Part shown: positions 1 through 64,000 of the stretch, piece after piece
Layout: each line of letters opens with the position of its first letter
How positions within the stretch are numbered: the stretch's first letter is position 1
Origin: Pseudomonas sp. PDNC002
GTDB lineage: Bacteria > Pseudomonadota > Gammaproteobacteria > Pseudomonadales > Pseudomonadaceae
Reading direction: 5' to 3'
Assembly (NCBI RefSeq): GCF_016919445.1
Contig: NZ_CP070356.1
Span: 1,557,501-1,621,500, forward strand
DNA: 64,000 nucleotides
Translations under genes and position numbers: made by a program
Notes under the pieces: model-generated
Told to the model about the DNA's origin: nothing
Seen by the model: only the letters and a program-made list of their open reading frames with translations
The model's database searches: none

Positions 1-1
1 G

Positions 2-295
2 ATCGAACGGGGTGGCCTGGATATCCATGACGGCGAGGTGGTGGGCTTCGTGGTCAGCTCCAGCTGCGACTACTTCGCGCCGGTCGCCTTCCCCGAGCGC
101 ATCGAGGTTGGCCTGCGCGTCGGCAAGCTGGGCAACAGTTCGGTGCAGTACGAGCTGGCGATCTTCCGCGAGGGCGAGGACCTGGCCTGCGCGGCGGGCA
201 AGTTCGTGCACGTCTTCGTGGACCGCGCGAGCAACCGGCCGGTATCGATTCCTCCTGCGTTGCGGGAGGCAATGGAGACGCTGGTGCGTGTCTGA
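2..295 (+). CDS. Acyl-CoA thioesterase, 3' part only (4HBT hotdog family)
   Basis: The window opens inside this gene, so only its last 97 codons are present. The readable protein (IERGGLDIHDGEVVGFVVSS onward) looks like the C-terminal half of a short hotdog-fold thioesterase. It has a beta-rich stretch with FPERIEVGLRVGKLGNSSVQ, then a strand pair ending in AAGKFVHVFVDR, which is typical of YbgC/FadM-like acyl-CoA thioesterases that hydrolyse acyl-CoA to free acid and CoA. The active-site Asp region lies upstream of the window and cannot be checked. It converges on the next gene with a 20-bp gap. Family call is fairly secure from the fold pattern; the substrate is unknown. Confidence 0.75.
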   Translation: MERGGLDIHDGEVVGFVVSSSCDYFAPVAFPERIEVGLRVGKLGNSSVQYELAIFREGEDLACAAGKFVHVFVDRASNRPVSIPPALREAMETLVRV

Positions 296-315
296 CGGGA
301 TCCTGCAGCGATTGC

Positions 316-681
316 CTACCACCCCATCGGATAATGCTCGATCCGACACGGCCGGCTGTTGCCGTCGCCCTTGCAGATGCCGTCGAGGTACTGGTAACGC
401 ATCCATACTCTCTGGCCCGGCGCCGGCCAGTGCTGGCGCGGGATGCGGCTCTGCCAGTCGGCGCTTTCCGGTTCGAAGGCGATCAACGCGCCTCGGTCCG
501 GGCAGTCCGCGCCGGCGGCCCGCGGCTTGACCGATTCCACGCGGCCCTCCAGGCCCCGGACGGGGAGCTTGAGCGACCCGATGATCTCCACTTCCATCTG
601 GCAGACCTGCCAGTCTCCGGCGTACGCGGTCTGCAGGGCCGCAAGCGACAACAGCAGACCGGTGGCAGCAAGCGCTTTCAC
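316..681 (-). CDS. Secreted hypothetical protein, 121 aa
   Basis: An unrecognised small exported protein. Residues 1-21 form a classical signal peptide: MKALAATGLL start, a hydrophobic core and an AYAG cleavage site. The mature part is about 100 residues with four cysteines (in WQVCQME, GADCPDRG, DGICKGDG and SRPCRIE), which suggests one or two disulfides in the periplasm. The C-terminus ends PMGW. A Shine-Dalgarno-like AAGGAG precedes the ATG. It converges on the thioesterase and diverges from the DUF2087 gene. No function can be assigned. Confidence 0.75.
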   Translation of the reverse strand: MKALAATGLLLSLAALQTAYAGDWQVCQMEVEIIGSLKLPVRGLEGRVESVKPRAAGADCPDRGALIAFEPESADWQSRIPRQHWPAPGQRVWMRYQYLDGICKGDGNSRPCRIEHYPMGW

Positions 682-957
682 GAATAACTCCTTGTGACCA
701 GTGATCCCTTCCCGACAAGCCTATACGAGGCTGGCGGGATGACGCGGGGGCTTGCCCGAGTGGTACGTCCGGCCTATGCTGGCCGCCGGTCGGCAGTTCA
801 CCCAGGCGTCGCCGCCTCCGTATGGAGAGCGCTAAACCTGCCGCGCGGTTCCCCGCACCTTCAGATGATCCGACACACACCTTGAGTGCCGCATTGGAAT
901 ACGGCGACCCCCGATAACCTCCCGCGCGAGGTCTTGGCACGCAACGAGGATTGCACT

Positions 958-1497
958 GTGTCCAGGCAACGCTTGCCCTACCACGCCCCCGATATCTCCG
1001 CCCTGGCGAAGTCGCTGACCCGGCAACTGGACGAATCGTCCGACCGTCCCGGCCATGTCGAGATGCTCAACCTGCTGGCCCGCGCGGTCGGCTTCCGTAA
1101 TTACCAGGCGCTGCGCGCCAGTCATCAGGCCGAAACGCGCCTGACTCGTGAGGCTGAGCCCGAAGCGGTGGTGGATTTCCGCCGCGTCGAGCAGTGGCGA
1201 CGCTATTTCGATGAGGCCGGCTGCCTGCAGCGCTGGCCGAAGAAGCACAGCCACCGCGAGGCCTGTCTCTGGGTGTTGTGGTCGCGTCTACCGGCGCGGC
1301 AGCGCTGGAGCGAGAAGGAAATCAATGAGCGCCTGCGGGCTCAGGAATGCCTGGGGGATCACCTGTTGTTGCGCCGGGCCCTGGTGGACGGCGGCTGGTT
1401 GGCGCGTACCGACGATGGCGGTGAGTATCGGCGAGTAGAACGGCGCCCTCCGGCGGAGCTGGGCGCCTTATTGTCCTGCCTGCCGACTTGCGCCTGA
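958..1497 (+). CDS. DUF2087 domain protein, 179 aa
   Basis: The C-terminal half carries the DUF2087 pattern: YFDEAGCLQRWPKKHSHRE, then WSEKEINERL, then LRRALVDGGWLARTDDGGEYRRVE. This domain is found in small, often regulator-like proteins of unknown role. The N-terminal part (LNLLARAVGFRNYQALRA) looks like a short helical module. I chose the GTG at 958 (MSRQRLPYH) because ACGAGGA lies just upstream. The longer frame from 886 has no ribosome site and codes for an unlikely N-terminus. A strong terminator follows 17 bp after the stop. The gene stands alone, divergent from the secreted protein to its left. The function is unknown. Confidence 0.8.
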   Translation: MSRQRLPYHAPDISALAKSLTRQLDESSDRPGHVEMLNLLARAVGFRNYQALRASHQAETRLTREAEPEAVVDFRRVEQWRRYFDEAGCLQRWPKKHSHREACLWVLWSRLPARQRWSEKEINERLRAQECLGDHLLLRRALVDGGWLARTDDGGEYRRVERRPPAELGALLSCLPTCA

Positions 1498-1514
1498 TTC
1501 GTCAGCGTTGAACG

Positions 1515-1542
1515 AAAAAGCCCGCCAATTGGCGGGCTTTTT
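1515..1542. terminator. Bidirectional intrinsic terminator
   Basis: A perfect 12-bp stem (AAAAAGCCCGCC and GGCGGGCTTTTT around AATT) with an A-run on the left and a T-run on the right. It can end transcription of the DUF2087 gene from the left and of the glycine-zipper gene from the right. An almost identical hairpin sits at 54193-54220. Confidence 0.93.
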
Positions 1543-1556
1543 CACACGGGCATCTG

Positions 1557-1994
1557 TCAGTCGTCGTGATGCTTGTGTTTGTTCTTGTAGTGGCCCTTGC
1601 CCTTGTGATGACTCTTGTTGCTGCTGTGATGGTCATCGTCGTTGTCGTCGGCCAGGTGATTGCCCAGCGCACCGCCGGCCGCGCCACCCAGGCCCGCGCC
1701 GATGGCGCCGCCCGTGGAGCCGCCGACCTTGTTGCCGATCACCGAACCGCCGGCCGCGCCCAGGCCGCCACCAATGGCCGCCTCGGTCTTGTTGCCGTTC
1801 TTCGCGCCCATCGCGCCGCCTGCCGCCCCGCCTACGCCGGCACCGATGGCCGCGCCGGTGGAGCCGCCCAGGGCGCCACCCACGACGTTACCGAGAGCGC
1901 CGCCGATCCCGCCACCGATGGCGGTCTTGGTGTCGTCGGCGACGGCATGGCTGGCGAGCAGGGCAAGGGCCAGAACAGAAAGAGTCTTACGCAT
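1557..1994 (-). CDS. Glycine-zipper exported protein with His/Lys/Asp tail, 145 aa
   Basis: The protein begins MRKTLSVLALALLASHAVAD, a signal peptide of about 19 residues. Residues 22-110 are a run of glycine-zipper repeats (GGALGNVVGGALGGSTGAAI and similar), the pattern of membrane-inserting or oligomerising glycine-zipper proteins. The last 30 residues switch abruptly to a charged tail rich in Asp, His and Lys (DDNDDDHHSSNKSHH, then HYKNKHKHHDD), which could bind divalent metal or anionic surfaces. The start at 1994 was chosen because it opens the signal peptide; the longer open frame upstream is non-coding. It is a paralogue of the gene at 2117-2626. Function is unknown; envelope location is inferred. 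Confidence 0.85.
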   Translation of the reverse strand: MRKTLSVLALALLASHAVADDTKTAIGGGIGGALGNVVGGALGGSTGAAIGAGVGGAAGGAMGAKNGNKTEAAIGGGLGAAGGSVIGNKVGGSTGGAIGAGLGGAAGGALGNHLADDNDDDHHSSNKSHHKGKGHYKNKHKHHDD

Positions 1995-2040
1995 GTTGCG
2001 AACCTGAATGTAGGAAATGATTGAGGAAATTGTCCCGCAC

Positions 2041-2071
2041 ACAAAACAGCCGGGCAACGCTGGCCCGGCTG
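2041..2071 (-). terminator. Intrinsic terminator after the second glycine-zipper gene
   Basis: Read on the minus strand, a 9-bp stem (CAGCCGGGC and GCCCGGCTG) is followed by TTTTGT. It lies between the two glycine-zipper genes, so the pair is probably transcribed separately, at least in part. Confidence 0.8.
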
Positions 2072-2116
2072 TCGGTCGTCGGTTTCGTGAACGGATCGCG
2101 GTCGATTTGCGGCAGA

Positions 2117-2626
2117 TCAATCCCAACGGCGGTGGTGTTTGCCGCGCCAGTGCTTGTGGTGGTGTTTGTCCCAGCCGCGGTGACGACCGTTGTCGTGCCA
2201 ACGGCGATCGTCGTAGCGGGCGTGACGGTAGCCGCGGCGGTCGTCGTAGTCGTCATCGTCGTCGCGATTGCTGTCGGCCCAGTGGTTGCCCAGTGCGCCG
2301 CCGGCACCGCCGCCCAGGGCCGCGCCGATCAGGCCGCCCGTGGTGCCGCCCATCTTGTTGCCCAGAACCTGGCCGCCTGCCGCGCCCAGGCCACCGCCGA
2401 TGGCGGCTTCGGTCTTGTTGCCATGACGGGCGCCAACCGCGCCGCCGGCCGCACCGCCGAGGCCGCCACCGATGGCGGCGCCGGTGCTGCCGCCGACCGC
2501 CTGGCCGACAGCCGAACCCAATACCCCGCCCAGGGCGCCACCGACGCCGGCACGGGTGTCGCCATCCGCGACGGCGGTTCCACCAACCAGCGCAAGAGAC
2601 AACAGGAGCATCGAGGAGTACTTCAT
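2117..2626 (-). CDS. Glycine-zipper exported protein with Asp/Arg/His tail, 169 aa
   Basis: A paralogue of the neighbour at 1557-1994, sharing blocks such as GNKTEAAIGGGLGAAGG. Residues 1-20 are a signal peptide (MKYSSMLLLSLALVGGTAVA). Residues 21-118 are glycine-zipper repeats. The tail of about 50 residues is different from the paralogue's: first very acidic (DSNRDDDDDYDDRRGY), then rich in His, Arg and Trp (DKHHHKHWRGKHHRRWD). The matching core and different tails suggest a duplication followed by tail divergence. A short inverted repeat touches the start codon. Likely periplasmic or outer-membrane; role unknown. Confidence 0.87.
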   Translation of the reverse strand: MKYSSMLLLSLALVGGTAVADGDTRAGVGGALGGVLGSAVGQAVGGSTGAAIGGGLGGAAGGAVGARHGNKTEAAIGGGLGAAGGQVLGNKMGGTTGGLIGAALGGGAGGALGNHWADSNRDDDDDYDDRRGYRHARYDDRRWHDNGRHRGWDKHHHKHWRGKHHRRWD

Positions 2627-2641
2627 AGAGAGGATCTCTCT
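2627..2641 (-). promoter_or_regulatory. Inverted repeat covering the ribosome-binding position
   Basis: On the mRNA strand AGAGAGATCCTCTCT ends one base before the ATG of the 169-aa glycine-zipper gene. It is a perfect 6-bp stem with a 3-base loop. Its 5' arm AGAGAG lies where the Shine-Dalgarno sequence should be, so a folded hairpin would hide it. The effect on translation is inference. Confidence 0.45.
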
Positions 2642-2990
2642 GTGGGGATGTTGGTGGCGATCCTCTGTTCGTGCGAAGGCTCTGACAAGGCACTTCCGAC
2701 GAGTAACACGACTTTGATCAAATAATGCAAGTATTTGATTTTAAGTCAGAACTTTTTCGATTTCAGGCGGTCTGAGTGTTATTCCAGGGTTCCGATTTTG
2801 GTGTGATTTTCTCACAAAATGCCATTGAAATGATGGCTTCACACGCAAAGTCCTCTGGACTCCGCAAGTTTACCTTTCAGCCTATTCCTATGTGATGTGA
2901 TCTCTGTGGATTTTCCGCAGGACGGCGCTTTCGTGCGCGCGTGAAATCCTGCGTAAGAGTGGCGCTCCGGGAGGAGCGCCATCGGGGAGG
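2642..2990. other. AT-rich intergenic region, no gene seen
   Basis: This gap between the glycine-zipper gene and the formate dehydrogenase-like gene is clearly poorer in GC than its surroundings, most of all from about 2700 to 2900. It holds a 10-bp palindrome TTTGATCAAA at 2713-2722. A GGCGCTCC/GGAGCGCC hairpin at 2961-2980 lies just past the oxidoreductase stop and may act as its terminator, though it lacks a T-run. The AT-rich part probably contains the promoter of the 169-aa gene. No open reading frame with a ribosome site is visible. Confidence 0.5.
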
Positions 2991-5312
2991 TCAGGCGATG
3001 CGCACGCTTGGGCGCGCCTTCTCGAAGCGGATGGCCACGAACTTGGAGGTGGGGGTATGGCTGCCCACGCCGTGGCTCTCCAGCGGCACCAGCGGGTTGG
3101 TCTCCGGGTAGTAGGCCGCCGCCTGCCCCGCAGGGATGTCATAGGCGAGCAGGGTGAAGCCATGCACGCGGCGTTCTATGCCGTCGGCCCAGAGCGAGAC
3201 CATGTCCACCTTTTCGCCCGGCTCGAAGCCCAGGCGGCGAATGTCCGCCTCGTTGGCGAACACCACCTCGCGGTGGCCGCGCACGCCACGGTAGCGGTCG
3301 TCCAGGCCGTAGATGGTGGTGTTGTACTGGTCGTGGGAGCGCAGCGTCTGCAGGATCAGGTGCGGCTCCTTGCCGGTCTTGCGGATCTTCTCGTGGACCA
3401 GGTCGGCCGGCAGCGGATGGTGATGGAAGTTGGCCTTGCCGCTGGCGGTGTTCCAGCGCCGCGAACCGGCGGCGTTACCCAGGTAGAAGCCGCCCGGATG
3501 GGCCACGCGGCGGTTGAAGTCGGTGAAGCCGGGGATGGTATCGGCGATCAGGTCGCGGATGCGGTCGTAGTTGGCGATCATCGCGTCCCAGTCCACCGGG
3601 TGATTGCCCAGTGTGGCCTTGGCGATGCCGGCGATGATGGCCGGCTCCGAGCGCATCTGTTTCGACGAGGGCTCGAGCTGGCCGAACGACGCATGGATCA
3701 TGCTGAAGGAATCTTCCACGGTCACGGCTTGCGGACCATCGGCCTGGCGGTCGATGTCGGTACGGCCCAGGCACGGCAGGATCAGCGCGTCGCCGCCGAC
3801 GGTGAGGTGGCTGCGGTTGAGCTTGGTGCTGATCTGCACGGTCAGCGCGCAATTGCGCAAGGATCGATGAGTGCGCGGGCTGTCCGGTGTGGCCTGGGCG
3901 AAGTTGCCGCCCAGGCCGATGAAGACTTTGGCCTTGCCTTCGAGCATGGCGTTGATGGCTTCCACCGTGTTGTGGCCGTTGTCGCGCGGCACCTTGAACT
4001 GGAAGCGGCGTTCCAGCGAATCCAGCAGCGATGCCGGTGGGCGATCATTGATGCCCATGGTGCGGTCGCCCTGCACGTTGCTATGGCCGCGCACCGGGCA
4101 GAGGCCAGCGCCGGGGCGGCCGATGTTGCCGCGCAACAGTTGCAGGCTGGCGATTTCCTGAATGGTCGGCACCGAGTGGTGGTGCTGGGTGATGCCCATG
4201 GCCCAGCAGACGATCACTTTCTCCGCGCGGCGGTACATGATCGCGGCCTGCTCGATTTCGGCCAGGCTCAGGCCCGATTGCTCGACGATGTGTTCCCAAG
4301 TGGTGGCATCCAGCTGCGCCAGGTAGCCGTCGACGCCCTGGGTGTGCTCGGCGATGAAGGCGTGGTCGAACACCGCCGGCTCGCCCTTGGCCTGGGCTTC
4401 GCGTTCCCATTGCAGGAGGAACTTGGCCATGCCGCGCACAGCGGCCATGTCGCCGCCCAGCGCGGGACGGAAGAATGCGGTGTTGAGCGGCTCGGAGCCA
4501 TTGGTGAGCATTTCCAGCGCGTGCTGCGGATGCTGGAAGCGCTCCAGGCCGCGCTCCTTGAGCGGGTTGAAGGCGACCACCTGGGCGCCACGCTTCACCG
4601 CCTCGCGCAGTGGTTCGAGCATGCGCGGGTGGTTGGTGCCGGGGTTCTGGCCAAACACGAAGATGGCGTCGGCATGCTCGAAATCGGCAAAGGTCACGGT
4701 GCCCTTGCCCACGCCCACGCTCTGGCCGAGAGCCACGCCGCTGGCCTCGTGGCACATGTTCGAGCAGTCGGGGAAGTTGTTGGTGCCGAAGGCGCGGACA
4801 AACAGCTGGTAGAGGTAGGCCGCTTCGTTGCTGGCCCGGCCGGAGGTGTAGAACTCCGCCTGGTCCGGGCTTTCCAGCGCTTTCAGGTGGCGCGCGACGA
4901 GGGCGAAGGCGTCGCTCCAGTCGATGGGCAGGTAGCGGTCGGTCGCCGGGTCGTAGCGCATCGGTTCGGTCAGGCGGCCCTGGTATTCGAGCCAATAGTC
5001 ACTCTGCTCGCGCAACTGGCTGACGCTGTAACGGGCGAAGAAGCTGGCGTCCACACGACGCTTGGTGGCTTCCCAGTTCACCGCCTTGGCGCCGTTCTCG
5101 CAGAACTTCACCCGGCCGTCTTCGGGGGAGTCACCCCAGGCGCAGCCAGGGCAGTCGAAACCGCCGTTCTGGTTGGTCTTGAGCAGCGCGCGCAGGTTCT
5201 TGAAGGGCTGCTTGCTGTCCAGCCAGAAGCGCGTGACGCTCATCAGCGCCCCCCAGCCGGCGGCCGGTCCCTTGTAGGGTTGGTAGCGGGGATTTTCCTG
5301 TTGCAGGCTCAT
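2991..5312 (-). CDS. FdhF/YdeP-family molybdopterin oxidoreductase, 773 aa
   Basis: A large molybdopterin oxidoreductase of the formate dehydrogenase alpha-like family that includes E. coli YdeP. It probably acts in the cytoplasm, since no Tat signal is present. The N-terminus has CPGC (residues 54-57) and C71, but no fourth Cys for a canonical [4Fe-4S] ligand set. NMCHEASG has Cys187-His188 at the place where FdhF has its Sec-His molybdenum ligand pair. Later blocks include FVFGQNPGTNHPRM, RGNIGRPGAGLCPVRGHSN and QGDRTMGI, all cofactor-binding. The start at 5312 overlaps the fdhD stop by 4 bp (ATGA), so the two are translationally coupled. The longer upstream frame only reads through fdhD antisense-like sequence. 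The true substrate is unknown; formate is only the family default. Confidence 0.88.
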   Translation of the reverse strand: MSLQQENPRYQPYKGPAAGWGALMSVTRFWLDSKQPFKNLRALLKTNQNGGFDCPGCAWGDSPEDGRVKFCENGAKAVNWEATKRRVDASFFARYSVSQLREQSDYWLEYQGRLTEPMRYDPATDRYLPIDWSDAFALVARHLKALESPDQAEFYTSGRASNEAAYLYQLFVRAFGTNNFPDCSNMCHEASGVALGQSVGVGKGTVTFADFEHADAIFVFGQNPGTNHPRMLEPLREAVKRGAQVVAFNPLKERGLERFQHPQHALEMLTNGSEPLNTAFFRPALGGDMAAVRGMAKFLLQWEREAQAKGEPAVFDHAFIAEHTQGVDGYLAQLDATTWEHIVEQSGLSLAEIEQAAIMYRRAEKVIVCWAMGITQHHHSVPTIQEIASLQLLRGNIGRPGAGLCPVRGHSNVQGDRTMGINDRPPASLLDSLERRFQFKVPRDNGHNTVEAINAMLEGKAKVFIGLGGNFAQATPDSPRTHRSLRNCALTVQISTKLNRSHLTVGGDALILPCLGRTDIDRQADGPQAVTVEDSFSMIHASFGQLEPSSKQMRSEPAIIAGIAKATLGNHPVDWDAMIANYDRIRDLIADTIPGFTDFNRRVAHPGGFYLGNAAGSRRWNTASGKANFHHHPLPADLVHEKIRKTGKEPHLILQTLRSHDQYNTTIYGLDDRYRGVRGHREVVFANEADIRRLGFEPGEKVDMVSLWADGIERRVHGFTLLAYDIPAGQAAAYYPETNPLVPLESHGVGSHTPTSKFVAIRFEKARPSVRIA

Positions 5313-6160
5313 GGGCGGCTCTCTCGGACGGCTTGCGGCGCCGGGCTGTAGACCCGGGGCGCGCTGCGGTGGGGCAGGTGGATCAGGTTCAGGTTGTGCG
5401 CGCGCGCCCATTGCACGGTGAGTGCGGTAGGCGCGGACAGGCTGACCAGGGTGGACAGCCCGGCGCGCACGGCCTTGTGGATAAGTTCCAGGCTGCAGCG
5501 GCTGGTGACCACGGCGAAGCCGGCGCGGACGTCCAGGCGTTGCCGCTTGAGCGCGCCGACCAGTTTGTCGAGCGCGTTGTGCCGGCCGATGTCCTCGCGG
5601 CACAGGCGAATCTCGCCGTCGCTGTCGACGAATAGCGCGGCATGCACGGCGCCGGAGCGGCGGGCGATCTGCTGGGCGGTGTTCACCCGTTCGCGCAGGT
5701 CGGCCAGGTGGGCGGCAGGCGGCAGCGGGGTGGACGGCAGGACGGGTAGCTCCGGCAGGGCCTGGTCCAGCGCCTCGACTCCGCACAGGCCGCAGCCGGT
5801 CGTACCGGCCAGTTGCCGGCGCTGCTGCTTCAGGACCCAGAAGGCGCGGCTGCTGACCTGCACCTCGGCGGCGATAGCATCGCCATGGGGGCTCAGGCGT
5901 ACGTCATAGATGTCATCGATGGATTCGATGAGGCCGGCGCCGAGGCTGAAGCCGTGGACGAAGTCCTCCAGGTCGCTGGGCGAGACCATCATCACCGCCT
6001 GGCTGAGGCCGTTGTAGGCGATGGCCAGGGCGACTTCGTCGGCCAGCGCGGCGCGGCCGGGTTCGCTCAGCGGGGTGAGTTCGGCGTAGTCGTAGCCGTC
6101 GGCAGGCACGACGGCGGCCCGAGCATCGGCGGGGGCCGGGCGGGCGATCAGGCAAGGCAT
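5309..6160 (-). CDS. fdhD: FdhD, sulfurtransferase for formate dehydrogenase activation
   Basis: FdhD moves sulfur from a cysteine desulfurase onto the molybdenum cofactor of formate dehydrogenases, a step needed for activity. The protein has 283 residues. It shows the family's GCGLCG motif (two-Cys loop, about residue 122), the CREDIGRHNALDKL block and the TSRCSLELIHKAVRAG block near the C-terminus. It is immediately upstream of, and overlaps, the oxidoreductase gene, which fits a dedicated maturation partner. A LysR gene ends 96 bp upstream on the same strand. Confidence 0.94.
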   Translation of the reverse strand: MPCLIARPAPADARAAVVPADGYDYAELTPLSEPGRAALADEVALAIAYNGLSQAVMMVSPSDLEDFVHGFSLGAGLIESIDDIYDVRLSPHGDAIAAEVQVSSRAFWVLKQQRRQLAGTTGCGLCGVEALDQALPELPVLPSTPLPPAAHLADLRERVNTAQQIARRSGAVHAALFVDSDGEIRLCREDIGRHNALDKLVGALKRQRLDVRAGFAVVTSRCSLELIHKAVRAGLSTLVSLSAPTALTVQWARAHNLNLIHLPHRSAPRVYSPAPQAVRESRP

Positions 6161-6230
6161 GGGCTGAGCCCTGTGGTTCTAGTAATGGAGCCAGCCTAGG
6201 CCGATGTCGGGGGAGCGTCTAATGGGTCCT

Positions 6231-6248
6231 GTCGATGCCGTGATCGAC
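6231..6248. promoter_or_regulatory. Inverted repeat upstream of fdhD, possible LysR site
   Basis: GTCGAT-gccgtg-ATCGAC is a perfect 6-bp inverted repeat with a 6-base spacer. It lies 70-88 bp upstream of the fdhD start in the gap after the LysR gene. The position suits a LysR-type activator site for fdhD and the oxidoreductase gene, but no binding consensus is known to me for this regulator. Confidence 0.3.
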
Positions 6249-6256
6249 ACCGTCTA

Positions 6257-7153
6257 TCATGGCGCCGCAGCAGCGCCCAGCAGAGCGGCCGCTTCGCGGA
6301 AACAGGCTTCGGCCAATGCAGAGCGTGGTTCGCTGCGGCGCAGGATCAGTCCCAGCGGGGAGAGGGTGCGCGCGTCGTCGATCGGGGTGAGCGCGAAATG
6401 CTCGCCGTGGGTGTCCAGCCCGCTGCCCAGCGGCATGATCGCGCAGCATAGGCCGCGCTCCACGGCTTGCAGCAGTTGGTGCACGGCATCCGTTTCCAGG
6501 CGTGGCTGGGGCGTCAGGCCGCGGCTGCGGAAACCGTGGTCGATGGACTGGCGAAAGTGCATCCCGGCCGATAGCAGCCCCAGCGGCAGTTCCACCAGCG
6601 CGTCCCAGCTCAGGGTCGGGGCATCGATCTGGAAATGCCGACGGTCATGCAGCAGGCCCATGCGCGTGGCGGCCAGTTCCAGGCCTTCGAAGTGCTCGCG
6701 ATCGATACGGTCGAGGTAGGACAGGCCGAGGTCCAGCTGGTTGCGCCCGAGTCCTTCGAGGATATGTTCCGAACTCAGGGCGAACAGCTGGAAGCGCAGC
6801 TCCGGGTGGCGCTGGGCGAACAGCTCGATCAGCCGCATCGGGTCGAAGCCCGCCAGCGGTACCAGGCCCAGGCGCAAGGTGCCGACCAGTTGACCACGGC
6901 ACGCGGCCGCCTCGGCGTACAGGCCATCGTGGGCCGCCAGCAGGCTGCGCGCCCAGGCGAGCACGCGTTCGCCGGCTTCGGTGAAGCCTTCGAAACGCTG
7001 GCCGCGCCGCACCAGTTCCAGACCCAGCTCCTCCTCCAGGCTGCGCACGCGCATGGACAGAGTCGGCTGGGTGACGTGGCAGCGCGCCGCCGCCTGGCCG
7101 AAATGCCGCGTCTCGTCGAGGGCGCAGAGGAACTTGAGTTGCTTGATGTCCAT
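6257..7153 (-). CDS. LysR-family transcriptional regulator, 298 aa
   Basis: Residues 1-60 form the LysR winged helix-turn-helix (MDIKQLKFLCALDETRHFGQ, then CHVTQPTLSMRVRSLEEELG). Residues 90-290 form a periplasmic-binding-like effector domain (GTLRLGLVPL onward). Length is usual for the family. It is transcribed in the same direction as fdhD and the molybdopterin enzyme just downstream, so it may control them. LysR genes are more often divergent from their targets, so this link is an inference from proximity. The effector is unknown. Confidence 0.9.
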   Translation of the reverse strand: MDIKQLKFLCALDETRHFGQAAARCHVTQPTLSMRVRSLEEELGLELVRRGQRFEGFTEAGERVLAWARSLLAAHDGLYAEAAACRGQLVGTLRLGLVPLAGFDPMRLIELFAQRHPELRFQLFALSSEHILEGLGRNQLDLGLSYLDRIDREHFEGLELAATRMGLLHDRRHFQIDAPTLSWDALVELPLGLLSAGMHFRQSIDHGFRSRGLTPQPRLETDAVHQLLQAVERGLCCAIMPLGSGLDTHGEHFALTPIDDARTLSPLGLILRRSEPRSALAEACFREAAALLGAAAAP

Positions 7154-7295
7154 CGGCGGACGACTCCGGGAAGCGGCGCTTTGTCGTGTTTGGGACTAAT
7201 CCGGCGGGCCAGTTCGCTCTTGCCGACTAGACTGCATCGGACCGCGGTCTGCCCAATGCCGGCCGCCTGTCACTGTAACCGTAGGGAGGTTGGAA

Positions 7296-7733
7296 ATGGG
7301 CATTTTTGCGTTCGTGAAGGAAGCCGGCGAGAAGCTGTGGGAAAGCATCGTGGGCCAGGAGGCGCAGGCCGCCGAATCGCTCAAGGACCATATTGCCAAG
7401 GTCGGTCTGGGCAATCCGAATATCCAGGTCAGCGTCGAGGGCGACAAGGTGATCGCCACCGGTGAGGTGGCCAGCCAGGAAGAGAAGGAGAAGATCCTGC
7501 TGGCGCTGGGCAATGTCGCGGGCGTATCGGGTGTGGAAGACCACATCACCGTCGCCACGCCGGCTGCCGAGGCGCGTTTCGTCACCGTGAAGAAGGGCGA
7601 TACGCTCAGTGCCATCGCCAAGGCGGAGTACGGCAACGCCAATCTCTACAACAAGATTTTCGAGGCGAACAAGCCGATGCTCAGCCATCCGGACAAGATC
7701 TATCCCGGCCAGGTGCTGCGGATTCCGGAGTGA
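7296..7733 (+). CDS. BON-LysM protein of the YgaU/Kbp type, 145 aa
   Basis: The N-terminal MGIFAFVKEAGEKLWESIVG matches the family start. A BON domain spans about residues 25-85 (VEGDKVIATGEVASQEEKEK). A LysM domain spans about 92-145 (FVTVKKGDTLSAIAKAEYGN, then YPGQVLRIPE). The E. coli relative Kbp/YgaU is a cytoplasmic potassium-binding protein; no signal peptide is seen here either. I chose the ATG at 7296 with GGGAGG upstream instead of the TTG two codons earlier. The gene is divergent from the LysR regulator. Potassium binding is inferred from the family. Confidence 0.88.
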   Translation: MGIFAFVKEAGEKLWESIVGQEAQAAESLKDHIAKVGLGNPNIQVSVEGDKVIATGEVASQEEKEKILLALGNVAGVSGVEDHITVATPAAEARFVTVKKGDTLSAIAKAEYGNANLYNKIFEANKPMLSHPDKIYPGQVLRIPE

Positions 7734-7741
7734 GGTCCAAG

Positions 7742-7770
7742 AGCCCGGCCCAGCGCCGGGCTCGCTGTTT
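7742..7770 (+). terminator. Probable terminator after the BON-LysM gene
   Basis: An 8-bp stem AGCCCGGC/GCCGGGCT with loop CCAGC, followed by CGCTGTTTC. The T-run is weak, so efficiency is uncertain. It lies between two convergent genes and may serve both. Confidence 0.55.
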
Positions 7771-7785
7771 CTGCAGTCCCGCGAT

Positions 7786-8448
7786 TCACAAGCCGTCGAG
7801 TAGCGTCCGGTAGTCTTCCTGGGCGGCGAATTCCTCGGTGTCCTTCGGCCCCTGGCGACTGTCCGGCTGGCGTACCGCGAGCAGATGGCCGATGCCGAAC
7901 GTCCGCGCGGCGCGGAGGATCGGCAGGCTGTCGTCGATGAACAGGCTGCGCGCCGGTTCGAAGCCGACATCCGCATGCAGCGCCTGCCAGAATTGTTGGT
8001 CTTCCTTGGGGAAACCGTAGTCGTGGGAGCTGATCAGCCGGTCGAACCAGGGGGCGAGCTCCACCCGTTCCATCTTCAGCGACAGCGAATCGCGGTGCGC
8101 GTTGGTGATCAGCACCGCGCGTTTGCCGTGGGCGCGCAACTGCGCAAGGAACAGGTCCGCATCCGGGCGAAGGGCGATAAGGTCGGCCACTTCGCGCTTG
8201 AGGTCGCGGATCGACAGTTTCAGCTCGCGGCTCCAGAAATCCAGGCAGTACCAGTTGAGCTGGCCGGCGTGGTCGCGGAACAGCGGCAGAAGCTCCGCAT
8301 CGGCCTGCGCGCGGGTGATGCCGTGGTGTTCGGCGTAGCGGCGCGGCAAGTGTTCGAGCCAGAAATGGTTGTCGAAATGCAGGTCGAGCAGGGTGCCGTC
8401 CATGTCGAGCAGGACGGTATCGATGTCGGTCCAGGGCAGGCGTGGCAT
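7786..8448 (-). CDS. HAD-family nucleotidase (YrfG-like), 220 aa
   Basis: HAD hydrolase motif I is DMDGTLLDL near residue 15 (nucleophile Asp). Motif II is the ITNAHRDS region, and motifs III/IV lie around FPKEDQQFW and SLFIDDSLPI. The order and length match the GMP/IMP nucleotidase YrfG (NudF partner group) of gammaproteobacteria, which dephosphorylates purine mononucleotides. The start at 8448 opens MPRLPWTDIDTVLLD. It is divergent from nudE, a pairing also seen in other pseudomonads, and the two act on nucleotide metabolites. Exact substrate is inferred. Confidence 0.87.
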   Translation of the reverse strand: MPRLPWTDIDTVLLDMDGTLLDLHFDNHFWLEHLPRRYAEHHGITRAQADAELLPLFRDHAGQLNWYCLDFWSRELKLSIRDLKREVADLIALRPDADLFLAQLRAHGKRAVLITNAHRDSLSLKMERVELAPWFDRLISSHDYGFPKEDQQFWQALHADVGFEPARSLFIDDSLPILRAARTFGIGHLLAVRQPDSRQGPKDTEEFAAQEDYRTLLDGL

Positions 8449-8574
8449 GCTGGGCTTTCGCAAAAGGGTGTCGCAATTGCGCTGCCGATGGGCGGGATCG
8501 GCGCAATATCTGACACGGAGAATCGGACAAGGCGGGTTATCATAGCCGACCCGGCCACCCCCAGGAGTCGCCCC

Positions 8575-9141
8575 ATGCGTCAGAAACCCACGGTTCTCGC
8601 CCGCGAGATCGTTGCCCGAAGCCGGCTGTTCGCCGTCGAGGAGCTGCAGTTGCGCTTCTCCAATGGCGTCGAGCGCACTTACGAGCGCCTGGTGGGCAAG
8701 GCGCAGGGCTACGGCGCAGTGATGGTGATCGCCATGCTCGATGCCGAGCACGCCGTGCTGGTGGAGGAATACTGCGCCGGGGTCGACGAGTACCAGCTGT
8801 CGCTGCCCAAGGGCCTGGTGGAGCCGGGCGAGGACATTCTCGATGCGGCCAATCGCGAACTGAAGGAAGAGGCCGGCTACGGCGCCCATCAGCTCGAGTA
8901 CATCACCGAGCTCTCGCTGTCGCCCGGCTACATGAGTCAACGTATCCAGGTGGTACTGGCGCGCGATCTCTACGAGGAAACGTTGCCCGGCGACGAGCCC
9001 GAGCCGATGCGCGTGGACAAGATCAATCTGCGAGAGCTTTCCAGCCTCGCCCAGCATGCCCAGTTCAGCGAAGGGCGTGCCCTGGCCGCGCTGTACCTGG
9101 TGCGTGACCTGCTGACCCAACGAGGGGAATTCCAGCCGTGA
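8575..9141 (+). CDS. nudE: NudE, ADP compounds hydrolase (Nudix)
   Basis: A 188-residue Nudix hydrolase. The Nudix box is readable as GLVEPGEDILDAANREL followed by KEEAGYG, which fits GX5EX7REUXEEXGU. Family members of this type split ADP-ribose, Ap3A and NADH into nucleoside monophosphates. The start ATG at 8575 has AGGAG 9-13 bases upstream; the longer open frame is antisense to the HAD gene. The stop overlaps the cysQ start by one base (CCGTGATGA), so the pair forms an operon. Confidence 0.92.
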   Translation: MRQKPTVLAREIVARSRLFAVEELQLRFSNGVERTYERLVGKAQGYGAVMVIAMLDAEHAVLVEEYCAGVDEYQLSLPKGLVEPGEDILDAANRELKEEAGYGAHQLEYITELSLSPGYMSQRIQVVLARDLYEETLPGDEPEPMRVDKINLRELSSLAQHAQFSEGRALAALYLVRDLLTQRGEFQP

Positions 9142-9959
9142 TGAATGCTTTCCTGCCCGCCGTGATCGATCTGGTCCACAAGGCGGGCGACGTGATCCTG
9201 CCGTTCTGGCGTGGCGATCTGAACGTCGAGCTCAAGGCTGACGAGTCGCCGGTCACCGCCGCCGACCTGGCCGCTCATCGGGTGCTGGCCGATGGGCTGC
9301 GCGCCCTGGCGCCGGACGTTCCGGTGCTGTCGGAAGAGGATTGCGATATTCCGCTGGAGCAGCGTGCCCAGTGGACCCGCTGGTGGCTGGTGGACCCGCT
9401 GGATGGCACCAAGGAGTTCATTGCCGGCAGCGACGAGTTCACCGTCAACGTCGCCCTGATCGAGCAGGGCCGTGTGGTCTTCGGCGTGGTCGGCATCCCG
9501 GCGAGCGGTCGCTGCTACTACGGCGGCACCGGTCTTGGCGCCTGGCGCGAGGAGCGCGATGGCGAGCCGGAGGCGATCGAGGTGCGCACCAGCCCGGAAG
9601 ATATCTTCACGGTAGTGGCGAGCAAACGCCATTCGAGTCCCGCCCAGGAGAGCCTGCTGGCCGGCCTGGCGCAGCACTTCGGTGACCTGCAACTGGCCAA
9701 TATCGGCAGCTCGCTGAAGTTCTGCCTGCTGGCCGAAGGCTCGGCGGATTGCTACCCGCGCCTGGCGCCGACCTCGCAGTGGGACACCGCCGCCGCCCAG
9801 GGTGTGCTGGAAGGCGCCGGCGGCGAAGTGCTCGACGTGCACGGCGCGCCGTTCACCTACGAGGCCCGCGAAAGCATGCTCAACCAGTCCTTCCTGGCGC
9901 TGCCCAAGGCTGCGGAGTGGCGCGAGGAGCTGATCCGCCTGGCTCGCGTGCTGGACTGA
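9141..9959 (+). CDS. cysQ: CysQ, 3'(2'),5'-bisphosphate nucleotidase
   Basis: A 272-residue member of the inositol monophosphatase-like family. It removes the 3'-phosphate from PAP, the by-product of sulfate assimilation, and so spares sulfotransfer and RNA-processing enzymes from PAP inhibition. Metal-binding motifs are SEED (in VLSEEDCDIP) and DPLDGTKEFI, with a second Asp at TSQWDTAAAQ. The start is the ATG overlapping the nudE stop. Downstream lies a REP-type palindrome and then mutM, which has a different partner in PAO1 as I recall it. Confidence 0.93.
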   Translation: MNAFLPAVIDLVHKAGDVILPFWRGDLNVELKADESPVTAADLAAHRVLADGLRALAPDVPVLSEEDCDIPLEQRAQWTRWWLVDPLDGTKEFIAGSDEFTVNVALIEQGRVVFGVVGIPASGRCYYGGTGLGAWREERDGEPEAIEVRTSPEDIFTVVASKRHSSPAQESLLAGLAQHFGDLQLANIGSSLKFCLLAEGSADCYPRLAPTSQWDTAAAQGVLEGAGGEVLDVHGAPFTYEARESMLNQSFLALPKAAEWREELIRLARVLD

Positions 9960-9970
9960 CCCGATACCGT

Positions 9971-10050
9971 TGCAGGAGCGAGCTGGCTCGCGAACCCGCT
10001 TGACGCCGGTGTTGCCGGTCGACTCGTTCGCGAGCAAGCTCGCTCCTACA
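9971..10050. repeat. REP-type palindromic element
   Basis: The left arm (GCAGGAGCGAGCTGGCTCGCGA) starts near 9972 and the right arm (TCGCGAGCAAGCTCGCTCCTA) ends at 10049; only the first 20 bases of each matter for the match. They are imperfect inverted copies about 35 bp apart. This is the common Pseudomonas GGAGCGAGC REP family. It sits between cysQ and mutM at a place that may be a rearrangement joint. Confidence 0.85.
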
Positions 10051-10075
10051 GAAAAGCTCTCAGCAGTAGTGATCC

Positions 10076-10888
10076 ATGCCTGAACTACCCGAAGTCGAAA
10101 CCACCCGCCGGGGCATCGCGCCCCACCTCGAAGGCCAGCGCGTCAGCCGTGTGATCGTCCGTGAGCGCCGCTTGCGCTGGCCGATCCCCGAGGACCTCGA
10201 CGTGCGCCTGTCCGGGCAACGCATCGTGCAGGTGGAGCGGCGTGCCAAGTACCTGTTGCTCAATGCCGAGGTGGGCACGTTGATCAGCCACCTGGGCATG
10301 TCCGGCAGCCTGCGTCTGGTGGAGTGCGGCACCCCGGCCGCGCGCCACGAGCATGTGGATATCGAGCTGGAATCGGGCATGGCGCTGCGTTACACCGACC
10401 CGCGCCGCTTCGGGGCATTGCTCTGGAGCCTGACGCCGCTGGAGCACGAGCTACTGCGCCACCTCGGCCCGGAACCGCTGACCGATGCCTTCGAAGGCGA
10501 GCGCCTGTTCCAGCTGTCGCGTAACCGCAGCATGGCGGTCAAACCCTTCATCATGGATAACGCGGTAGTGGTCGGCGTGGGCAACATCTACGCCACCGAG
10601 GCGCTGTTCGCCGCCGGTATCGATCCGCGCCGCGAGGCCGGGACCATCTCCCGGGCGCGCTACGTGAAGCTCGCCCAGGAGATCAAGCGCATCCTGGCGA
10701 TCGCCATCGAGCGCGGCGGCACCACGCTGCGCGATTTCGTCGGTGGCGACGGCCAGCCCGGCTACTTCCAGCAGGAACTCTTCGTCTACGGACGGGGCGG
10801 CGAGCCATGCAAGGTCTGCGGCACGACCCTGCGCGACGTGCGCCTCGGCCAGCGCGCCAGCGTCTACTGTCCGCGCTGCCAACGCTGA
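10076..10888 (+). CDS. mutM: MutM, formamidopyrimidine-DNA glycosylase
   Basis: A bifunctional base-excision repair glycosylase/AP lyase that removes 8-oxoguanine and Fapy lesions. The protein has 270 residues, the normal length. The catalytic N-terminus [13 protein letters not shown] (Pro after the initiator Met, then Glu) is intact. The conserved Lys region is [10 protein letters not shown]. The helix-two-turn-helix includes [12 protein letters not shown]. The C-terminal zinc finger has CKVCG and CPRCQR. Start chosen at the only position that gives the processed PELPE end. Confidence 0.97.
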
Positions 10889-10969
10889 GGGCGGCGCACG
10901 CCGCTAACCTTCCGCCGCTTTCTACTCCATAACAACAATGGCCTCCATCGAGGGGCCTTCAGGTGATTC

Positions 10970-11548
10970 ATGTCCGGCAATTATCTGCCCCGTAATCCGT
11001 TCGCCGAGGCGCTCGGCCACACCATGCTGCGCGTGGCCGGCTGGCGAATCGAGGGGGCGCTGCCCAAGCTCGACAAGTTCGTGGTGATCGGCGCGCACCA
11101 CACGTCCAACTGGGATTTCGTCCTGTTTCTGGCGACCAAGTTCGTGCTGCGCCTGAACGCCCGCTGGTTCGGCAAGCACACCATCTTCCGTGCGCCTTTT
11201 GGCGGCCTGATGCGCCGCTGGGGCGGCATCCCGATCCAGCGCCACCTCAAGCTGAACACCGTGGACCAGGCGATCCAGGCGTTCCACGACAACCGCGAAA
11301 TGATGCTGATCCTCTCTCCCGAGGGCACGCGCAAGAAGGTCGAGCGCTGGAAGATGGGCTTCTACCACATCGCCCGTGGCGCGGGGGTACCCATCGTGCT
11401 GGCGGCGCTGGATTACCCGGGACGGCGCATCATCCTCGGCGAGCCGTTCTGGCCCACCGGCGACGAGGCCGCCGACTTGCGCCGGATGCTGGACTTCTAC
11501 CGACCTTTTGTACCGAAAAAGCCTGAATACGCATTCTTCGGTGATTGA
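10970..11548 (+). CDS. 1-acyl-sn-glycerol-3-phosphate acyltransferase-like (PlsC family), 192 aa
   Basis: Acyltransferase motifs are present: HHTSNWDFV (HX4D) at about residue 43, FRAPFGGLMRRWGGIPIQR, and SPEGTRKK (the PEGTR phosphate-binding motif) at about 117. The protein is shorter than typical PlsC (about 240 aa) and belongs to the short PlsC-like group of unknown acceptor. It probably acts at the inner-membrane surface. The start at 10970 follows an AGG-rich stretch. It lies after mutM with an 81-bp gap. Confidence 0.85.
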   Translation: MSGNYLPRNPFAEALGHTMLRVAGWRIEGALPKLDKFVVIGAHHTSNWDFVLFLATKFVLRLNARWFGKHTIFRAPFGGLMRRWGGIPIQRHLKLNTVDQAIQAFHDNREMMLILSPEGTRKKVERWKMGFYHIARGAGVPIVLAALDYPGRRIILGEPFWPTGDEAADLRRMLDFYRPFVPKKPEYAFFGD

Positions 11549-11631
11549 AGGCTGTCACGCGACAAGTCATGGAGCGCTGTTATAGTTATGGCAGTCTGCC
11601 TGCCCAACTACACTAAAAAGGACTTCCCTCC

Positions 11632-11970
11632 ATGAACCTGTTCCGCACCACCGCCACTGCAATGGCTCTGACTTGTGGACTGTCGGCGCTGCCGGCTGTT
11701 GCCCAGGATGCGGTGAGCAACGCGAGTGGCGACCCGATGTACACCGTCGAGGCCCCGCCGGCCTACGCGATGATGGGCGACCTGATCTTCGCCCGTCCGC
11801 TGCTGATCGCCGCCACCGTGGTGGGCACCGCGGCCTTCGTGGTGACCCTGCCGTTCAGCGCGGCCGGCGGCAACGTCAAGGAAGCGGGCCAGGCGCTGGT
11901 GGTGGATCCGGGCAAGGCCGCCTTCGTGCGCTGCCTGGGCTGCACCACCAGCGGCTACAAGAAGGACTGA
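11632..11970 (+). CDS. Small exported/membrane protein, 112 aa
   Basis: Unrecognised by function. A signal peptide covers residues 1-24 ([20 protein letters not shown], cleavage after AVA). A hydrophobic segment at about 55-77 ([20 protein letters not shown]) could span the membrane. The tail has two cysteines ([13 protein letters not shown]). Similar proteins occur next to mutM in other pseudomonads, as far as I recall. AAAAGGA lies upstream of the ATG. Confidence 0.78.
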
Positions 11971-12040
11971 TCGGTCCTGTTCCGGGGCGGCCGTGCCGCC
12001 TCGAAAGCCCGGTTCACCGGGCAAAGCCTGCGGGTAATCG

Positions 12041-13888
12041 ATGAACCTGACCGGTCTGAAGAAGCATCTGCGTCCGCTGCTTCTGCTGCTGGTCGCCATC
12101 GCCCTGGGGTATACCTTCTGGTCCAGCGCCGGCCTGCTGCAGTTGGGAGCGGGGCTGGCGCTGTTCCTGTTCGGCATGCAGTGCCTGGAAGAGGGCCTGC
12201 GCGACCTCGCCGGTAGCCAGCTCGAACGCTGGCTGGAAAAGAGCACCGCTACGCGCGGCAAGAGCCTGCTGTTCGGCCTGTTCGGCACCTTCCTGCTGCA
12301 GTCTTCCACCCTGGTTTCCCTGCTTACCATCGCCTTCATCAGCACCGGGCTGATTCAGCTTGCGGGCGGCATCGCCATTCTGTTCGGCGCCAATCTCGGC
12401 GCCACCAGCGGCATCTGGTTGCTCGCGCTGGCCGGGCAGAATCTCAGCCTGAGTCCGCTGGCGCTGCCGCTGCTGGTGTTCGGCATCCTGATGGGGTTCA
12501 ACGGCGCCAAGAGCAAGGCGGCTGGGAGGATCCTGCTGGGCATCGCTTTCATCTTCCTGGGCATCGACCAGATCAAGGAAGGTTTCCAGAGCTTCGGTGA
12601 TGCCATGGACATGAGCGAGCTGCGCGCCGAGGGCATGCTCGGCGCGCTGCTCTTCGTCACCTTCGGCCTGCTCATCACCGTGGTCCTGCAATCCAGCCAT
12701 GCGACCCTGATGCTGACCCTTGCGGCCCTGGCCGGCGGCCAGTTGGAGCTGGGCCAGAGCCTGGCCATCGCCATCGGTTCCAATGTGGGCAGCAGCGTGA
12801 CCACGGCCTTCGTCGGCTCTCTGGGCGGCAACCGCAGCGGACAGCGGCTGGCGCTGGCCCATGTGTTGTTCAACGTGGTGACCGGTGTGCTGGCCTTCCT
12901 GCTGTTGTCACCGTTGACCTGGCTGGTCCACTGGCTGGTGACGCCGCTGGGGCTGGCCGACAATCCGATGATCCAGCTGGCGCTGTTCCACACCCTGTTC
13001 AACGGCATGGGTGTGGCGCTGTTCTGGCCCCTGCAAGGCGCGCTGGCCAAGGCGCTGGTGCGTTGGCTGCCGGAAGTCGAGGAGCCCCAGGTGCTGATCA
13101 CCGACATGGCGCCGGCGATGCCCACCATCGAGCGCACCCATGCGCGCTACCTCAACGAACGCGCGCTGGATTCCGCCGACGCTGCCGCCAGCGCGGTGTT
13201 GCAGGAGCTGCGCCATCTCGGCCGGCTGAGCATCGAGGTGATCTGCCACGCGCTCTACCTGCCGGTGGACATGCTCACCCAGCCGCGTATCGACGAAGAG
13301 CAACTGCTGGCGGCACCGGATCGCCACGCTCTGGGCGCGGAAACGCTCTACCAGCGCCATATAAAGGGCGTGTATGGCGATCTGCTGAGCTTCATGGGGC
13401 GCCTGGAAGTGCCGCTGGACGAAGAGCATCAGCGCTTCTGGCTGTCCTGCCAGGTGGTGGCGTTGCAGCTGGTGGATGCGGTGAAGGATGCCAAGCATCT
13501 GCAGAAGAACCTCGGCCAGGCGCTGCAGGGCGAGCCTTCGGCACTGCGCGATACCTACGTCGAGCTGCGCCGTCACCTGGTCGCCATGCTGCGGGAAGTG
13601 CGTGCGCTGGGCTCGCTGATCGGCAGTGAGTTACCGGAAGAGGCGCTGCGGGCTCGGCTGCAACTGTTCGACGAAAGCGCTGCCGAATTCGACGGCGCGT
13701 TCCGCCAGCGCCTGTTCGCCGCCGTGCGTCGTCATGAGCTGGATGGCCTGCAGATGAGTTCGCTGATGAATGACCTGGGCTACGTCAGCCGCATCATCCA
13801 GAGCCTGCGCAACGTGCTGCAACTGGGCACCGAGCACGGCCTGTTCGAGCCGGGCGAGGACGAAGCGCCCGGCCTCATCCTGCCCTGA
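12041..13888 (+). CDS. Na+/phosphate cotransporter family protein (NptA-like), 615 aa
   Basis: The N-terminal half (residues 1-310) is an eight-helix transporter with two inverted Na/Pi repeat motifs. One is LQSSTLVSLLTIAF at about 88, the other LQSSHATLMLTLAALAGG at about 213; each carries the QSS signature of the NaPi-II fold. GANLGATSGIW and GSNVGSSVTTAF are the paired loops. The C-terminal half (about 350-600) is helical and resembles PhoU, as in other bacterial NptA-type proteins. Likely role is sodium-coupled phosphate movement across the inner membrane. It converges on ggt with an 11-bp gap, so there is no room for a terminator outside the genes. Confidence 0.88.
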   Translation: MNLTGLKKHLRPLLLLLVAIALGYTFWSSAGLLQLGAGLALFLFGMQCLEEGLRDLAGSQLERWLEKSTATRGKSLLFGLFGTFLLQSSTLVSLLTIAFISTGLIQLAGGIAILFGANLGATSGIWLLALAGQNLSLSPLALPLLVFGILMGFNGAKSKAAGRILLGIAFIFLGIDQIKEGFQSFGDAMDMSELRAEGMLGALLFVTFGLLITVVLQSSHATLMLTLAALAGGQLELGQSLAIAIGSNVGSSVTTAFVGSLGGNRSGQRLALAHVLFNVVTGVLAFLLLSPLTWLVHWLVTPLGLADNPMIQLALFHTLFNGMGVALFWPLQGALAKALVRWLPEVEEPQVLITDMAPAMPTIERTHARYLNERALDSADAAASAVLQELRHLGRLSIEVICHALYLPVDMLTQPRIDEEQLLAAPDRHALGAETLYQRHIKGVYGDLLSFMGRLEVPLDEEHQRFWLSCQVVALQLVDAVKDAKHLQKNLGQALQGEPSALRDTYVELRRHLVAMLREVRALGSLIGSELPEEALRARLQLFDESAAEFDGAFRQRLFAAVRRHELDGLQMSSLMNDLGYVSRIIQSLRNVLQLGTEHGLFEPGEDEAPGLILP

Positions 13889-13899
13889 GAAATCCCTGA

Positions 13900-15603
13900 T
13901 CAGCGCAGCGGCGCCGCCAGTTCGGTGGCCAGCCCGATGCCGCGCGGATCGCTGGCGGACTGCACTTCGCCGGACTTCTTGTTCCACAGCAGTACCTGCT
14001 GATTGCCGTAGGCCCGACCGACGTCCTTCAGCGTGTAGCCGCGGCGCTGCAGGTCGGCCATCTCGGCGGCGCTGAAGGCGCGCGGTTCGTGCTCGATCAC
14101 GTCGGGCAGGAACTGGTGGTGGTAGCGCGGCGAGGAAACCCAGCGCTGCACCGGCTTACCGTCCAGGTAATCCAGCATCGCCAGCAACACCATGCTGGGA
14201 ATCCGGCTGCCGCCCGGCGTGCCGAAGGCGGCCAGCTCGGTGGGGCTCTCGATGAAACTCGGGCTCATGCTCGACAGCGGACGCTTGCCGCCTGCCACGG
14301 CGTTGGCCTGGCTGCCGGCCAACTGATAAGCGTTGGCACCGCTGATGTCGGTGGCGAAATCGTCCATTTCGTCATTGAGCAGCACGCCGGTGCCGGGCAC
14401 GGTGAAGGCCGCGCCGAAGGGCAGGTTGACCGACAGTGTGGCGGCCACCGCATTGCCGTCGGCGTCCATCACCACGAAGTGGGTGGTGTGATCGCCCTCG
14501 CGCCAGGCGGGCGCGGGCGGCAGCGAAGAACTGGGGGTGGCGCGCTGCGGATCGATGCCGGCGGCCAGGCGCTTCAGGTAATCCGGTGCGAGCAACTGGT
14601 TGACCGGGTTGGCGACGCGGTCCGGGTCGCCCAGCAGGCCGCGGTCGCGGTAGGCGCGGCGCAGGGTCTCGACGACGTAGTGGACGCGCTGCACGGGTTC
14701 GGCCTTCTGCCAGGGCAACTGCTGCAGCATGCCCAGGCTCTGTGCCAGGGCGATGCCACCGGCGGAGGGCGGTGGGGCGCTGATCAGCTCCTTGCCGTCG
14801 GCCAGCGGGTAGCGCAGCGCTGGGCGTTCGACGGTCTGGTAGCCGGCCAGGTCCTGGAGCGTCCAGACGCCGCCCGCGGCGCGTACGCCTTCGACCAGCT
14901 TCTCGGCGGTCTCGCCCTCATAGAAACCGCTGCGCCCGTAGCGCGACAATTTCTCCAGGGTGTTGGCCAACTGCGGCTGGCGCATCAGGCTGTATTCCTC
15001 CGGCAGGTTGCCCTGGTCGAGGAAGATGCGTGCGGTCTCGCGGTCCTGGCGCATGGCGTCGAGGCGCCAGGAGGCGCGGTCGATGTAGACGCGGTCGATG
15101 GACACGCCATCGGTGGCCAGGCGGATCGCCGGCACGAGATTGTTCGCCAGGGTCTTGCGACCATAACGGCTGGTGATATCCGCGAGGGCGGCGGGCAGGC
15201 CGGGGATGCCGGCGGCCAGCGGGCCGTTGAGCGAGAGCTGAGGATCGACCTTGCCGTTGCGCTCGTACATCCGCGCGTGGGCGGCCAGCGGAGCGCGCTC
15301 GCGGGCGTCGATGAAGTGGTAGGTCGGCGGGCTGCCGGCCTTGCGCAGGAGGAAGAAGCCGCCACCGCCCAGGCCCGAGCCATAGGGCTCGACCACCGCC
15401 AGCGCGGCGGCGATGGCCACGGCCGCATCGAAGGCGTTACCGCCGTCGGCGAGGGTTTCCAGGCCCGCTACGGTGGCGGATGGGTGTGCGGTGGCGACGC
15501 TGGCTTGCGCGGGACGTTCCGCAGCCTGCAGGGCGACACTGAGCAACAGCAGGCCGCAGAAGCCGAGCAGGGAGGCGCGGGAACGGGAATTCAACAGGGA
15601 CAT
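13900..15603 (-). CDS. ggt: Gamma-glutamyltransferase (periplasmic), 567 aa
   Basis: This enzyme cleaves or transfers the gamma-glutamyl group of glutathione. A signal peptide covers about residues 1-28. The large-subunit start has TAHPSATVAGLETLADGGNA and PYGSGLGGGGFFLLR. Autoprocessing would occur before the catalytic Thr in DHTTHFVVMDADGN (about residue 370). The small subunit shows NDEMDDF, GGKRPLSSMSPS and FGTPGGSRIPS, the oxyanion and lid blocks. Length is normal. It is transcribed alone, toward the Na/Pi transporter. Confidence 0.95.
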   Translation of the reverse strand: MSLLNSRSRASLLGFCGLLLLSVALQAAERPAQASVATAHPSATVAGLETLADGGNAFDAAVAIAAALAVVEPYGSGLGGGGFFLLRKAGSPPTYHFIDARERAPLAAHARMYERNGKVDPQLSLNGPLAAGIPGLPAALADITSRYGRKTLANNLVPAIRLATDGVSIDRVYIDRASWRLDAMRQDRETARIFLDQGNLPEEYSLMRQPQLANTLEKLSRYGRSGFYEGETAEKLVEGVRAAGGVWTLQDLAGYQTVERPALRYPLADGKELISAPPPSAGGIALAQSLGMLQQLPWQKAEPVQRVHYVVETLRRAYRDRGLLGDPDRVANPVNQLLAPDYLKRLAAGIDPQRATPSSSLPPAPAWREGDHTTHFVVMDADGNAVAATLSVNLPFGAAFTVPGTGVLLNDEMDDFATDISGANAYQLAGSQANAVAGGKRPLSSMSPSFIESPTELAAFGTPGGSRIPSMVLLAMLDYLDGKPVQRWVSSPRYHHQFLPDVIEHEPRAFSAAEMADLQRRGYTLKDVGRAYGNQQVLLWNKKSGEVQSASDPRGIGLATELAAPLR

Positions 15604-15726
15604 GGCATCTCACGGACCGCCGGTGGTGCCGGCTGGAAAACCAAACGGGGCAAACGTGGAGGATAGACAATCCAGAACGCCGCGGGTTTGTGAGATCTCA
15701 ATGAAAAAGTGTCGAAACGCGCGAGG

Positions 15727-16065
<339 letters not shown>

Positions 16066-16112
16066 TCAGGGAGTCAGCTGACGGAAACCGCCATCCTTGG
16101 CGGCCGCGCGGA

Positions 16113-16700
<588 letters not shown>

Positions 16701-16792
16701 CTACCTGAGATAACCGGCGAGAGACCGATGAGTCACGCGCAGGCCGCGTGCCAGAGCCTGCGCGCGTGGTTTCGCCCGATTCTGCTCGGTTT

Positions 16793-16869
16793 TGTAGGGC
16801 GGATAACCCGGAACGGGTTATCCGCCGGCCAACCTGCGGCGGATAGCGCTGGCGCGTTATGCGCCCTAC
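16793..16869. repeat. TGTAGGGCGGATAAC palindromic repeat
   Basis: A roughly 77-bp element bounded by GTAGGGCG on the left and CGCCCTAC on the right. Inside it is a nearly perfect hairpin GGATAACCCG/CGGGTTATCC, then a second weaker GCGGATAGCGC/GCGCGTTATGCGC part. This repeat type is scattered in many Pseudomonas genomes. It ends about 10 bp from the laoA stop and might also help end laoA transcription. Confidence 0.8.
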
Positions 16870-16879
16870 GGGAGCGGTC

Positions 16880-18475
16880 TCAGGCCTTGCCCAGCCGCTT
16901 GGCCAGGGCATCGGCCAGTTGCGCGGTGAGGCCGTAGACCGAGAGCTGCGGGTTGGCGCCGATGCTGGTGGGGAACAGCGAGCCGTCGTGGATCGACAGG
17001 TTCTCCAGCTGGTGGTGGCGGCCGAGGCTGTCGCACACCGACTGCTTCGGGTCCTCGCCCATGGCGCAGCCGCCCATCACGTGGGCGCTGCCCAGGCGGG
17101 TGCGGTACAGCTCCAGGCTCAGGCTGTCGATCAGCTCGTGGGCCTCCTTGGCGGTCTTCACATAGCCAGCGTCGGCATGCAGCGGTAGTACGGCCTTGGC
17201 GCCGGCGGCGAACTGGATGTCGGCCATGGTGTGGAAGGCGCGGCGGATGCCGTCCCAGGTGTAGTCGGTCATCTGGTAGTCGAGCACCGGGGTGTCGTCG
17301 CCGCGCAGGCTGACGGAGCCCACCGCGCTGTCCGGGTGGAAGCCGTCGCGCATCAGCGCCAGGATCACGTTGGTGTGCGGCAACTGCTCCATGCGCAGGG
17401 CGTTGTCCTCGCCGAAGCGGCCGAGCAGGGTGGCGCTGAGCGCCGGTTGCAGCGGCGGCACTTCGAGCTTGTAGGACATGCGCCCGGTGGCGCCGTCGTC
17501 CCATTGGAAGTGGTCGGAATAGATCGACTGCGGCGCGCCGTAGAAGGGGTTGATCACTTCGTCGAACAGCGCGGCGCTGAAGTTCACCGTGTGCAGGAAG
17601 GTGCGCTGGCCGACGCGGCCGTTCGGGTCCGGCGCCTTGGAGCGCAGGAGGATCGCCGGGGTATTGATGCCGCCGCCGGAGAGCACGTAGTGGCGCGCCT
17701 TGATGGTGATCTTGCGGCCGGTGGGGGCGACGCAGCGTTCGTCCATGGCCGAGCATTCCAGGCCGCTGACCTTGTTGCCGTCGAGCAGCAGGCGGTCGGC
17801 GCGGGCGAGGAACAGCAGTTCGCCGCCTTTCTCCAGGGTGGCCGGAATGGTGGTGACCAGCATCGACTGCTTGGCGTTGGTAGGGCAGCCCATCCCGCAG
17901 TAGCCGATGTTCCAGCAGCCACGAACGTTACGCGGAATGACCTTCCAGTGCAGGCCGAGCTTCTCGCAGCCGTTGCGGATCACGTCGTTGTTGGCATTGG
18001 GCGGCATGATCCAGGGCGCGACGCCCAGGCGCTGTTCCATCTTCTCGAACCAGGGCGCCATCTCGGCGACGCTGTGGCCCTTCACGCCGTGTTCCTTGGC
18101 CCAGTGCTCCAGGGTCGGCTCCGGGGTGCGGAAGCTGGAGGTCCAGTTGACCAATGTGGTGCCGCCCACGGCGCGGCCCTGGAGGATGGTGATGGCGCCG
18201 TCCTTGCTCATCCGGCCGATACCTTCCTGGTACAGGTTCGGGTAGGCGTCGGCTTCCTGCATCTTGAAGTCGCTGCTGGTCTTGAGCGGGCCTTCCTCCA
18301 CCAGCAGCACCTTGTAGCCGGCGGCGCTGAGGGTTTCGGCGGTGGTGCCGCCGCCGGCGCCGGTGCCGACGATCACGACATCGGCTTCCAGGGTCAGGTC
18401 CTTGTCCAGGCGCGAGCCGTTGTGGACTTTCCAACCGCGGGCCAGGCCCTCGGCGAACAGATCAGGTACAGGCAT
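16880..18475 (-). CDS. laoA: LaoA-like GMC-family long-chain alcohol dehydrogenase, 531 aa
   Basis: A GMC flavoprotein that oxidises alcohols to aldehydes. The FAD-binding Rossmann motif GTGAGGGTTAETL starts at residue 37. The GMC middle signatures are GRAVGGTTLVNWTSSFRTPE and YVLSGGGINTPAILL. The C-terminal active-site part is SAHVMGGCAMGEDP, then LENLSIHDGSLFPTSIGANP. Gene order and family match PAO1 PA0364 (laoA), whose product oxidises long-chain alcohols made during SDS and alkane breakdown. It is the last gene of the laoCBA unit; laoB ends 39 bp upstream. The lao name rests on synteny and family, not on an alignment. Confidence 0.88.
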   Translation of the reverse strand: MPVPDLFAEGLARGWKVHNGSRLDKDLTLEADVVIVGTGAGGGTTAETLSAAGYKVLLVEEGPLKTSSDFKMQEADAYPNLYQEGIGRMSKDGAITILQGRAVGGTTLVNWTSSFRTPEPTLEHWAKEHGVKGHSVAEMAPWFEKMEQRLGVAPWIMPPNANNDVIRNGCEKLGLHWKVIPRNVRGCWNIGYCGMGCPTNAKQSMLVTTIPATLEKGGELLFLARADRLLLDGNKVSGLECSAMDERCVAPTGRKITIKARHYVLSGGGINTPAILLRSKAPDPNGRVGQRTFLHTVNFSAALFDEVINPFYGAPQSIYSDHFQWDDGATGRMSYKLEVPPLQPALSATLLGRFGEDNALRMEQLPHTNVILALMRDGFHPDSAVGSVSLRGDDTPVLDYQMTDYTWDGIRRAFHTMADIQFAAGAKAVLPLHADAGYVKTAKEAHELIDSLSLELYRTRLGSAHVMGGCAMGEDPKQSVCDSLGRHHQLENLSIHDGSLFPTSIGANPQLSVYGLTAQLADALAKRLGKA

Positions 18476-18514
18476 CGGGAGTCTCTCAGGCGAATTCTTG
18501 TTGTTCTGGCGACA

Positions 18515-19060
18515 TCAGATCTTCGGCGGACCCGGGTAGCCGCAATGGCCCCAGGATTCCGGGCGGCTGTACCAGGCCATCATCACCAGTTGCAGCAGCG
18601 AGCTGTGGCCCATCTTCAGCAGGGAGATGAAGCTGTTCTGCCAGCGGTTCAGGAAGTTCTGTACGTCCTGCGCGCTGGCGTTGTCCCAGCTACCCCAGAT
18701 ACCGGTGAGCGGCCCGCGGGTGATCGGCAGGGCGAGCACATCGAACAGCTGCACGGTGAGCTTGAGCATTTCCGGGGAGAGGTGGTTCAGGCTGTTGTCC
18801 AGGCTCTGGATGGTGCCTTTGACGGCTTCAGCCATGCGCTCGGCGGGTACGGCGCCGGCCAGCATCACCGGGATCAGCGCGCGCAGGAAAGGCAGATCGG
18901 AATCGCGCAGCACGGCAAAGCCATTGGCCGGAGTGCTGGCGGAGCAGCCGCTGAGGCTGGCGGTGACGCCCGCCGTGGCGAGGAAGGCCCCGCCCAGCAG
19001 ACCGATCTTGAGCACGCCGCGCCGGGAGAGTCCCGGCGCGCTCAGGGAGGTGTCTGTCAT
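18515..19060 (-). CDS. laoB: LaoB-like Tat-exported accessory protein, 181 aa
   Basis: A twin-arginine signal is visible at residues 12-20 (LSRRGVLKIGLLGGAFLATAG), with a Cys at SGCSAS that may be a lipobox-like position (its first 20 residues suffice to identify it). The rest resembles small accessory subunits found beside GMC dehydrogenases (gluconate 2-dehydrogenase subunit 3-like). Such subunits may help export or fold the partner. Situated between laoC and laoA with gaps of 35 and 39 bp, so cotranscription is expected. Synteny with PA0365. Confidence 0.82.
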   Translation of the reverse strand: MTDTSLSAPGLSRRGVLKIGLLGGAFLATAGVTASLSGCSASTPANGFAVLRDSDLPFLRALIPVMLAGAVPAERMAEAVKGTIQSLDNSLNHLSPEMLKLTVQLFDVLALPITRGPLTGIWGSWDNASAQDVQNFLNRWQNSFISLLKMGHSSLLQLVMMAWYSRPESWGHCGYPGPPKI

Positions 19061-19095
19061 TCTTATTTTTTCACCTGTGTCTTGGAGGGCGCTGG

Positions 19096-20526
19096 TCAGC
19101 GAATGAACAGCTTGTAGACCAGCTTCTGCAGCGATTTACCGTAGGGCGGGTAGATCACCCGCGCAGCGTTGAAGCGCGGCTTGCTGAACACACCCTTGGC
19201 CTTGGAGAAGGTCAGGAAGCCTTCGTGGCCGTGGTAGTGGCCCATGCCGGACGGGCCGACGCCGCCGAAGGGCATGTCGTCCTGGGCGACGTGCAGCAGG
19301 GTGTCGTTCAGGCACACGCCGCCCGAATGGGTCTGGGCCAGCACGTGGTCCTGCTCGCGCTTGTCGTAGCCGAAGAAGTACAGCGCCAGCGGACGGTCGC
19401 GCTCGTTGACGTAGCTGAGCGCCTCGTCGAGGTTCTGGTAGGGGATCACCGGCAGCAGCGGGCCGAAGATCTCTTCCTGCATGATCTTCATCTCGTCGGT
19501 CACGTTCAGCACCAGCGCCTGCGGCAGGCGGCGGCCCTGGGACTGTGGGAACAGCGGCACGACGGTGGCGCCGCGGGCCTGGGCGTCGGCGAGGTAGCCG
19601 TTCAGGCGCGACAGCTGGCGCTCGTTGATGATCGCGGTGTAGTCCGGGTTGTTCTCCAGTTTCGGGAAGAAGCCCTGGACCACCTGGCGGTAGCTCTCGA
19701 CGAACTCGTCGACGCGGTTCTGCGGCACCAGTACGTAGTCCGGCGCCACGCAGGTCTGCCCGGCGTTGAGCGATTTGCCGAAGGCGATGCGCTCGGCGGC
19801 GTCCTTCATCGGCACGCTGGCCGAGACGATGGCCGGCGACTTGCCGCCCAGTTCCAGGGTGACCGGGGTGAGGTTCTCGGCGGCGGCGCGCATCACGTGC
19901 TTGCCGACGCTGGTGGCGCCGGTGAACAGCAGGTGGTCGAAGGGCAGCTTGGAGAAGGCTACCCCGACATCGACTTCACCCTGCACCACGGCGACCAGGT
20001 CCTCGGGGAAGATCTTGCCCAGCAGCTCCTTCAGGACGCGGGCGGATTCCGGTGTGGATTCGCTCATCTTGATCATCACCCGGTTGCCGGCGGCCAACGC
20101 CCCGGTCAGCGGGCCGATGGCGAGGAACAGCGGGTAGTTCCACGGCACGATCACGCCGACCACGCCCAGCGGCTGGTAGATGACCTTGGCCGAGGCCGGC
20201 ATGAACTGCATGCCTACGGAACGGCGCGACGGTTTCATCCACTTCTTCACGCGTTTGGTCGCGTAATGCACGCCGTGCAGGCTGGGCAGTACTTCGGCCA
20301 GCAGGGTTTCATCGGCGGAGCGGTTGCTGAAGTCGCTGTTGATGGCATCGATGATCGCCTTCTGCTCGGTCACCAGCAGGTTGGCGAGGCTCTTCAGCCA
20401 TTGGATGCGCTGGCCGGCGCCCGGCATCGGATTGGCGCGATACGCCTGGCGCTGGCGTTCGAGAAGGGTTTCCAGCTGACTGATCTGCTGCTGGGTCTGC
20501 TGCAGGTAGGCGATATCGGCAACCAT
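19096..20526 (-). CDS. laoC: LaoC-like aldehyde dehydrogenase, 476 aa
   Basis: An NAD(P)-dependent aldehyde dehydrogenase related to coniferyl aldehyde dehydrogenases. It should convert the LaoA product aldehyde to the acid. The catalytic Glu motif is TLELGGKSPAIV and the catalytic Cys motif is NAGQTCVAPDYVL. The cofactor region is GVVGVIVPWNYPLFL. The start at 20526 (MVADIAYLQQT) has AAGGAG at good spacing; the longer frame adds 16 codons with no ribosome site. The promoter and a palindromic operator lie 75-110 bp upstream, divergent from laoR. Confidence 0.9.
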   Translation of the reverse strand: MVADIAYLQQTQQQISQLETLLERQRQAYRANPMPGAGQRIQWLKSLANLLVTEQKAIIDAINSDFSNRSADETLLAEVLPSLHGVHYATKRVKKWMKPSRRSVGMQFMPASAKVIYQPLGVVGVIVPWNYPLFLAIGPLTGALAAGNRVMIKMSESTPESARVLKELLGKIFPEDLVAVVQGEVDVGVAFSKLPFDHLLFTGATSVGKHVMRAAAENLTPVTLELGGKSPAIVSASVPMKDAAERIAFGKSLNAGQTCVAPDYVLVPQNRVDEFVESYRQVVQGFFPKLENNPDYTAIINERQLSRLNGYLADAQARGATVVPLFPQSQGRRLPQALVLNVTDEMKIMQEEIFGPLLPVIPYQNLDEALSYVNERDRPLALYFFGYDKREQDHVLAQTHSGGVCLNDTLLHVAQDDMPFGGVGPSGMGHYHGHEGFLTFSKAKGVFSKPRFNAARVIYPPYGKSLQKLVYKLFIR

Positions 20527-20599
20527 GACGGGCTCCTTGGCGGAAGCGGGTGGGGAAGCTCTCCGGTGGTTCACACAAGGAAGTCGGATGCTTCGCGTT

Positions 20600-20636
20600 T
20601 TTATGCTGTCGCTGGTTTTTTAGAGCAATTGCTCTA
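20600..20636 (-). promoter_or_regulatory. laoC promoter with 16-bp palindromic operator
   Basis: TAGAGCAATTGCTCTA at 20621-20636 is a perfect 16-bp palindrome. On the minus strand its TTGCTC (20623-20628) can serve as a -35 box, followed 17 bp later by CATAAA (20600-20605) as a -10 box. The palindrome would thus cover the -35 element of laoC. The form and place fit the operator of the divergent TetR regulator LaoR; binding is inferred. Confidence 0.65.
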
Positions 20637-20771
20637 GAGTGTCAATCAGCATGCCGTTTCCGCGCCGCCAGGCCCAGCCAACGAAAAGTTGGGCGCACCC
20701 CGGAGTTGTGTCAGGTGGTAGCAATCGGTGTACCTTTGCGTCCGCGCAATCCGCTTCGATGAGTTTCGCGA

Positions 20772-21425
20772 ATGGCACCACGCATCAATACCCGTGACCG
20801 CATTGCCCAGGCCAGCCTCGAGCTGTTCAACGCCCAGGGCGAGCGCAGCGTCACCACCAACCACATCGCCGCGCACCTGGGCATCTCGCCGGGCAACCTG
20901 TACTACCACTACCGCAACAAGCAGGTGATCATCGCCCAGCTGTTCGCCGAGTACGAAAGCCACGTCGACCAGTTCCTGCACCTGCCCGAGGGCCGCGCGC
21001 TGACGGTGGAGGACAAGACCTTCTACCTCGAGGCGCTGCTCGCCGCGATGTGGCACTACCGCTTCCTGCACCGCGACCTTGAGCACCTGCTGGACTCCGA
21101 CCCGGAGCTGGCCGCCGGCTATCGCTCCTTCGCCCGCCGCGCCATGGACAACGCCAAGGCGATCTACCGGGGCTTCGTCGAGGCCGGGATCCTGCAGATG
21201 GACGAACCCCAGCTCGAGGCGCTGACCCTCAACGCCTGGATCATCCTCACCTCCTGGGTGCGTTACCTGTGCACGACCCGCGAGGTGGCCAGCGACCTCA
21301 GCGAAGCGCTGATGCGGCGCGGCATCTACCAGGTGCTGGCGCTGGAAAGCGGGCACATTGCACCGCCGTTCCGCGAGGCGGTGGCGGCGGTGTTTGATCG
21401 GTTGTATGTGCCGTTGGAAGGCTGA
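20772..21425 (+). CDS. laoR: LaoR-like TetR-family repressor, 217 aa
   Basis: Residues 1-55 form the TetR DNA-binding head: INTRDRIAQASLELFNAQGE, then TTNHIAAHLGISPGNLYYHY, with the helix-turn-helix intact. The rest is the variable ligand-binding and dimer domain. It is divergent from laoC across a 245-bp gap that holds a perfect palindrome, the usual layout of an autoregulated TetR repressor. In PAO1, PA0367 (laoR) controls laoABC. The inducer, possibly a long-chain acyl compound, is inferred. Confidence 0.88.
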   Translation: MAPRINTRDRIAQASLELFNAQGERSVTTNHIAAHLGISPGNLYYHYRNKQVIIAQLFAEYESHVDQFLHLPEGRALTVEDKTFYLEALLAAMWHYRFLHRDLEHLLDSDPELAAGYRSFARRAMDNAKAIYRGFVEAGILQMDEPQLEALTLNAWIILTSWVRYLCTTREVASDLSEALMRRGIYQVLALESGHIAPPFREAVAAVFDRLYVPLEG

Positions 21426-21473
21426 CTGCGGAAAGCAGAAGCTCTACCGGGATACTCCTCAGCAACCCCATTT

Positions 21474-21589
21474 CCCTCACCCCAGCCCTCTCCCGAAGGG
21501 AGAGGGAGTAGATAGTGCCGGCTGAGACCGTGGTTTCAACCTGCACCGAACGGTCCCCTCTCCCTGTGGGAGAGGGTTAGGGTGAGGGG
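21474..21589. repeat. CCCTCTCCC paired-hairpin repeat, copy 1
   Basis: Two hairpins built from CCCTCTCCC/GGGAGAGGG face each other across about 45 bp. The outer ends CCCTCACCCCAGCCC and the inverse GGGTTAGGGTGAGGG also pair. Related copies are at 32052-32205 and 54048-54153. It fills the gap between the convergent laoR and GNAT genes. Confidence 0.85.
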
Positions 21590-21636
21590 CTCTTGGGAAG
21601 TGAGCTCATGCCAGCATTACTTCCCGCTTTGATCGA

Positions 21637-22053
21637 TCAGGCATCCACCTTGCGCGGTCCCGGTACCCGTGGCCGGCGCAGGGCGATGCCATGGCGCAGG
21701 AAGAATTCCTCCACACCCTCGGTGGCGTCCGTGTAGAGCGTGCGGTTCGGGTGGTCGGCGAGGAAGCGCGCCATCAGCGCCAGGCCGATCCCGCGCGACT
21801 GGAAGCCCGGCAGCACGGCGATCTCCGCCAGCCAGGTGGTCTGTGCCGTCTCGCTTTCCGCACGCAGCAGGCCGAGCACTTGGTCGCCGTCCAGGGCCAG
21901 CAGGAAGTAGCTGGAGAATTCATAGAGATCGCGCAGTTCCGCGGCGCTGCCGGGGGAGCCCCAACCCACGGCGCGGTACAGCGCGGCAATACCGGCGCAC
22001 TGGGCGTCGCTCAGTGCCGGGTTGTGCAGGATCGTCAGCGGCGTGTCGTGCAT
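21637..22053 (-). CDS. GNAT-family N-acetyltransferase, 138 aa
   Basis: A single GNAT domain. The acetyl-CoA pyrophosphate loop is FQSRGIGLALMARFLAD, preceded by the beta-4 strand WLAEIAVLPG. The substrate is unknown. The start at 22053 (MHDTPLTILHN) has AAAGGAG upstream; the longer frame adds improbable sequence. The gene lies alone between a repeat and the hydrolase gene at 22136, on the same strand as that gene. The C-terminus (FFLRHGIALRRPRVPG) is complete. Confidence 0.87.
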   Translation of the reverse strand: MHDTPLTILHNPALSDAQCAGIAALYRAVGWGSPGSAAELRDLYEFSSYFLLALDGDQVLGLLRAESETAQTTWLAEIAVLPGFQSRGIGLALMARFLADHPNRTLYTDATEGVEEFFLRHGIALRRPRVPGPRKVDA

Positions 22054-22135
22054 GGCGGCGCTCCTTTCTGGCGTTTCCTTCCTGGTGCCTTTCCAGTGTG
22101 CCCCATTGTTGCCGCGCATTGCTGATCCAGGGCAG

Positions 22136-23134
22136 TCAGCGCGGCTGGCGGTCGCGCAGCCACTGCGGAATACGGCGCTCCAGATAATAATCCGGACGCC
22201 CCGGCGAGCCGCCAATGAAGCCGACGTGGCCACCGTGGGACAAAAGCTCCAGCTGAGTCGAGGCAGACAGTTCGTCCAGCTGGGGCACACTATTCGCGTG
22301 GATGAACGGATCGTCGCTGGACTGGATGATCAGCGTCGGCACCCGTATGCCGCCCAGGTAGTAGCGACTGGAAGCACGCCGGTAGTAGTCGTGCACATCG
22401 GCGAAACCGTGCAGCGGCGCAGTCACCCGGTCATCGAAGTCCCAGAAGGTGCGCATGCCATCGAGCGGGCCGAGGCGTTCCAGCGCGGCAAGGTTTTCCG
22501 CATGACCGCCGGCGGCGAAGGCCTGGCGCTTGGTCTGCACATAGGCCACCAGCTCGCGCATGAAGTGTGCCTGGTAGACCTTGGAGAAGCCGATGCCGAT
22601 GCGGTCCGCACACTGGTCCAGGCGGAACGGCACCGACACCGCGACCGCGCCTTTCAGCGGGCAATCCTCCGAAGATTCGCCCAGGTACTTGAGCAGTACA
22701 TTGCCGCCCAGCGAATAACCCACCGCATAGAGCGGCGCCATTGGCCGTTTGGCGCGGACATGGGCGACCACCGAGGCGAGGTCTTCGCTGACGCCTGAGT
22801 GATAGCCGCGCGGCAGCAGGTTCGACTCGCCCGAGCAGCCGCGCCAGTTCAGCGCCACGCTGGCCCAGCCCTGCGCCGCCAGTTGTTGTTGCAGGCCGAC
22901 GATATAGTGCGAGGACGACGAGCCGGTCAGCCCGTGCAGCGCCAGCACCAGCGGTGCATCGGCTTCGTGCGGGCCGTGCCAGTCCAGATCGATGAAGTCG
23001 CCATCTTCCAGCCACAGGCGCTCGCGGGTGCGCAGGAGACTGGGTAACTGGCGCAGGAGCGAGCCATAGAGCGTCTGCAGGTGCGGGCCGGGGAGCCACC
23101 AGGCGGGTTTGAACGGGGAAGGTATAGTCATCAT
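22136..23134 (-). CDS. YheT-family alpha/beta hydrolase, about 332 aa
   Basis: A predicted serine hydrolase or esterase of the YheT/AB-hydrolase 4 family. The catalytic triad is visible: nucleophile in GYSLGGN, Asp in QSSDDPFIH and His in SHGGHVGF. The oxyanion region is LALHGLTGSSSS. The N-terminal FKPAWWLPGPHLQT is a hallmark of the family. Two adjacent ATG codons (23134 and 23131) could start translation and neither has a clear ribosome site; I took the outer one. It is divergent from the lipoprotein gene. The substrate is unknown. Confidence 0.88.
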   Translation of the reverse strand: MMTIPSPFKPAWWLPGPHLQTLYGSLLRQLPSLLRTRERLWLEDGDFIDLDWHGPHEADAPLVLALHGLTGSSSSHYIVGLQQQLAAQGWASVALNWRGCSGESNLLPRGYHSGVSEDLASVVAHVRAKRPMAPLYAVGYSLGGNVLLKYLGESSEDCPLKGAVAVSVPFRLDQCADRIGIGFSKVYQAHFMRELVAYVQTKRQAFAAGGHAENLAALERLGPLDGMRTFWDFDDRVTAPLHGFADVHDYYRRASSRYYLGGIRVPTLIIQSSDDPFIHANSVPQLDELSASTQLELLSHGGHVGFIGGSPGRPDYYLERRIPQWLRDRQPR

Positions 23135-23237
23135 TGAGCAGTGGGGGCTGACAAGCTGCGATAGTAACGCCAAGTCAGCCCCGCGATGGTGTCTTGCGCT
23201 CCCTCGGCGCGGCGAACCCATGGAAAGGAGTGGAGGC

Positions 23238-23591
23238 ATGTGGAAGAAAATCGCGGCGCTGAGCCTGGCGTTATGGCTGGCGGCCTGTGGCGAGCCGGTA
23301 CCGCAGGAACACAGGGCGTACGTCGGGGATTGGCGTTCGGCCCAAATGAGCCTGCTCATCACGGTGGACGGCCGCGTGGCCTACAAGCGCCTCTCGGGCG
23401 GCGGCTCGCGCTCCATCGAGGCGCCGATCAAGAGCTACGACGCCGATGGATTCACCGTGGGCGTCGGGTTCCTCGATACCCACTTCAAGGTCTCGAAGCC
23501 GCCCTATCGGGACGGCAACCAATGGAAAATGGTGGTGGATGGCGTGGAGCTGACCCGCGTCAGCTCCGTCGACATCGGCAAATCCATCTGA
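23238..23591 (+). CDS. Small lipoprotein, 117 aa
   Basis: A lipoprotein signal with lipobox LAAC at residues 14-17 (MWKKIAALSLALWLAACGEP). The mature part is about 100 residues, beta-rich and without recognisable motif. The residue after the Cys is Gly, so Lol sorting to the outer membrane is likely. The start at 23238 follows GGAAAGGAGTGGAGG. It converges on rsmD with a 5-bp gap. Role unknown. Confidence 0.82.
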   Translation: MWKKIAALSLALWLAACGEPVPQEHRAYVGDWRSAQMSLLITVDGRVAYKRLSGGGSRSIEAPIKSYDADGFTVGVGFLDTHFKVSKPPYRDGNQWKMVVDGVELTRVSSVDIGKSI

Positions 23592-23596
23592 CGGGA

Positions 23597-24205
23597 TCAG
23601 CCTTCCCGCTGCCACAGCGCGTAATGCACCGAGCCCGCGGTTTTCTCCCGATGCAACCGCCAGTTACCCGGCAGGCCGAGGCTGGAGGGCACCGCTTCGC
23701 TTTCGGTGTAGATCCAGGCGTCCTTGGCCAGCCAGCCGCGCTCTTCCAGCAGGCGGCAGGCGTTCTGCAGCAGGTCCTGGTGGAAGGGCGGGTCGAGGAA
23801 GACCAGGTCGAAGGCTTGCGATGCCGGCGCATCGAGGTAGCGCAGCGAGTCGGTCATCAACAACTGGCCGTTGGCGCATTTCAAGGTGTCGAGGGTGCCG
23901 CGCAGGGCGGCCACGGCTTCGCCGTTGGTATCCAGCGCCAGGCCCGCGCTGGCGCCGCGCGATAGCGCTTCGAGGAACAGCGCGCCGCTGCCAGCGAAGG
24001 GATCGAGCACGCGGGCGCCAGGGACGTAGGCCGCCAGCCAGTTGAACAGGGTTTCGCGCACCCGGTCCGGCGTCGGGCGCAGGCCCGGGCCGTCGGGGAA
24101 GGCGAAGCGCCGGCTGCGCCATTCGCCGCCGATGATGCGCAACTGGCCCTGGCCGCCGTGGGGCTTCTGTACGGCGCGCGGGGCGCCGCCGGGTCGTTTG
24201 CTCAT
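23597..24205 (-). CDS. rsmD: RsmD, 16S rRNA (guanine966-N2)-methyltransferase
   Basis: Methylates G966 of 16S rRNA. The SAM-binding domain shows VLDPFAGSGALFLEALSRGA, and the target-base motif is FLDPPFHQ (DPPF). The N-terminal part has RIIGGEWRSRR and RPTPDRVRETLFNWL, both diagnostic. The length of 202 is normal. The start overlaps the stop of the upstream M16 peptidase gene by one base (TGATG), so the three genes on this strand form a coupled set. Confidence 0.95.
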   Translation of the reverse strand: MSKRPGGAPRAVQKPHGGQGQLRIIGGEWRSRRFAFPDGPGLRPTPDRVRETLFNWLAAYVPGARVLDPFAGSGALFLEALSRGASAGLALDTNGEAVAALRGTLDTLKCANGQLLMTDSLRYLDAPASQAFDLVFLDPPFHQDLLQNACRLLEERGWLAKDAWIYTESEAVPSSLGLPGNWRLHREKTAGSVHYALWQREG

Positions 24206-25728
24206 CAGTGCTCCGGTACGCCGGCGGGTTGCGCGGCGGGCTTGTCGGTGGGCGGCGGCAGCGGTTGCTGCGGCACGGTGGGGCCGGCGGTGACGATGAC
24301 GAAAGCGTCCGGGTCGAGGTGGCGGCGCATCGCTTCCTTCACCTGCTCCACGCTCAGGCCCTGGACCTGGCTGAGGAAGGTTTCCAGGTAATCCAGCGGC
24401 AGGTTGTAGAAGCCGATGGCGCCCAGCTGGCCGACGATATCGGCGTTGCTCGCGGTGGACAGCGGGAAGCTGCCGGCCAGTTCGCGCTTGGCGTCGTCCA
24501 GTTCCTTCTGCGTCGGACCCTTGTCGAGGTAGTCGCGGACGATGTCCTGTACCAGCTTGAGGGTGCCTTCGCTCATTTCGGCGCGGGTCTGCAGGCCGAT
24601 GGTGAACGGCCCGCGCGACTGCATGCCGGTGAAGCCGGAGTACACGCCGTAGGTCAGGCCGCGCTTCTCGCGCACCTGGTCCATCAGGCGGGTACCGAAG
24701 CCGCCGCCGCCGAGGATCTGGTTGCCCAGGTAGAGCGCGGCGTAGTCCGGATCGTTACGGGTGATGCCCAGTTGCGCCAGCATCAGCTGGGTCTGCTTGG
24801 ACGGGAACTCGATGTGGGTGACGCCGGCCTTGGGTGTCTGCGGCTCGCCCGGCGCGGGCAGGGCGGGGCCCTTGGGCAGCGACTTGGAAACGCTGCCGGC
24901 GATGGATTCGGCCTGCTCGCGGGTCAGGTCGCCGACCAGCGCGATGACCACGTTGCCGGCGGCGTAGGCCTTCTGGTGGAAGGCGCGCAGCTGGGCGACG
25001 CTGATCTTGGGTACCGACTTCTCGTTGCCGTCGCTGGAGTGGGCGTAGGGATGGTCGCCGTAGAGCCGCTTGAACAGCTCAAGGCCCGCCAGCTTGCCGG
25101 GGTTCTGCTTCTGGTACTCGAAGCCGGCCATGACCTGGTTCTTGATGCGCGCCAGGGCCTCCTCAGGGAAGGTCGGCTGGCCAATCACCTGGTCGAACAG
25201 CGCCAGCGCGGCGTCACGCTTGCTCGGCTCGCTCAGGCTGCGCAGGCTGGCCACGGCCATGTCGCGGTAGGAGCCGTTGCCAAAGTTGGCGCCCAGGTCG
25301 TCGAAACCGGCGGCGATGGCGCTGGTGTCCTTGCCGGGCACGCCTTCGTTGAGCATGGCGTTGGTCAGCATGGCCAGGCCGTAGGCATCGCCGTCCTGGC
25401 TGCTGCCGGCGGCGAAGGTCAGGCGCAGGTCGAACATCGGCAGTTCATGGGCTTCGACGAAAAGCACGCGGGCGCCTTCGGCGGTCTGCCATTGCTGGAT
25501 ATTCAGCTTGCGGTGGCTGGGCGCCTTGCCGGCGGCTTCGGCGAGCGATTGCAGGCCGGTGGGTGCGGCGTTTTCGGCGAGAGCTGGTTGTGCAGGTGCA
25601 GGTGCAGGTGCGGGCGCGGCCGCTTCGGGCTCGGCGGCGGGGCGGGAAACGAACAGCACCAGTCCGGCGATCAGCGCGATGACGATCAGCCCGACCAGGC
25701 CGTAGCGCAGGCCATTACGTTCACTCAT
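24205..25728 (-). CDS. M16 peptidase family protein without the zinc motif, 507 aa
   Basis: An M16 (insulinase/processing peptidase) fold with no HXXEH in the N-terminal half; the place where it should be reads AMLTNAMLNEGVPG. It is therefore probably the non-catalytic partner of the next gene, as in two-subunit bacterial M16B enzymes. An N-terminal membrane anchor (YGLVGLIVIALIAGLVLFVS, residues 9-28) puts it in the periplasm. An Ala/Pro-rich linker follows. It overlaps the upstream active subunit by 8 bp, which supports co-expression in equal amounts. Confidence 0.9.
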   Translation of the reverse strand: MSERNGLRYGLVGLIVIALIAGLVLFVSRPAAEPEAAAPAPAPAPAQPALAENAAPTGLQSLAEAAGKAPSHRKLNIQQWQTAEGARVLFVEAHELPMFDLRLTFAAGSSQDGDAYGLAMLTNAMLNEGVPGKDTSAIAAGFDDLGANFGNGSYRDMAVASLRSLSEPSKRDAALALFDQVIGQPTFPEEALARIKNQVMAGFEYQKQNPGKLAGLELFKRLYGDHPYAHSSDGNEKSVPKISVAQLRAFHQKAYAAGNVVIALVGDLTREQAESIAGSVSKSLPKGPALPAPGEPQTPKAGVTHIEFPSKQTQLMLAQLGITRNDPDYAALYLGNQILGGGGFGTRLMDQVREKRGLTYGVYSGFTGMQSRGPFTIGLQTRAEMSEGTLKLVQDIVRDYLDKGPTQKELDDAKRELAGSFPLSTASNADIVGQLGAIGFYNLPLDYLETFLSQVQGLSVEQVKEAMRRHLDPDAFVIVTAGPTVPQQPLPPPTDKPAAQPAGVPEH

Positions 25729-27091
25729 GGCTCGGCTCCTTGTCGGTGGCGACTTCCGGCAGGACCTGGGCGAGGGTCAGGCGGGAGCGGGTGAAATAGG
25801 TGCGGGCGGCTTGCTGGATATCTTCGGCGGTGACGGCCTGGATGGCTTCCAGGTCCTTGTCCGCCAGACGCCAGCCGAGGCCGACGCTTTCCAGTTCGCC
25901 GATGGTGCTGGCTTGTCCCGCGATGGAGTCGCGCTCGTAGACCAGACCGGCGATGACCTGGGCGCGTACGCGCTCCAGTTCTTCCTTGCTCGGCGGGTTC
26001 TGCTTGAGGTCTTCCAACTGCTTCCACAGCGCGGCCTCGACCTGGTCGAGGGTCTTGCCGGTCTGCACGTTGGGCGTGGCGGAGAGGAAGAACAGGCCGT
26101 CGCCACGGGAGAAGGCGTCGTAGGAAGCCGAGGCGCCAGCGACGATTTCCTCGCCGCGCTCCAGGCGCGAGGCCAGGCGGGCGCTGTAGCCGCCGTCGAG
26201 GATCGCCGAGACCAGGCGCAGGGCGTTGATCTGCTTGGCGTCGTCGCTGCTGCCCAGGGTCGGCACGTTGAAGCCCATGATCAGGCTGGGCAACTGGGTG
26301 CGTACGTGCAATTTGAGACGACGTTCACCCGGCTCGGCCAGCTCCAGCGGTTTGCGCGCGGCGGGCAGGTCACGCTTGGGAATCTCGCCGAAGTACTTTT
26401 CGGCCAGGGCCTTCACTTCGTTGCCGGTAACGTCGCCGACCACGACCAGGGTGGCGTTGTTCGGCGCGTACCACGCCTGGTACCAGTGGCGCAGGTCTTC
26501 GATGGTCATGCGCTGCAGGTCGGCCATCCAGCCGATGGTCGGCGTGCGGTAGCCGCTGGCGGGATAGGCGGCGGCCTTGAAGCGTTCGAAGGCCAGCGCG
26601 CTGGGCTTGTCCTCGGTGCGCAGGCGGCGTTCCTCCTTGATCACCTCGATCTCGCTCTTGAACTGGTCGGCCGGCAGGGCGAGGTGCGCCATGCGGTCGG
26701 CTTCCAGCTCCAGCGCCACCGGCAGGCGGTCACGGGCCAGCACCTGGTAATAGGCGGTGTAGTCGTCGGTGGTGAACGCGTTCTCTTCCGCGCCCAGGTC
26801 GCGCAGCACCAGCGATGCCTGGCCGGGGCCTAGCTTGCGGCTGCCCTTGAACATCATGTGTTCCAGGGCGTGGGAGAGGCCGGTGAGGCCGGGCGTCTCG
26901 TAGCTGGAGCCGACCTTGTACCAGAGTTGGGAAACCACCACAGGGGCGCGGTGGTCTTCGCGAACGACGACCTTCAGGCCGTTGTCCAGGGTGTATTCGT
27001 GGGTGGGCTGTGGTTCCGCAGCGCTCGCCATCAGCGGCAGCAACAGGGAGCCGAGCAGCAGGCCGGCGTGGCGGCGTGCAAGGGTTTTCAT
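25721..27091 (-). CDS. M16 zinc metallopeptidase, active subunit, 456 aa
   Basis: The inverted zinc motif H74-A-L-E77-H78 is intact, and the third ligand is expected at E153 or E154 in EVIKEERR. A signal peptide covers residues 1-24 (LLLGSLLLPLMASAA). The C-terminal M16 domain follows with the usual R/Y region. Its overlapping partner lacks the zinc motif, so the two should form a heterodimeric periplasmic peptidase. The natural substrate is unknown. The gene is divergent from ftsY across 192 bp. Confidence 0.92.
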   Translation of the reverse strand: MKTLARRHAGLLLGSLLLPLMASAAEPQPTHEYTLDNGLKVVVREDHRAPVVVSQLWYKVGSSYETPGLTGLSHALEHMMFKGSRKLGPGQASLVLRDLGAEENAFTTDDYTAYYQVLARDRLPVALELEADRMAHLALPADQFKSEIEVIKEERRLRTEDKPSALAFERFKAAAYPASGYRTPTIGWMADLQRMTIEDLRHWYQAWYAPNNATLVVVGDVTGNEVKALAEKYFGEIPKRDLPAARKPLELAEPGERRLKLHVRTQLPSLIMGFNVPTLGSSDDAKQINALRLVSAILDGGYSARLASRLERGEEIVAGASASYDAFSRGDGLFFLSATPNVQTGKTLDQVEAALWKQLEDLKQNPPSKEELERVRAQVIAGLVYERDSIAGQASTIGELESVGLGWRLADKDLEAIQAVTAEDIQQAARTYFTRSRLTLAQVLPEVATDKEPSHE

Positions 27092-27283
27092 CGTGGACTG
27101 AACCTTTCGGGCTGTCCGCGGGGTCTATGCAGGCTGGTGGCCAGCCTCTTAACCCCGGCGGGCGAGGAGATGCTAGGATACCCATCCGTTTTCCGGGCGG
27201 CCACGTTCAGGGCTTCTCAAAGCTGTTTCGAGGCTTTTTTGCTGCCCGCATCCCGTGGCGTCCCCTAGAGATTCGATCCCTAC

Positions 27284-28672
27284 ATGTTTGGTTCCAACGA
27301 CGACAAGAAGGCCCCGCCAGCCGGGGAGAAGAAGGGTCTGTTCGGCTGGTTGCGCAAGAAGCCGCAAGCCGAGGAACAACCCGCCGCCGAAGTCGAGCAG
27401 CCGGTAGAACAACCGATTGCCGCCGAGCCCGTTCCTGGGCCCGAACAAACGCCTGCCGCACAAGCCGAGCCGGTCGCACCGCACGCCGAGCCGGCTCCCG
27501 AACCGGTTATCGACGTAGTGCCGGCCGCCGTACCGGTCGAGCCGCTGGTGCAGCCCGCCCCGCAGCCGATCGTTGCCGAAGCGCCGCAGCCGGCTGTCCT
27601 GCCGGTCGAGCCAGCGCCCGTTCAGCCCGAGCCCGTGGCCGAAGCGCCCGTCGTGGTCGCCCAGCCGGAACCCGAGGTCGCCCCACAGCCCGAGACTGAA
27701 CCCGAGCCGCAGACCAAACCTGCCGCCAGCGAACCGTCGAAACTGGGCTTCTTCGCCCGCCTGAAACAAGGTCTGTCGAAGACCAGCGCCAGCCTCGGCG
27801 AAGGCATGGCCAGCCTGTTCCTGGGCAAGAAAGCCATCGATGACGACCTGCTCGACGAAATCGAAACCCGCCTGCTGACCGCCGACGTCGGCGTCGAGGC
27901 CACCACCGCCATCGTGCAGAACCTGACCAGGCGCGTGGCGCGCAAGGAACTGGCCGACAGCGAGGCGCTGTACAAGGCCCTGCAGGAGGAGCTGGCCACC
28001 CTGCTGCGCCCGGTCGAACAGCCGCTGACCATCACCAACGACAAACAGCCCTATGTGATCCTGGTCGTCGGCGTGAACGGCGTCGGCAAGACCACCACCA
28101 TCGGCAAGCTGGCCAAGAAGCTCCAGCAGGACGGCAAGAAAGTCATGCTGGCCGCCGGCGACACTTTCCGCGCCGCCGCCGTCGAGCAGCTGCAGGTCTG
28201 GGGCGAACGCAACAACATCGCGGTGATCGCCCAGCATACCGGCGCCGATTCCGCCTCGGTGATCTTCGACGCCGTGCAGGCCGCCAAGGCCCGTGGCGTG
28301 GACGTGCTGATCGCCGACACCGCCGGTCGCCTGCACACCAAGGACAACCTGATGGAAGAGCTGAAGAAGGTGCGCCGCGTGATCGGCAAGCTGGACGACA
28401 CGGCTCCCCACGAAGTCCTGCTGGTACTGGATGCCGGTACCGGACAGAACGCCATCAACCAGGCCAAGCAGTTCAACAACGCCGTTGAGCTGACCGGTCT
28501 GGCCCTGACCAAACTGGATGGCACCGCCAAGGGCGGGGTGATCTTCGCCCTGGCCAAGCAGTTCGCGCTGCCGATCCGCTACATCGGTGTCGGTGAAGGG
28601 ATCGACGATCTGCGAACCTTCGAGGCCGACGCTTTCGTCAGAGCATTGTTCGAGACCCGGGAGATCGCATGA
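27284..28672 (+). CDS. ftsY: FtsY, signal recognition particle receptor
   Basis: The SRP receptor GTPase that docks ribosome-nascent chain complexes on the inner membrane. The N-terminal A domain (about 1-155) is a long Pro/Glu/Ala-rich acidic stretch. The N and G domains follow from about 160. G1 is [14 protein letters not shown] near residue 263, then [11 protein letters not shown], then [12 protein letters not shown], and [10 protein letters not shown] for guanine binding. Length is 462. The stop overlaps the ftsE start by 4 bp, the standard ftsYEX order. Confidence 0.97.
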
Positions 28673-29340
28673 TCCGCTTCGAGCAGGTCGGCAAACGCTA
28701 TCCCAACGGCCATGTCGGCCTGCACGAGATCTCGTTCCGCGTGCACCGCGGCGAGATCATGTTCGTCACCGGTCACTCCGGTGCGGGCAAGAGCACCCTG
28801 CTGCGCCTGATCCTGGCGATGGAGCGGCCCTCTTCCGGCAAGCTGCTGCTGGGCGGGCAGGACGTCTCGCGCATTTCCACCGCGCAGATTCCTTTCCTGC
28901 GCCGACAGATCGGCGTGGTGTTCCAGAACCACCAGTTGCTGAATGACCGCAGCGTGTTCGAGAACGTCGCGCTGCCCATGCAGATCCTCGGCCTGCCCAA
29001 GGCGGACATCGCCTACCGCGTCGAAGCGGCGCTGGACCGGGTGAACCTGAAGGAAAAGGCCGAGGACCGTCCGTCCGACCTCTCCACCGGCCAGCAGCAG
29101 CGCGTCGGCATCGCCCGTGCGGTGGTGCACCGCCCGGCCCTGCTGCTCGCGGATGAACCGACGGGTAACCTCGACCCGCGCCTGGCGTCGGAAATCATGT
29201 CCGTCTTCGAAGACATCAACCGCCTGGGCACCACCGTGCTGATCGCCAGCCACGACCTGGCGCTGATCGCGCGGATGCGCCACCGGATGATCACCCTGCA
29301 GCGCGGCCGAATCATCGCCGACCGTGAGGAGAACGCCTGA
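28669..29340 (+). CDS. ftsE: FtsE, cell-division ABC ATPase
   Basis: The ATPase of the FtsEX complex, which activates septal peptidoglycan hydrolases through EnvC-type partners. The 223-residue protein has Walker [10 protein letters not shown], signature [14 protein letters not shown] and Walker [13 protein letters not shown]. The start overlaps ftsY and the stop overlaps ftsX by one base (TGATG). Regular length. Confidence 0.97.
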
Positions 29341-30350
29341 TGAGCGCCAATGACCTGCCTCGCGGCGAGGAAGAGGGCACCCCGCAGCGCTACACGCGCG
29401 AGCGCCCGGACGACAACGAGCACCAGGACCACAGCGCCTCGCTCTCGGCCTACGCGGAAAACCACCGCGCCAGCCTGATGGACAGCCTGCACCGTCTGGT
29501 CAGCCATCCCTTCGGCAGCTTCTTCACCTGCCTGGTGATGGGCATCACCCTGAGCCTGCCGATGGGCCTGTCGCTGCTGCTGAACAACGTCGAGCGCCTC
29601 GGCGGTTCGTGGCAGCGCGCTGCGCAGATTTCGCTGTTCCTCGACCTGAAGGCCAGCGAAAGCCAGGGTCAGGACCTGCGCGAGCAGATCGAAAAGATGC
29701 CCGACGTGATCGAGGCGCAGTTGATCAGTCGTGAGGATGCGCTGAAAGAGTTGCAGGAACAGTCCGGCCTCGGCGAGGCGCTGAAGGAATTGCCGGATAA
29801 TCCGCTGCCGGCCGTGATTTCGGTGACGCCCAAGCAGATCGACCGGGCGCAACTGGATGCCCTGCGTCAACGGCTGTCGGAACTGCCGGGTGTACAACAG
29901 GCGCAGCTCGACCTGGTCTGGGTCGAGCGGCTGTCGGCGATCCTCAAGCTGGGCGATCGCTTCGTCTTCGGCCTGACCCTGGTGCTGGTACTGACGCTGT
30001 TGCTGGTGATTGGCAACACCATCCGCCTGCACATCGAAAATCGCCGTAACGAAATCGAAGTGATCAAGCTCGTCGGCGGGACGGACGGTTATGTGCGTCG
30101 TCCCTTCCTCTATATGGGCGCCCTCTATGGGTTGGGCGCGGGCGTGCTGTCCTGGGCGCTGCTGGCGTTCGGCCTGGACTGGCTGAACGCCTCCGTGGTC
30201 AACCTGGCCGGCTTGTATGGCAGTGATTTCGGATTGGCGGGGGTACCGGTGGATGACGGCCTGTCGCTGACCGTTGGTGCGGTGCTGCTGGGCTGGATCG
30301 GTGCCTGGCTGGCCGTGGCGCGCCATCTGCGTGAGCTGGCGCCGCGCTGA
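29340..30350 (+). CDS. ftsX: FtsX, cell-division ABC-like permease
   Basis: The membrane partner of FtsE, with a periplasmic domain that recruits the cell-wall hydrolase regulator. The N-terminal cytoplasmic arm is about 55 residues. TM1 is about 60-80 ([20 protein letters not shown]), then a periplasmic loop of about 130 residues, then three more TM segments with the conserved block [20 protein letters not shown]. The length of 336 is normal. It is followed by a 111-bp gap that holds the rpoH control region. Confidence 0.96.
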
Positions 30351-30378
30351 AACCCCCTGATTTCGCTGGGGTTAAAGT

Positions 30379-30432
30379 GGGTGTAAAGGAACTTTTACAC
30401 CCGCTTGCAGTCAGATTTCGCAGTGCTACACT
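30379..30432 (+). promoter_or_regulatory. rpoH upstream region: 9-bp inverted repeat and putative promoter
   Basis: GGGTGTAAA (30379-30387) and TTTACACCC (30394-30402) form a perfect inverted repeat with 6 bases between. Directly after it TTGCAG (30405-30410) and TACACT (30427-30432), 16 bp apart, read as a sigma-70-like promoter. The repeat lies 3 bp from the -35 box. It has no T-run, so an operator or the base of ftsX mRNA folding are both possible. Confidence 0.45.
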
Positions 30433-30461
30433 GCGCGAGTTTCGTGAATCGGAGGATTCGC

Positions 30462-31316
<855 letters not shown>

Positions 31317-31344
31317 TCGGCTTCGACGCGCCCTGCGAGTCGCG

Positions 31345-31369
31345 AACCGCACCCTGGTGCGGTTTTTTT
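31345..31369 (+). terminator. Intrinsic terminator of rpoH
   Basis: A 9-bp stem (AACCGCACC and GGTGCGGTT) with a CT loop and seven Ts. Standard strong terminator. Confidence 0.95.
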
Positions 31370-31398
31370 CTGTCCGCTTCTAGCGTCTGGAGAGTCCC

Positions 31399-32013
31399 AT
31401 GCCGCGCCTGCGTCCCGTCCACGGGATGTTCTTCCTGGTCATCGCCTTGCTGGCCTTCGGCCTGGGTACCTGGGTCGCCCGCACCGCGGCGCCACCCAAA
31501 CCGCCGCAGTGGTTCAATGACTGGAAGGAAAAGGTCTTCGAGCCGCTGGCCGAGGACAGCCTGAGCCTGAACGAGCTGCAGGACCAGCAGCCCGGTGAGC
31601 TGTGGCTGACTGCCAGTCAGGACGGCCCGCAGCTGCACTATCGTGGGCGGTTGGTGACGGAAGAGGGCCCTTGGCACGTTGAGGCGGAACTGGCGCTGAG
31701 CGAGGCCGAGCACGCCAGCCTGGCCAAGGCGACTGGCATGCAGCCTGGCAGCAAGGACCAGCCGCTGAGTGCCGAGCTGATGAGCCAACTGGGCAACAAG
31801 CCGGTCTCCGAGCTGGCGCTGGCGCCGCAGGAAGATCTAGCGGTGGGACGGCTGGCGGTGAGCCTGGGGGATCCGCGCCTGCGTCTGCAGGTGGATGGCG
31901 GCGAGACCTGGGTCTATCCAGAGAAAGGCATGACCGTGCTGCACCGTGATGGCACGCTGCAATGGATTCGTGTGGTCCCGCGCAGCACCTTCAAGGTCGG
32001 CGAGGCGCCTTAG
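31399..32013 (+). CDS. Hypothetical membrane-anchored protein, 204 aa
   Basis: Unrecognised. One N-terminal membrane segment at about residues 10-27 (MFFLVIALLAFGLGTWVART) and a soluble C-terminal part of about 170 residues, probably periplasmic, with no known motif. GGAGAG precedes the ATG. It follows rpoH in the same place as the hypothetical gene PA0377 of PAO1, so it is likely a conserved neighbour. It converges on mtgA with a repeat between. Confidence 0.78.
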   Translation: MPRLRPVHGMFFLVIALLAFGLGTWVARTAAPPKPPQWFNDWKEKVFEPLAEDSLSLNELQDQQPGELWLTASQDGPQLHYRGRLVTEEGPWHVEAELALSEAEHASLAKATGMQPGSKDQPLSAELMSQLGNKPVSELALAPQEDLAVGRLAVSLGDPRLRLQVDGGETWVYPEKGMTVLHRDGTLQWIRVVPRSTFKVGEAP

Positions 32014-32051
32014 GGCTTGTTCGCGCGCTATAGAAATCGAGCTCCCTGAAG

Positions 32052-32205
32052 CTCCCTCTCCCCAGCCCTCTCCCTGAAGGGAGAGGGGGCAGTCCAGAGC
32101 GGTGTCTGGCTTTAGTGCTCCTTCTGTTGCGTCAGGAGGTCTCGGGACTGTCTGCTGGCACCGAACAATTCCCTCTCCCTTCAGGGAGAGGGTTAGGGAG
32201 AGGGG
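32052..32205. repeat. CCCTCTCCC paired-hairpin repeat, copy 2
   Basis: The left part (CTCCCTCTCCCCAGCCCTCT) includes a CCCTCTCCCTGAAGGGAGAGG hairpin whose first 20 bases define it, and the right part repeats it in inverse orientation (CCCTTCAGGGAGAGGGTTAG). About 70 bp of unique sequence lies between. It fills the convergent gap between the 204-aa gene and mtgA. Confidence 0.85.
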
Positions 32206-32245
32206 AAATCCCGAACACTGATGTTTCCCGTGACGCAGCCGGTAT

Positions 32246-32965
32246 TTAAAGCCGCTGCAGATACTCGCTACCCAACTGCCACATCTGCTGGCGAATCCAC
32301 GAGGCGCGCTGGCGCACGTAGGGGCCGGGTTTGCCGGCGCTCCATTTACGTGGGTTGGGCAGCACGGCAGCCAGCAGGCTGGCCTGCTGTTGTGACAGGC
32401 GCTTGGCGTCGACGCCGAAGTGATGCTGCGCAGCGGCCTGGGCGCCGAATACGCCGGCATCCCATTCCACGCTATTGAGATAGACCTCGAGAATCCGCTG
32501 CTTGGACCAGAAGGTTTCGATCAGCAGGGTGAACCAGGCCTCGAAGCCCTTGCGCACCCAGCTGCGGCCGGTCCAGAGGAAGACGTTCTTCGCCACCTGC
32601 TGGCTGATGGTGCTGCCGCCGCGGACCTTGCCGCCCTGCTCGTTGTGCGCGAGGGCCTTCTGGATCGCCGGCAGGTCGAAACCGTGGTGCTCGGCGAACT
32701 TCTGGTCCTCGCCAGCGATCACCGCGAGCTTGAGGCTCTCGGGCAGTTCGTCCCAGGAGCGCCAGCTGCGCTGCAAGTCGATGGGCTTGCCGTTGAACCA
32801 GGATTCGACCTTGCGCTCGACCATCACCATGGTTCCCGGCGGTGGCACCCAGCGCAGAATGATGACCAGCGCCACGCTGACGGCGACGAACCAGAGCGCG
32901 ATCTTGAGCAGGCGGCGGAGCAGCTTGGGCATTCGAGGCTTTGCCTGGGCGGATGAGCGGGCCAT
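32246..32965 (-). CDS. mtgA: MtgA, monofunctional peptidoglycan glycosyltransferase
   Basis: Polymerises lipid II into glycan strands without a transpeptidase domain. The N-terminal TM segment (about 19-40) is followed by a GT51 domain. Its motifs are GEDQKFAEHHGFD (catalytic Glu), GGSTISQQVAKN, KRILEVYLNSVEWDAGVFGA and the later QASLLAAVLPNPRKW. I placed the start at 32965 (MARSSAQAKP) because AGGTGAG lies 11 bases upstream; a start at 32932 (MPKLLRRLLKI) is also credible. A 4-bp-level gap is absent; the DUF423 gene diverges 32 bp away. Confidence 0.94.
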   Translation of the reverse strand: MARSSAQAKPRMPKLLRRLLKIALWFVAVSVALVIILRWVPPPGTMVMVERKVESWFNGKPIDLQRSWRSWDELPESLKLAVIAGEDQKFAEHHGFDLPAIQKALAHNEQGGKVRGGSTISQQVAKNVFLWTGRSWVRKGFEAWFTLLIETFWSKQRILEVYLNSVEWDAGVFGAQAAAQHHFGVDAKRLSQQQASLLAAVLPNPRKWSAGKPGPYVRQRASWIRQQMWQLGSEYLQRL

Positions 32966-32997
32966 TATAGCGGCACTCACCTGCCTGGAGCTGTCCC

Positions 32998-33366
32998 ATG
33001 CTGCGTACTTTCCTGATGCTCGCCGCGTTCTTCGGTTTCACCGGGGTTGCCCTTGGCGCCTTTGCCGCCCACGGCCTGAAGAACAAGCTCACGCCCGAGT
33101 ACCTGGCGGTGTTCCAGACCGGCGTGCACTACCAGATGCTGCACGCCCTGGCACTGTTCGGCGTGGCGCTGCTCACCGCGCACATCGGCGGCACCCTCAT
33201 CAGCCTCGCCGGCTGGGCATTCACCGTCGGTATCCTGCTGTTCTCCGGGAGCCTCTACCTGCTGACCCTGGCGGGCCTGGGCGTGGGCATCATCACGCCA
33301 ATCGGCGGACTGTTCTTCCTCATCGGCTGGGCGCTGCTGCTGGTGGCGGCCTTCCAGCTGGGTTGA
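32998..33366 (+). CDS. DUF423 (YgdD-type) membrane protein, 122 aa
   Basis: A small inner-membrane protein with about four hydrophobic helices. The N-terminal FGFTGVALGAFAAHGLK and the following VFQTGVHYQMLHALAL are the marks of the DUF423 family. The molecular role is unknown. It is divergent from mtgA and precedes thiS by 100 bp. Same position as PA0379 in PAO1 by synteny. Confidence 0.92.
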   Translation: MLRTFLMLAAFFGFTGVALGAFAAHGLKNKLTPEYLAVFQTGVHYQMLHALALFGVALLTAHIGGTLISLAGWAFTVGILLFSGSLYLLTLAGLGVGIITPIGGLFFLIGWALLLVAAFQLG

Positions 33367-33466
33367 CCCGGATGTCAGAAAAGCCCGAGTGCGACGCCCG
33401 GATACCTTGGTCATCCGCCGCGATCGGGCTAGAATGCGACCCCCTCCAGCAACGACCGTCCCGCCC

Positions 33467-33667
33467 ATGCGTATTCAGTTGAATGGCGAACCCTTCGAGC
33501 TGCCCGACGGCCACACCGTCGCCAACCTGCTCGAGCGTCTCGACCTCACCGGCAAGCGTGTCGCGGTCGAGCTCAATCTGGACATCGTGCCGCGCAGCCA
33601 GCACGCCGCCACCGCCCTGAGCGAAGGCGACCAGGTGGAAGTGGTGCATGCCATCGGCGGCGGCTAG
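33467..33667 (+). CDS. thiS: ThiS, sulfur carrier for thiazole synthesis
   Basis: A ubiquitin-fold sulfur carrier of 66 residues ending in GGG, the diglycine-type tail that is adenylated and thiocarboxylated by ThiF. It then gives sulfur to ThiG. The start at 33467 gives MRIQLNGEPFELPDGHTVAN, the normal beginning. It is followed 54 bp later by thiG. Confidence 0.95.
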   Translation: MRIQLNGEPFELPDGHTVANLLERLDLTGKRVAVELNLDIVPRSQHAATALSEGDQVEVVHAIGGG

Positions 33668-33721
33668 CGGCCGCCTCCCAGACTTTCAGGCCCCGCCCGC
33701 CTTTCCTTCAGGAGTGATCCG

Positions 33722-34528
33722 ATGAGCCAACCCAACTCCAACCTGCCGGTCGACAAGCCCTTCACCCTGGCTGGTCGCACCTACAATTCGCGCCTGCTGG
33801 TCGGTACCGGCAAGTACAAGGACCTCGAAGAGACCCGCGTCGCCATCGAGGCCTCGGGCGCCGAGATCGTCACCGTCGCGGTGCGCCGCACCAACATCGG
33901 CCAGAACCCGGGCGAACCGAACCTGCTGGACGTGATCCCGCCGGATCGCTACACCATCCTGCCGAACACCGCCGGCTGCTACGACGCCGTCGAAGCCGTG
34001 CGCACCTGCCGCCTGGCTCGCGAGCTGCTGGACGGCCACAACCTGGTCAAGCTGGAAGTCCTGGCCGACCAGAAGACCCTTTTCCCCAATGTCGTGGAAA
34101 CCCTCAAGGCCGCCGAAGTGCTGGTCAAGGATGGCTTTGACGTCATGGTGTACACCAGTGACGACCCGATCATTGCGCGCCAGCTGGCCGAGATCGGCTG
34201 CATCGCGGTGATGCCGCTGGCCGGCCTGATCGGCTCGGGCCTGGGCATCTGCAACCCGTACAACCTGCGCATCATCCTTGAAGAAGCCACCGTTCCGGTG
34301 CTGGTGGATGCCGGCGTGGGCACCGCCTCCGACGCCACCATCGCCATGGAACTGGGTTGCGAAGCCGTGTTGATGAACACCGCCATCGCCCACGCGCAGA
34401 ACCCGGTGATGATGGCCGAGGCCATGAAGCACGCCATCGTCGCCGGCCGCCTGGCTTACCTGGCCGGCCGCATGCCGCGCAAGCTGTACGCCAGCGCGTC
34501 TTCGCCGATGACGGGTCTGATCAACTAA
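33722..34528 (+). CDS. thiG: ThiG, thiazole synthase
   Basis: Forms the thiazole ring of thiamin from deoxyxylulose 5-phosphate, dehydroglycine and ThiS thiocarboxylate. The 268-residue TIM-barrel protein shows [14 protein letters not shown], the Schiff-base Lys in LVKLEVLAD, and [15 protein letters not shown] near the C-terminal phosphate site. AGGAGTG precedes the ATG. It is cotranscribed with thiS. Confidence 0.96.
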
Positions 34529-34605
34529 CGTTTCCACTTCGACACGCGGGCCGGTTTGCCAGTCGCAGCCGGCCCGCGTGTGCATTTACCCGCAAGGTCC
34601 GAGTC

Positions 34606-35334
34606 ATGAGTGACATTCCCGAAAATCAGCCCGAGAACCAGCCCGACGCCGACAACCGTCCGATGCGCGCCATCAAGAGCTTCGTGATGCGTGCCGGCCG
34701 CATGACCGAGGGCCAGCAGCGTGGCCTCGATCAGGGCTGGCCGAAATTCGGCCTGGAGCTGGCCGACGGCGCGCGGGACTTCGATGAAGTGTTCGGGCGC
34801 CAGGCGCCGCGCACCTTCGAGATCGGCTTCGGCATGGGCCACGCCACCCTGGAGATGGCCGCTGCCGCGCCGGAGCAGGACTTCATCGGCGTGGAAGTGC
34901 ACCGGCCAGGCGTCGGCGCGCTGCTCAACGGCATGCTGACCCAGGACCTCACCAACATCCGCGTCTACAGCTGCGACGCCATCGAAGTGCTGCGCGACTG
35001 CGTCGCCGATGCCAGCCTCGATCGCCTGCTGCTGTTCTTCCCGGACCCGTGGCACAAGTCGCGCCACCACAAGCGTCGCATCGTGCAGCCGGCCTGGGCC
35101 GAGCTGGTGCGGCAGAAGCTGAAGGTCGGCGGCGTGCTGCACATGGCCACCGACTGGGAACAATATGCCGAGCACATGCTGGAAGTGATGAATGTCGCAC
35201 CCGGCTACCGCAACCTTTCGGCCGATAATACCTATGTGCCGCGCCCGGAAGAGCGTCCGGTCACCAAGTTCGAACGTCGCGGGGAGCGACTCGGCCATGG
35301 CGTCTGGGACCTGAAGTTCGAGCGCGTCGACTGA
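34606..35334 (+). CDS. trmB: TrmB, tRNA (guanine46-N7)-methyltransferase
   Basis: Methylates G46 in tRNA. The 242-residue protein shows the SAM motif [15 protein letters not shown], then [15 protein letters not shown], and the diagnostic [19 protein letters not shown]. The last third has [12 protein letters not shown]. The start at 34606 ([11 protein letters not shown]) is the first ATG after thiG in this frame with AAGGT upstream. A strong terminator follows. Confidence 0.96.
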
Positions 35335-35341
35335 TCGACCG

Positions 35342-35367
35342 AAAAGGCCTGCGCAGCAGGCCTTTTT
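35342..35367. terminator. Intrinsic terminator of trmB
   Basis: An 11-bp stem AAAAGGCCTGC/GCAGGCCTTTT with a GCA loop region and T-runs on both sides. It ends the thiS-thiG-trmB unit. Confidence 0.94.
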
Positions 35368-35502
35368 CACGGATGAACATCTATCAGACCGGGATAACCC
35401 GGCAGGCCGCCAAGGCCACCCTCACCTCCTGAATAAAAAGCGGCATCCGCCGCGGACGAAAATAAGAGTGATGGACAGGAGTCCATCGCAAAGGAGTCTG
35501 CT

Positions 35503-36849
35503 GTGTTGAAGAAACTTGCTGTACTGCTGATGGCGGGGGCGTGGGCCCTGCCGGCGCAGGCGAAAGTCGATGCCACCGAGGCCGCTCGACTGGGCCGCGA
35601 CCTGACGCCCATGGGGGCGGAAATGGCCGGCAACGCCAGCGGCACCATCCCCGCCTGGACCGGCGGCATCACCACCGCCCCGGCGGGTTACCAGCCCGGC
35701 ACCCATCACCTCGATCCGTACGCTGGCGACGCCATGCAGTACAAGATCGACAGCAAGAACCTGGCGCAGTACCAGGCGCTGCTCACGCCCGGCACCCAGG
35801 CGCTGCTGCAGGAGAACCCGGACTACTACCTGCGCGTCTTCCCCAGCCGCCGCAGCGCCTCGCTGCCCCAGCGCATTTATGACGCCACCCGCTTCAACGC
35901 CGAAAACGCCGAGCTGATCGCCGATGGTAACGGCGTGCAGGGCGCTGCCGCCGGTGTGCCATTCCCGATGCCGAAGACCGGCCTGGAAGTCATCTGGAAC
36001 CACATCATGCGTTACCGTGGCGAGCAGATTCACATGGTGACCAACCAGGCCGCCGTGCTCGCCAGCGGCAGCTACAACCTGCTCAAGCTCGATCGCTACG
36101 TGTACTTCAACTACGGCCGCGAGGGCATGACCCCGCAGGACCTGAACAACACGCTGTTCTACTACAAGTACAACATCGTCGCCCCGGCCAAGCTCGCCGG
36201 TTCCGCGCTGGTGGTGCAGGAGACCATCGACCAGGTGCTGTCGATCCGCAAGGCCTGGCGCTTCAACAGCGGCGAGCGCCGCGTGCGCCGCCTGCCGAGC
36301 CTGGCCTACGACACCCTGCAACCGGACACCAACGGCCTGGCCACCGCCGATACCGTGGATGTCTACAACGGCGCGCCGGACCACTACGACTGGCAGCTGC
36401 TGGGCAAGCGCGAGATGCTCGTGCCATACAACAGCTACGCGGTGCACCAGAAGGGCATTCCCTACGCGGATATCCTCAAGACCAAGACGCTCAACCCCGA
36501 GCTGCTGCGCTACGAGCCGCACCGCGTGTGGGTAGTCGAGGCGACCCTGCGCAAGGGCATGAACCATCCGTTCGCCAAGCGTCGTTTCTACCTGGATGAG
36601 GACAGCTGGCAGATCCTTGCCTCGGATATCTACAACGCCGACGGCAAGCTGATCCGTGCCCAGGAAGTGCACCCGATCAACTACTACGACGTGCCCATGG
36701 TGCTCAGCACCCTGGAAGCGCTGTACGACTTCGAGGGGGCGCGCTACTTCGTCGACGGCCTCGACAACAACGAGCCGATGTACGACTTCAAGGTCCCGCT
36801 GGGCCCGCGCGATTTCACCCCGCAGGCCTTGCGCCGCGAGGGGAACTGA
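35503..36849 (+). CDS. DUF1329 exported protein, 448 aa
   Basis: A member of the DUF1329 family, which adopts a LolA/LolB-like beta fold and is common in pseudomonads, often near RND or hydrocarbon genes. A signal peptide covers residues 1-20 (MLKKLAVLLMAGAWALPAQA). Blocks seen are TPMGAEMAGNASGTIPAWTG, PGLEVIWNHIMRYRG-like and YKYNIVAPAKLAGSALVVQE. The last 20 codons are the first unit of a five-copy tandem array downstream, so the gene's C-terminus can exchange with cassettes (inference). AAAGGAG precedes the start. Role unknown; periplasmic lipid or envelope handling is a family guess. Confidence 0.92.
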   Translation: MLKKLAVLLMAGAWALPAQAKVDATEAARLGRDLTPMGAEMAGNASGTIPAWTGGITTAPAGYQPGTHHLDPYAGDAMQYKIDSKNLAQYQALLTPGTQALLQENPDYYLRVFPSRRSASLPQRIYDATRFNAENAELIADGNGVQGAAAGVPFPMPKTGLEVIWNHIMRYRGEQIHMVTNQAAVLASGSYNLLKLDRYVYFNYGREGMTPQDLNNTLFYYKYNIVAPAKLAGSALVVQETIDQVLSIRKAWRFNSGERRVRRLPSLAYDTLQPDTNGLATADTVDVYNGAPDHYDWQLLGKREMLVPYNSYAVHQKGIPYADILKTKTLNPELLRYEPHRVWVVEATLRKGMNHPFAKRRFYLDEDSWQILASDIYNADGKLIRAQEVHPINYYDVPMVLSTLEALYDFEGARYFVDGLDNNEPMYDFKVPLGPRDFTPQALRREGN

Positions 36850-37718
36850 GTCCAGCAGAGGCCGCCGCGAGGCGGCCTCTGCTTTTGGGGCGTGCCTGTG
36901 CACGCCGATCGCGGACAAGGTCCGCTCCTACGAAAAGCGTCGGACCTGTGGGGGCGGACCTTGTCTGCGATGCTTCAAGGTCCCGCTGGGCGCGCGCGAC
37001 TTAACCCCGCAGGCCTTGCGCCGGGAGGGTAACTGAGTCGAGCAGAGGCCGCCGCGAGGCGGCCTCTGCTTGTGGGGTGTGCCTGTGCACGCCGATCGCG
37101 GACAAGGTCCGCTCCTACGAAAAGCGTCGGACCTGTGGGGGCGGACCTTGTCTGCGACGCTTCAAGGTCCCGCTGGGCGCGCGTGACTTAACTCCGCAGG
37201 CCTTGCGCCGGGTGGGTAACTGAGTCCAGCAGAGGCCGCCGCGAGGCGGCCTCTGCTTTTGGGGTTTGCCTGCATACGCCGATCGCGGACAAGGTCCGCT
37301 CCTACGAAAAGCGTCGGACCTGTGGGAGCGACCTTGTCCGCGATGCTTCAAGGTCCCGCTGGGCCCGCGCGATTTCACCCCGCAGGCCTTGCGCCGCGAG
37401 GGTAACTGAGTCCAGCAGGGGCCGCCGCGAGGCGGCCTCTGCTTTTGGGGTTTGCCTGCATACGCCGATCGCGGACAAGGTCCGCTCCTACGAAAAGCGT
37501 CGGACCTGTGGGGGCGACCTTGTCCGCGATGCTTCAAGGTCCCGCTGGGCGCGCGTGACTTAACCCCGCAGGTCTTGCGCCGGGAGGGTAACTGAGTCCA
37601 GCAGAGGCCGCCGCGAGGCGGCCTCTGCTTTTGGGGCGTGCCTGCACACGCCGATCGCGGACAAGGTCCGCTCCTACGAAAAACGTCGACTTGTAGGAGC
37701 GGACCTTGTCCGCGATGC
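36787..37718 (+). repeat. Five-unit tandem array: gene tail + terminator + REP
   Basis: Units begin at 36787, 36974, 37161, 37347 and 37533 and measure 187, 187, 186, 186 and 186 bp. Each holds 63 bp equal to the last 20 codons and stop of the DUF1329 gene, the terminator hairpin, and a REP-like palindrome (GCGGACAAGGTCCGCTCCTA and its inverse GGGCGGACCTTGTC). All five tails keep the reading frame and stop. Units 1 and 4 carry GGGCCCGCGCGATTTCACC; units 2, 3 and 5 carry GGGCGCGCG(C/T)GACTTAAC. In the REP part, units 1-2 and 3-4 pair instead. This gap holds no other gene. Confidence 0.95.
36854..36886 (+). terminator. Terminator of the DUF1329 gene (repeated in every array unit)
   Basis: A 13-bp stem AGCAGAGGCCGCC/GGCGGCCTCTGCT with loop GCGA and TTTT. 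The same hairpin recurs in units 2-5, beginning near 37042, 37229, 37414 and 37601. Unit 2 has its T-run broken (TTGT) and unit 4 has a G in the left arm. Confidence 0.92.
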
Positions 37719-37746
37719 CGCCCGCAGGGCGGCCATGGATCCCTGC

Positions 37747-38001
37747 CTACTCGATCAACTCGGCGCCAAGCACCGTGGTCTCCGGCATGCGCATTGGCGC
37801 CGGGCTGATCTGCAGGTATTTGATGCTGTTGCGCGGGATGATCAGCAGGTCGCCGTCCACCTCGATGCTGATGACCGGCGATTCCATTTGCTTGCGGATG
37901 CCACGGGCTACTTCGGCGGGGTCGTCGCTCTGTTGCGGGAAGCGCAGGGCCAGGCGTTGGCCGTCGGCGAAATGCAGGTAGAGATGCTTGATCGGTTTCA
38001 T
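37747..38001 (-). CDS. Conserved hypothetical protein, 84 aa
   Basis: Unrecognised small soluble protein without signal peptide or membrane segment. It starts MKPIKHLYLHFADGQRLALR and ends PETTVLGAELIE, with mixed beta pattern. The start at 38001 has GGAGGA upstream; the in-frame codons further 5' are unlikely. A GCCGCCC/GGGCGGC hairpin at 37717-37733 is just past the stop. It is 42 bp after the DUF3392 gene and faces the tandem array. Confidence 0.75.
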   Translation of the reverse strand: MKPIKHLYLHFADGQRLALRFPQQSDDPAEVARGIRKQMESPVISIEVDGDLLIIPRNSIKYLQISPAPMRMPETTVLGAELIE

Positions 38002-38043
38002 GTGTCCTCCGGCGGTGGGGGCCAACCGCCGGAGGCACCGCGA

Positions 38044-38367
38044 TCAGTTGCGGTCGGCGATCATGCCAATCACGAAGAACACTAGCAGCAGGACGGGCGC
38101 CAGGGTGTAGTTGTTGAAATACCCCAGGCCCTTGGCCAGCCAGGGGGTGACGAAGACCATCGCCAGGCCGTAGCCCACGGCGCAGATCAGCACGAACAGC
38201 AGGGTGCGGAAGACGAAGTTCAGGCTGCCGATGCGCTGCTGTACCCAGGCGTTGATCGCCGGGCCGAACAGCACCAGCACGGTGGCCATGATCGCCAGGG
38301 CGATGTCGGACAGGTGGCCGCGGCACCAGCGGGAGACGTTGGCAATCAGGTCGAGCGCGAAGTCCAT
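38044..38367 (-). CDS. DUF3392 membrane protein, 107 aa
   Basis: A small inner-membrane protein with about three hydrophobic helices: DIALAIMATVLVLFGPAINA, TLLFVLICAVGYGLAMVFVT and LAPVLLLVFFVIGMIAD. The layout and the RWCRGHLSDIALA start fit DUF3392. No function is known. It follows hemW by 84 bp on the same strand and AAGGAGC precedes its ATG. Confidence 0.88.
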   Translation of the reverse strand: MDFALDLIANVSRWCRGHLSDIALAIMATVLVLFGPAINAWVQQRIGSLNFVFRTLLFVLICAVGYGLAMVFVTPWLAKGLGYFNNYTLAPVLLLVFFVIGMIADRN

Positions 38368-38451
38368 TGGGGCTCCTTGGGATCGAGAGTCGCCGGGGAG
38401 TGTACACGGCGGGCGACGCTACCGTCGCCCGCCCGCACTTGCCTTGAAAGC

Positions 38452-39639
38452 TCAGGGCAGGAAGCGCTGCAGAAGGTCGTTGAGGAACAACTGGCCGCGC
38501 TCGGACGGGGCCAGACGCTGCGGGTCGTCCAGCAGCAGGCCGTCCTTGCGCGCTTGACGGCAGGCTTCCTCGATGGCCGCCAGCGGCAGGCCGGTGCGCT
38601 CGGCGAAGGTCGCCGCCGGCACGCCGTCGGTGAGGCGCAGGGCGTTCATCATGAACTCGAAGGGCAGGTCGCCCGCTTCCAGGTCGCGTTCGCCGGCCTG
38701 GAAGGGTTTCCCCGGGTTCAGGTAGTCCTTCGGCAGGCGGGTCTTCCAGGTGCGCAGGATGCGGCCTTCCGGGGTGCTCAGCTTGGCGTGGGCGCCGGCG
38801 CCGATGCCGAGGAAGTCGCCGAAGGTCCAGTAGTTCAGGTTGTGCCGTGCGCGCTTGCCGTCTCGGGCGTAGGCGGAGGTTTCGTACTGCACGTAACCCG
38901 CCTCGGCGAGCAGTGCCTGGCCGGCTTCCTGGATTTCCCACAGCTGGTCGTCTTCGGGCAGCTCCGGCGGCTGGCTCCAGAACACCGTGTTCGGCTCCAT
39001 GGTCAGCTGGTACCAGGACAGGTGCGTCGGCGCCAGGGCGATGGCCTGCTGCAGATCGCTCAGCGCGTCTTCGACGCTTTGGTCCGGCAGGCCATGCATC
39101 AGGTCCAGGTTGAAGTTGTCGAAGCCTGCGCGGCGGGCCATCTCGGCGGCGCGCACGGCCTCGTCGCCATCATGGATACGGCCCAGCGCCTTGAGCTTCT
39201 CGGCCTGGAAGCTCTGGATGCCGACGGACAGGCGATTGATCCCCAGCTTGCGGTAATCGGCGAACTTGGCCTGCTCGAAGGTGCCGGGGTTGGCTTCCAG
39301 GGTGATCTCGATATCGCTCTCGAAACCGACCTGCTTTTCCAGCCCTTCGAGGATGCGGCCCAGTGCGCTGGCGGAGAACAGGCTGGGTGTGCCGCCGCCG
39401 AAGAAGATCGACGTCAGCTTGCGACCGTGGACGTACCCGCGGTCGGCGGCGAGGTCAGCCAGCAGCGCCTCGACGTAGGCGTCTTCCGGTAGCTCCGGGC
39501 CAGCGGCGTGGGAGTTGAAGTCGCAATAGGGGCATTTGCGCACGCACCAGGGGATGTGTACGTACGCGGACAGCGGTGGCAGGCGGAAGCCGGAAACCAC
39601 CGGCCCGGCGTCGAGCCCGTGGCTTCCTGCCTGGCTCAT
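38452..39639 (-). CDS. hemW: HemW, radical SAM heme chaperone
   Basis: Belongs to the group formerly called HemN-like but is a heme carrier. The radical-SAM triad is CVRKCPYC near residue 33. The HemW-specific HNLNYW motif is present, and the region before the triad lacks the extra Cys of true Hem[11 protein letters not shown] and [10 protein letters not shown] are further family blocks. Length 395. The start at 39639 overlaps the rdgB stop by 4 bp; the longer frame into rdgB is not credible. Coproporphyrinogen dehydrogenase activity is unlikely. Confidence 0.93.
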
Positions 39640-40229
39640 AGACCCAGCCGTTGCTTCAGCAGGGCCATGGCGCGGGCGCGGTGGCTGAGCTGGTTCTTCT
39701 GCTCGGGCGGCAGTTCGGCGCTGGAGCACTCGGCTTCCGGCACCCAGAACAGCGGGTCGTAGCCGAAGCCGTGCTCGCCGCGGGCTTCGCGCAGGATGCT
39801 GCCGTGCCAGAGGCCTTCGCAGAGGATCGGCAGCGGGTCGTCGGCATGGCGAACCAGCGCCAGCACGCTGACGAACTGGGCGCCGCGCGCCTCGTCCGGC
39901 ACGTCCTTCAGCGCATCGAGCAGCTTGGCGTTGTTCGCCGCATCACCCTTGCCGTCGGCGTAGCGCGCGGAGTAGATGCCCGGCGCGCCGCCGAGGAAGT
40001 CCACCGCCAGGCCCGAGTCGTCGGCCAGTGCCGGCAGGCCGGAGATGCGCGCGGCGTTGCGGGCCTTGAGGATGGCGTTCTCGACGAAGGACAGGCCGGT
40101 CTCTTCGGGCTCCACATCGCTGAACTCGCCGATGGAGCGCACCTTCACGTGGGCTCCGAGCATGGCCTGGAGTTCCTTGAGCTTGCCGGCGTTGTGACTG
40201 GCCAGCACCAGTTGTTCGAGCTTGATCAT
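39636..40229 (-). CDS. rdgB: RdgB, dITP/XTP pyrophosphatase
   Basis: Removes non-canonical purine nucleoside triphosphates from the pool. The 197-residue Ham1-family protein has [40 protein letters not shown] and [12 protein letters not shown], all conserved. Overlaps hemW downstream and the DUF4426 gene upstream by 4 bp each, so the three are translated as a chain. Confidence 0.97.
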
Positions 40230-40648
40230 TCGTCTGGGAAGATTTCCTGCATGAAGTCGAAGCTTTGCGGCGCTTCGCTTCCGGACTGGACCTGGATGGA
40301 GAAGGTCAGGGTTTCGCGGCCTTCGATGGGGAACTGCGCCAGGTTGTACACGGCGCCTTCCTCGACCACGCGCTTGAAGGTCAGGGGAATGCTCTGGCCC
40401 ATCAGGTTCTTGGCGGAGCCGGCGACGGTGGCGTTGGCCGGCTTGCCGCTGGCGTCCAGCGGCACGATGTTGATCACGCCCTGGGTCTTGCTGCGCACCA
40501 CGCCCACCGCTTGCGCGACATTGGGCTGGAGGAAGCTGGAGTTGAATACGCTGTAGTGCACCTGCAGGTCACCCAGGCGCTTCACCTGTTCGGCGAAGGC
40601 GGGCAGGGCGAGGACCAGGCAGGCGAAGAAGGTAAGCAGGCGGCGCAT
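40226..40648 (-). CDS. DUF4426 periplasmic protein, 140 aa
   Basis: A signal peptide covers residues 1-19 ([19 protein letters not shown]). The mature part is beta-rich ([20 protein letters not shown], then [12 protein letters not shown]), typical of DUF4426. The function is unknown. The start at 40648 is the first ATG before the signal sequence. It is 34 bp after metW and overlaps rdgB, so it belongs to the metX-metW-rdgB-hemW unit. Confidence 0.9.
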
Positions 40649-40682
40649 GATGTTTCTCCCGGGCTCTATCAGATAGCCGCGA

Positions 40683-41303
40683 TCAGACGGCGATGCGGTG
40701 GTCTTGCACGCCAGCGCCGCTGATCCGGTAGATGCCGATCTCACCCAACAGATTAGGCCAGATTCGCGAGGCCCAGCCATGCTGGTGCTCGTGGTCCACC
40801 GCCAGGCGGTCCAGCACCTTCGCGTGCTGCTCGTGGCAGAGCGCCTCGAAGTCGCGGAAGGTGCAGAAGTGGATGTTCGGCGTGTTGTACCAAGTGTACG
40901 GAAGGAACTCCGACACCGGCATGCGGCCATTGCGCGCGAGGTACCAGCGGCAGCGCCAGTGGCCGAAGTTGGGGAAGGTGATGATGCAGGTCTTGCCCAC
41001 GCGCAGCATCTCCGCAAGCACCTTGTCCGGATAGCGCAGGGCCTGCAGCGACTGGGTCATCACCACGACGTCGAAGCTGTCGCTGGCGAAGTTGCCCAGG
41101 CCCTTGTCGAGGTCCTGTTCGATCACGTTGACGCCGCGTTCGATGCATTTGGCGATCTTTTCGGCGTCGATTTCCAGGCCGTAGCCGCCGACCTGCTTGT
41201 GGTCGCGCAGCCAGGCGAGCAACTCGCCGTCGCCGCAGCCCAGGTCGAGCACGCGGCTGCCGGCGGGGATCCAGTCTTGGATGATTTCCAGGTCGGCGCG
41301 CAT
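40683..41303 (-). CDS. metW: MetW, methionine biosynthesis methyltransferase-like protein
   Basis: A SAM-dependent methyltransferase-like protein that in Pseudomonas works with MetX in homoserine activation. The SAM loop is VLDLGCGDGELLAWLRDH near residue 20, and the MTQSLQALRYPDKVLAEML block is the MetW mark. Length 206. Its start is 8 bp from the metX stop, so they are cotranscribed. The exact biochemical role is not fixed in the literature I recall. Confidence 0.94.
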   Translation of the reverse strand: MRADLEIIQDWIPAGSRVLDLGCGDGELLAWLRDHKQVGGYGLEIDAEKIAKCIERGVNVIEQDLDKGLGNFASDSFDVVVMTQSLQALRYPDKVLAEMLRVGKTCIITFPNFGHWRCRWYLARNGRMPVSEFLPYTWYNTPNIHFCTFRDFEALCHEQHAKVLDRLAVDHEHQHGWASRIWPNLLGEIGIYRISGAGVQDHRIAV

Positions 41304-41311
41304 GGTGTTCC

Positions 41312-42451
41312 TTATACGCTGATGCGTTTCATGTAGCCGTTGAAGGCTTGCAGGTAGCGTGGAATCGGCATCAGGAAGGCGTCGTGGCCTTGCGGAGCGT
41401 CGATTTCCAGGTAGCTGACGTTCTTCTTCGCCGCCAGCAGCGCATCGACGATTTCCCGCGAGCGCGCGGGGGAGAAGCGCCAGTCGGTGGTGAAGGACAT
41501 CAGGCAGAAGTCCGCCTTCACCCCGGACAGGGTGCGCGCCAGGTCGTCGCCGTGGGCGGCGGCCGGGTCGAAGTAGTCCAGCGCCTTGGTCATCAGCAGG
41601 TAGGTGTTAGCGTCGAAGCGGGTGGAGAACTCCTCGCCCTGGTAGCGCAGGTAGCTTTCCACCTGGAACTCGACGCTGTGCAGGTCGTAGTTGAGCTTCT
41701 CCGACTTCATGTCGCGGCCGAACTTGGCGCCCATGGCGTCATCGGACAGGTAGGTGATGTGCCCGACCATCCGCGCCAGGCGCAGGCCGCGGCGGGGAAT
41801 CACGTCGTGTTCCTGGAAGTGGCCGCCGAAGAACTCCGGGTCGGAGAGGATCGCCTGGCGCGCGACTTCGTTGAAGGCGATGTTCTGCGCCGACAGCTTG
41901 GGCGCGCTGGCGATGCACAGGCAGTGGCGCACGCGCTCGGGGTAGCTGATGGTCCACTGCAGCGCCTGCATGCCGCCCAGGCTGCCGCCGACGATGGCGG
42001 CCCAGCTCTGGATGCCCAGGCGATCGGCCAGCCGCGCCTGGCTATGTACCCAGTCTTCCACGGTGACGACGGGGAAATCCGCGCCATAGGTCTTGCCGGT
42101 GGCGGGGTTGAGGCTGGTCGGGCCGGTGGAGCCGTTGCAGCCGCCCAGGTTGTTCAGCGCGACGACGAAGAATTTGCGGGTGTCGATGGGCTTGCCCGGG
42201 CCGATACAGCTGTCCCACCAGCCTGGCTTGCGCTCGTCCTCGCTGTGATAGCCGGCGGCATGGTGGTGGCCGGAGAGGGCGTGGCAGATCAGCACGGCGT
42301 TGCTTGCCGTGGCGTTCAGCTCACCGTAGGTCTCGATCACCAGCTGGTATTCGGGCAGGGTCTTGCCGCAGGCCAGGGGCAGCGGTTCGTTGAACTGCAG
42401 CGTCTGGGGAGAGACCAGACCGACGGAATCTTCGGGGAAGACTGTTGGCAT
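41312..42451 (-). CDS. metX: MetX, homoserine O-acyltransferase (probably succinyl)
   Basis: Acylates homoserine in the first committed step of methionine synthesis. The 379-residue alpha/beta hydrolase has the nucleophile Ser in [12 protein letters not shown] and the His in PQGHDAFL, with the Asp before it. [14 protein letters not shown] is the usual oxyanion loop. In pseudomonads this MetX type uses succinyl-CoA rather than acetyl-CoA, known from published work; the sequence itself does not prove it. It is the first gene of the metX-metW unit. The start at 42451 is preceded by an AGCTGGGT stretch without a strong ribosome site. Confidence 0.94.
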
Positions 42452-42536
42452 CGACCCAGCTCATGAATAAAAAGGACGGCCAGTCTAAAGAGCACCGCCC
42501 CCTGCGGCAAGCTCCGGGGGCGGCGTGGCGCGGGTT

Positions 42537-44504
42537 TCAGGCGCGCTGGGAGGTGGGCAGGTTGACCACTTTGGCCTGGCGTTGCAGCGGCGAGGGACGG
42601 CGCAGCTGGCGGAGGATGTCGGTGGCTTCGGTGAGCTGGGTTTCCAGCTCCTCGGTATAGCGTCCGAGCAGCAGGGAGCGTTGGCGCGCCTGCTGGGTTT
42701 CCTGGGCGAGCGACTTGAGCCGCAGCATGTGCGTCTCCAGCATCTGCTTGTGCTCCAGGCTGTACTGCATCAGCGGCATCAGGGCGTCGGCGGCCCATTG
42801 CTCGGCTTCCTCGCGCAGGCGCTGGTGCAGGCCGATGACTTCCTGGGCGACGGTGGCGAAGAAACGCCGGGTCAGGGTGCGTTGCTCGGTCAGTAGGGTT
42901 TTCAGGTGCAGACGGAAGCGGTCCGCCTTCTCCTGCAGTTTCGCCAGTTCGCGCAGGTAGCGTTCGACGCGGAACTGCGGGGCGTCCAGCGCGTTGAGCG
43001 GGTTTTCCTCGTTGTGCCGCAGATAGATGGCCGCCACCATGCGGTTGGCGGTTTCCGCCTCGTGGCCCAGGGCGACGAGATCACCCTGCACGGTGCGGAA
43101 GAACTGCAGGATCGCCTGGTTGATGCCGACGGTGGTCCAGCTGCCGCGCAGTTTCTCGTGGACCTTCTTCAGATGCTGCTCCAGGCGTTCGGCGCGCACC
43201 GCGTCGCGCAGTTGCTCGCCCTGGTGGCGCAGCAGGCGCTGGTTGGTCTTCAGGCTGAGCAGGCGCTTGTGGTGCAGGTTATGGTCGTCCTTGGTCCGCG
43301 CGGTCAGCTCGAACAGCAACTGTCCACTGTCCTGCTGCTGGTCGTTGAGCAGCGCCTGCTGCTCCTTCACCTTCTCCAGGCGCACGCGCAGGCTGTGCTG
43401 GCTGTTGTTGACCAGCGCCAGCACCTGGCCGACCACCGCGTCTTCAAGCAGCCGTTCCTTCTGCGCGACGATGCGCTCGCAGAGCAGGCTCTCCAGTGCG
43501 TCCATCTGGCTGCGCGCGAGCAGTTCGCGGTCGCCACGCACTTTGGCCAGCAGGGCCTGCTTGGCCGACAGCGGCAACACGTCGTCGCGGGCGATGCCCA
43601 GTTGGCGCGCGGTGGTGTCCTGAATCTGGCGGATGGCGTTCTGCACGAAGCTCTCGCCGGCCAGGTCATCCCACAGCACGTCAATCTTGTTCAGTACCGC
43701 GTAGAGCGTGGTGTGGCTGTCTTCGCCGAGCTGACGGATGTGGTCCTGCCAGATCGCCATGTCGGAGGCGGTGACACCGGTATCGGCGGCGAGCAGGAAG
43801 AGGATCGATTGCGCGCTGGGCAGCATCGACAGGGTCAGCTCCGGCTCGCTGCCCAGGGCGTTCAGGCCGGGCGTATCGAGGATGCGCAGGCCCTGGCGCA
43901 GCAGCGGATGGTCGAAGTTGACCAGGGCGTGGCGCCAGGCTGGCACCAGCACGATGCCGGGCTTGTCGCTCGCTTCCAGCATGTCCGGGTGGAAGCCCAG
44001 CTGGATCGCCTGCTCCACCGGCAGCGGCTTGGTCTTGGCGACCTGGGCGAAGGCCAGCGCCATGTTGGCCGGATCCGAGGTATCCAGCGGAATGTTCACC
44101 CAGTGCCGGGGGATGCGCTTGAACTGCGCCACGCTGGCTTCGGCGACGCGGGTCTCGATGGGCAGCAGGCGGATGTAGGGGCGCTCCGAACGCGGGTCGA
44201 AGAACAGCTCGGTGGGGCACATGGTGGTGCGCCCGGCCTGGGAAGGCAGCATGCGCCGGCCATAGCCCGCGAAGAACAGACTGTTGATCAGCTCGGTCTT
44301 GCCGCGCGAATACTCGCCGACGAAGGCCAGGGTGATGTGGTCGACGCGTAGCAGGCGCAGGGTGCGTTCGAGGCGGTTCTCGATTTCCGGCGTGTTCAGC
44401 CGACTGCGCTCCAGCCAACTGCGATAGCGGGTGATCTCGCGGACCAACTCGCGCTTCCAGGTGACGTAGGCATCGATCTGCTGACTGAGACGTTCCATGC
44501 TCAT
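42537..44504 (-). CDS. Dynamin-family GTPase, 655 aa
   Basis: A large bacterial dynamin-like protein, cytosolic or membrane-peripheral. G1 is FVGEYSRGKTELINSL at about residue 62, G3 is LDTPGLNALGSEPELT at about 212, and G4 is LNKIDVLWDDL at about 268. The second half (about 330-640) is long alpha-helical and coiled, as expected for the dynamin stalk, with no TM helix or PH domain. Such proteins may remodel membranes or work in stress or phage defence; the role here is unknown. The start is MSMERLSQ; a second ATG two codons later is equally possible. It is single, flanked by metX and the DUF167 gene. Confidence 0.85.
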   Translation of the reverse strand: MSMERLSQQIDAYVTWKRELVREITRYRSWLERSRLNTPEIENRLERTLRLLRVDHITLAFVGEYSRGKTELINSLFFAGYGRRMLPSQAGRTTMCPTELFFDPRSERPYIRLLPIETRVAEASVAQFKRIPRHWVNIPLDTSDPANMALAFAQVAKTKPLPVEQAIQLGFHPDMLEASDKPGIVLVPAWRHALVNFDHPLLRQGLRILDTPGLNALGSEPELTLSMLPSAQSILFLLAADTGVTASDMAIWQDHIRQLGEDSHTTLYAVLNKIDVLWDDLAGESFVQNAIRQIQDTTARQLGIARDDVLPLSAKQALLAKVRGDRELLARSQMDALESLLCERIVAQKERLLEDAVVGQVLALVNNSQHSLRVRLEKVKEQQALLNDQQQDSGQLLFELTARTKDDHNLHHKRLLSLKTNQRLLRHQGEQLRDAVRAERLEQHLKKVHEKLRGSWTTVGINQAILQFFRTVQGDLVALGHEAETANRMVAAIYLRHNEENPLNALDAPQFRVERYLRELAKLQEKADRFRLHLKTLLTEQRTLTRRFFATVAQEVIGLHQRLREEAEQWAADALMPLMQYSLEHKQMLETHMLRLKSLAQETQQARQRSLLLGRYTEELETQLTEATDILRQLRRPSPLQRQAKVVNLPTSQRA

Positions 44505-44622
44505 CCGGGCGTTCCTAGGGCTGGCGCGTCCTGCGCGGGGAATGGATGGCGTGGATTATGCGACGGAGCGTAGGAATAGCAATTGGCCTACAGCACATTC
44601 CTACTCGTAAGGTCGGCCAAGG

Positions 44623-44913
44623 TTACCGAGCGGCTATTCCCAGTTCCGCAGGAAGTTTCGTAGGGCGAGGGATGCGCACGCGCTTCTGGCGATTCAGCTC
44701 GCCACTTTCCAGTTTCACCGTGCTTTTCGGCACGCCAAAGGCTTTGCCGAGGAAGGCCAGCAAATGGGCGTTGGCCTTGCCTTCGACCGGCGGCGCGGTG
44801 AGGCGGATCTTCAGGCGCTCGCCGTGCAGCCCGGCGAACTCGTCGCGGCTCGCCTTGGGCTGCAGGTGGCAGTCGAGGATCAGGTCCTCGCCGTCCCAGT
44901 GATAGAACGGCAT
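44623..44913 (-). CDS. DUF167 (YggU-type) protein, 96 aa
   Basis: A small conserved protein of the DUF167 family. Marks are LQPKASRDEFAGLHGERLKI, APPVEGKANAHLLAFLGKAF and VKLESGELNRQKRVRI. The role is unknown. It lies 5 bp after yggT and is cotranscribed, the common yggS-proC-yggT-yggU arrangement. The start at 44913 (MPFYHWDGEDLIL) is the proper family start; the frame upstream overlaps yggT. Confidence 0.92.
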   Translation of the reverse strand: MPFYHWDGEDLILDCHLQPKASRDEFAGLHGERLKIRLTAPPVEGKANAHLLAFLGKAFGVPKSTVKLESGELNRQKRVRIPRPTKLPAELGIAAR

Positions 44914-44918
44914 GCCGT

Positions 44919-45512
44919 TTACATGAACGGAGAAAGAATCTGCGGCATCCCGGTCATGGCGGCGAGGTTGCCGATCACCAGCATGTCGATCAGTTTCAGC
45001 GCGATGAACGCGAAGATCGGCGAGATATCCAGGCCGCCCAGGTTCGGCAGCAGCTTGCGGAACGGCGCCAGGAACGGCTCGCAGATCTGGTTCACCAGCT
45101 GGGCGCCGGGGTTGTAGCTGCCCGGGGCGACCCAGGAGAGGATCACGCTGATGATCAGGGCGAAGAAGAAGATCTTCAGGAACAGCGAGGTCACCGCGAT
45201 GATCGACCACACCAGTAGCTGCAGGATGTAGCCGCCAACACCGTAGCCCATCAGGGTCAGGGTGATGACCATCAGCACCAGCTGGACCAGGATGGCCAGC
45301 ACCAGCGAGGCGAAGTCGATGCCGCCGAAACCGGGGATGACGCGGCGCAGCGGGTTCAGCAGCGGCTTGGTGGCGCGCACGATGAACTGGCTGAGCGGGT
45401 TGTAGAAGTCGGCGCGCACCAGTTGCAGGATGAAGCGCAGCAGCACGATCAGCAGATACAGGCTGCCCAGCGTCTGGATGACATAGATGGCAGCTGTGGA
45501 AAGTCCGGTCAT
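44919..45512 (-). CDS. YggT-family membrane protein, 197 aa
   Basis: Two YggT repeats, each with two membrane helices. The first is about residues 5-100 (LLIVLLRFILQLVRADFYNP), the second about 105-190 (FALIISVILSWVAPGSYNPG). The PLSQFIVRATKPLLNPLRRV and EPFLAPFRKLLPNLGG blocks are the paired amphipathic parts. YggT proteins are linked with envelope organisation or osmotic stress; the function is not fixed. In PAO1 it directly follows proC, but here a 402-aa gene lies between. Confidence 0.93.
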   Translation of the reverse strand: MTGLSTAAIYVIQTLGSLYLLIVLLRFILQLVRADFYNPLSQFIVRATKPLLNPLRRVIPGFGGIDFASLVLAILVQLVLMVITLTLMGYGVGGYILQLLVWSIIAVTSLFLKIFFFALIISVILSWVAPGSYNPGAQLVNQICEPFLAPFRKLLPNLGGLDISPIFAFIALKLIDMLVIGNLAAMTGMPQILSPFM

Positions 45513-45654
45513 TGGGCGGTCCTTGATGAGCGTTGGGCACCGGCGCGCAGGGCCGGGCGAATCGGGCGGTCGGGCAACGACGGCGCTGTAACGCCATACT
45601 GTAGGGAATTCATCGTCGCCGGTCGCGTGTAAGTGTGTTTCGTCAGGTGCAAAT

Positions 45655-46863
45655 TCAACCCCGCTTGGGCATCAGGTCGGGGCCGCTGCACGCCGGGTCG
45701 GCGGTTCTGCTCAGTCCCAGCAGGGTGAAACCGTTGGACTCCTGGCGGATGCTGACGTAGCGCTGGTTGCCTTCGGCCAATGGCTGCGGGCCGTCCAGCT
45801 CGATGTCTACCTGGAAGCGTGTGGGGTCTGCCTTGCAGCCGCGCACCGCGGTGTAGGCCAGGGTGACGTCGGTGCGCTTGTCCAGGCCGATGAGCTCGTC
45901 GCGCGCCGCCAGCGTGGCGTCCGCGCCGGCCGGGTCGGCCCAGGCTCGCGCGAGGTCTGTGTCTACCCGCAGCCATTCATCGACGAAGCCGCGGCCATTG
46001 GACGCGGCGGGCTGGATGCGCTGGAAGGTTTCACCGTCCTGGCGATAGCGGAAGATGCCCGGGCGGGTCAGCAGGTCGCCGTCCAGGCTGCCGACCTCGG
46101 CGCGCCACTCGAAGCCGTCTGGGCGGGCCTTGAGCCGCACTTCGTGTTCATCGCGGACGTAATCATGTTCGGTATGCAGCAGGGTGCGCTGGGCCTGCCC
46201 GGCCGTGGCCGGGCGGATCACTTCCACCGCCAGGTGGCTCCAGCGCGAGGTGCACCAGGGGGTGCCGTGCATCAGTGCCAGATCGCCGCTGGGCAGGCGT
46301 TCAACCATGAACAGGTCGCCATAGGCGCCGGAGATGTCCTGGTAGGGGCCGCTCTGCCAGTCCAGCGCGCGAACCCAGGTGTCGCCTTCGCGACGGTAGC
46401 CCAGCAGCAGGTTGTCGTTGCCGCAGGGGATATCGAAGCCGGCGCTGACCAGCAGCAGCGGGGAGGGCGCGTCGCTGAGGCTGACGGTGAGGGCGTCCTG
46501 CTGCTCGGGCATACCGTCGGTGGCCGGCTGCGTTGGGGCGAGCAGGTGTTCGCGCAGGTTCGCCTGCAGGGCGTCCGCGTCCGGGCTGGCCTGGGCGCAG
46601 GCGAGATGGGCATCGAATGCGGCGGCGAGGGTCTGCTTGTAGTGCGCGATGGCCTCGCCGAGCGCCGGTGACACGGTGTTGTCGGCGTCGTCGCTGAAAC
46701 CGGTCTTCATGGCTTGCTGCAGCGCCTGGCGGGCGGCCAGCGCCGACTGGTCGAGGCTCTCCGGCGCCGGGCATTGCGCCGCCTGGGCGGCGGCGCTGGC
46801 CAGCAGGAAGCAGACAGCGAGTGGCAGTGCGACCTTCCCTGGCCGCCGGGCAGAGTGCGTCAT
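45655..46863 (-). CDS. Unrecognised exported protein between proC and yggT, 402 aa
   Basis: No family recognised. A signal peptide covers about residues 1-29 (LALPLAVCFLLASAAAQA-like core). The mature protein has about six Cys residues including DIPCGNDN, GTPWCTSRW, VRGCKADP and DPACSGPD, so disulfides are probable. The middle region (about 130-330) has repeated beta-type blocks with Asp/Arg and may be a beta-propeller-like or sandwich fold; this is only a guess. The start at 46863 (MTHSARRPGK) is 5 bp from the proC stop. It breaks the usual proC-yggT adjacency, which suggests insertion in this lineage. Confidence 0.75.
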   Translation of the reverse strand: MTHSARRPGKVALPLAVCFLLASAAAQAAQCPAPESLDQSALAARQALQQAMKTGFSDDADNTVSPALGEAIAHYKQTLAAAFDAHLACAQASPDADALQANLREHLLAPTQPATDGMPEQQDALTVSLSDAPSPLLLVSAGFDIPCGNDNLLLGYRREGDTWVRALDWQSGPYQDISGAYGDLFMVERLPSGDLALMHGTPWCTSRWSHLAVEVIRPATAGQAQRTLLHTEHDYVRDEHEVRLKARPDGFEWRAEVGSLDGDLLTRPGIFRYRQDGETFQRIQPAASNGRGFVDEWLRVDTDLARAWADPAGADATLAARDELIGLDKRTDVTLAYTAVRGCKADPTRFQVDIELDGPQPLAEGNQRYVSIRQESNGFTLLGLSRTADPACSGPDLMPKRG

Positions 46864-46868
46864 TGCAA

Positions 46869-47702
46869 TCAGCGGCCCAGTTGTTCGGCCAGCTCGGCGG
46901 AGCGGTGGTCGGCGGCACCTAGCGCTTTCTCCACCAGCGCCTCGAAGCCATTGGCCTGGAACGTCTTGATCGCCGCCTCCGTAGTGCCGTTGGGCGATGT
47001 CACGCGGCGGCGCAGTTCGGCGGGATCGACATCGCTGGTGGTAGCCATCTGCGCGGCGCCCAGGGCGGTCTGGCGGGCCAGTTGGCCGGCGACTTCGCGG
47101 GACAGGCCGAGCTTCTCGCCAGCGGCGGTCATGGCTTCCATCAGCAGGAAGAAGTACGCCGGACCGCTGCCGGAGACTGCGGTGACCGCGTCGATCTGGC
47201 GTTCCTCGTCCAGCCACAGGGCGATGCCCACGGCGCTCAGCAGTTGCTGTGCCTGATCACGCTGGGCGGCGCTGACACTGGCGTTGGGGAACAGGCCGCT
47301 GGCGCCCAGGCCGACCAGCGCAGGAGTGTTGGGCATGCAGCGGACGATGGCGCGCGGCTGACCGTTCACCTCGCCCAGCCAGCGCTCGAGGCTGGCACAG
47401 GGGATGCCTGCGGCGATGGAGACGATCAGCGCGTTCTCGGACAGTGCCGGCGCCAGCGCCAGGCAGACGTCCTTCATGACCTGCGGCTTGACCGCCAGGA
47501 CCACCACGTCCGCGCCGGCCACGGCGCTGGCGTTGTCGGCGACCACGTCGATGCCGTGCTCGGCGGCGATCTTCGCGCGCTGCTCGGCGCCTGGGTCGCT
47601 GGCGCGGATGTCGCCTGCGGCGACGCCCTTGGCGCGCAGGCCACCGATGAGACTGGCGGCCATGTTGCCGGCGCCGATGAAGGCAATGCGGGTGCTGCTC
47701 AT
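46869..47702 (-). CDS. proC: ProC, pyrroline-5-carboxylate reductase
   Basis: Reduces pyrroline-5-carboxylate to proline with NAD(P)H. The 277-residue protein has the dinucleotide motif FIGAGNMAASLIGGL, VLAVKPQVMKDV, the MPNTPALVGLG active-site block and the C-terminal SGSGPAYFFLLMEAM plus VTSPNGTTEAAI. Complete. It follows yggS by 17 bp on the same strand. Confidence 0.97.
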   Translation of the reverse strand: MSSTRIAFIGAGNMAASLIGGLRAKGVAAGDIRASDPGAEQRAKIAAEHGIDVVADNASAVAGADVVVLAVKPQVMKDVCLALAPALSENALIVSIAAGIPCASLERWLGEVNGQPRAIVRCMPNTPALVGLGASGLFPNASVSAAQRDQAQQLLSAVGIALWLDEERQIDAVTAVSGSGPAYFFLLMEAMTAAGEKLGLSREVAGQLARQTALGAAQMATTSDVDPAELRRRVTSPNGTTEAAIKTFQANGFEALVEKALGAADHRSAELAEQLGR

Positions 47703-47719
47703 GGAGTCTCTTCCTTTAT

Positions 47720-48409
47720 TCAGTGCGATGCGCCGTAGTCGCGGGCGCCGAACAGGGCGGTACCGATCCGCACCCAGGTGGCGCCTTCGCCGATGGCGGT
47801 TTCGAGGTCATGGCTCATGCCCATGGACAGGGTGTCCAGGCCGAGATTCAGGGCCAGCATCAGCTCGCGCAGGCGGGCGAATGCGGCGTGCTGCGCGGCA
47901 ACGTCTTCGGTTGGCTCGGGGATGGCCATCAGGCCGCGCAGTTTCAAATGGGGCAATTGCGCCACCGCCTGGGCGAGGGCGGGCAGGTCTTCAGGGGAAC
48001 AGCCGGATTTGCTGTCTTCGCCGCTGACGTTCACCTGCAGCAATACGTTGAGCGGCGGCAGGTTGGCCGGACGCTGTTCGGAGAGGCGCTGGGCGACCTT
48101 CAGGCGATCCACCGAGTGCACCCACTGGAAGTGCTCGGCGATGGGGCGGGTCTTGTTGGACTGGATGGGACCGATGAAATGCCAGGTCAACGGCAGGTCG
48201 GCCAGTTCGACCTGCTTGCCGAGGGCTTCCTGCAGGTAGTTCTCGCCGAAATCGGCCAGGCCGCAGGCGAACGCCTTGCGGATGTCGGCGGCGGGTTTGG
48301 TCTTGCTCACGGCGAGCAACTGCACCGAATTTGGCGTGCGATTTTTCGCTTGTTCCGCCTCACGGATTCGTACGCGAACCTTTGCAATATTCTCTGCTAT
48401 CGTGGACAT
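47720..48409 (-). CDS. YggS/PLPBP, PLP homeostasis protein
   Basis: A pyridoxal-phosphate-binding protein of the COG0325 family that keeps PLP and amino acid pools in balance. The PLP Lys is in LLAVSKTKPAADIRKA. Further blocks are FGENYLQEALGKQ, WHFIGPIQSNKT and SMGMSHDLETAIGEGATWVR. Length 229. The start at 48409 (MSTIAENIAKVR) opens the family N-terminus. It diverges from pilT with 73 bp between. Confidence 0.95.
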   Translation of the reverse strand: MSTIAENIAKVRVRIREAEQAKNRTPNSVQLLAVSKTKPAADIRKAFACGLADFGENYLQEALGKQVELADLPLTWHFIGPIQSNKTRPIAEHFQWVHSVDRLKVAQRLSEQRPANLPPLNVLLQVNVSGEDSKSGCSPEDLPALAQAVAQLPHLKLRGLMAIPEPTEDVAAQHAAFARLRELMLALNLGLDTLSMGMSHDLETAIGEGATWVRIGTALFGARDYGASH

Positions 48410-48482
48410 TACCGTCGCTTTTCCGCCCGGCTGCTGCGAGTTCTGCGGCATTCTACCTGCTTGCTCTTGATTGGGGAGTCCC

Positions 48483-49517
48483 ATGGATATTACCGAGCTG
48501 CTCGCCTTCAGCGCCAAGCAGGGCGCTTCGGACCTGCACCTCTCGGCCGGTCTGCCGCCGATGATCCGCGTCGACGGCGATGTCCGCCGCATCAACCTGC
48601 CGCCGCTTGAGCACAAGCAGGTTCACGCGCTGATCTACGACATCATGAACGACAAGCAGCGCAAGGATTACGAAGAGTTCCTGGAAACCGACTTTTCCTT
48701 CGAAGTGCCGGGTGTGGCGCGCTTCCGGGTCAACGCCTTCAACCAGAACCGCGGCGCCGGCGCCGTGTTCCGGACCATTCCCTCCAAGGTCCTGACCATG
48801 GAAGACCTGGGAATGGGCGAAGTGTTCAAGCGCGTCTCCGACGTCCCGCGCGGCCTGGTGCTGGTCACCGGCCCGACCGGTTCGGGCAAGTCCACCTCGC
48901 TGGCGGCGATGCTCGACTACCTGAACAACACCAAGTACAGCCACATCCTCACCGTCGAAGACCCGATCGAATTCGTCCACGAATCGAAGAAGTGCCTGGT
49001 CAACCAGCGCGAGGTACACCGCGACACCCTGGGCTTCAACGAGGCACTGCGCTCGGCCCTGCGTGAAGACCCGGACATCATCCTGGTGGGCGAGATGCGC
49101 GACCTGGAGACCATCCGCCTGGCGCTGACCGCCGCGGAAACCGGCCACCTGGTGTTCGGCACCCTGCACACCACCTCCGCGGCCAAGACCATCGACCGGA
49201 TCGTCGATGTGTTCCCCGCCGAGGAGAAGTCCATGGTTCGCTCCATGCTGTCCGAATCCCTGCAGGCGGTGATCTCCCAGACGCTGCTGAAGAAGATCGG
49301 CGGCGGCCGTGTCGCGGCCCACGAGATCATGATCGGCACCCCGGCGATCCGTAACCTGATCCGCGAGGACAAGGTCGCGCAGATGTATTCCTCCATCCAG
49401 ACTGGCGGCGCGCTGGGCATGCAGACCCTGGACATGTGCCTGAAGGGGCTCGTCGCCAAGGGCTTGGTCACCCGCGATTCGGCGAAAGAAAAAGCCAAGA
49501 TCCCGGAAAACTTCTAA
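48483..49517 (+). CDS. pilT: PilT, type IV pilus retraction ATPase
   Basis: A hexameric motor that depolymerises pilin and powers twitching. The 344-residue length equals the PAO1 protein. Walker A is GPTGSGKST at about 131, the Asp box ITVEDPIEFVH, Walker B ILVGEMRD and the His box TGHLVFGTLHTTSA. The C-terminal AIRNLIRE motif, needed for retraction, is present. The start at 48483 (MDITELLAFSAK) follows GGGGAG. pilU lies 103 bp downstream. Confidence 0.98.
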   Translation: MDITELLAFSAKQGASDLHLSAGLPPMIRVDGDVRRINLPPLEHKQVHALIYDIMNDKQRKDYEEFLETDFSFEVPGVARFRVNAFNQNRGAGAVFRTIPSKVLTMEDLGMGEVFKRVSDVPRGLVLVTGPTGSGKSTSLAAMLDYLNNTKYSHILTVEDPIEFVHESKKCLVNQREVHRDTLGFNEALRSALREDPDIILVGEMRDLETIRLALTAAETGHLVFGTLHTTSAAKTIDRIVDVFPAEEKSMVRSMLSESLQAVISQTLLKKIGGGRVAAHEIMIGTPAIRNLIREDKVAQMYSSIQTGGALGMQTLDMCLKGLVAKGLVTRDSAKEKAKIPENF

Positions 49518-49620
49518 TCCACCGGGCCGTTCCCGGCCCGGCGCACGGAGCGCGCCACACGCACTCGCTTCGTGATCCGACAGCACTGTCGCAGTCAGCG
49601 TGAACCTGGCGAGAACGAAC

Positions 49621-50766
49621 ATGGAATTCGAGAAGCTGTTGCGCCTCATGGTGGAAAAGGGTGCCTCCGACCTCTTCATCACGGCCGGCGTGCCCCCGTC
49701 GATGAAGGTCAACGGCAAGGTGTTGCCCGTCACCAAGACCGCGCTGTCGCCGGAGCAGACCCGCGAAACCGTCCTCTCGGTGATGAATGAGCAGCAGCGC
49801 CGCGACTTCGCCGAAAACCACGAGTGCAACTTCGCCATCAGCGCGCGTGGTATCGGCCGTTTCCGGGTCAGCGCGTTCTACCAGCGCAACCTGGTGGGCA
49901 TGGTGCTGCGTCGCATCGAGACCACCATCCCGACCATCGAAGACCTGAAACTGCCGGAAATCCTCAAGAAACTGGCGATGACCAAGCGCGGCCTGGTGAT
50001 CTTCGTCGGCGCCACCGGCACCGGTAAGTCCACCTCGCTGGCGGCGATGATCGGCTACCGCAACAAGAACTCCACCGGGCACATCATCTCCATCGAAGAC
50101 CCCATCGAGTACATCCACCAGCACCAGGGCTGCATCGTCACCCAGCGCGAGGTGGGCCTGGATACCGATACCTTCGAAGTCGCCCTGAAGAACACCCTGC
50201 GCCAGGCGCCGGACGTGATCATGATCGGCGAGGTGCGCTCGCGCGAGACCATGGACCACGCCGTGGCCTTCGCCGAAACCGGCCACCTGTGCCTGGCGAC
50301 CCTGCACGCCAACAACGCCAACCAGGCGCTGGAGCGGATCATCCACTTCTTCCCGGCTGACCGTCATGGCCAGGTATGGATGGACCTCTCGCTCAACCTC
50401 AAGGCCATCGTCGCCCAGCAACTGGTGCCGACCCCGGACGGCAAGGGCCGCCGCGCGGTGATCGAGGTGCTGCTGAACACCCCGCTGGCCGCCGACCTGA
50501 TCCGCAAGGGCGAGGTCCACGAGCTCAAGCCGCTGATGAAGCGCTCCACCGAGCAGGGCATGCAGACCTTCGACCAGGCCCTGTACCAGCTCTACACCCA
50601 AGGCGAGATCACCTACGAAGATGCGCTGGCCTACGCCGACTCGGCGAACGACCTGCGCCTGATGATCAAGCTGGGTTCGGAGACCGACGCCGACCACCTG
50701 ACCACGATGACCCAGGGCCTGACCCTGGAGCTCAGCGACGACGACCCCAACCGCCGCTTCCGCTGA
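49621..50766 (+). CDS. pilU: PilU, PilT-dependent pilus retraction ATPase
   Basis: A PilT paralogue that supports retraction under load. The 381-residue protein has Walker A GATGTGKST, Asp box SIEDPIEYIHQ, Walker B VIMIGEVRSRETMDH and His box TGHLCLATLHANN. The C-terminal tail is longer than that of PilT (ADHLTTMTQGLTLELSDD). A terminator follows. The start at 49621 is the MEFEKLLRLMVEKGAS form. Confidence 0.97.
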   Translation: MEFEKLLRLMVEKGASDLFITAGVPPSMKVNGKVLPVTKTALSPEQTRETVLSVMNEQQRRDFAENHECNFAISARGIGRFRVSAFYQRNLVGMVLRRIETTIPTIEDLKLPEILKKLAMTKRGLVIFVGATGTGKSTSLAAMIGYRNKNSTGHIISIEDPIEYIHQHQGCIVTQREVGLDTDTFEVALKNTLRQAPDVIMIGEVRSRETMDHAVAFAETGHLCLATLHANNANQALERIIHFFPADRHGQVWMDLSLNLKAIVAQQLVPTPDGKGRRAVIEVLLNTPLAADLIRKGEVHELKPLMKRSTEQGMQTFDQALYQLYTQGEITYEDALAYADSANDLRLMIKLGSETDADHLTTMTQGLTLELSDDDPNRRFR

Positions 50767-50773
50767 CTTGAAG

Positions 50774-50795
50774 AGCCCGCCCAGTGCGGGCTTTT
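50774..50795 (+). terminator. Intrinsic terminator of pilU
   Basis: Stem AGCCCGC/GCGGGCT with loop CCAGT and TTTT. It closes the pilTU unit. Confidence 0.88.
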
Positions 50796-50835
50796 CGTTT
50801 ATTCTGGCTGCCAACTATCGCAACGGGAGAAAGGC

Positions 50836-51240
50836 ATGTCCGCCAACCCTGATACCCACAGCAAGGTCATCGGCTACCTGCTGTGGATCTTCGGCTTCAC
50901 CGGTTCGCACCGCTTCTACTATGGCCGGCCGATCACCGGGACCATCTGGTTCTTCACTCTTGGCCTGTTCTTCATCGGCTGGATCATCGACCTGTTCCTC
51001 ATCCCCTCCATGGATGACGCGGCGGACCAGCGCTACCGCGCCGGCGGCATCGACTACAACGTCGCCTGGATCCTGCTGACCTTCCTCGGCGTGCTCGGCG
51101 TGCACCGCATGTACATGGGCAAGTGGATCACCGGGATCATCTACCTGTTCACCGGCGGGCTGTTCCTGGTCGGCGTGCTGTACGACTTCTGGACGCTGAA
51201 CAGCCAGATTTCCGAGCGCAACGGGCCACAGCGGATCTGA
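50836..51240 (+). CDS. TM2-domain membrane protein, 134 aa
   Basis: Two TM2-like modules, about residues 9-55 and 75-120. Each has a Gly-x-H-R-x-Y turn (GFTGSHRFYYG and LGVLGVHRMYMG) between two membrane helices, giving about four TM segments. The function of TM2 proteins is unknown. GGGAGAAAGG precedes the start. In PAO1 a different gene lies between pilU and the cystathionine genes, as I remember it, so this may be a lineage-specific neighbour. Confidence 0.88.
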   Translation: MSANPDTHSKVIGYLLWIFGFTGSHRFYYGRPITGTIWFFTLGLFFIGWIIDLFLIPSMDDAADQRYRAGGIDYNVAWILLTFLGVLGVHRMYMGKWITGIIYLFTGGLFLVGVLYDFWTLNSQISERNGPQRI

Positions 51241-51260
51241 CCCCACACCGCCATTGCTTT

Positions 51261-51331
51261 TGTAGGAGCGGACCTTGTCCGCGAAAACTCCGCATCGCAC
51301 CGGAGATCATCGCGAACAAGGTCCGCTCCTG
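51261..51331. repeat. REP-type palindromic element, GGAGCGGACCTTGTCC class
   Basis: TGTAGGAGCGGACCTTGTCC on the left faces CGAACAAGGTCCGCTCCT on the right across about 33 bp. This is the same sequence family as the REP part of each unit in the 36787-37718 array. It lies between the TM2 and cystathionine beta-synthase genes. Confidence 0.85.
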
Positions 51332-51456
51332 CGAAAAGCCGCATCGCTCTCTTTCGTCGCGCCGCCTGGCGCGAGCTCTGCCTCCCGCCTAAGGTCAGGA
51401 GGACAGTAGCAGGCGCCGCCGGGCGATCCCCATGGCGCCCAGAAGGAGTGGCTGCC

Positions 51457-52830
51457 ATGAGCAACGAATCCCGCCCCGCCGTACTCGACCTGATCGGCAA
51501 TACCCCCATGGTCCGCGTCACGCGCTTCGATACCGGACCCTGCACCCTGTTCCTCAAGCTCGAATCACAGAATCCCGGCGGCTCCATCAAGGACCGCATC
51601 GGCGTCGCCATGATCGAGGCCGCCGAGCGTGACGGCCGGCTCAAGCCCGGCGGCGTGATAGTCGAAGCCACCGCCGGCAATACGGGTTTGGGCCTGGCGC
51701 TGGTGGGCCGCGCCAAAGGCTATCGCGTGGTACTGGTGGTGCCGGACAAGATGTCCACCGAGAAGGTGCTGCACCTGCGTGCCATGGGCGCCGAGGTGCA
51801 CATCACCCGCTCCGATGTCGGCAAGGGGCACCCCGAGTATTACCAGGACGTCGCCGCGCGTCTGGCCAAGGACCTGCCGAATGCGTTCTTCGCCGACCAG
51901 TTCAACAACCCCGCCAACCCACTGGCCCACGAGACCGGCACCGCCCCGGAAATCTGGGCGCAGACCGGCCATGACCTGGACGCCGTGGTGGTCGGCGTCG
52001 GTTCCGCCGGCACCCTGACCGGCCTGACCCGGTTCTTCCAGAAGGTCCAGCCGGACCTGGAAATGGTCCTGGCCGACCCGGTGGGCTCGATCATGGCCGA
52101 GTACTCGCGCTCCGGCGCTATCGGCACGCCCGGCTCCTGGGCGGTGGAAGGTATTGGCGAGGACTTCGTGCCCTCGATTGCCGACCTTTCCAGCGTGCGC
52201 CACGCCTATTCCATCAGCGACGAGGAAAGCTTCAGCACCGCCCGCGAGCTGCTGCGCAACGAAGGCATCGCCGCCGGTTCGTCCACCGGCACGCTGCTGG
52301 CCGCCGCGCTGCGTTTCTGTCGTGAGCAGACCGAGCCCAAGCGCGTGGTCAGCCTGGTCTGCGACACCGGCACACGCTACCTCTCAAAGATCTACAACGA
52401 CCAGTGGATGACCGATCAGGGGCTGCTGCAGCGCAAGCGCTACGGCGACCTGCGCGACATCGTCGCGCGGCGCTTCGAGGAGGGTCGGGTGGTCAGCGTC
52501 GGCCCCGGCGACACCCTGCTCACTGCCTTCCAGCGCATGCGCCTGGCGGACATCTCACAGCTCCCCGTGCTCGACGGCCAGCGCCTGGTCGGCGTCATCG
52601 ACGAGTCCGACATCCTGCTGGGCGTACATGACGACCCGGCGCATTTCCGCAGCGACGTCGCCAGCGCCATGAGCACCGCTCCGGAAACCCTGGCGCCGGG
52701 CGCCAGCCTCAAGGAGCTCGAAGCCGTGCTCGCGCGCGGACTGGTGGCGATCATCGCCGACGCCTCGGGCTTCCACGGCCTGATTACCCGATTCGACCTG
52801 CTCAACCATCTACGGAGGACCCTCGCATGA
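51457..52830 (+). CDS. Cystathionine beta-synthase with CBS pair, 457 aa
   Basis: Condenses homocysteine and serine to cystathionine, the first step of reverse transsulfuration. The PLP Lys is K45 in PGGSIKDRIGV, the phosphate loop is EATAGNTGLGLAL and the C-terminal PLP part is GVGSAGTLTGLTRFF. Two CBS motifs occupy about 335-455, possibly binding an adenosyl ligand. AAGGAG lies 9 bases before the ATG at 51457. The stop overlaps the gamma-lyase start by 4 bp. Confidence 0.94.
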   Translation: MSNESRPAVLDLIGNTPMVRVTRFDTGPCTLFLKLESQNPGGSIKDRIGVAMIEAAERDGRLKPGGVIVEATAGNTGLGLALVGRAKGYRVVLVVPDKMSTEKVLHLRAMGAEVHITRSDVGKGHPEYYQDVAARLAKDLPNAFFADQFNNPANPLAHETGTAPEIWAQTGHDLDAVVVGVGSAGTLTGLTRFFQKVQPDLEMVLADPVGSIMAEYSRSGAIGTPGSWAVEGIGEDFVPSIADLSSVRHAYSISDEESFSTARELLRNEGIAAGSSTGTLLAAALRFCREQTEPKRVVSLVCDTGTRYLSKIYNDQWMTDQGLLQRKRYGDLRDIVARRFEEGRVVSVGPGDTLLTAFQRMRLADISQLPVLDGQRLVGVIDESDILLGVHDDPAHFRSDVASAMSTAPETLAPGASLKELEAVLARGLVAIIADASGFHGLITRFDLLNHLRRTLA

Positions 52831-53996
52831 GCCAGCACGACGACCGCCTCGGTTTCGCCACCCGCGTGATCCACGCCGGGCAGGAGCCGGACCCTTCCAC
52901 CGGGGCGATCATGCCGCCGATCTACGCCAACTCCACCTACCGGCAGGACAGCCCCGGCGTGCACAAGGGCCTGGACTATGGCCGCTCGCACAACCCCACG
53001 CGCTGGGCGCTGGAGCGCTGCGTGGCGGACCTGGAAGGTGGTAGCAAGGCGTTCGCCTTCGCCTCGGGGCTGGCCGCCATCTCGGCGGTGCTGGAGCTGC
53101 TCGACGCCGGCTCGCATATTATTTCCGGCAACGACCTGTACGGCGGCACCTTCCGCCTGTTCGAGCGGGTGCGCAGGCGCAGTGCCGGGCATGACTTCCA
53201 CTTCGCCGACCTGTCCCAGCCCGGCGCGCTGGAAGCGGCACTCACCGACCAGACGCGCATGGTCTGGGTGGAAACCCCGAGCAACCCGCTGCTGCGCCTG
53301 ACCGATCTGGCCGCCATCGCCCGCATCTGCCGCGAGCGCGGCATCCTCTGCGTGGCCGACAATACCTTCGCCAGCCCGTGGATCCAGCGGCCGCTGGAGC
53401 TGGGCTTCGACATCGTGGTGCACTCCACGACCAAGTACCTCAATGGCCACTCCGACGTCATCGGCGGCATCGCCATCGTCGGCGACAACCCCGACCTCGC
53501 CGAGCGCGTGGGTTTCCTGCAGAACTCGGTGGGCGCCATCGCCGGGCCGTTCGACGCCTTCCTCACCCTGCGCGGCGTGAAGACCCTGGCGCTGCGCATG
53601 GAGCGGCACTGCGCGAACGCCCTCGACCTGGCGAAATGGCTGGAACAGCAGCCGCAGGTGAAGCGCGTCTACTACCCCGGCCTGGCCTCGCACCCGCAAC
53701 ATGAGCTGGCGCGCAAACAGATGAAGGGCTTCGGCGGGATGATCTCGCTGGACCTGGATACCGACCTGGCCGGCTCGCGGCGCTTCCTGGAAAACGTCCA
53801 GCTGTTCGCCCTGGCGGAGAGCCTGGGCGGCGTGGAAAGCCTGATCGAGCACCCGGCGATCATGACCCACGCCAGCATCCCGCCGGAGAACCGCGCGGCG
53901 CTGGGGATTGGTGATTCGCTGATCCGGCTCTCGGTGGGGGTGGAAGACGTGGAGGACCTGCGCGCCGATTTGGCCAAGGCCCTGGCGATGATCTGA
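52827..53996 (+). CDS. Cystathionine gamma-lyase (Cys/Met PLP family), 389 aa
   Basis: Cleaves cystathionine to cysteine, 2-oxobutanoate and ammonia, completing reverse transsulfuration with its overlapping partner. The PLP Lys is K203 in HSTTKYLNGHSD. Other blocks: YANSTYRQDSPGVHKGLDYG, FASGLAAISAVLELLD and NTFASPWIQRPLELG. The C-terminus has SLGGVESLIEHPAIMTHASI, where the Glu-Ser-Leu form is seen in both gamma-lyases and gamma-synthases, so the direction is inferred from the beta-synthase neighbour. Confidence 0.92.
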   Translation: MSQHDDRLGFATRVIHAGQEPDPSTGAIMPPIYANSTYRQDSPGVHKGLDYGRSHNPTRWALERCVADLEGGSKAFAFASGLAAISAVLELLDAGSHIISGNDLYGGTFRLFERVRRRSAGHDFHFADLSQPGALEAALTDQTRMVWVETPSNPLLRLTDLAAIARICRERGILCVADNTFASPWIQRPLELGFDIVVHSTTKYLNGHSDVIGGIAIVGDNPDLAERVGFLQNSVGAIAGPFDAFLTLRGVKTLALRMERHCANALDLAKWLEQQPQVKRVYYPGLASHPQHELARKQMKGFGGMISLDLDTDLAGSRRFLENVQLFALAESLGGVESLIEHPAIMTHASIPPENRAALGIGDSLIRLSVGVEDVEDLRADLAKALAMI

Positions 53997-54047
53997 TCCT
54001 TTCTGAGATATCCAGCTGCCTGTGAACCCCCTATCCGCGCCGAACTG

Positions 54048-54153
54048 TCCCCTCTCCCTTCAGGGGGAGGGCTAGGGAGGGGGAGCGTGGCCCACGGTGG
54101 AGTTGTTTGGCAGTTCTACTCTCTCCCCAACCCTCTCCCTGAAGGGAGAGGGA
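54048..54153. repeat. CCCTCTCCC paired-hairpin repeat, copy 3
   Basis: Two inverse hairpins (TCCCCTCTCCCTTCAGGGGG at 54048 and ACCCTCTCCCTGAAGGGAG up to 54153) with about 40 bp between. It belongs with the copies at 21474 and 32052. It fills the convergent gap between the gamma-lyase gene and pyrC'. Confidence 0.85.
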
Positions 54154-54192
54154 GCTGCTCCTCTGCAGATGGCGGACTGTTGCGTCGTCATG

Positions 54193-54220
54193 AAAAAGCC
54201 CGCCAATCGGCGGGCTTTTT
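54193..54220. terminator. Bidirectional intrinsic terminator of pyrC'
   Basis: AAAAAGCCCGCC/GGCGGGCTTTTT with loop AATC. It differs from the hairpin at 1515-1542 by one loop base. It ends the pyrR-pyrB-pyrC' transcript and may also serve the transsulfuration genes. Confidence 0.93.
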
Positions 54221-54237
54221 CATGGAGCGGTGAAGCG

Positions 54238-55509
54238 TCAGACCGCGTGGACGATATGCCCGTCCACCAGGGTGCAGCGCACCACGCCCGGCAGGCAGTG
54301 GCCGAGGAACGGGCAGTTCTGGCCGCGGGAGTGCCAGGTCTCGCCCGCCAGGGTCTGGCCGTCGGCTTCGAACAGCACCACGTCGGCGGCTGCGCCGATC
54401 GCCAGCTTGCCGGCCGGCAGGCGCAGGGCGGCGGCCGGGCCGCTGGACAGGCGCGCCAGCAGGGTCGGCAGGTCGAGCAGGCCGTCCTGCACCAGCGTCA
54501 TGGCCAGCGGCAGCAGCAGTTCGACGCTGCTGATACCCGGATCGGTCGCAGCGAACGGGGCGTTCTTCGCGTCCTGCTCGTGGGGCTGGTGATGGCTGGC
54601 GATGGCCTGGATCACGCCGCTCTTCACCGCTTCGCGCAGGGCCTCGCGGTCCTTGTGCGAGCGCAGCGGCGGCTGCACGTGGTAGAGGCTGGAGAAGTCC
54701 GCCAGGGCTTCGTCGGTCAGGATCAGCTGGTAAAGCGCCACGTCGGCGGTCACCGGCAGGCCGCGGGCCTGGGCCTGGGCGATCAGCTCGACGCCGCGGG
54801 CGCTGGTCAACTGGCTGAAGTGCGCGCGTACGCCGGACTGTTCCACCAGCAGCAGGTTGCGCGCCAGAGCCACGGTTTCGGCGGTTTCCGGGATGCCGGC
54901 CAGGCCACGGAAGCTGGCGGTCGGGCCTTCGTGGGCGAGTCCGCCTTCGGCCAGCTCATGGTCCTGGGAGGTGAAGATCACGGTGAGGTCGAAGGTCGCC
55001 GCGTATTCCAGCGAACGCAGCAGCACGCGGTTGCTCGCCATTGGCGCCAGGCCGTTGGTGAAGGCCACGCAGCCGGCGTCGCTCAGGGCGACCAGCTCGG
55101 ACAGCTGTTCGCCGCCCAGCCCCTTGGTCAGCGCGCCGATGGGGAAGACCTTGGCGTTGCCGGCCTCGCGGGCGCGGTCAAGGATCAGCTCGGCGACGGC
55201 GGAGGTGTCCAGCACCGGCTTGGTCTGCGGCGGGAAGCACAGGCTGGTGACGCCACCGGCAGCGGCGGCGCGGGTTTCGCTTTCGATGCTGCCCTTGCGG
55301 CTGTAGCCCGGCTCGCGCAGGGCGACGCTCAGGTCGACCAGGCCGGGCGCGGCGATCAGGCCGGCGGCGTCGATTTCCTGGGCGGCATGGAAGTCAGCGG
55401 GGGCATCGCCGATGGCGATGATGCGCCCGGCCTCGATGTGCAGGTCGCAGACCTTGTCCAGGCCGCTGGCGGGGTCGATCAGGTGGGCGCCACGAATACT
55501 GACGGTCAT
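54238..55509 (-). CDS. pyrC': PyrC', inactive dihydroorotase partner of aspartate transcarbamoylase, 423 aa
   Basis: A dihydroorotase homologue that has lost the metal site. The place of the DXHXHXR motif reads [11 protein letters not shown], so both His ligands are missing. The later [10 protein letters not shown] and [15 protein letters not shown] blocks keep the fold. In pseudomonads this protein is needed as a structural subunit of the pyrB dodecamer and has no DHOase activity. Overlaps pyrB by 4 bp. Terminator 18 bp after its stop. Confidence 0.93.
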
Positions 55510-56510
55510 TGCGCGTCCTCCTGTTCCAGCTGTCGTTGGGCGTTCTGGCCGCTCATGGCCATGGACAGCACGGCCATGCGGATGGCGATGCCGTAGGTGA
55601 CCTGGTTGAGGATCACCGACTGTTCGCCGTCGGCCACGGCGGAGTCGATCTCCACGCCGCGGTTGATCGGGCCGGGGTGCATGACGATGGCGTCGGGCTT
55701 GGCCAGCTTCAGGCGCTTCTGGGTCAGGCCGTAGAGCTTGAAGAACTCGCCTTCGCTGGGCAGCAGGCCGCCGGCCATGCGCTCGCGCTGCAGGCGCAGC
55801 ATGATCACCACGTCGACGTCCTTCAGGCCTTCGTCGGCGTTGGTGTAGACCTTCACCCCGTACTGCTCTTCCAGGCCTACCGGCAGCAGGGTGCGCGGGG
55901 CGATGACACGGATGTCCGGGCAGCCGAGGGTTTTCAGCGCCAGCATGTCGGAGCGCGCCACCCGCGAGTGCAGGATGTCGCCGACGATGGCCACCGAGAG
56001 GTTCTCGAAGCTGCCCTTGTGGCGGCGGATGGTGAGCATGTCGAGCATGCCCTGGGTCGGGTGGCCGTGGCGGCCATCGCCGCCGTTGATCACGGCGACG
56101 TTGGGGCTGACGTGCTCGGCGATGAAGTGCGCGGCACCCGAGTCGCTGTGACGCACAACGAACATGTCGGCGGCCATGGCCTCCAGGTTGCGCAGGGTGT
56201 CGGTGAGCGTCTCGCCCTTGCTGGTCGAGGAAGTCGACACGTTCAGCGAGATGACGTCGGCGGACAGGCGCTGGGCGGCCAGCTCGAAGGTGGTGCGGGT
56301 GCGCGTGGAGTTCTCGAAGAACACGTTGCACACGGTCTTGCCGCGCAGCAGCGGGACTTTCTTCACCGCGCGGGCGCCGACCTCGAGGAAGGAGTCGGCG
56401 GTGTCGAGGATTTCAGTCAGCAGTTCGCGGGACAACCCGTCGAGCGAGAGGAAGTGGCGCAGCTGGCCCAGGTCGTTGAGCTGCAGCGGGCGCTTGGCGT
56501 CGGTCGGCAT
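55506..56510 (-). CDS. pyrB: PyrB, aspartate carbamoyltransferase
   Basis: Joins carbamoyl phosphate and aspartate in the first committed pyrimidine step. The 334-residue length matches PAO1. Carbamoyl phosphate motif [15 protein letters not shown], then [15 protein letters not shown], then [16 protein letters not shown] and [12 protein letters not shown] are all intact. The start is [13 protein letters not shown]. pyrC' follows with overlap; pyrR lies 45 bp upstream. Confidence 0.97.
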
Positions 56511-56555
56511 GTGGCAGGCCCTGAAAGTTGGTGGTGGAGGTCCGGGCGCGCGAAG

Positions 56556-57068
56556 TTACAGCGCGGTGCTGAGAAGCGTGCGCTCGAGGACAAGTGGTGC
56601 GGGACCGCGCAATTTTACCCGCTCGTTGGGTGCCAATGACAGGGTTTCGCCGACCACATCCGGGCGAATCGGCAGCTCGCGCTTGTTCAGGTCGACCAGG
56701 CTGACCAGGGTCACGCTGGCCGGGCGGCCGTAGTCGAACAGCTCGTTCAGCGCGGCGCGGATGGTCCGGCCGCTCATCAGCACGTCGTCCACCAGGATCA
56801 GGTGCTGGCCGTCGATCTCGAAGGGCAGTTCCGACGGACGGACCTGCGGATGCAGCCCGCTGCGGGTGAAGTCGTCGCGGTAGAAGGAGACGTCGAGGAT
56901 GCCGAGGATCTCGTCGCTGCCCAGTGCCTTGAGCAGTTCCTGGGCGACCCAGATGCCCCCGGTGTGGATGCCGACGAAGCGTGGCGAGTCGATGCCGCGC
57001 TGCGCGAGGTAGTTGCGCAGGTCGGTGGCCATGCGGGGAATGAGTTCGGCGGGGCTTGGCAGGGTCAT
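56556..57068 (-). CDS. pyrR: PyrR, pyrimidine regulator / uracil phosphoribosyltransferase-like
   Basis: The 170-residue protein has a phosphoribosyltransferase fold with the PRPP loop [18 protein letters not shown]. The N-terminal RNA-side and dimer features are less clear. In Pseudomonas PyrR controls the pyr genes without the Gram-positive type of attenuator; I find no such RNA hairpin pair before pyrB. It is the first gene of the pyrR-pyrB-pyrC' unit. Confidence 0.93.
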
Positions 57069-57207
57069 GACGTCTCCGGTTCGGTTGGCGAGGCCACCCG
57101 GCTCGGGCGGCCATCGGGGCGGACCGTTCCGGGAAGGAGTGGTCCGGCAAGCTTAGCGGCTTTGGCTCCCTGGACGCTGCCATAGGTCAAGGGTGCTCTG
57201 CCGCAGG

Positions 57208-57645
57208 TCAAGCAGGGGCGTTCTCCGCCAGCCAGCCCTCCAGCAGCAGGGCGGCGGCCAGGGCGTCCACCGGACGCTCGCGGTAGCCGCCCGTCTGGCC
57301 CTGGGCCAGGCGTTCGCCCTTGGCGGCATAGGTCGTCAGGCGTTCGTCGTGGGTGTGCACCGGCAGGTTGTAGCGGCCATTCAGGCGGCGGGCAAACTTT
57401 TCCGCGCGCTCGCTCATCTCGCTGGGGGTGCCATCCATGTTCAGCGGCAGGCCGACGACGATGGCGTCGGGTTGCCACTCCTTGATCAGCGCTTCCACAC
57501 GGTTCCAGTCCGGCACGCCGTTCTGCGCCTTGAGCACGCAGAGTTCGCGGGCCTGGCCGGTGATGGCCTGGCCGACGGCGACGCCGATCTGCTTGGTGCC
57601 GTAGTCGAAGCCCAGGAGCAGGCGCAGGGGTTTGCTGCTGCTCAT
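57208..57645 (-). CDS. ruvX: YqgF/RuvX, Holliday-junction resolvase-like nuclease
   Basis: A 145-residue RNase H-fold protein, now mostly regarded as a 16S rRNA 5'-end processing or anti-termination factor. The first motif is LLGFDYGTKQIGVAVG, the second VVGLPLNMDGTPSEM, the third VHTHDERLTT. The start adjoins the algH stop without gap (TGAATG), so translation is coupled. pyrR lies 139 bp downstream. Confidence 0.94.
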   Translation of the reverse strand: MSSSKPLRLLLGFDYGTKQIGVAVGQAITGQARELCVLKAQNGVPDWNRVEALIKEWQPDAIVVGLPLNMDGTPSEMSERAEKFARRLNGRYNLPVHTHDERLTTYAAKGERLAQGQTGGYRERPVDALAAALLLEGWLAENAPA

Positions 57646-58215
57646 TCAGGCGTGCCCGGCCTGGGCGGTGAGCAGGCTGAGGTTGATCCCCAGGCGCTCC
57701 GCGGCCGCCGACAGGCGCTGTTCGGTCGGCACTTCGAAGAGCACCGCAGGGTCTGCCGGGCAGGTCAGCCAGGCGTTGTCGGCCAGCTCGGCTTCCAGTT
57801 GGCCGGCTTCCCAGCCCGCGTAGCCGAGGGTGATCAGGTGCTGCGCCGGGCCGCTGCCATCGGCAATGGCGAACAGCACGTCCTGGGAGGTGGACAGCGA
57901 CAGCTCGCCCAGCTCCAGAGTGGCCTGGTAGCTGCGTCCGGCGGGGTGCAGGACGAAGCCGCGATCGGTCTGTACCGGCCCGCCGGTATAGATGGTCACG
58001 CCCTGGCAGCGTACCGGCGGCAGTTCGTCCGGGCGCAGCTGTTCGAGGACGTCGGCAAGGCTCAGGCCGCTGGGGCGATTGATGATTAGTCCCATGGCGC
58101 CCTGCTCGTTGTGTTCCACGAGGTAGGTGACGGTCTGGGCAAAGTTGGAGTCCGCCATGTGCGGCATGGCGATCAGGAAATGGTGCTTGAGGTAGCTGAC
58201 GGCTGTGCTTTTCAT
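57646..58215 (-). CDS. algH: AlgH (UPF0301 family), 189 aa
   Basis: A UPF0301 protein; the name comes from an early link to alginate control, and the molecular function is unknown. The marks are LKHHFLIAMPHMADSNFAQT, YLVEHNEQGAMGLIINRP and VTIYTGGPVQTDRGFVLHP. Length 189 equals the PAO1 protein. I chose the ATG at 58215 (MKSTAVSYLKHH); the longer frame from 58251 lacks support. It is coupled to ruvX downstream. Confidence 0.94.
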   Translation of the reverse strand: MKSTAVSYLKHHFLIAMPHMADSNFAQTVTYLVEHNEQGAMGLIINRPSGLSLADVLEQLRPDELPPVRCQGVTIYTGGPVQTDRGFVLHPAGRSYQATLELGELSLSTSQDVLFAIADGSGPAQHLITLGYAGWEAGQLEAELADNAWLTCPADPAVLFEVPTEQRLSAAAERLGINLSLLTAQAGHA

Positions 58216-58290
58216 GCCGGCTAGTTTCAGGCCTGGGGGCCAAAGGGACAAGACTTGAAAGCGTCAGCTCATGCCATCGGGCGCGCCTGA

Positions 58291-59184
58291 TCAGTTGCTG
58301 GACAGGCGGTCGCCGCGTTCGAAGCGCCAGGTGCGGATGATTTCCAGGCGGTCGATATCGTTCAGATCTCCGGAGAAGGGGGCGAACGGCGCGGCCAGGC
58401 GGACGATGCGCTGGGCGGCCTGGTCGAGCAGGGGCTGGCCGGAGGATTCCAGTACCTGCACTTCATACAGGGAGCCGTCGCGGTTGATCGACACCAGCAG
58501 CCGCAGGCTGCCGTAGATGCGCTGGCGGCGGGCCTCGTCCGGGTAGTTGAGGTTGCCTATGCGCTCGATCTTCTTGCGCCATTCCTCTTTATACCAGGCG
58601 CCCTTGTCGCGCATGGTCGAGGCGGCGCTCAGGCGGTGGATGCGCGGGCGCTTGGCGTAGGCCTGCTGCTCGCGGGCGAGGTCGGCTTCGAGGCTGGAGA
58701 TTTCCGCCGAGAGCTGGCTGGAATCGAACTGCGGCGCAGGCTTGGCGACGGTCTCGGCCTTGGGCGTCTGCTGCTTGGTCTGCACCTTGTCCGGGCGCGG
58801 GGTGCGGGTGGCGACGGCGGCCTTGGGCGCTTCCGGGCTCTTGGCCTGGCGCGGGGTGGTTGGCGGGGCGACCTTCTTGACTTCGGTGTCCTGGAACGGC
58901 GCCTGCTCGGTGGTCTTGGGGATCGCCTTGTGTTCCAGGGTGCCGCTGCCCTGCTGGTGCATCTGTGCGAGGTAGTCCGCCTTTTCGGGCGCCTTCTCGC
59001 TCTTGAAGCTGGCCAGGGTGATTTCCAGGGTTTTGCTCAGTTGGCTGGACATCGGCATGGTGAAGCCCACGCCGAGCAGCACGGCCACGTGCAGGATGGC
59101 CGCAATGAACAGGGTGAAACCCAGCCGATCCGCCGGGCGTACGCCGGAGGACACGGGGAAGTCGGGATGGGTTGCAGCGTTCAT
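58291..59184 (-). CDS. tonB3: TonB3-like energy transducer, 297 aa
   Basis: An N-terminal membrane anchor lies at about 20-42 (LGFTLFIAAILHVAVLLGVG). A long Pro/Lys/Thr-rich periplasmic linker spans about 65-195. The TonB C-terminal domain spans about 200-297 (GNLNYPDEARRQRIYGSLRL, then VQVLESSGQPLLDQAA). In PAO1 the gene at this position, tonB3, is needed for normal twitching and pilus assembly. The genes around it (algH, gshB, pilG) agree with that place. Confidence 0.93.
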   Translation of the reverse strand: MNAATHPDFPVSSGVRPADRLGFTLFIAAILHVAVLLGVGFTMPMSSQLSKTLEITLASFKSEKAPEKADYLAQMHQQGSGTLEHKAIPKTTEQAPFQDTEVKKVAPPTTPRQAKSPEAPKAAVATRTPRPDKVQTKQQTPKAETVAKPAPQFDSSQLSAEISSLEADLAREQQAYAKRPRIHRLSAASTMRDKGAWYKEEWRKKIERIGNLNYPDEARRQRIYGSLRLLVSINRDGSLYEVQVLESSGQPLLDQAAQRIVRLAAPFAPFSGDLNDIDRLEIIRTWRFERGDRLSSN

Positions 59185-59238
59185 TGCGGGTCACTAGGCC
59201 AAAGTGGGCGAGAGTCTGCCGACGAGGCTTATAAAAGT

Positions 59239-60201
59239 CTATGACGCACTGCGCGCCTTGAGCTTTTCGTCGATGACTGTCATCAACCGCTCGCCGATGC
59301 GGGTGTCGTAGGCTGCATCGATCTCGCGGATGCAGGTCGGGCTGGTGACGTTGATCTCGGTGAGGTTTTCGCCGATCACATCCAGGCCGACGAACAGCAG
59401 GCCGCGTTTGCGCAGTTCCGGGCCGACCTGGGCGGCGATCCAGCGATCACGCTCGGTCAGCGGCTGGGCCACGCCACGACCGCCGGCGGCGAGGTTGCCG
59501 CGGGTCTCGCCCTGGGCGGGGATGCGCGCCAGGCAGTATTCCACCGGCTCGCCGTCGATCATCAGGATGCGTTTGTCGCCGTCCTTGATGGCCGGCAGGT
59601 AACGCTGCGCCATGACCTGTTCCTGGCCGTGACGGGTCAGGGTCTCGAGGATCACCGAGAGGTTCGGGTCGCCTTCGCGGTGGCGGAAGATCATCGATCC
59701 GCCCATGCCGTCCAGGGGTTTGAGAATGATGTCACGATGCTCCGCGGCGAATTCGCGGAGAATGTCGGACCGGCGGCTCACCACTGTCGGGGGCGCACAT
59801 TGTGGGAACAGGGTGGCGAAGTACTTCTCGTTGCAGTCGCGCAGGCTCTGCGGGCGGTTCACTACCAGGGTGCCGGCGGCTTCGGCCTGTTCCAGCAGGT
59901 AGGTGGAGTAGACGAACTCGTTGTCGAAGGGCGGGTCCTTGCGCATCAGGATCACGTCCAGGTCCGACAGCGGCTGGTCGACTTCATCTTCCAGTTCGAA
60001 CCAGTGGGCCGGGTCGTAGAAGACCTTCAGCGGGCGCATGCGGCCACGGGCCACGTTCTCTTTCTGGTAAAGGTCCTGCTGCTCCATATAGAACAGCTGC
60101 CATCCACGGGCCTGGGCAGCCAGCAGCATGGCCAGCGAGCTGTCCTTCTTGAAACTGATCTGCGCGATGGGGTCCATCACGATCCCGAGGCGTACGCTCA
60201 T
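59239..60201 (-). CDS. gshB: GshB, glutathione synthetase
   Basis: Adds glycine to gamma-glutamylcysteine, the last step of glutathione synthesis. The 320-residue ATP-grasp protein has MDPIAQISFKKDSSLAMLLA, VVNRPQSLRDCNEKYFATLF, ILKPLDGMGGSMIFRH and the C-terminal ENLTEINVTSPTCIREID. Complete. It diverges from pilG, leaving a 277-bp shared control region without a visible gene. Confidence 0.97.
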   Translation of the reverse strand: MSVRLGIVMDPIAQISFKKDSSLAMLLAAQARGWQLFYMEQQDLYQKENVARGRMRPLKVFYDPAHWFELEDEVDQPLSDLDVILMRKDPPFDNEFVYSTYLLEQAEAAGTLVVNRPQSLRDCNEKYFATLFPQCAPPTVVSRRSDILREFAAEHRDIILKPLDGMGGSMIFRHREGDPNLSVILETLTRHGQEQVMAQRYLPAIKDGDKRILMIDGEPVEYCLARIPAQGETRGNLAAGGRGVAQPLTERDRWIAAQVGPELRKRGLLFVGLDVIGENLTEINVTSPTCIREIDAAYDTRIGERLMTVIDEKLKARSAS

Positions 60202-60478
60202 GGGATGTCCTCTATAAAAAGGGCTGATAGCCGCGGTCTGAACCGCTGGCGGAAAAGGCTGAAAAAAGGAAGCTCAGGGTGGCGCTGGATGTGCGCTCGG
60301 TCAAGGAAAAAGCCTACGTGATCGGGGTCTTATGGTTTGATTTTGCGCGCCGTGGTAAAGATTCAGACGATTGTGGTAAAAGGTCTCCACGATTGGGTCG
60401 CAGCCCGACGGTGGCAGGGCGCATGCGCACTGATATAAAAAGCGGAAAAAACGATTCACCGAGATGGTAAGGGCGAAC

Positions 60479-60886
60479 ATGGAACAGCATTCCGACGGTT
60501 TGAAAGTAATGGTGATCGACGACTCCAAGACGATTCGTCGCACCGCCGAAACCCTGCTGAAGAAAGTCGGCTGCGATGTCATCACAGCCATCGACGGTTT
60601 CGACGCTCTGGCCAAGATCGCCGATACCCATCCCAGCATCATCTTCGTCGATATCATGATGCCGCGCCTGGATGGCTACCAGACCTGCGCCCTGATCAAG
60701 AACAACAGTGCCTTCAAATCCACGCCGGTGATCATGCTGTCCTCCAAGGACGGCCTGTTCGACAAGGCCAAGGGTCGCATCGTCGGTTCCGACCAGTACC
60801 TCACCAAGCCCTTCAGCAAGGAAGAGCTGCTCGGCGCGATCAAGACCCATGTGCCCGACTTCACCCCGGTGGAGCACGCTTCCTGA
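60479..60886 (+). CDS. pilG: PilG, CheY-like response regulator of the Pil-Chp system
   Basis: A single receiver domain of 135 residues. The acidic pocket is D14-D15 (MVIDDSKTIRR), the phosphoacceptor is D58 (IIFVDIMMPRLDG) and the Lys is in YLTKPFSKEEL. PilG promotes pilus extension and cAMP signalling together with ChpA. The start at 60479 (MEQHSDGLKV) gives the PAO1 length. A GATGGTAAGGG stretch is upstream. First gene of the cluster. Confidence 0.97.
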   Translation: MEQHSDGLKVMVIDDSKTIRRTAETLLKKVGCDVITAIDGFDALAKIADTHPSIIFVDIMMPRLDGYQTCALIKNNSAFKSTPVIMLSSKDGLFDKAKGRIVGSDQYLTKPFSKEELLGAIKTHVPDFTPVEHAS

Positions 60887-60931
60887 AGTCCGGCCCAGCG
60901 CCGGTGACGCCTATTCCGTATGGGGACCACA

Positions 60932-61297
60932 ATGGCTCGAATTCTGATTGTTGATGACTCGCCGACCGAGATGTACAAGCTGACCGCGATGCTGGAGAAG
61001 CACTCGCACCAGGTACTCAAGGCCGAAAACGGCGCCGATGGCGTGGCCCTGGCTCGCCAGGAAAAGCCGGACGTCGTCCTGATGGACATTGTCATGCCCG
61101 GCCTGAACGGCTTCCAGGCGACTCGCCAGCTGTCCAAGGACCCGGAGACCAGCGGCATTCCGGTGATCATCGTCACCACCAAGGATCAGGAGACCGACAA
61201 GGTCTGGGGCAAGCGCCAGGGCGCGCGCGACTACCTGACCAAGCCGGTGGACGAAGACACACTGCTCAAGACCATCAATTCGGTGCTGGCCGGCTGA
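60932..61297 (+). CDS. pilH: PilH, CheY-like response regulator of the Pil-Chp system
   Basis: A second receiver of 121 residues. The phosphoacceptor is D52 (VVLMDIVMPGLNG), the acidic pair is in LIVDDSPTEM and the Lys is in YLTKPVDEDTL. PilH acts against PilG by lowering signalling output and in retraction control. The start follows GGGGACC with a weak ribosome site; 45 bp separate it from pilG. Confidence 0.97.
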   Translation: MARILIVDDSPTEMYKLTAMLEKHSHQVLKAENGADGVALARQEKPDVVLMDIVMPGLNGFQATRQLSKDPETSGIPVIIVTTKDQETDKVWGKRQGARDYLTKPVDEDTLLKTINSVLAG

Positions 61298-61349
61298 TCA
61301 GCCTGCCTGCACGTACCGAACATAATTATTAGAGAAGGCCAGGGCCGGC

Positions 61350-61886
61350 ATGGCGGAAGTCCAGAGTCCTTTCGAGGTTCTCGTCCAGATCGATCAGCGC
61401 TGTCGTCAGCTGGCCGCGGGTTTGCCTGCGCAGCGCGAGATGGTGCAGAGCTGGAACGGCATCGGCTTCCGCATGGCTGGGCGTCTGTTCGTGGCGCCCA
61501 TGGGGGAGGTTGGCGAGGTTCTTCACGAGCCGCGCTACACACTGTTGCCCGGCGTCCGTGACTGGGTGAAGGGGGTCGCCAACGTGCGCGGCCGCCTGTT
61601 GCCGATCATGGACCTGTGCGGCTTCCTCGGCGCGGACTTGTCACCTCTGCGCAAACAGCGGCGCGTGCTGGTGGTGGAACATCAGGAAGTCTTCGCCGGC
61701 CTCATCGTCGATGAGGTATTCGGCATGCAGCACTTCCCGGTGGATACCTTCTCCGAACAGTTGCCGCCCCTCGAAGCGGTTCTGCAGCCCTTTATTCATG
61801 GCGTCTTCAATCGCGAACAGCCCTGGCTCGTGTTCAGCCCGCATGCGTTGGCTCAGCACCCGGCGTTCCTGGATGTCGCCAGTTAG
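61350..61886 (+). CDS. pilI: PilI, CheW-like adaptor of the Pil-Chp system
   Basis: Couples the receptor PilJ to the kinase ChpA. The 178-residue protein is a CheW domain: LLPGVRDWVKGVANVRGRLL, then DLCGFLGADLSPLRKQRRVL and VVEHQEVFAGLIVDEVFGMQ. The start is preceded by AGGGCCGGC with modest match. A GGGCCGG/CCGGCCC hairpin with TT lies at 61900-61920 before pilJ and could weaken read-through. Confidence 0.95.
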   Translation: MAEVQSPFEVLVQIDQRCRQLAAGLPAQREMVQSWNGIGFRMAGRLFVAPMGEVGEVLHEPRYTLLPGVRDWVKGVANVRGRLLPIMDLCGFLGADLSPLRKQRRVLVVEHQEVFAGLIVDEVFGMQHFPVDTFSEQLPPLEAVLQPFIHGVFNREQPWLVFSPHALAQHPAFLDVAS

Positions 61887-61970
61887 TTTTTGACCGGTTG
61901 GGCCGGCTCGTCCGGCCCTTGTTGTGACATGGAAACCGTAAATCGTGGTGGGTCCAGGCGGGGGCCGAAT

Positions 61971-64000
61971 ATGAAAAATACAAAGGCAGGCAGTCTTTTT
62001 TCGGGCGCGCGCAGCAGCTCGCTGATCCTCGGACTCTTCGTGGTCCTGATCGTGGCGATCGTCTTGCTGTTCGCCAACTTCGCTTACCTCAACACCCAGT
62101 CGAACCACGACAAACAGTACATCGGCCACGCCGGCGAGCTGCGGGTGCTGTCCCAGCGTATCGCCAAGAACGCCACGGAAGCGGCGGCGGGCAAGGGCGA
62201 GGCGTTCAAGCTCCTGAAGGAAGCGCGCAACGACTTCGAGAAGCGCTGGAACATCCTTTCCAACGGTGACGAGAGTACCGGCCTGCCGCCGAGCCCGACT
62301 GCGGTACAACCGCAGATGGCGGAAGTACAGAAAGACTGGGATACCCTGCGCAAGAACGCCGACTCCATCCTCGCCAGCGAACAGACCGTACTGTCCCTGC
62401 ACCAGGTGGCCGCGACCCTCGCCGAAACCATCCCGCAGCTGCAGGTGGAGTACGAAGAGGTCGTCGACATCCTGCTGGAGAACGGCGCCCCGGCCGACCA
62501 GGTCGCGGTAGCCCAGCGCCAGTCGCTGCTCGCCGAACGTATCCTCGGCTCGGTGAACAAGGTGCTCGCCGGTGACGAGAACTCCGTGCAGGCCGCCGAC
62601 AGCTTCGGCCGTGACGCCAGCCTCTTCGGTCGCGTATTGAAGGGCATGAAGGAAGGCAACGCGGCGATGAGCATCTCCAAGGTGACCAACGCCGAAGCGG
62701 TGGACCGCCTCAACGAGATTTCCGAGCTGTTCGAATTCGTTTCCGGCTCGGTGGACGAGATCCTCGAGACCTCCCCGGAACTGTTCCAGGTGCGTGAAGC
62801 CGCCAACACCATCTTCGGTGGCTCGCAGACCCTGCTGGACAAGGCTTCCAACCTGGCCAACGGCTTCGAGAACCTGGCCGAAGGCCGTGTGTTCAACCAG
62901 GTCGCCAGCGCCGCGCTGGGCATCATCGCCCTGGGCGCGATCATCCTCATCGGCCTGGTGATGGTGCGTGAAACCAACCGCCGTCTGGCCGAGACCGCCG
63001 AGAAGAACGAACGTAACCAGGCGGCGATTCTGCGACTGCTCGACGAAATCGCCGACCTCGCCGACGGTGACCTGACGGTGGCCGCGACCGTGACCGAGGA
63101 CTTCACCGGTGCGATCGCGGACTCCATCAACTACTCCATCGACCAGCTCCGAGAGCTGGTGGAAACCATCAACCTGACCGCCGTGCAGGTGGCCGCCGCC
63201 GCCCAGGAAACCCAGGCCACCGCCATGCACCTGGCCGAGGCTTCCGAGCACCAGGCCCAGGAAATCGCCGGCGCCTCCGCCGCGATCAACGAAATGGCCG
63301 TGTCCATTGACCAGGTATCGGCGAACGCCTCCGAGTCCTCGGCGGTAGCGGAACGTTCCGTAGCCATCGCCAACAAGGGCAACGAAGTGGTGCACAACAC
63401 CATCACCGGCATGGACAACATCCGTGAGCAGATCCAGGACACCTCGAAGCGGATCAAGCGCCTCGGTGAATCGTCCCAGGAGATCGGTGACATCGTAAGC
63501 CTGATCAACGACATTGCCGACCAGACCAACATCCTCGCACTGAACGCCGCGATCCAGGCGTCCATGGCGGGCGACGCGGGCCGCGGCTTCGCCGTGGTAG
63601 CGGACGAAGTACAGCGCCTGGCGGAACGTTCCTCCGCTGCTACCAAGCAGATCGAGGCGCTGGTGAAGACCATTCAGACCGACACCAACGAAGCGGTGAT
63701 CTCGATGGAACAGACCACCTCCGAGGTGGTTCGCGGTGCTCGCCTGGCGCAGGACGCCGGTGTGTCCCTGGAAGAGATCGAGAAGGTATCCAAGACGCTG
63801 GCAGCGTTGATCCAGAACATTTCCAACGCCGCCCGTCAGCAGGCCTCCTCCGCTGGCCACATTTCCAACACCATGAACGTGATCCAGGAGATCACCTCGC
63901 AAACCTCCGCCGGTACCACCGCCACGGCGCGCAGCATTGGTAACCTGGCCAAGATGGCCGGCGAGATGCGCCACTCCGTATCCGGCTTCAAACTGCCGGA
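61971..64000 (+). CDS. pilJ: PilJ, methyl-accepting chemoreceptor of the Pil-Chp system, 3' end cut by the window
   Basis: The receptor for twitching control, which senses pilus state or surface contact. 676 codons are present and only about six are missing if it matches PAO1 (about 682). TM1 is about 18-41 ([20 protein letters not shown]). The periplasmic part has two PilJ-type repeats (first [20 protein letters not shown]). TM2 is about 311-333. A HAMP follows, then the cytoplasmic signalling tip [20 protein letters not shown] at about 514 and [15 protein letters not shown]. The start is ATG at 61971. Confidence 0.95.

Follow-up and report, generated by a model that had tools for sequence, protein, structure and literature searches.

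A five-unit tandem array of a DUF1329 gene's coding end, terminator hairpin and REP pair in Pseudomonas sp. PDNC002

Downstream of a DUF1329 gene in Pseudomonas sp. PDNC002, the end of the gene is repeated five times in tandem. Every unit comprises the gene's final 20 codons with their stop codon, a terminator-like hairpin with a 13-bp stem, and two inverted GTAG-type REPs. We consider it probable that this array arose by REP-linked tandem amplification, in which the gene tails were carried as passengers, and that exchange between the units followed.

Layout of the array

The window (the whole stretch of 64,000 nucleotides that was analysed) was scanned with Tandem Repeats Finder, which reported an array at 36786-37718 with a period of 186, 5.0 copies, 93% matches and a score of 1600; the other five arrays in the window scored 52 to 59. 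Alignment of the units placed the array at 36787-37718, with units of 187, 187, 186, 186 and 186 bp starting at 36787, 36974, 37161, 37347 and 37533 and with a mean identity of 93%. The five-unit layout was thus confirmed, and the unit starts and lengths are those given in an earlier note on this DNA. The array sits between convergent genes, and its features are as follows.

35503..36849, + strand: DUF1329 gene, 448 aa (open reading frame and Pfam); unit 1 begins with its last 20 codons and stop
36787..36973, + strand: unit 1, 187 bp; the gene's true tail followed by a terminator hairpin and a REP pair
36854..36883, + strand: terminator-like hairpin in unit 1 (stem of 13 bp, loop of 4 bases), with counterparts in every unit
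36910..36931, + strand: first REP of unit 1, with identical copies from 37097, 37284, 37470 and 37656
36948..36969, - strand: second REP of unit 1, inverted and partly degenerate
36974..37160, + strand: unit 2, 187 bp; haplotype B orphan tail, broken T run after the hairpin
37161..37346, + strand: unit 3, 186 bp; haplotype B orphan tail
37347..37532, + strand: unit 4, 186 bp; chimera with a unit-1-like tail and a unit-3-like remainder
37533..37718, + strand: unit 5, 186 bp; haplotype B orphan tail, second REP near consensus, right edge equal to the single-copy edge of relatives
37693..37714, - strand: second REP of unit 5, inverted, an exact match to the REP pattern
37747..38025, - strand: convergent 92-aa gene without a Pfam family, 28 bp past the array

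The product of the gene at 35503-36849 (+) was assigned to DUF1329 (PF07044, E value of 2.8e-143), and its closest named relatives, at 97 to 98% identity, were from P. nicosulfuronedens, P. pseudonitroreducens and P. nitroreducens, which places the window in that group. The gene ends in TGA inside unit 1, and its open reading frame confirmed that unit 1 contains its true last 20 codons. The same note had given every unit a 13-bp-stem terminator and a GGACAAGGTCCGCTCC palindrome; the hairpin and the palindrome were indeed present in all five units, but a terminator scan scored units 1, 3, 4 and 5 and gave no score for unit 2, in which a G interrupts the T run after the hairpin. Beyond the single REP noted previously, every unit was found to carry a second, inverted and partly degenerate REP. 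The two REPs of a unit are oriented tail to tail (GTAG inward), and folding indicated that the pair of unit 1 can form a stem of approximately 25 bp and that the unit folds far better than shuffled sequences (z = -6.6). Despite this long hairpin, the pair is not the head-to-head doublet with GTAG outward, forming one hairpin, that defines a REPIN, and since the pair is tail to tail, it is called here a REP pair and not a REPIN.

Relatives and exchange between units

The gene tail and terminator were searched for in 25 genomes, including that of the strain itself, which left 24 congeners for comparison, with one genome per species. The tail was present at the locus in 18 of the 24, as a single copy each time, although three of these (G002, G005 and G012) matched across only part of it. 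Five congeners gave no tail match at all, and G014 gave just a terminator-like match elsewhere. The five-copy layout was not found in any of the 24 congeners examined. The comparison of copy number across related Pseudomonas that had been proposed earlier gave, between species, five units here against one in 18 congeners, which supports a tandem duplication that is associated with REPs and peculiar to this genome. Nine of the 18 tail-bearing congeners are single-contig genomes, for which collapse of an array during short-read assembly is unlikely, whereas such collapse may have occurred in the others.

The distance to the convergent gene, which was located by a motif, was 16 to 315 bp in 25 relative-locus rows (which include some genomes twice under two ids) versus 897 bp here, and with the patterns used, two REPs were found in 16 of these rows, one in 3 and none in 6. 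At two relative loci (L103 and L104), the single-copy order was tail, terminator, tail-to-tail REPs of other types, small hairpin and convergent gene, which indicates that the old edges are those to the left of unit 1 and to the right of unit 5. The left edge of the array lies 60 coding bases upstream of the stop codon, in unique coding DNA, the right edge lies approximately 3 bp outside the second REP, and the join between units has one shared base. Together with the single unit in relatives, this order shows a head-to-tail tandem duplication specific to the lineage. All five units are distinct, with 25 of 187 alignment columns variable and 9 to 16 differences per pair of units, which argues against both a very fresh event and a copying error in the assembly.

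The units have also exchanged segments. Unit 4 matches unit 1 at columns 19, 27, 30 and 51 of the alignment and matches unit 3 alone at columns 106, 115 and 170, and none of the aligned relatives has the T found at column 27. This mosaic shows exchange between units, in one direction or the other. In another array of the genome (L150:1788-2830), the last unit agrees with unit 1 in its tail haplotype and the intermediate units share another (GPEYT versus GPEYA), as in the window array.

REP arrays elsewhere in the genome

The REPs of the array are of the GTAG type, i.e., short GTAG-ended palindromes with a high copy number in the genome. In the genome, which is one contig of 6.39 Mb, the CGCGGANNNNNTCCGCTCCT pattern with at most one mismatch gave 361 forward and 338 reverse matches, compared to 1 and 3 for the reversed-pattern control, and the exact GTAG-ended form occurred 122 times in the forward and 107 times in the reverse orientation. 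The exact GGACAAGGTCC form was found at 229 places here and at 82 in the relative G009, versus 0, 1 and 0 in the single-contig congeners G006, G017 and G024, which suggests a rapid turnover of REP families within the genus.

Candidate loci were picked by regular REP spacing among the matches listed, and the resulting 21 loci, the present one included, are a sample and not a census. Nineteen of them were clean arrays, with units of 79 to 297 bp that were unrelated between arrays; the other two (L136 and L153) lacked a clean array with the REP period and fall outside the counts that follow, and no REP array was found at four more multi-REP loci (L130 to L133). The stop codon and last codons of a flanking gene were contained in nine of the 19 clean arrays, the genes being the following.

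L137: M20 peptidase
L140: PHO4 phosphate transporter
L142: histidine kinase
L147: GGDEF-EAL protein with a LapD-type domain
L150: Yip1 protein
L151: outer-membrane efflux protein
L154: HutD
L157: zf-HC2 protein
L158: DUF1329 protein (the window array)

A coding tail and terminator within one repeat had been described as unusual, a view that is not supported for the REP arrays sampled in this genome; an odd single array becomes a countable pattern, in which roughly half of the sampled arrays carry copied gene ends. Three cases are weaker, namely L137 (one 27-nucleotide orphan at 85%), L151 (a REP-encoded tail) and L157 (based on a pair of overlapping repeat rows), which leaves at least six of 19 as firm cases. 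A Pfam family was found in eight of the nine tail-array proteins checked, the 151-aa protein of L147 being without one. The L147 array (L147:1724-2922; G000:C1:2544523-2545721) has four units of approximately 297 bp and captures the tails of both convergent genes, with 49 codons of the GGDEF-EAL protein and approximately 7 codons of the 151-aa gene, and the stops are retained in three orphan copies. At L151, the last 25 codons of the efflux gene (L151:1761-1838, + strand; G000:C1:2766860-2766937) are encoded within a REP array of 125-bp units, by its first unit, and the efflux tail looks like a REP-encoded C-terminal extension. In G009, where this REP form has 82 exact matches, 6 of 10 loci were clean arrays (1.9 to 3.5 copies), and none of these six contained the stop of a flanking gene. 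Tail capture, with 9 of 19 arrays here versus 0 of 6 in G009, is therefore common in this genome but not general.

REP columns varied less than the other columns of the arrays. In 13 of the 19 arrays (L137, L139, L144, L155, L156 and L157 were left out), 34 of 600 REP columns were variable (5.7%) versus 296 of 1,655 others (17.9%), a difference of about three-fold for which the P value of 6e-15 is a guide only, the units within an array being related. The share was lower in REP columns in each of the 13 arrays. With the last units left untrimmed, some of them over-long, the shares in the same arrays were 15.4% and 19.4% (P = 0.025). Selection on the REPs or conversion between REPs would each produce such constancy.

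Explanations and known systems

In the account by REP-linked tandem amplification, the ancestral locus had one block of gene tail, terminator and tail-to-tail REP pair followed by the convergent gene, in the order seen at L103 and L104. A segment of it was duplicated head to tail in the lineage, with the edges and the single shared base observed, and the first break or template switch was most likely triggered by the REP hairpins. Since edges are not clearly tied to REP ends, the case for a REP trigger draws on the association of the arrays with REPs, and the candidate arrays were themselves selected by REP spacing. Once long direct copies were present, unequal exchange or replication slippage could have yielded five units and shuffled segments, as the chimeric unit 4 suggests. 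The gene beside unit 1 always retains an intact tail, and such arrays would therefore be tolerated. Orphan tails would then drift as passengers while the REPs are kept, as in the pattern observed, and the conserved terminator hairpin is a counterpoint to this passenger view, as it could reflect selection on the array. The six clean arrays of G009, none with a gene tail, also count against the account.

Alternatively, the array might be the work of a RAYT transposase that nicks at REP ends, strand transfer making tandem copies and carrying adjacent unique DNA along. The genome has two matches to Y1_Tnp (PF01797) over the cut-off. One of them is a RAYT-like gene with an HVH motif (L145:1096-1626, - strand; G000:C1, approximately 3672895-3673425) that has REPs of the same family on both sides, and the right edge of the window array, approximately 3 bp past a REP end, and the edges of several other arrays at REP ends would also fit. 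The second Y1_Tnp gene (L146), however, had no flanking REP by the search pattern used, the left edge of the window array is in unique coding DNA, and just 14 of the 38 edges of the 19 clean arrays lay within 5 bp of a REP end versus 10.1 expected (P = 0.11), which makes RAYT-driven copying an unlikely account. A rule that edges fall at REP ends was dropped on the same numbers; another set, which included L136 with its edges preset at its REPs and omitted L155, gave 16 of 38 versus 10.5 expected (P = 0.03) and was not relied on.

The array could also be a selected stack of predicted terminators and REPs insulating the two convergent genes; the earlier note had considered a stack of terminators before a convergent gene. 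Its location and the four units that score as terminators are consistent with this idea, and so is the low variability of the terminator hairpin and first REP (1 of 51 columns variable versus 24 of 136 elsewhere in the array; P = 0.002, in a post hoc comparison). Yet relatives manage with a single block or none, and the T run is broken in unit 2, and we regard selection for such a stack as unlikely.

The same note had also suggested a reservoir for C-terminal change, taken here to mean alternative C termini that recombination with the orphan tails would bring into the DUF1329 gene. Exchange has occurred, in that unit 4 has the tail of unit 1, in an uncertain direction. Compared to relatives, however, the orphan tails have four amino acid changes and three silent ones (one of these, at column 24, being of uncertain polarity): units 2, 3 and 5 share Pro to Ala and Phe to Leu, unit 5 also has Ala to Val, and unit 3 also has Glu to Val. 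The gene's own tail has silent differences only, all 80 relative tails keep the Phe that is altered in the three orphans, and none of the 80 has Ala at the Pro site. The conserved gene tail and the pattern of orphan changes led us to reject the reservoir as very improbable. An assembly artefact, although tandem repeats are error-prone to assemble, was rejected as scarcely credible because the five units are all distinct, and the genome is in one contig that contains many other arrays with unrelated units.

More broadly, REPs at gene 3' ends may be hotspots at which a neighbouring gene's coding end, stop and terminator are duplicated time and again into arrays, with the REPs in arrays nearly unchanged, the copied ends drifting, and inter-unit exchange rewriting the real gene tail from copies; we advance this tentatively and hold it to be doubtful as a whole. 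If it were true, partial duplications of gene 3' ends would commonly originate at REP loci throughout Pseudomonas. The arrays form a natural series for asking if REPs seed tandem duplication, why REPs in arrays resist change, and if exchange with decaying copies burdens the gene. They also serve as a caution that, at REP loci, short-read assembly may collapse arrays and annotation may record false gene fragments.

Enterobacterial BIMEs are mosaic clusters of inverted REPs near gene ends, the number of which can vary, and their units consist of REPs and short motifs and are not known to include gene tails. The window array is likewise a cluster of inverted REPs near a gene end, with gene tails in its units. 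Gene tails within REP arrays were not found in the literature searched, parts of which were available in excerpt, a negative result that carries little weight.

Tandem REP/REPIN clusters that take in flanking DNA have been described before, as the excerpts cited below indicate. Near-identical tandem units with REPs and flanking DNA make up the present array, and the genome holds several such clusters, 19 clean arrays having been found among the 21 sampled loci. In P. fluorescens SBW25, 16 ordered REPIN clusters are described as tandem near-identical REP doublets with flanking sequences (Bertels and Rainey 2011, PMC3116915), and both the tandem REP doublets with flanks and the RAYT genes in the genome have their likeness here. 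The REPINs of SBW25 are head to head with GTAG outward, in contrast to the tail-to-tail pair within the unit here, and the largest cluster reported in the available part of that paper has four REPINs, compared to five units here and up to approximately seven in the largest other arrays of this genome (PMC3116915). Gene ends inside the repeated flanks, which are present here, are not mentioned in the same excerpt (PMC3116915). GTAG-type REPs, single or paired, are known to form large tandem clusters that include flanking DNA, the length of which varies (Di Nocera and co-workers 2013, PMC3733652). As far as the available text of that work goes, repeated coding tails with stop codons, seen here, are not stated for these clusters, and the present array resembles them in its tail-to-tail dimers, in its position near a gene 3' end and in its location between convergent genes (PMC3733652).
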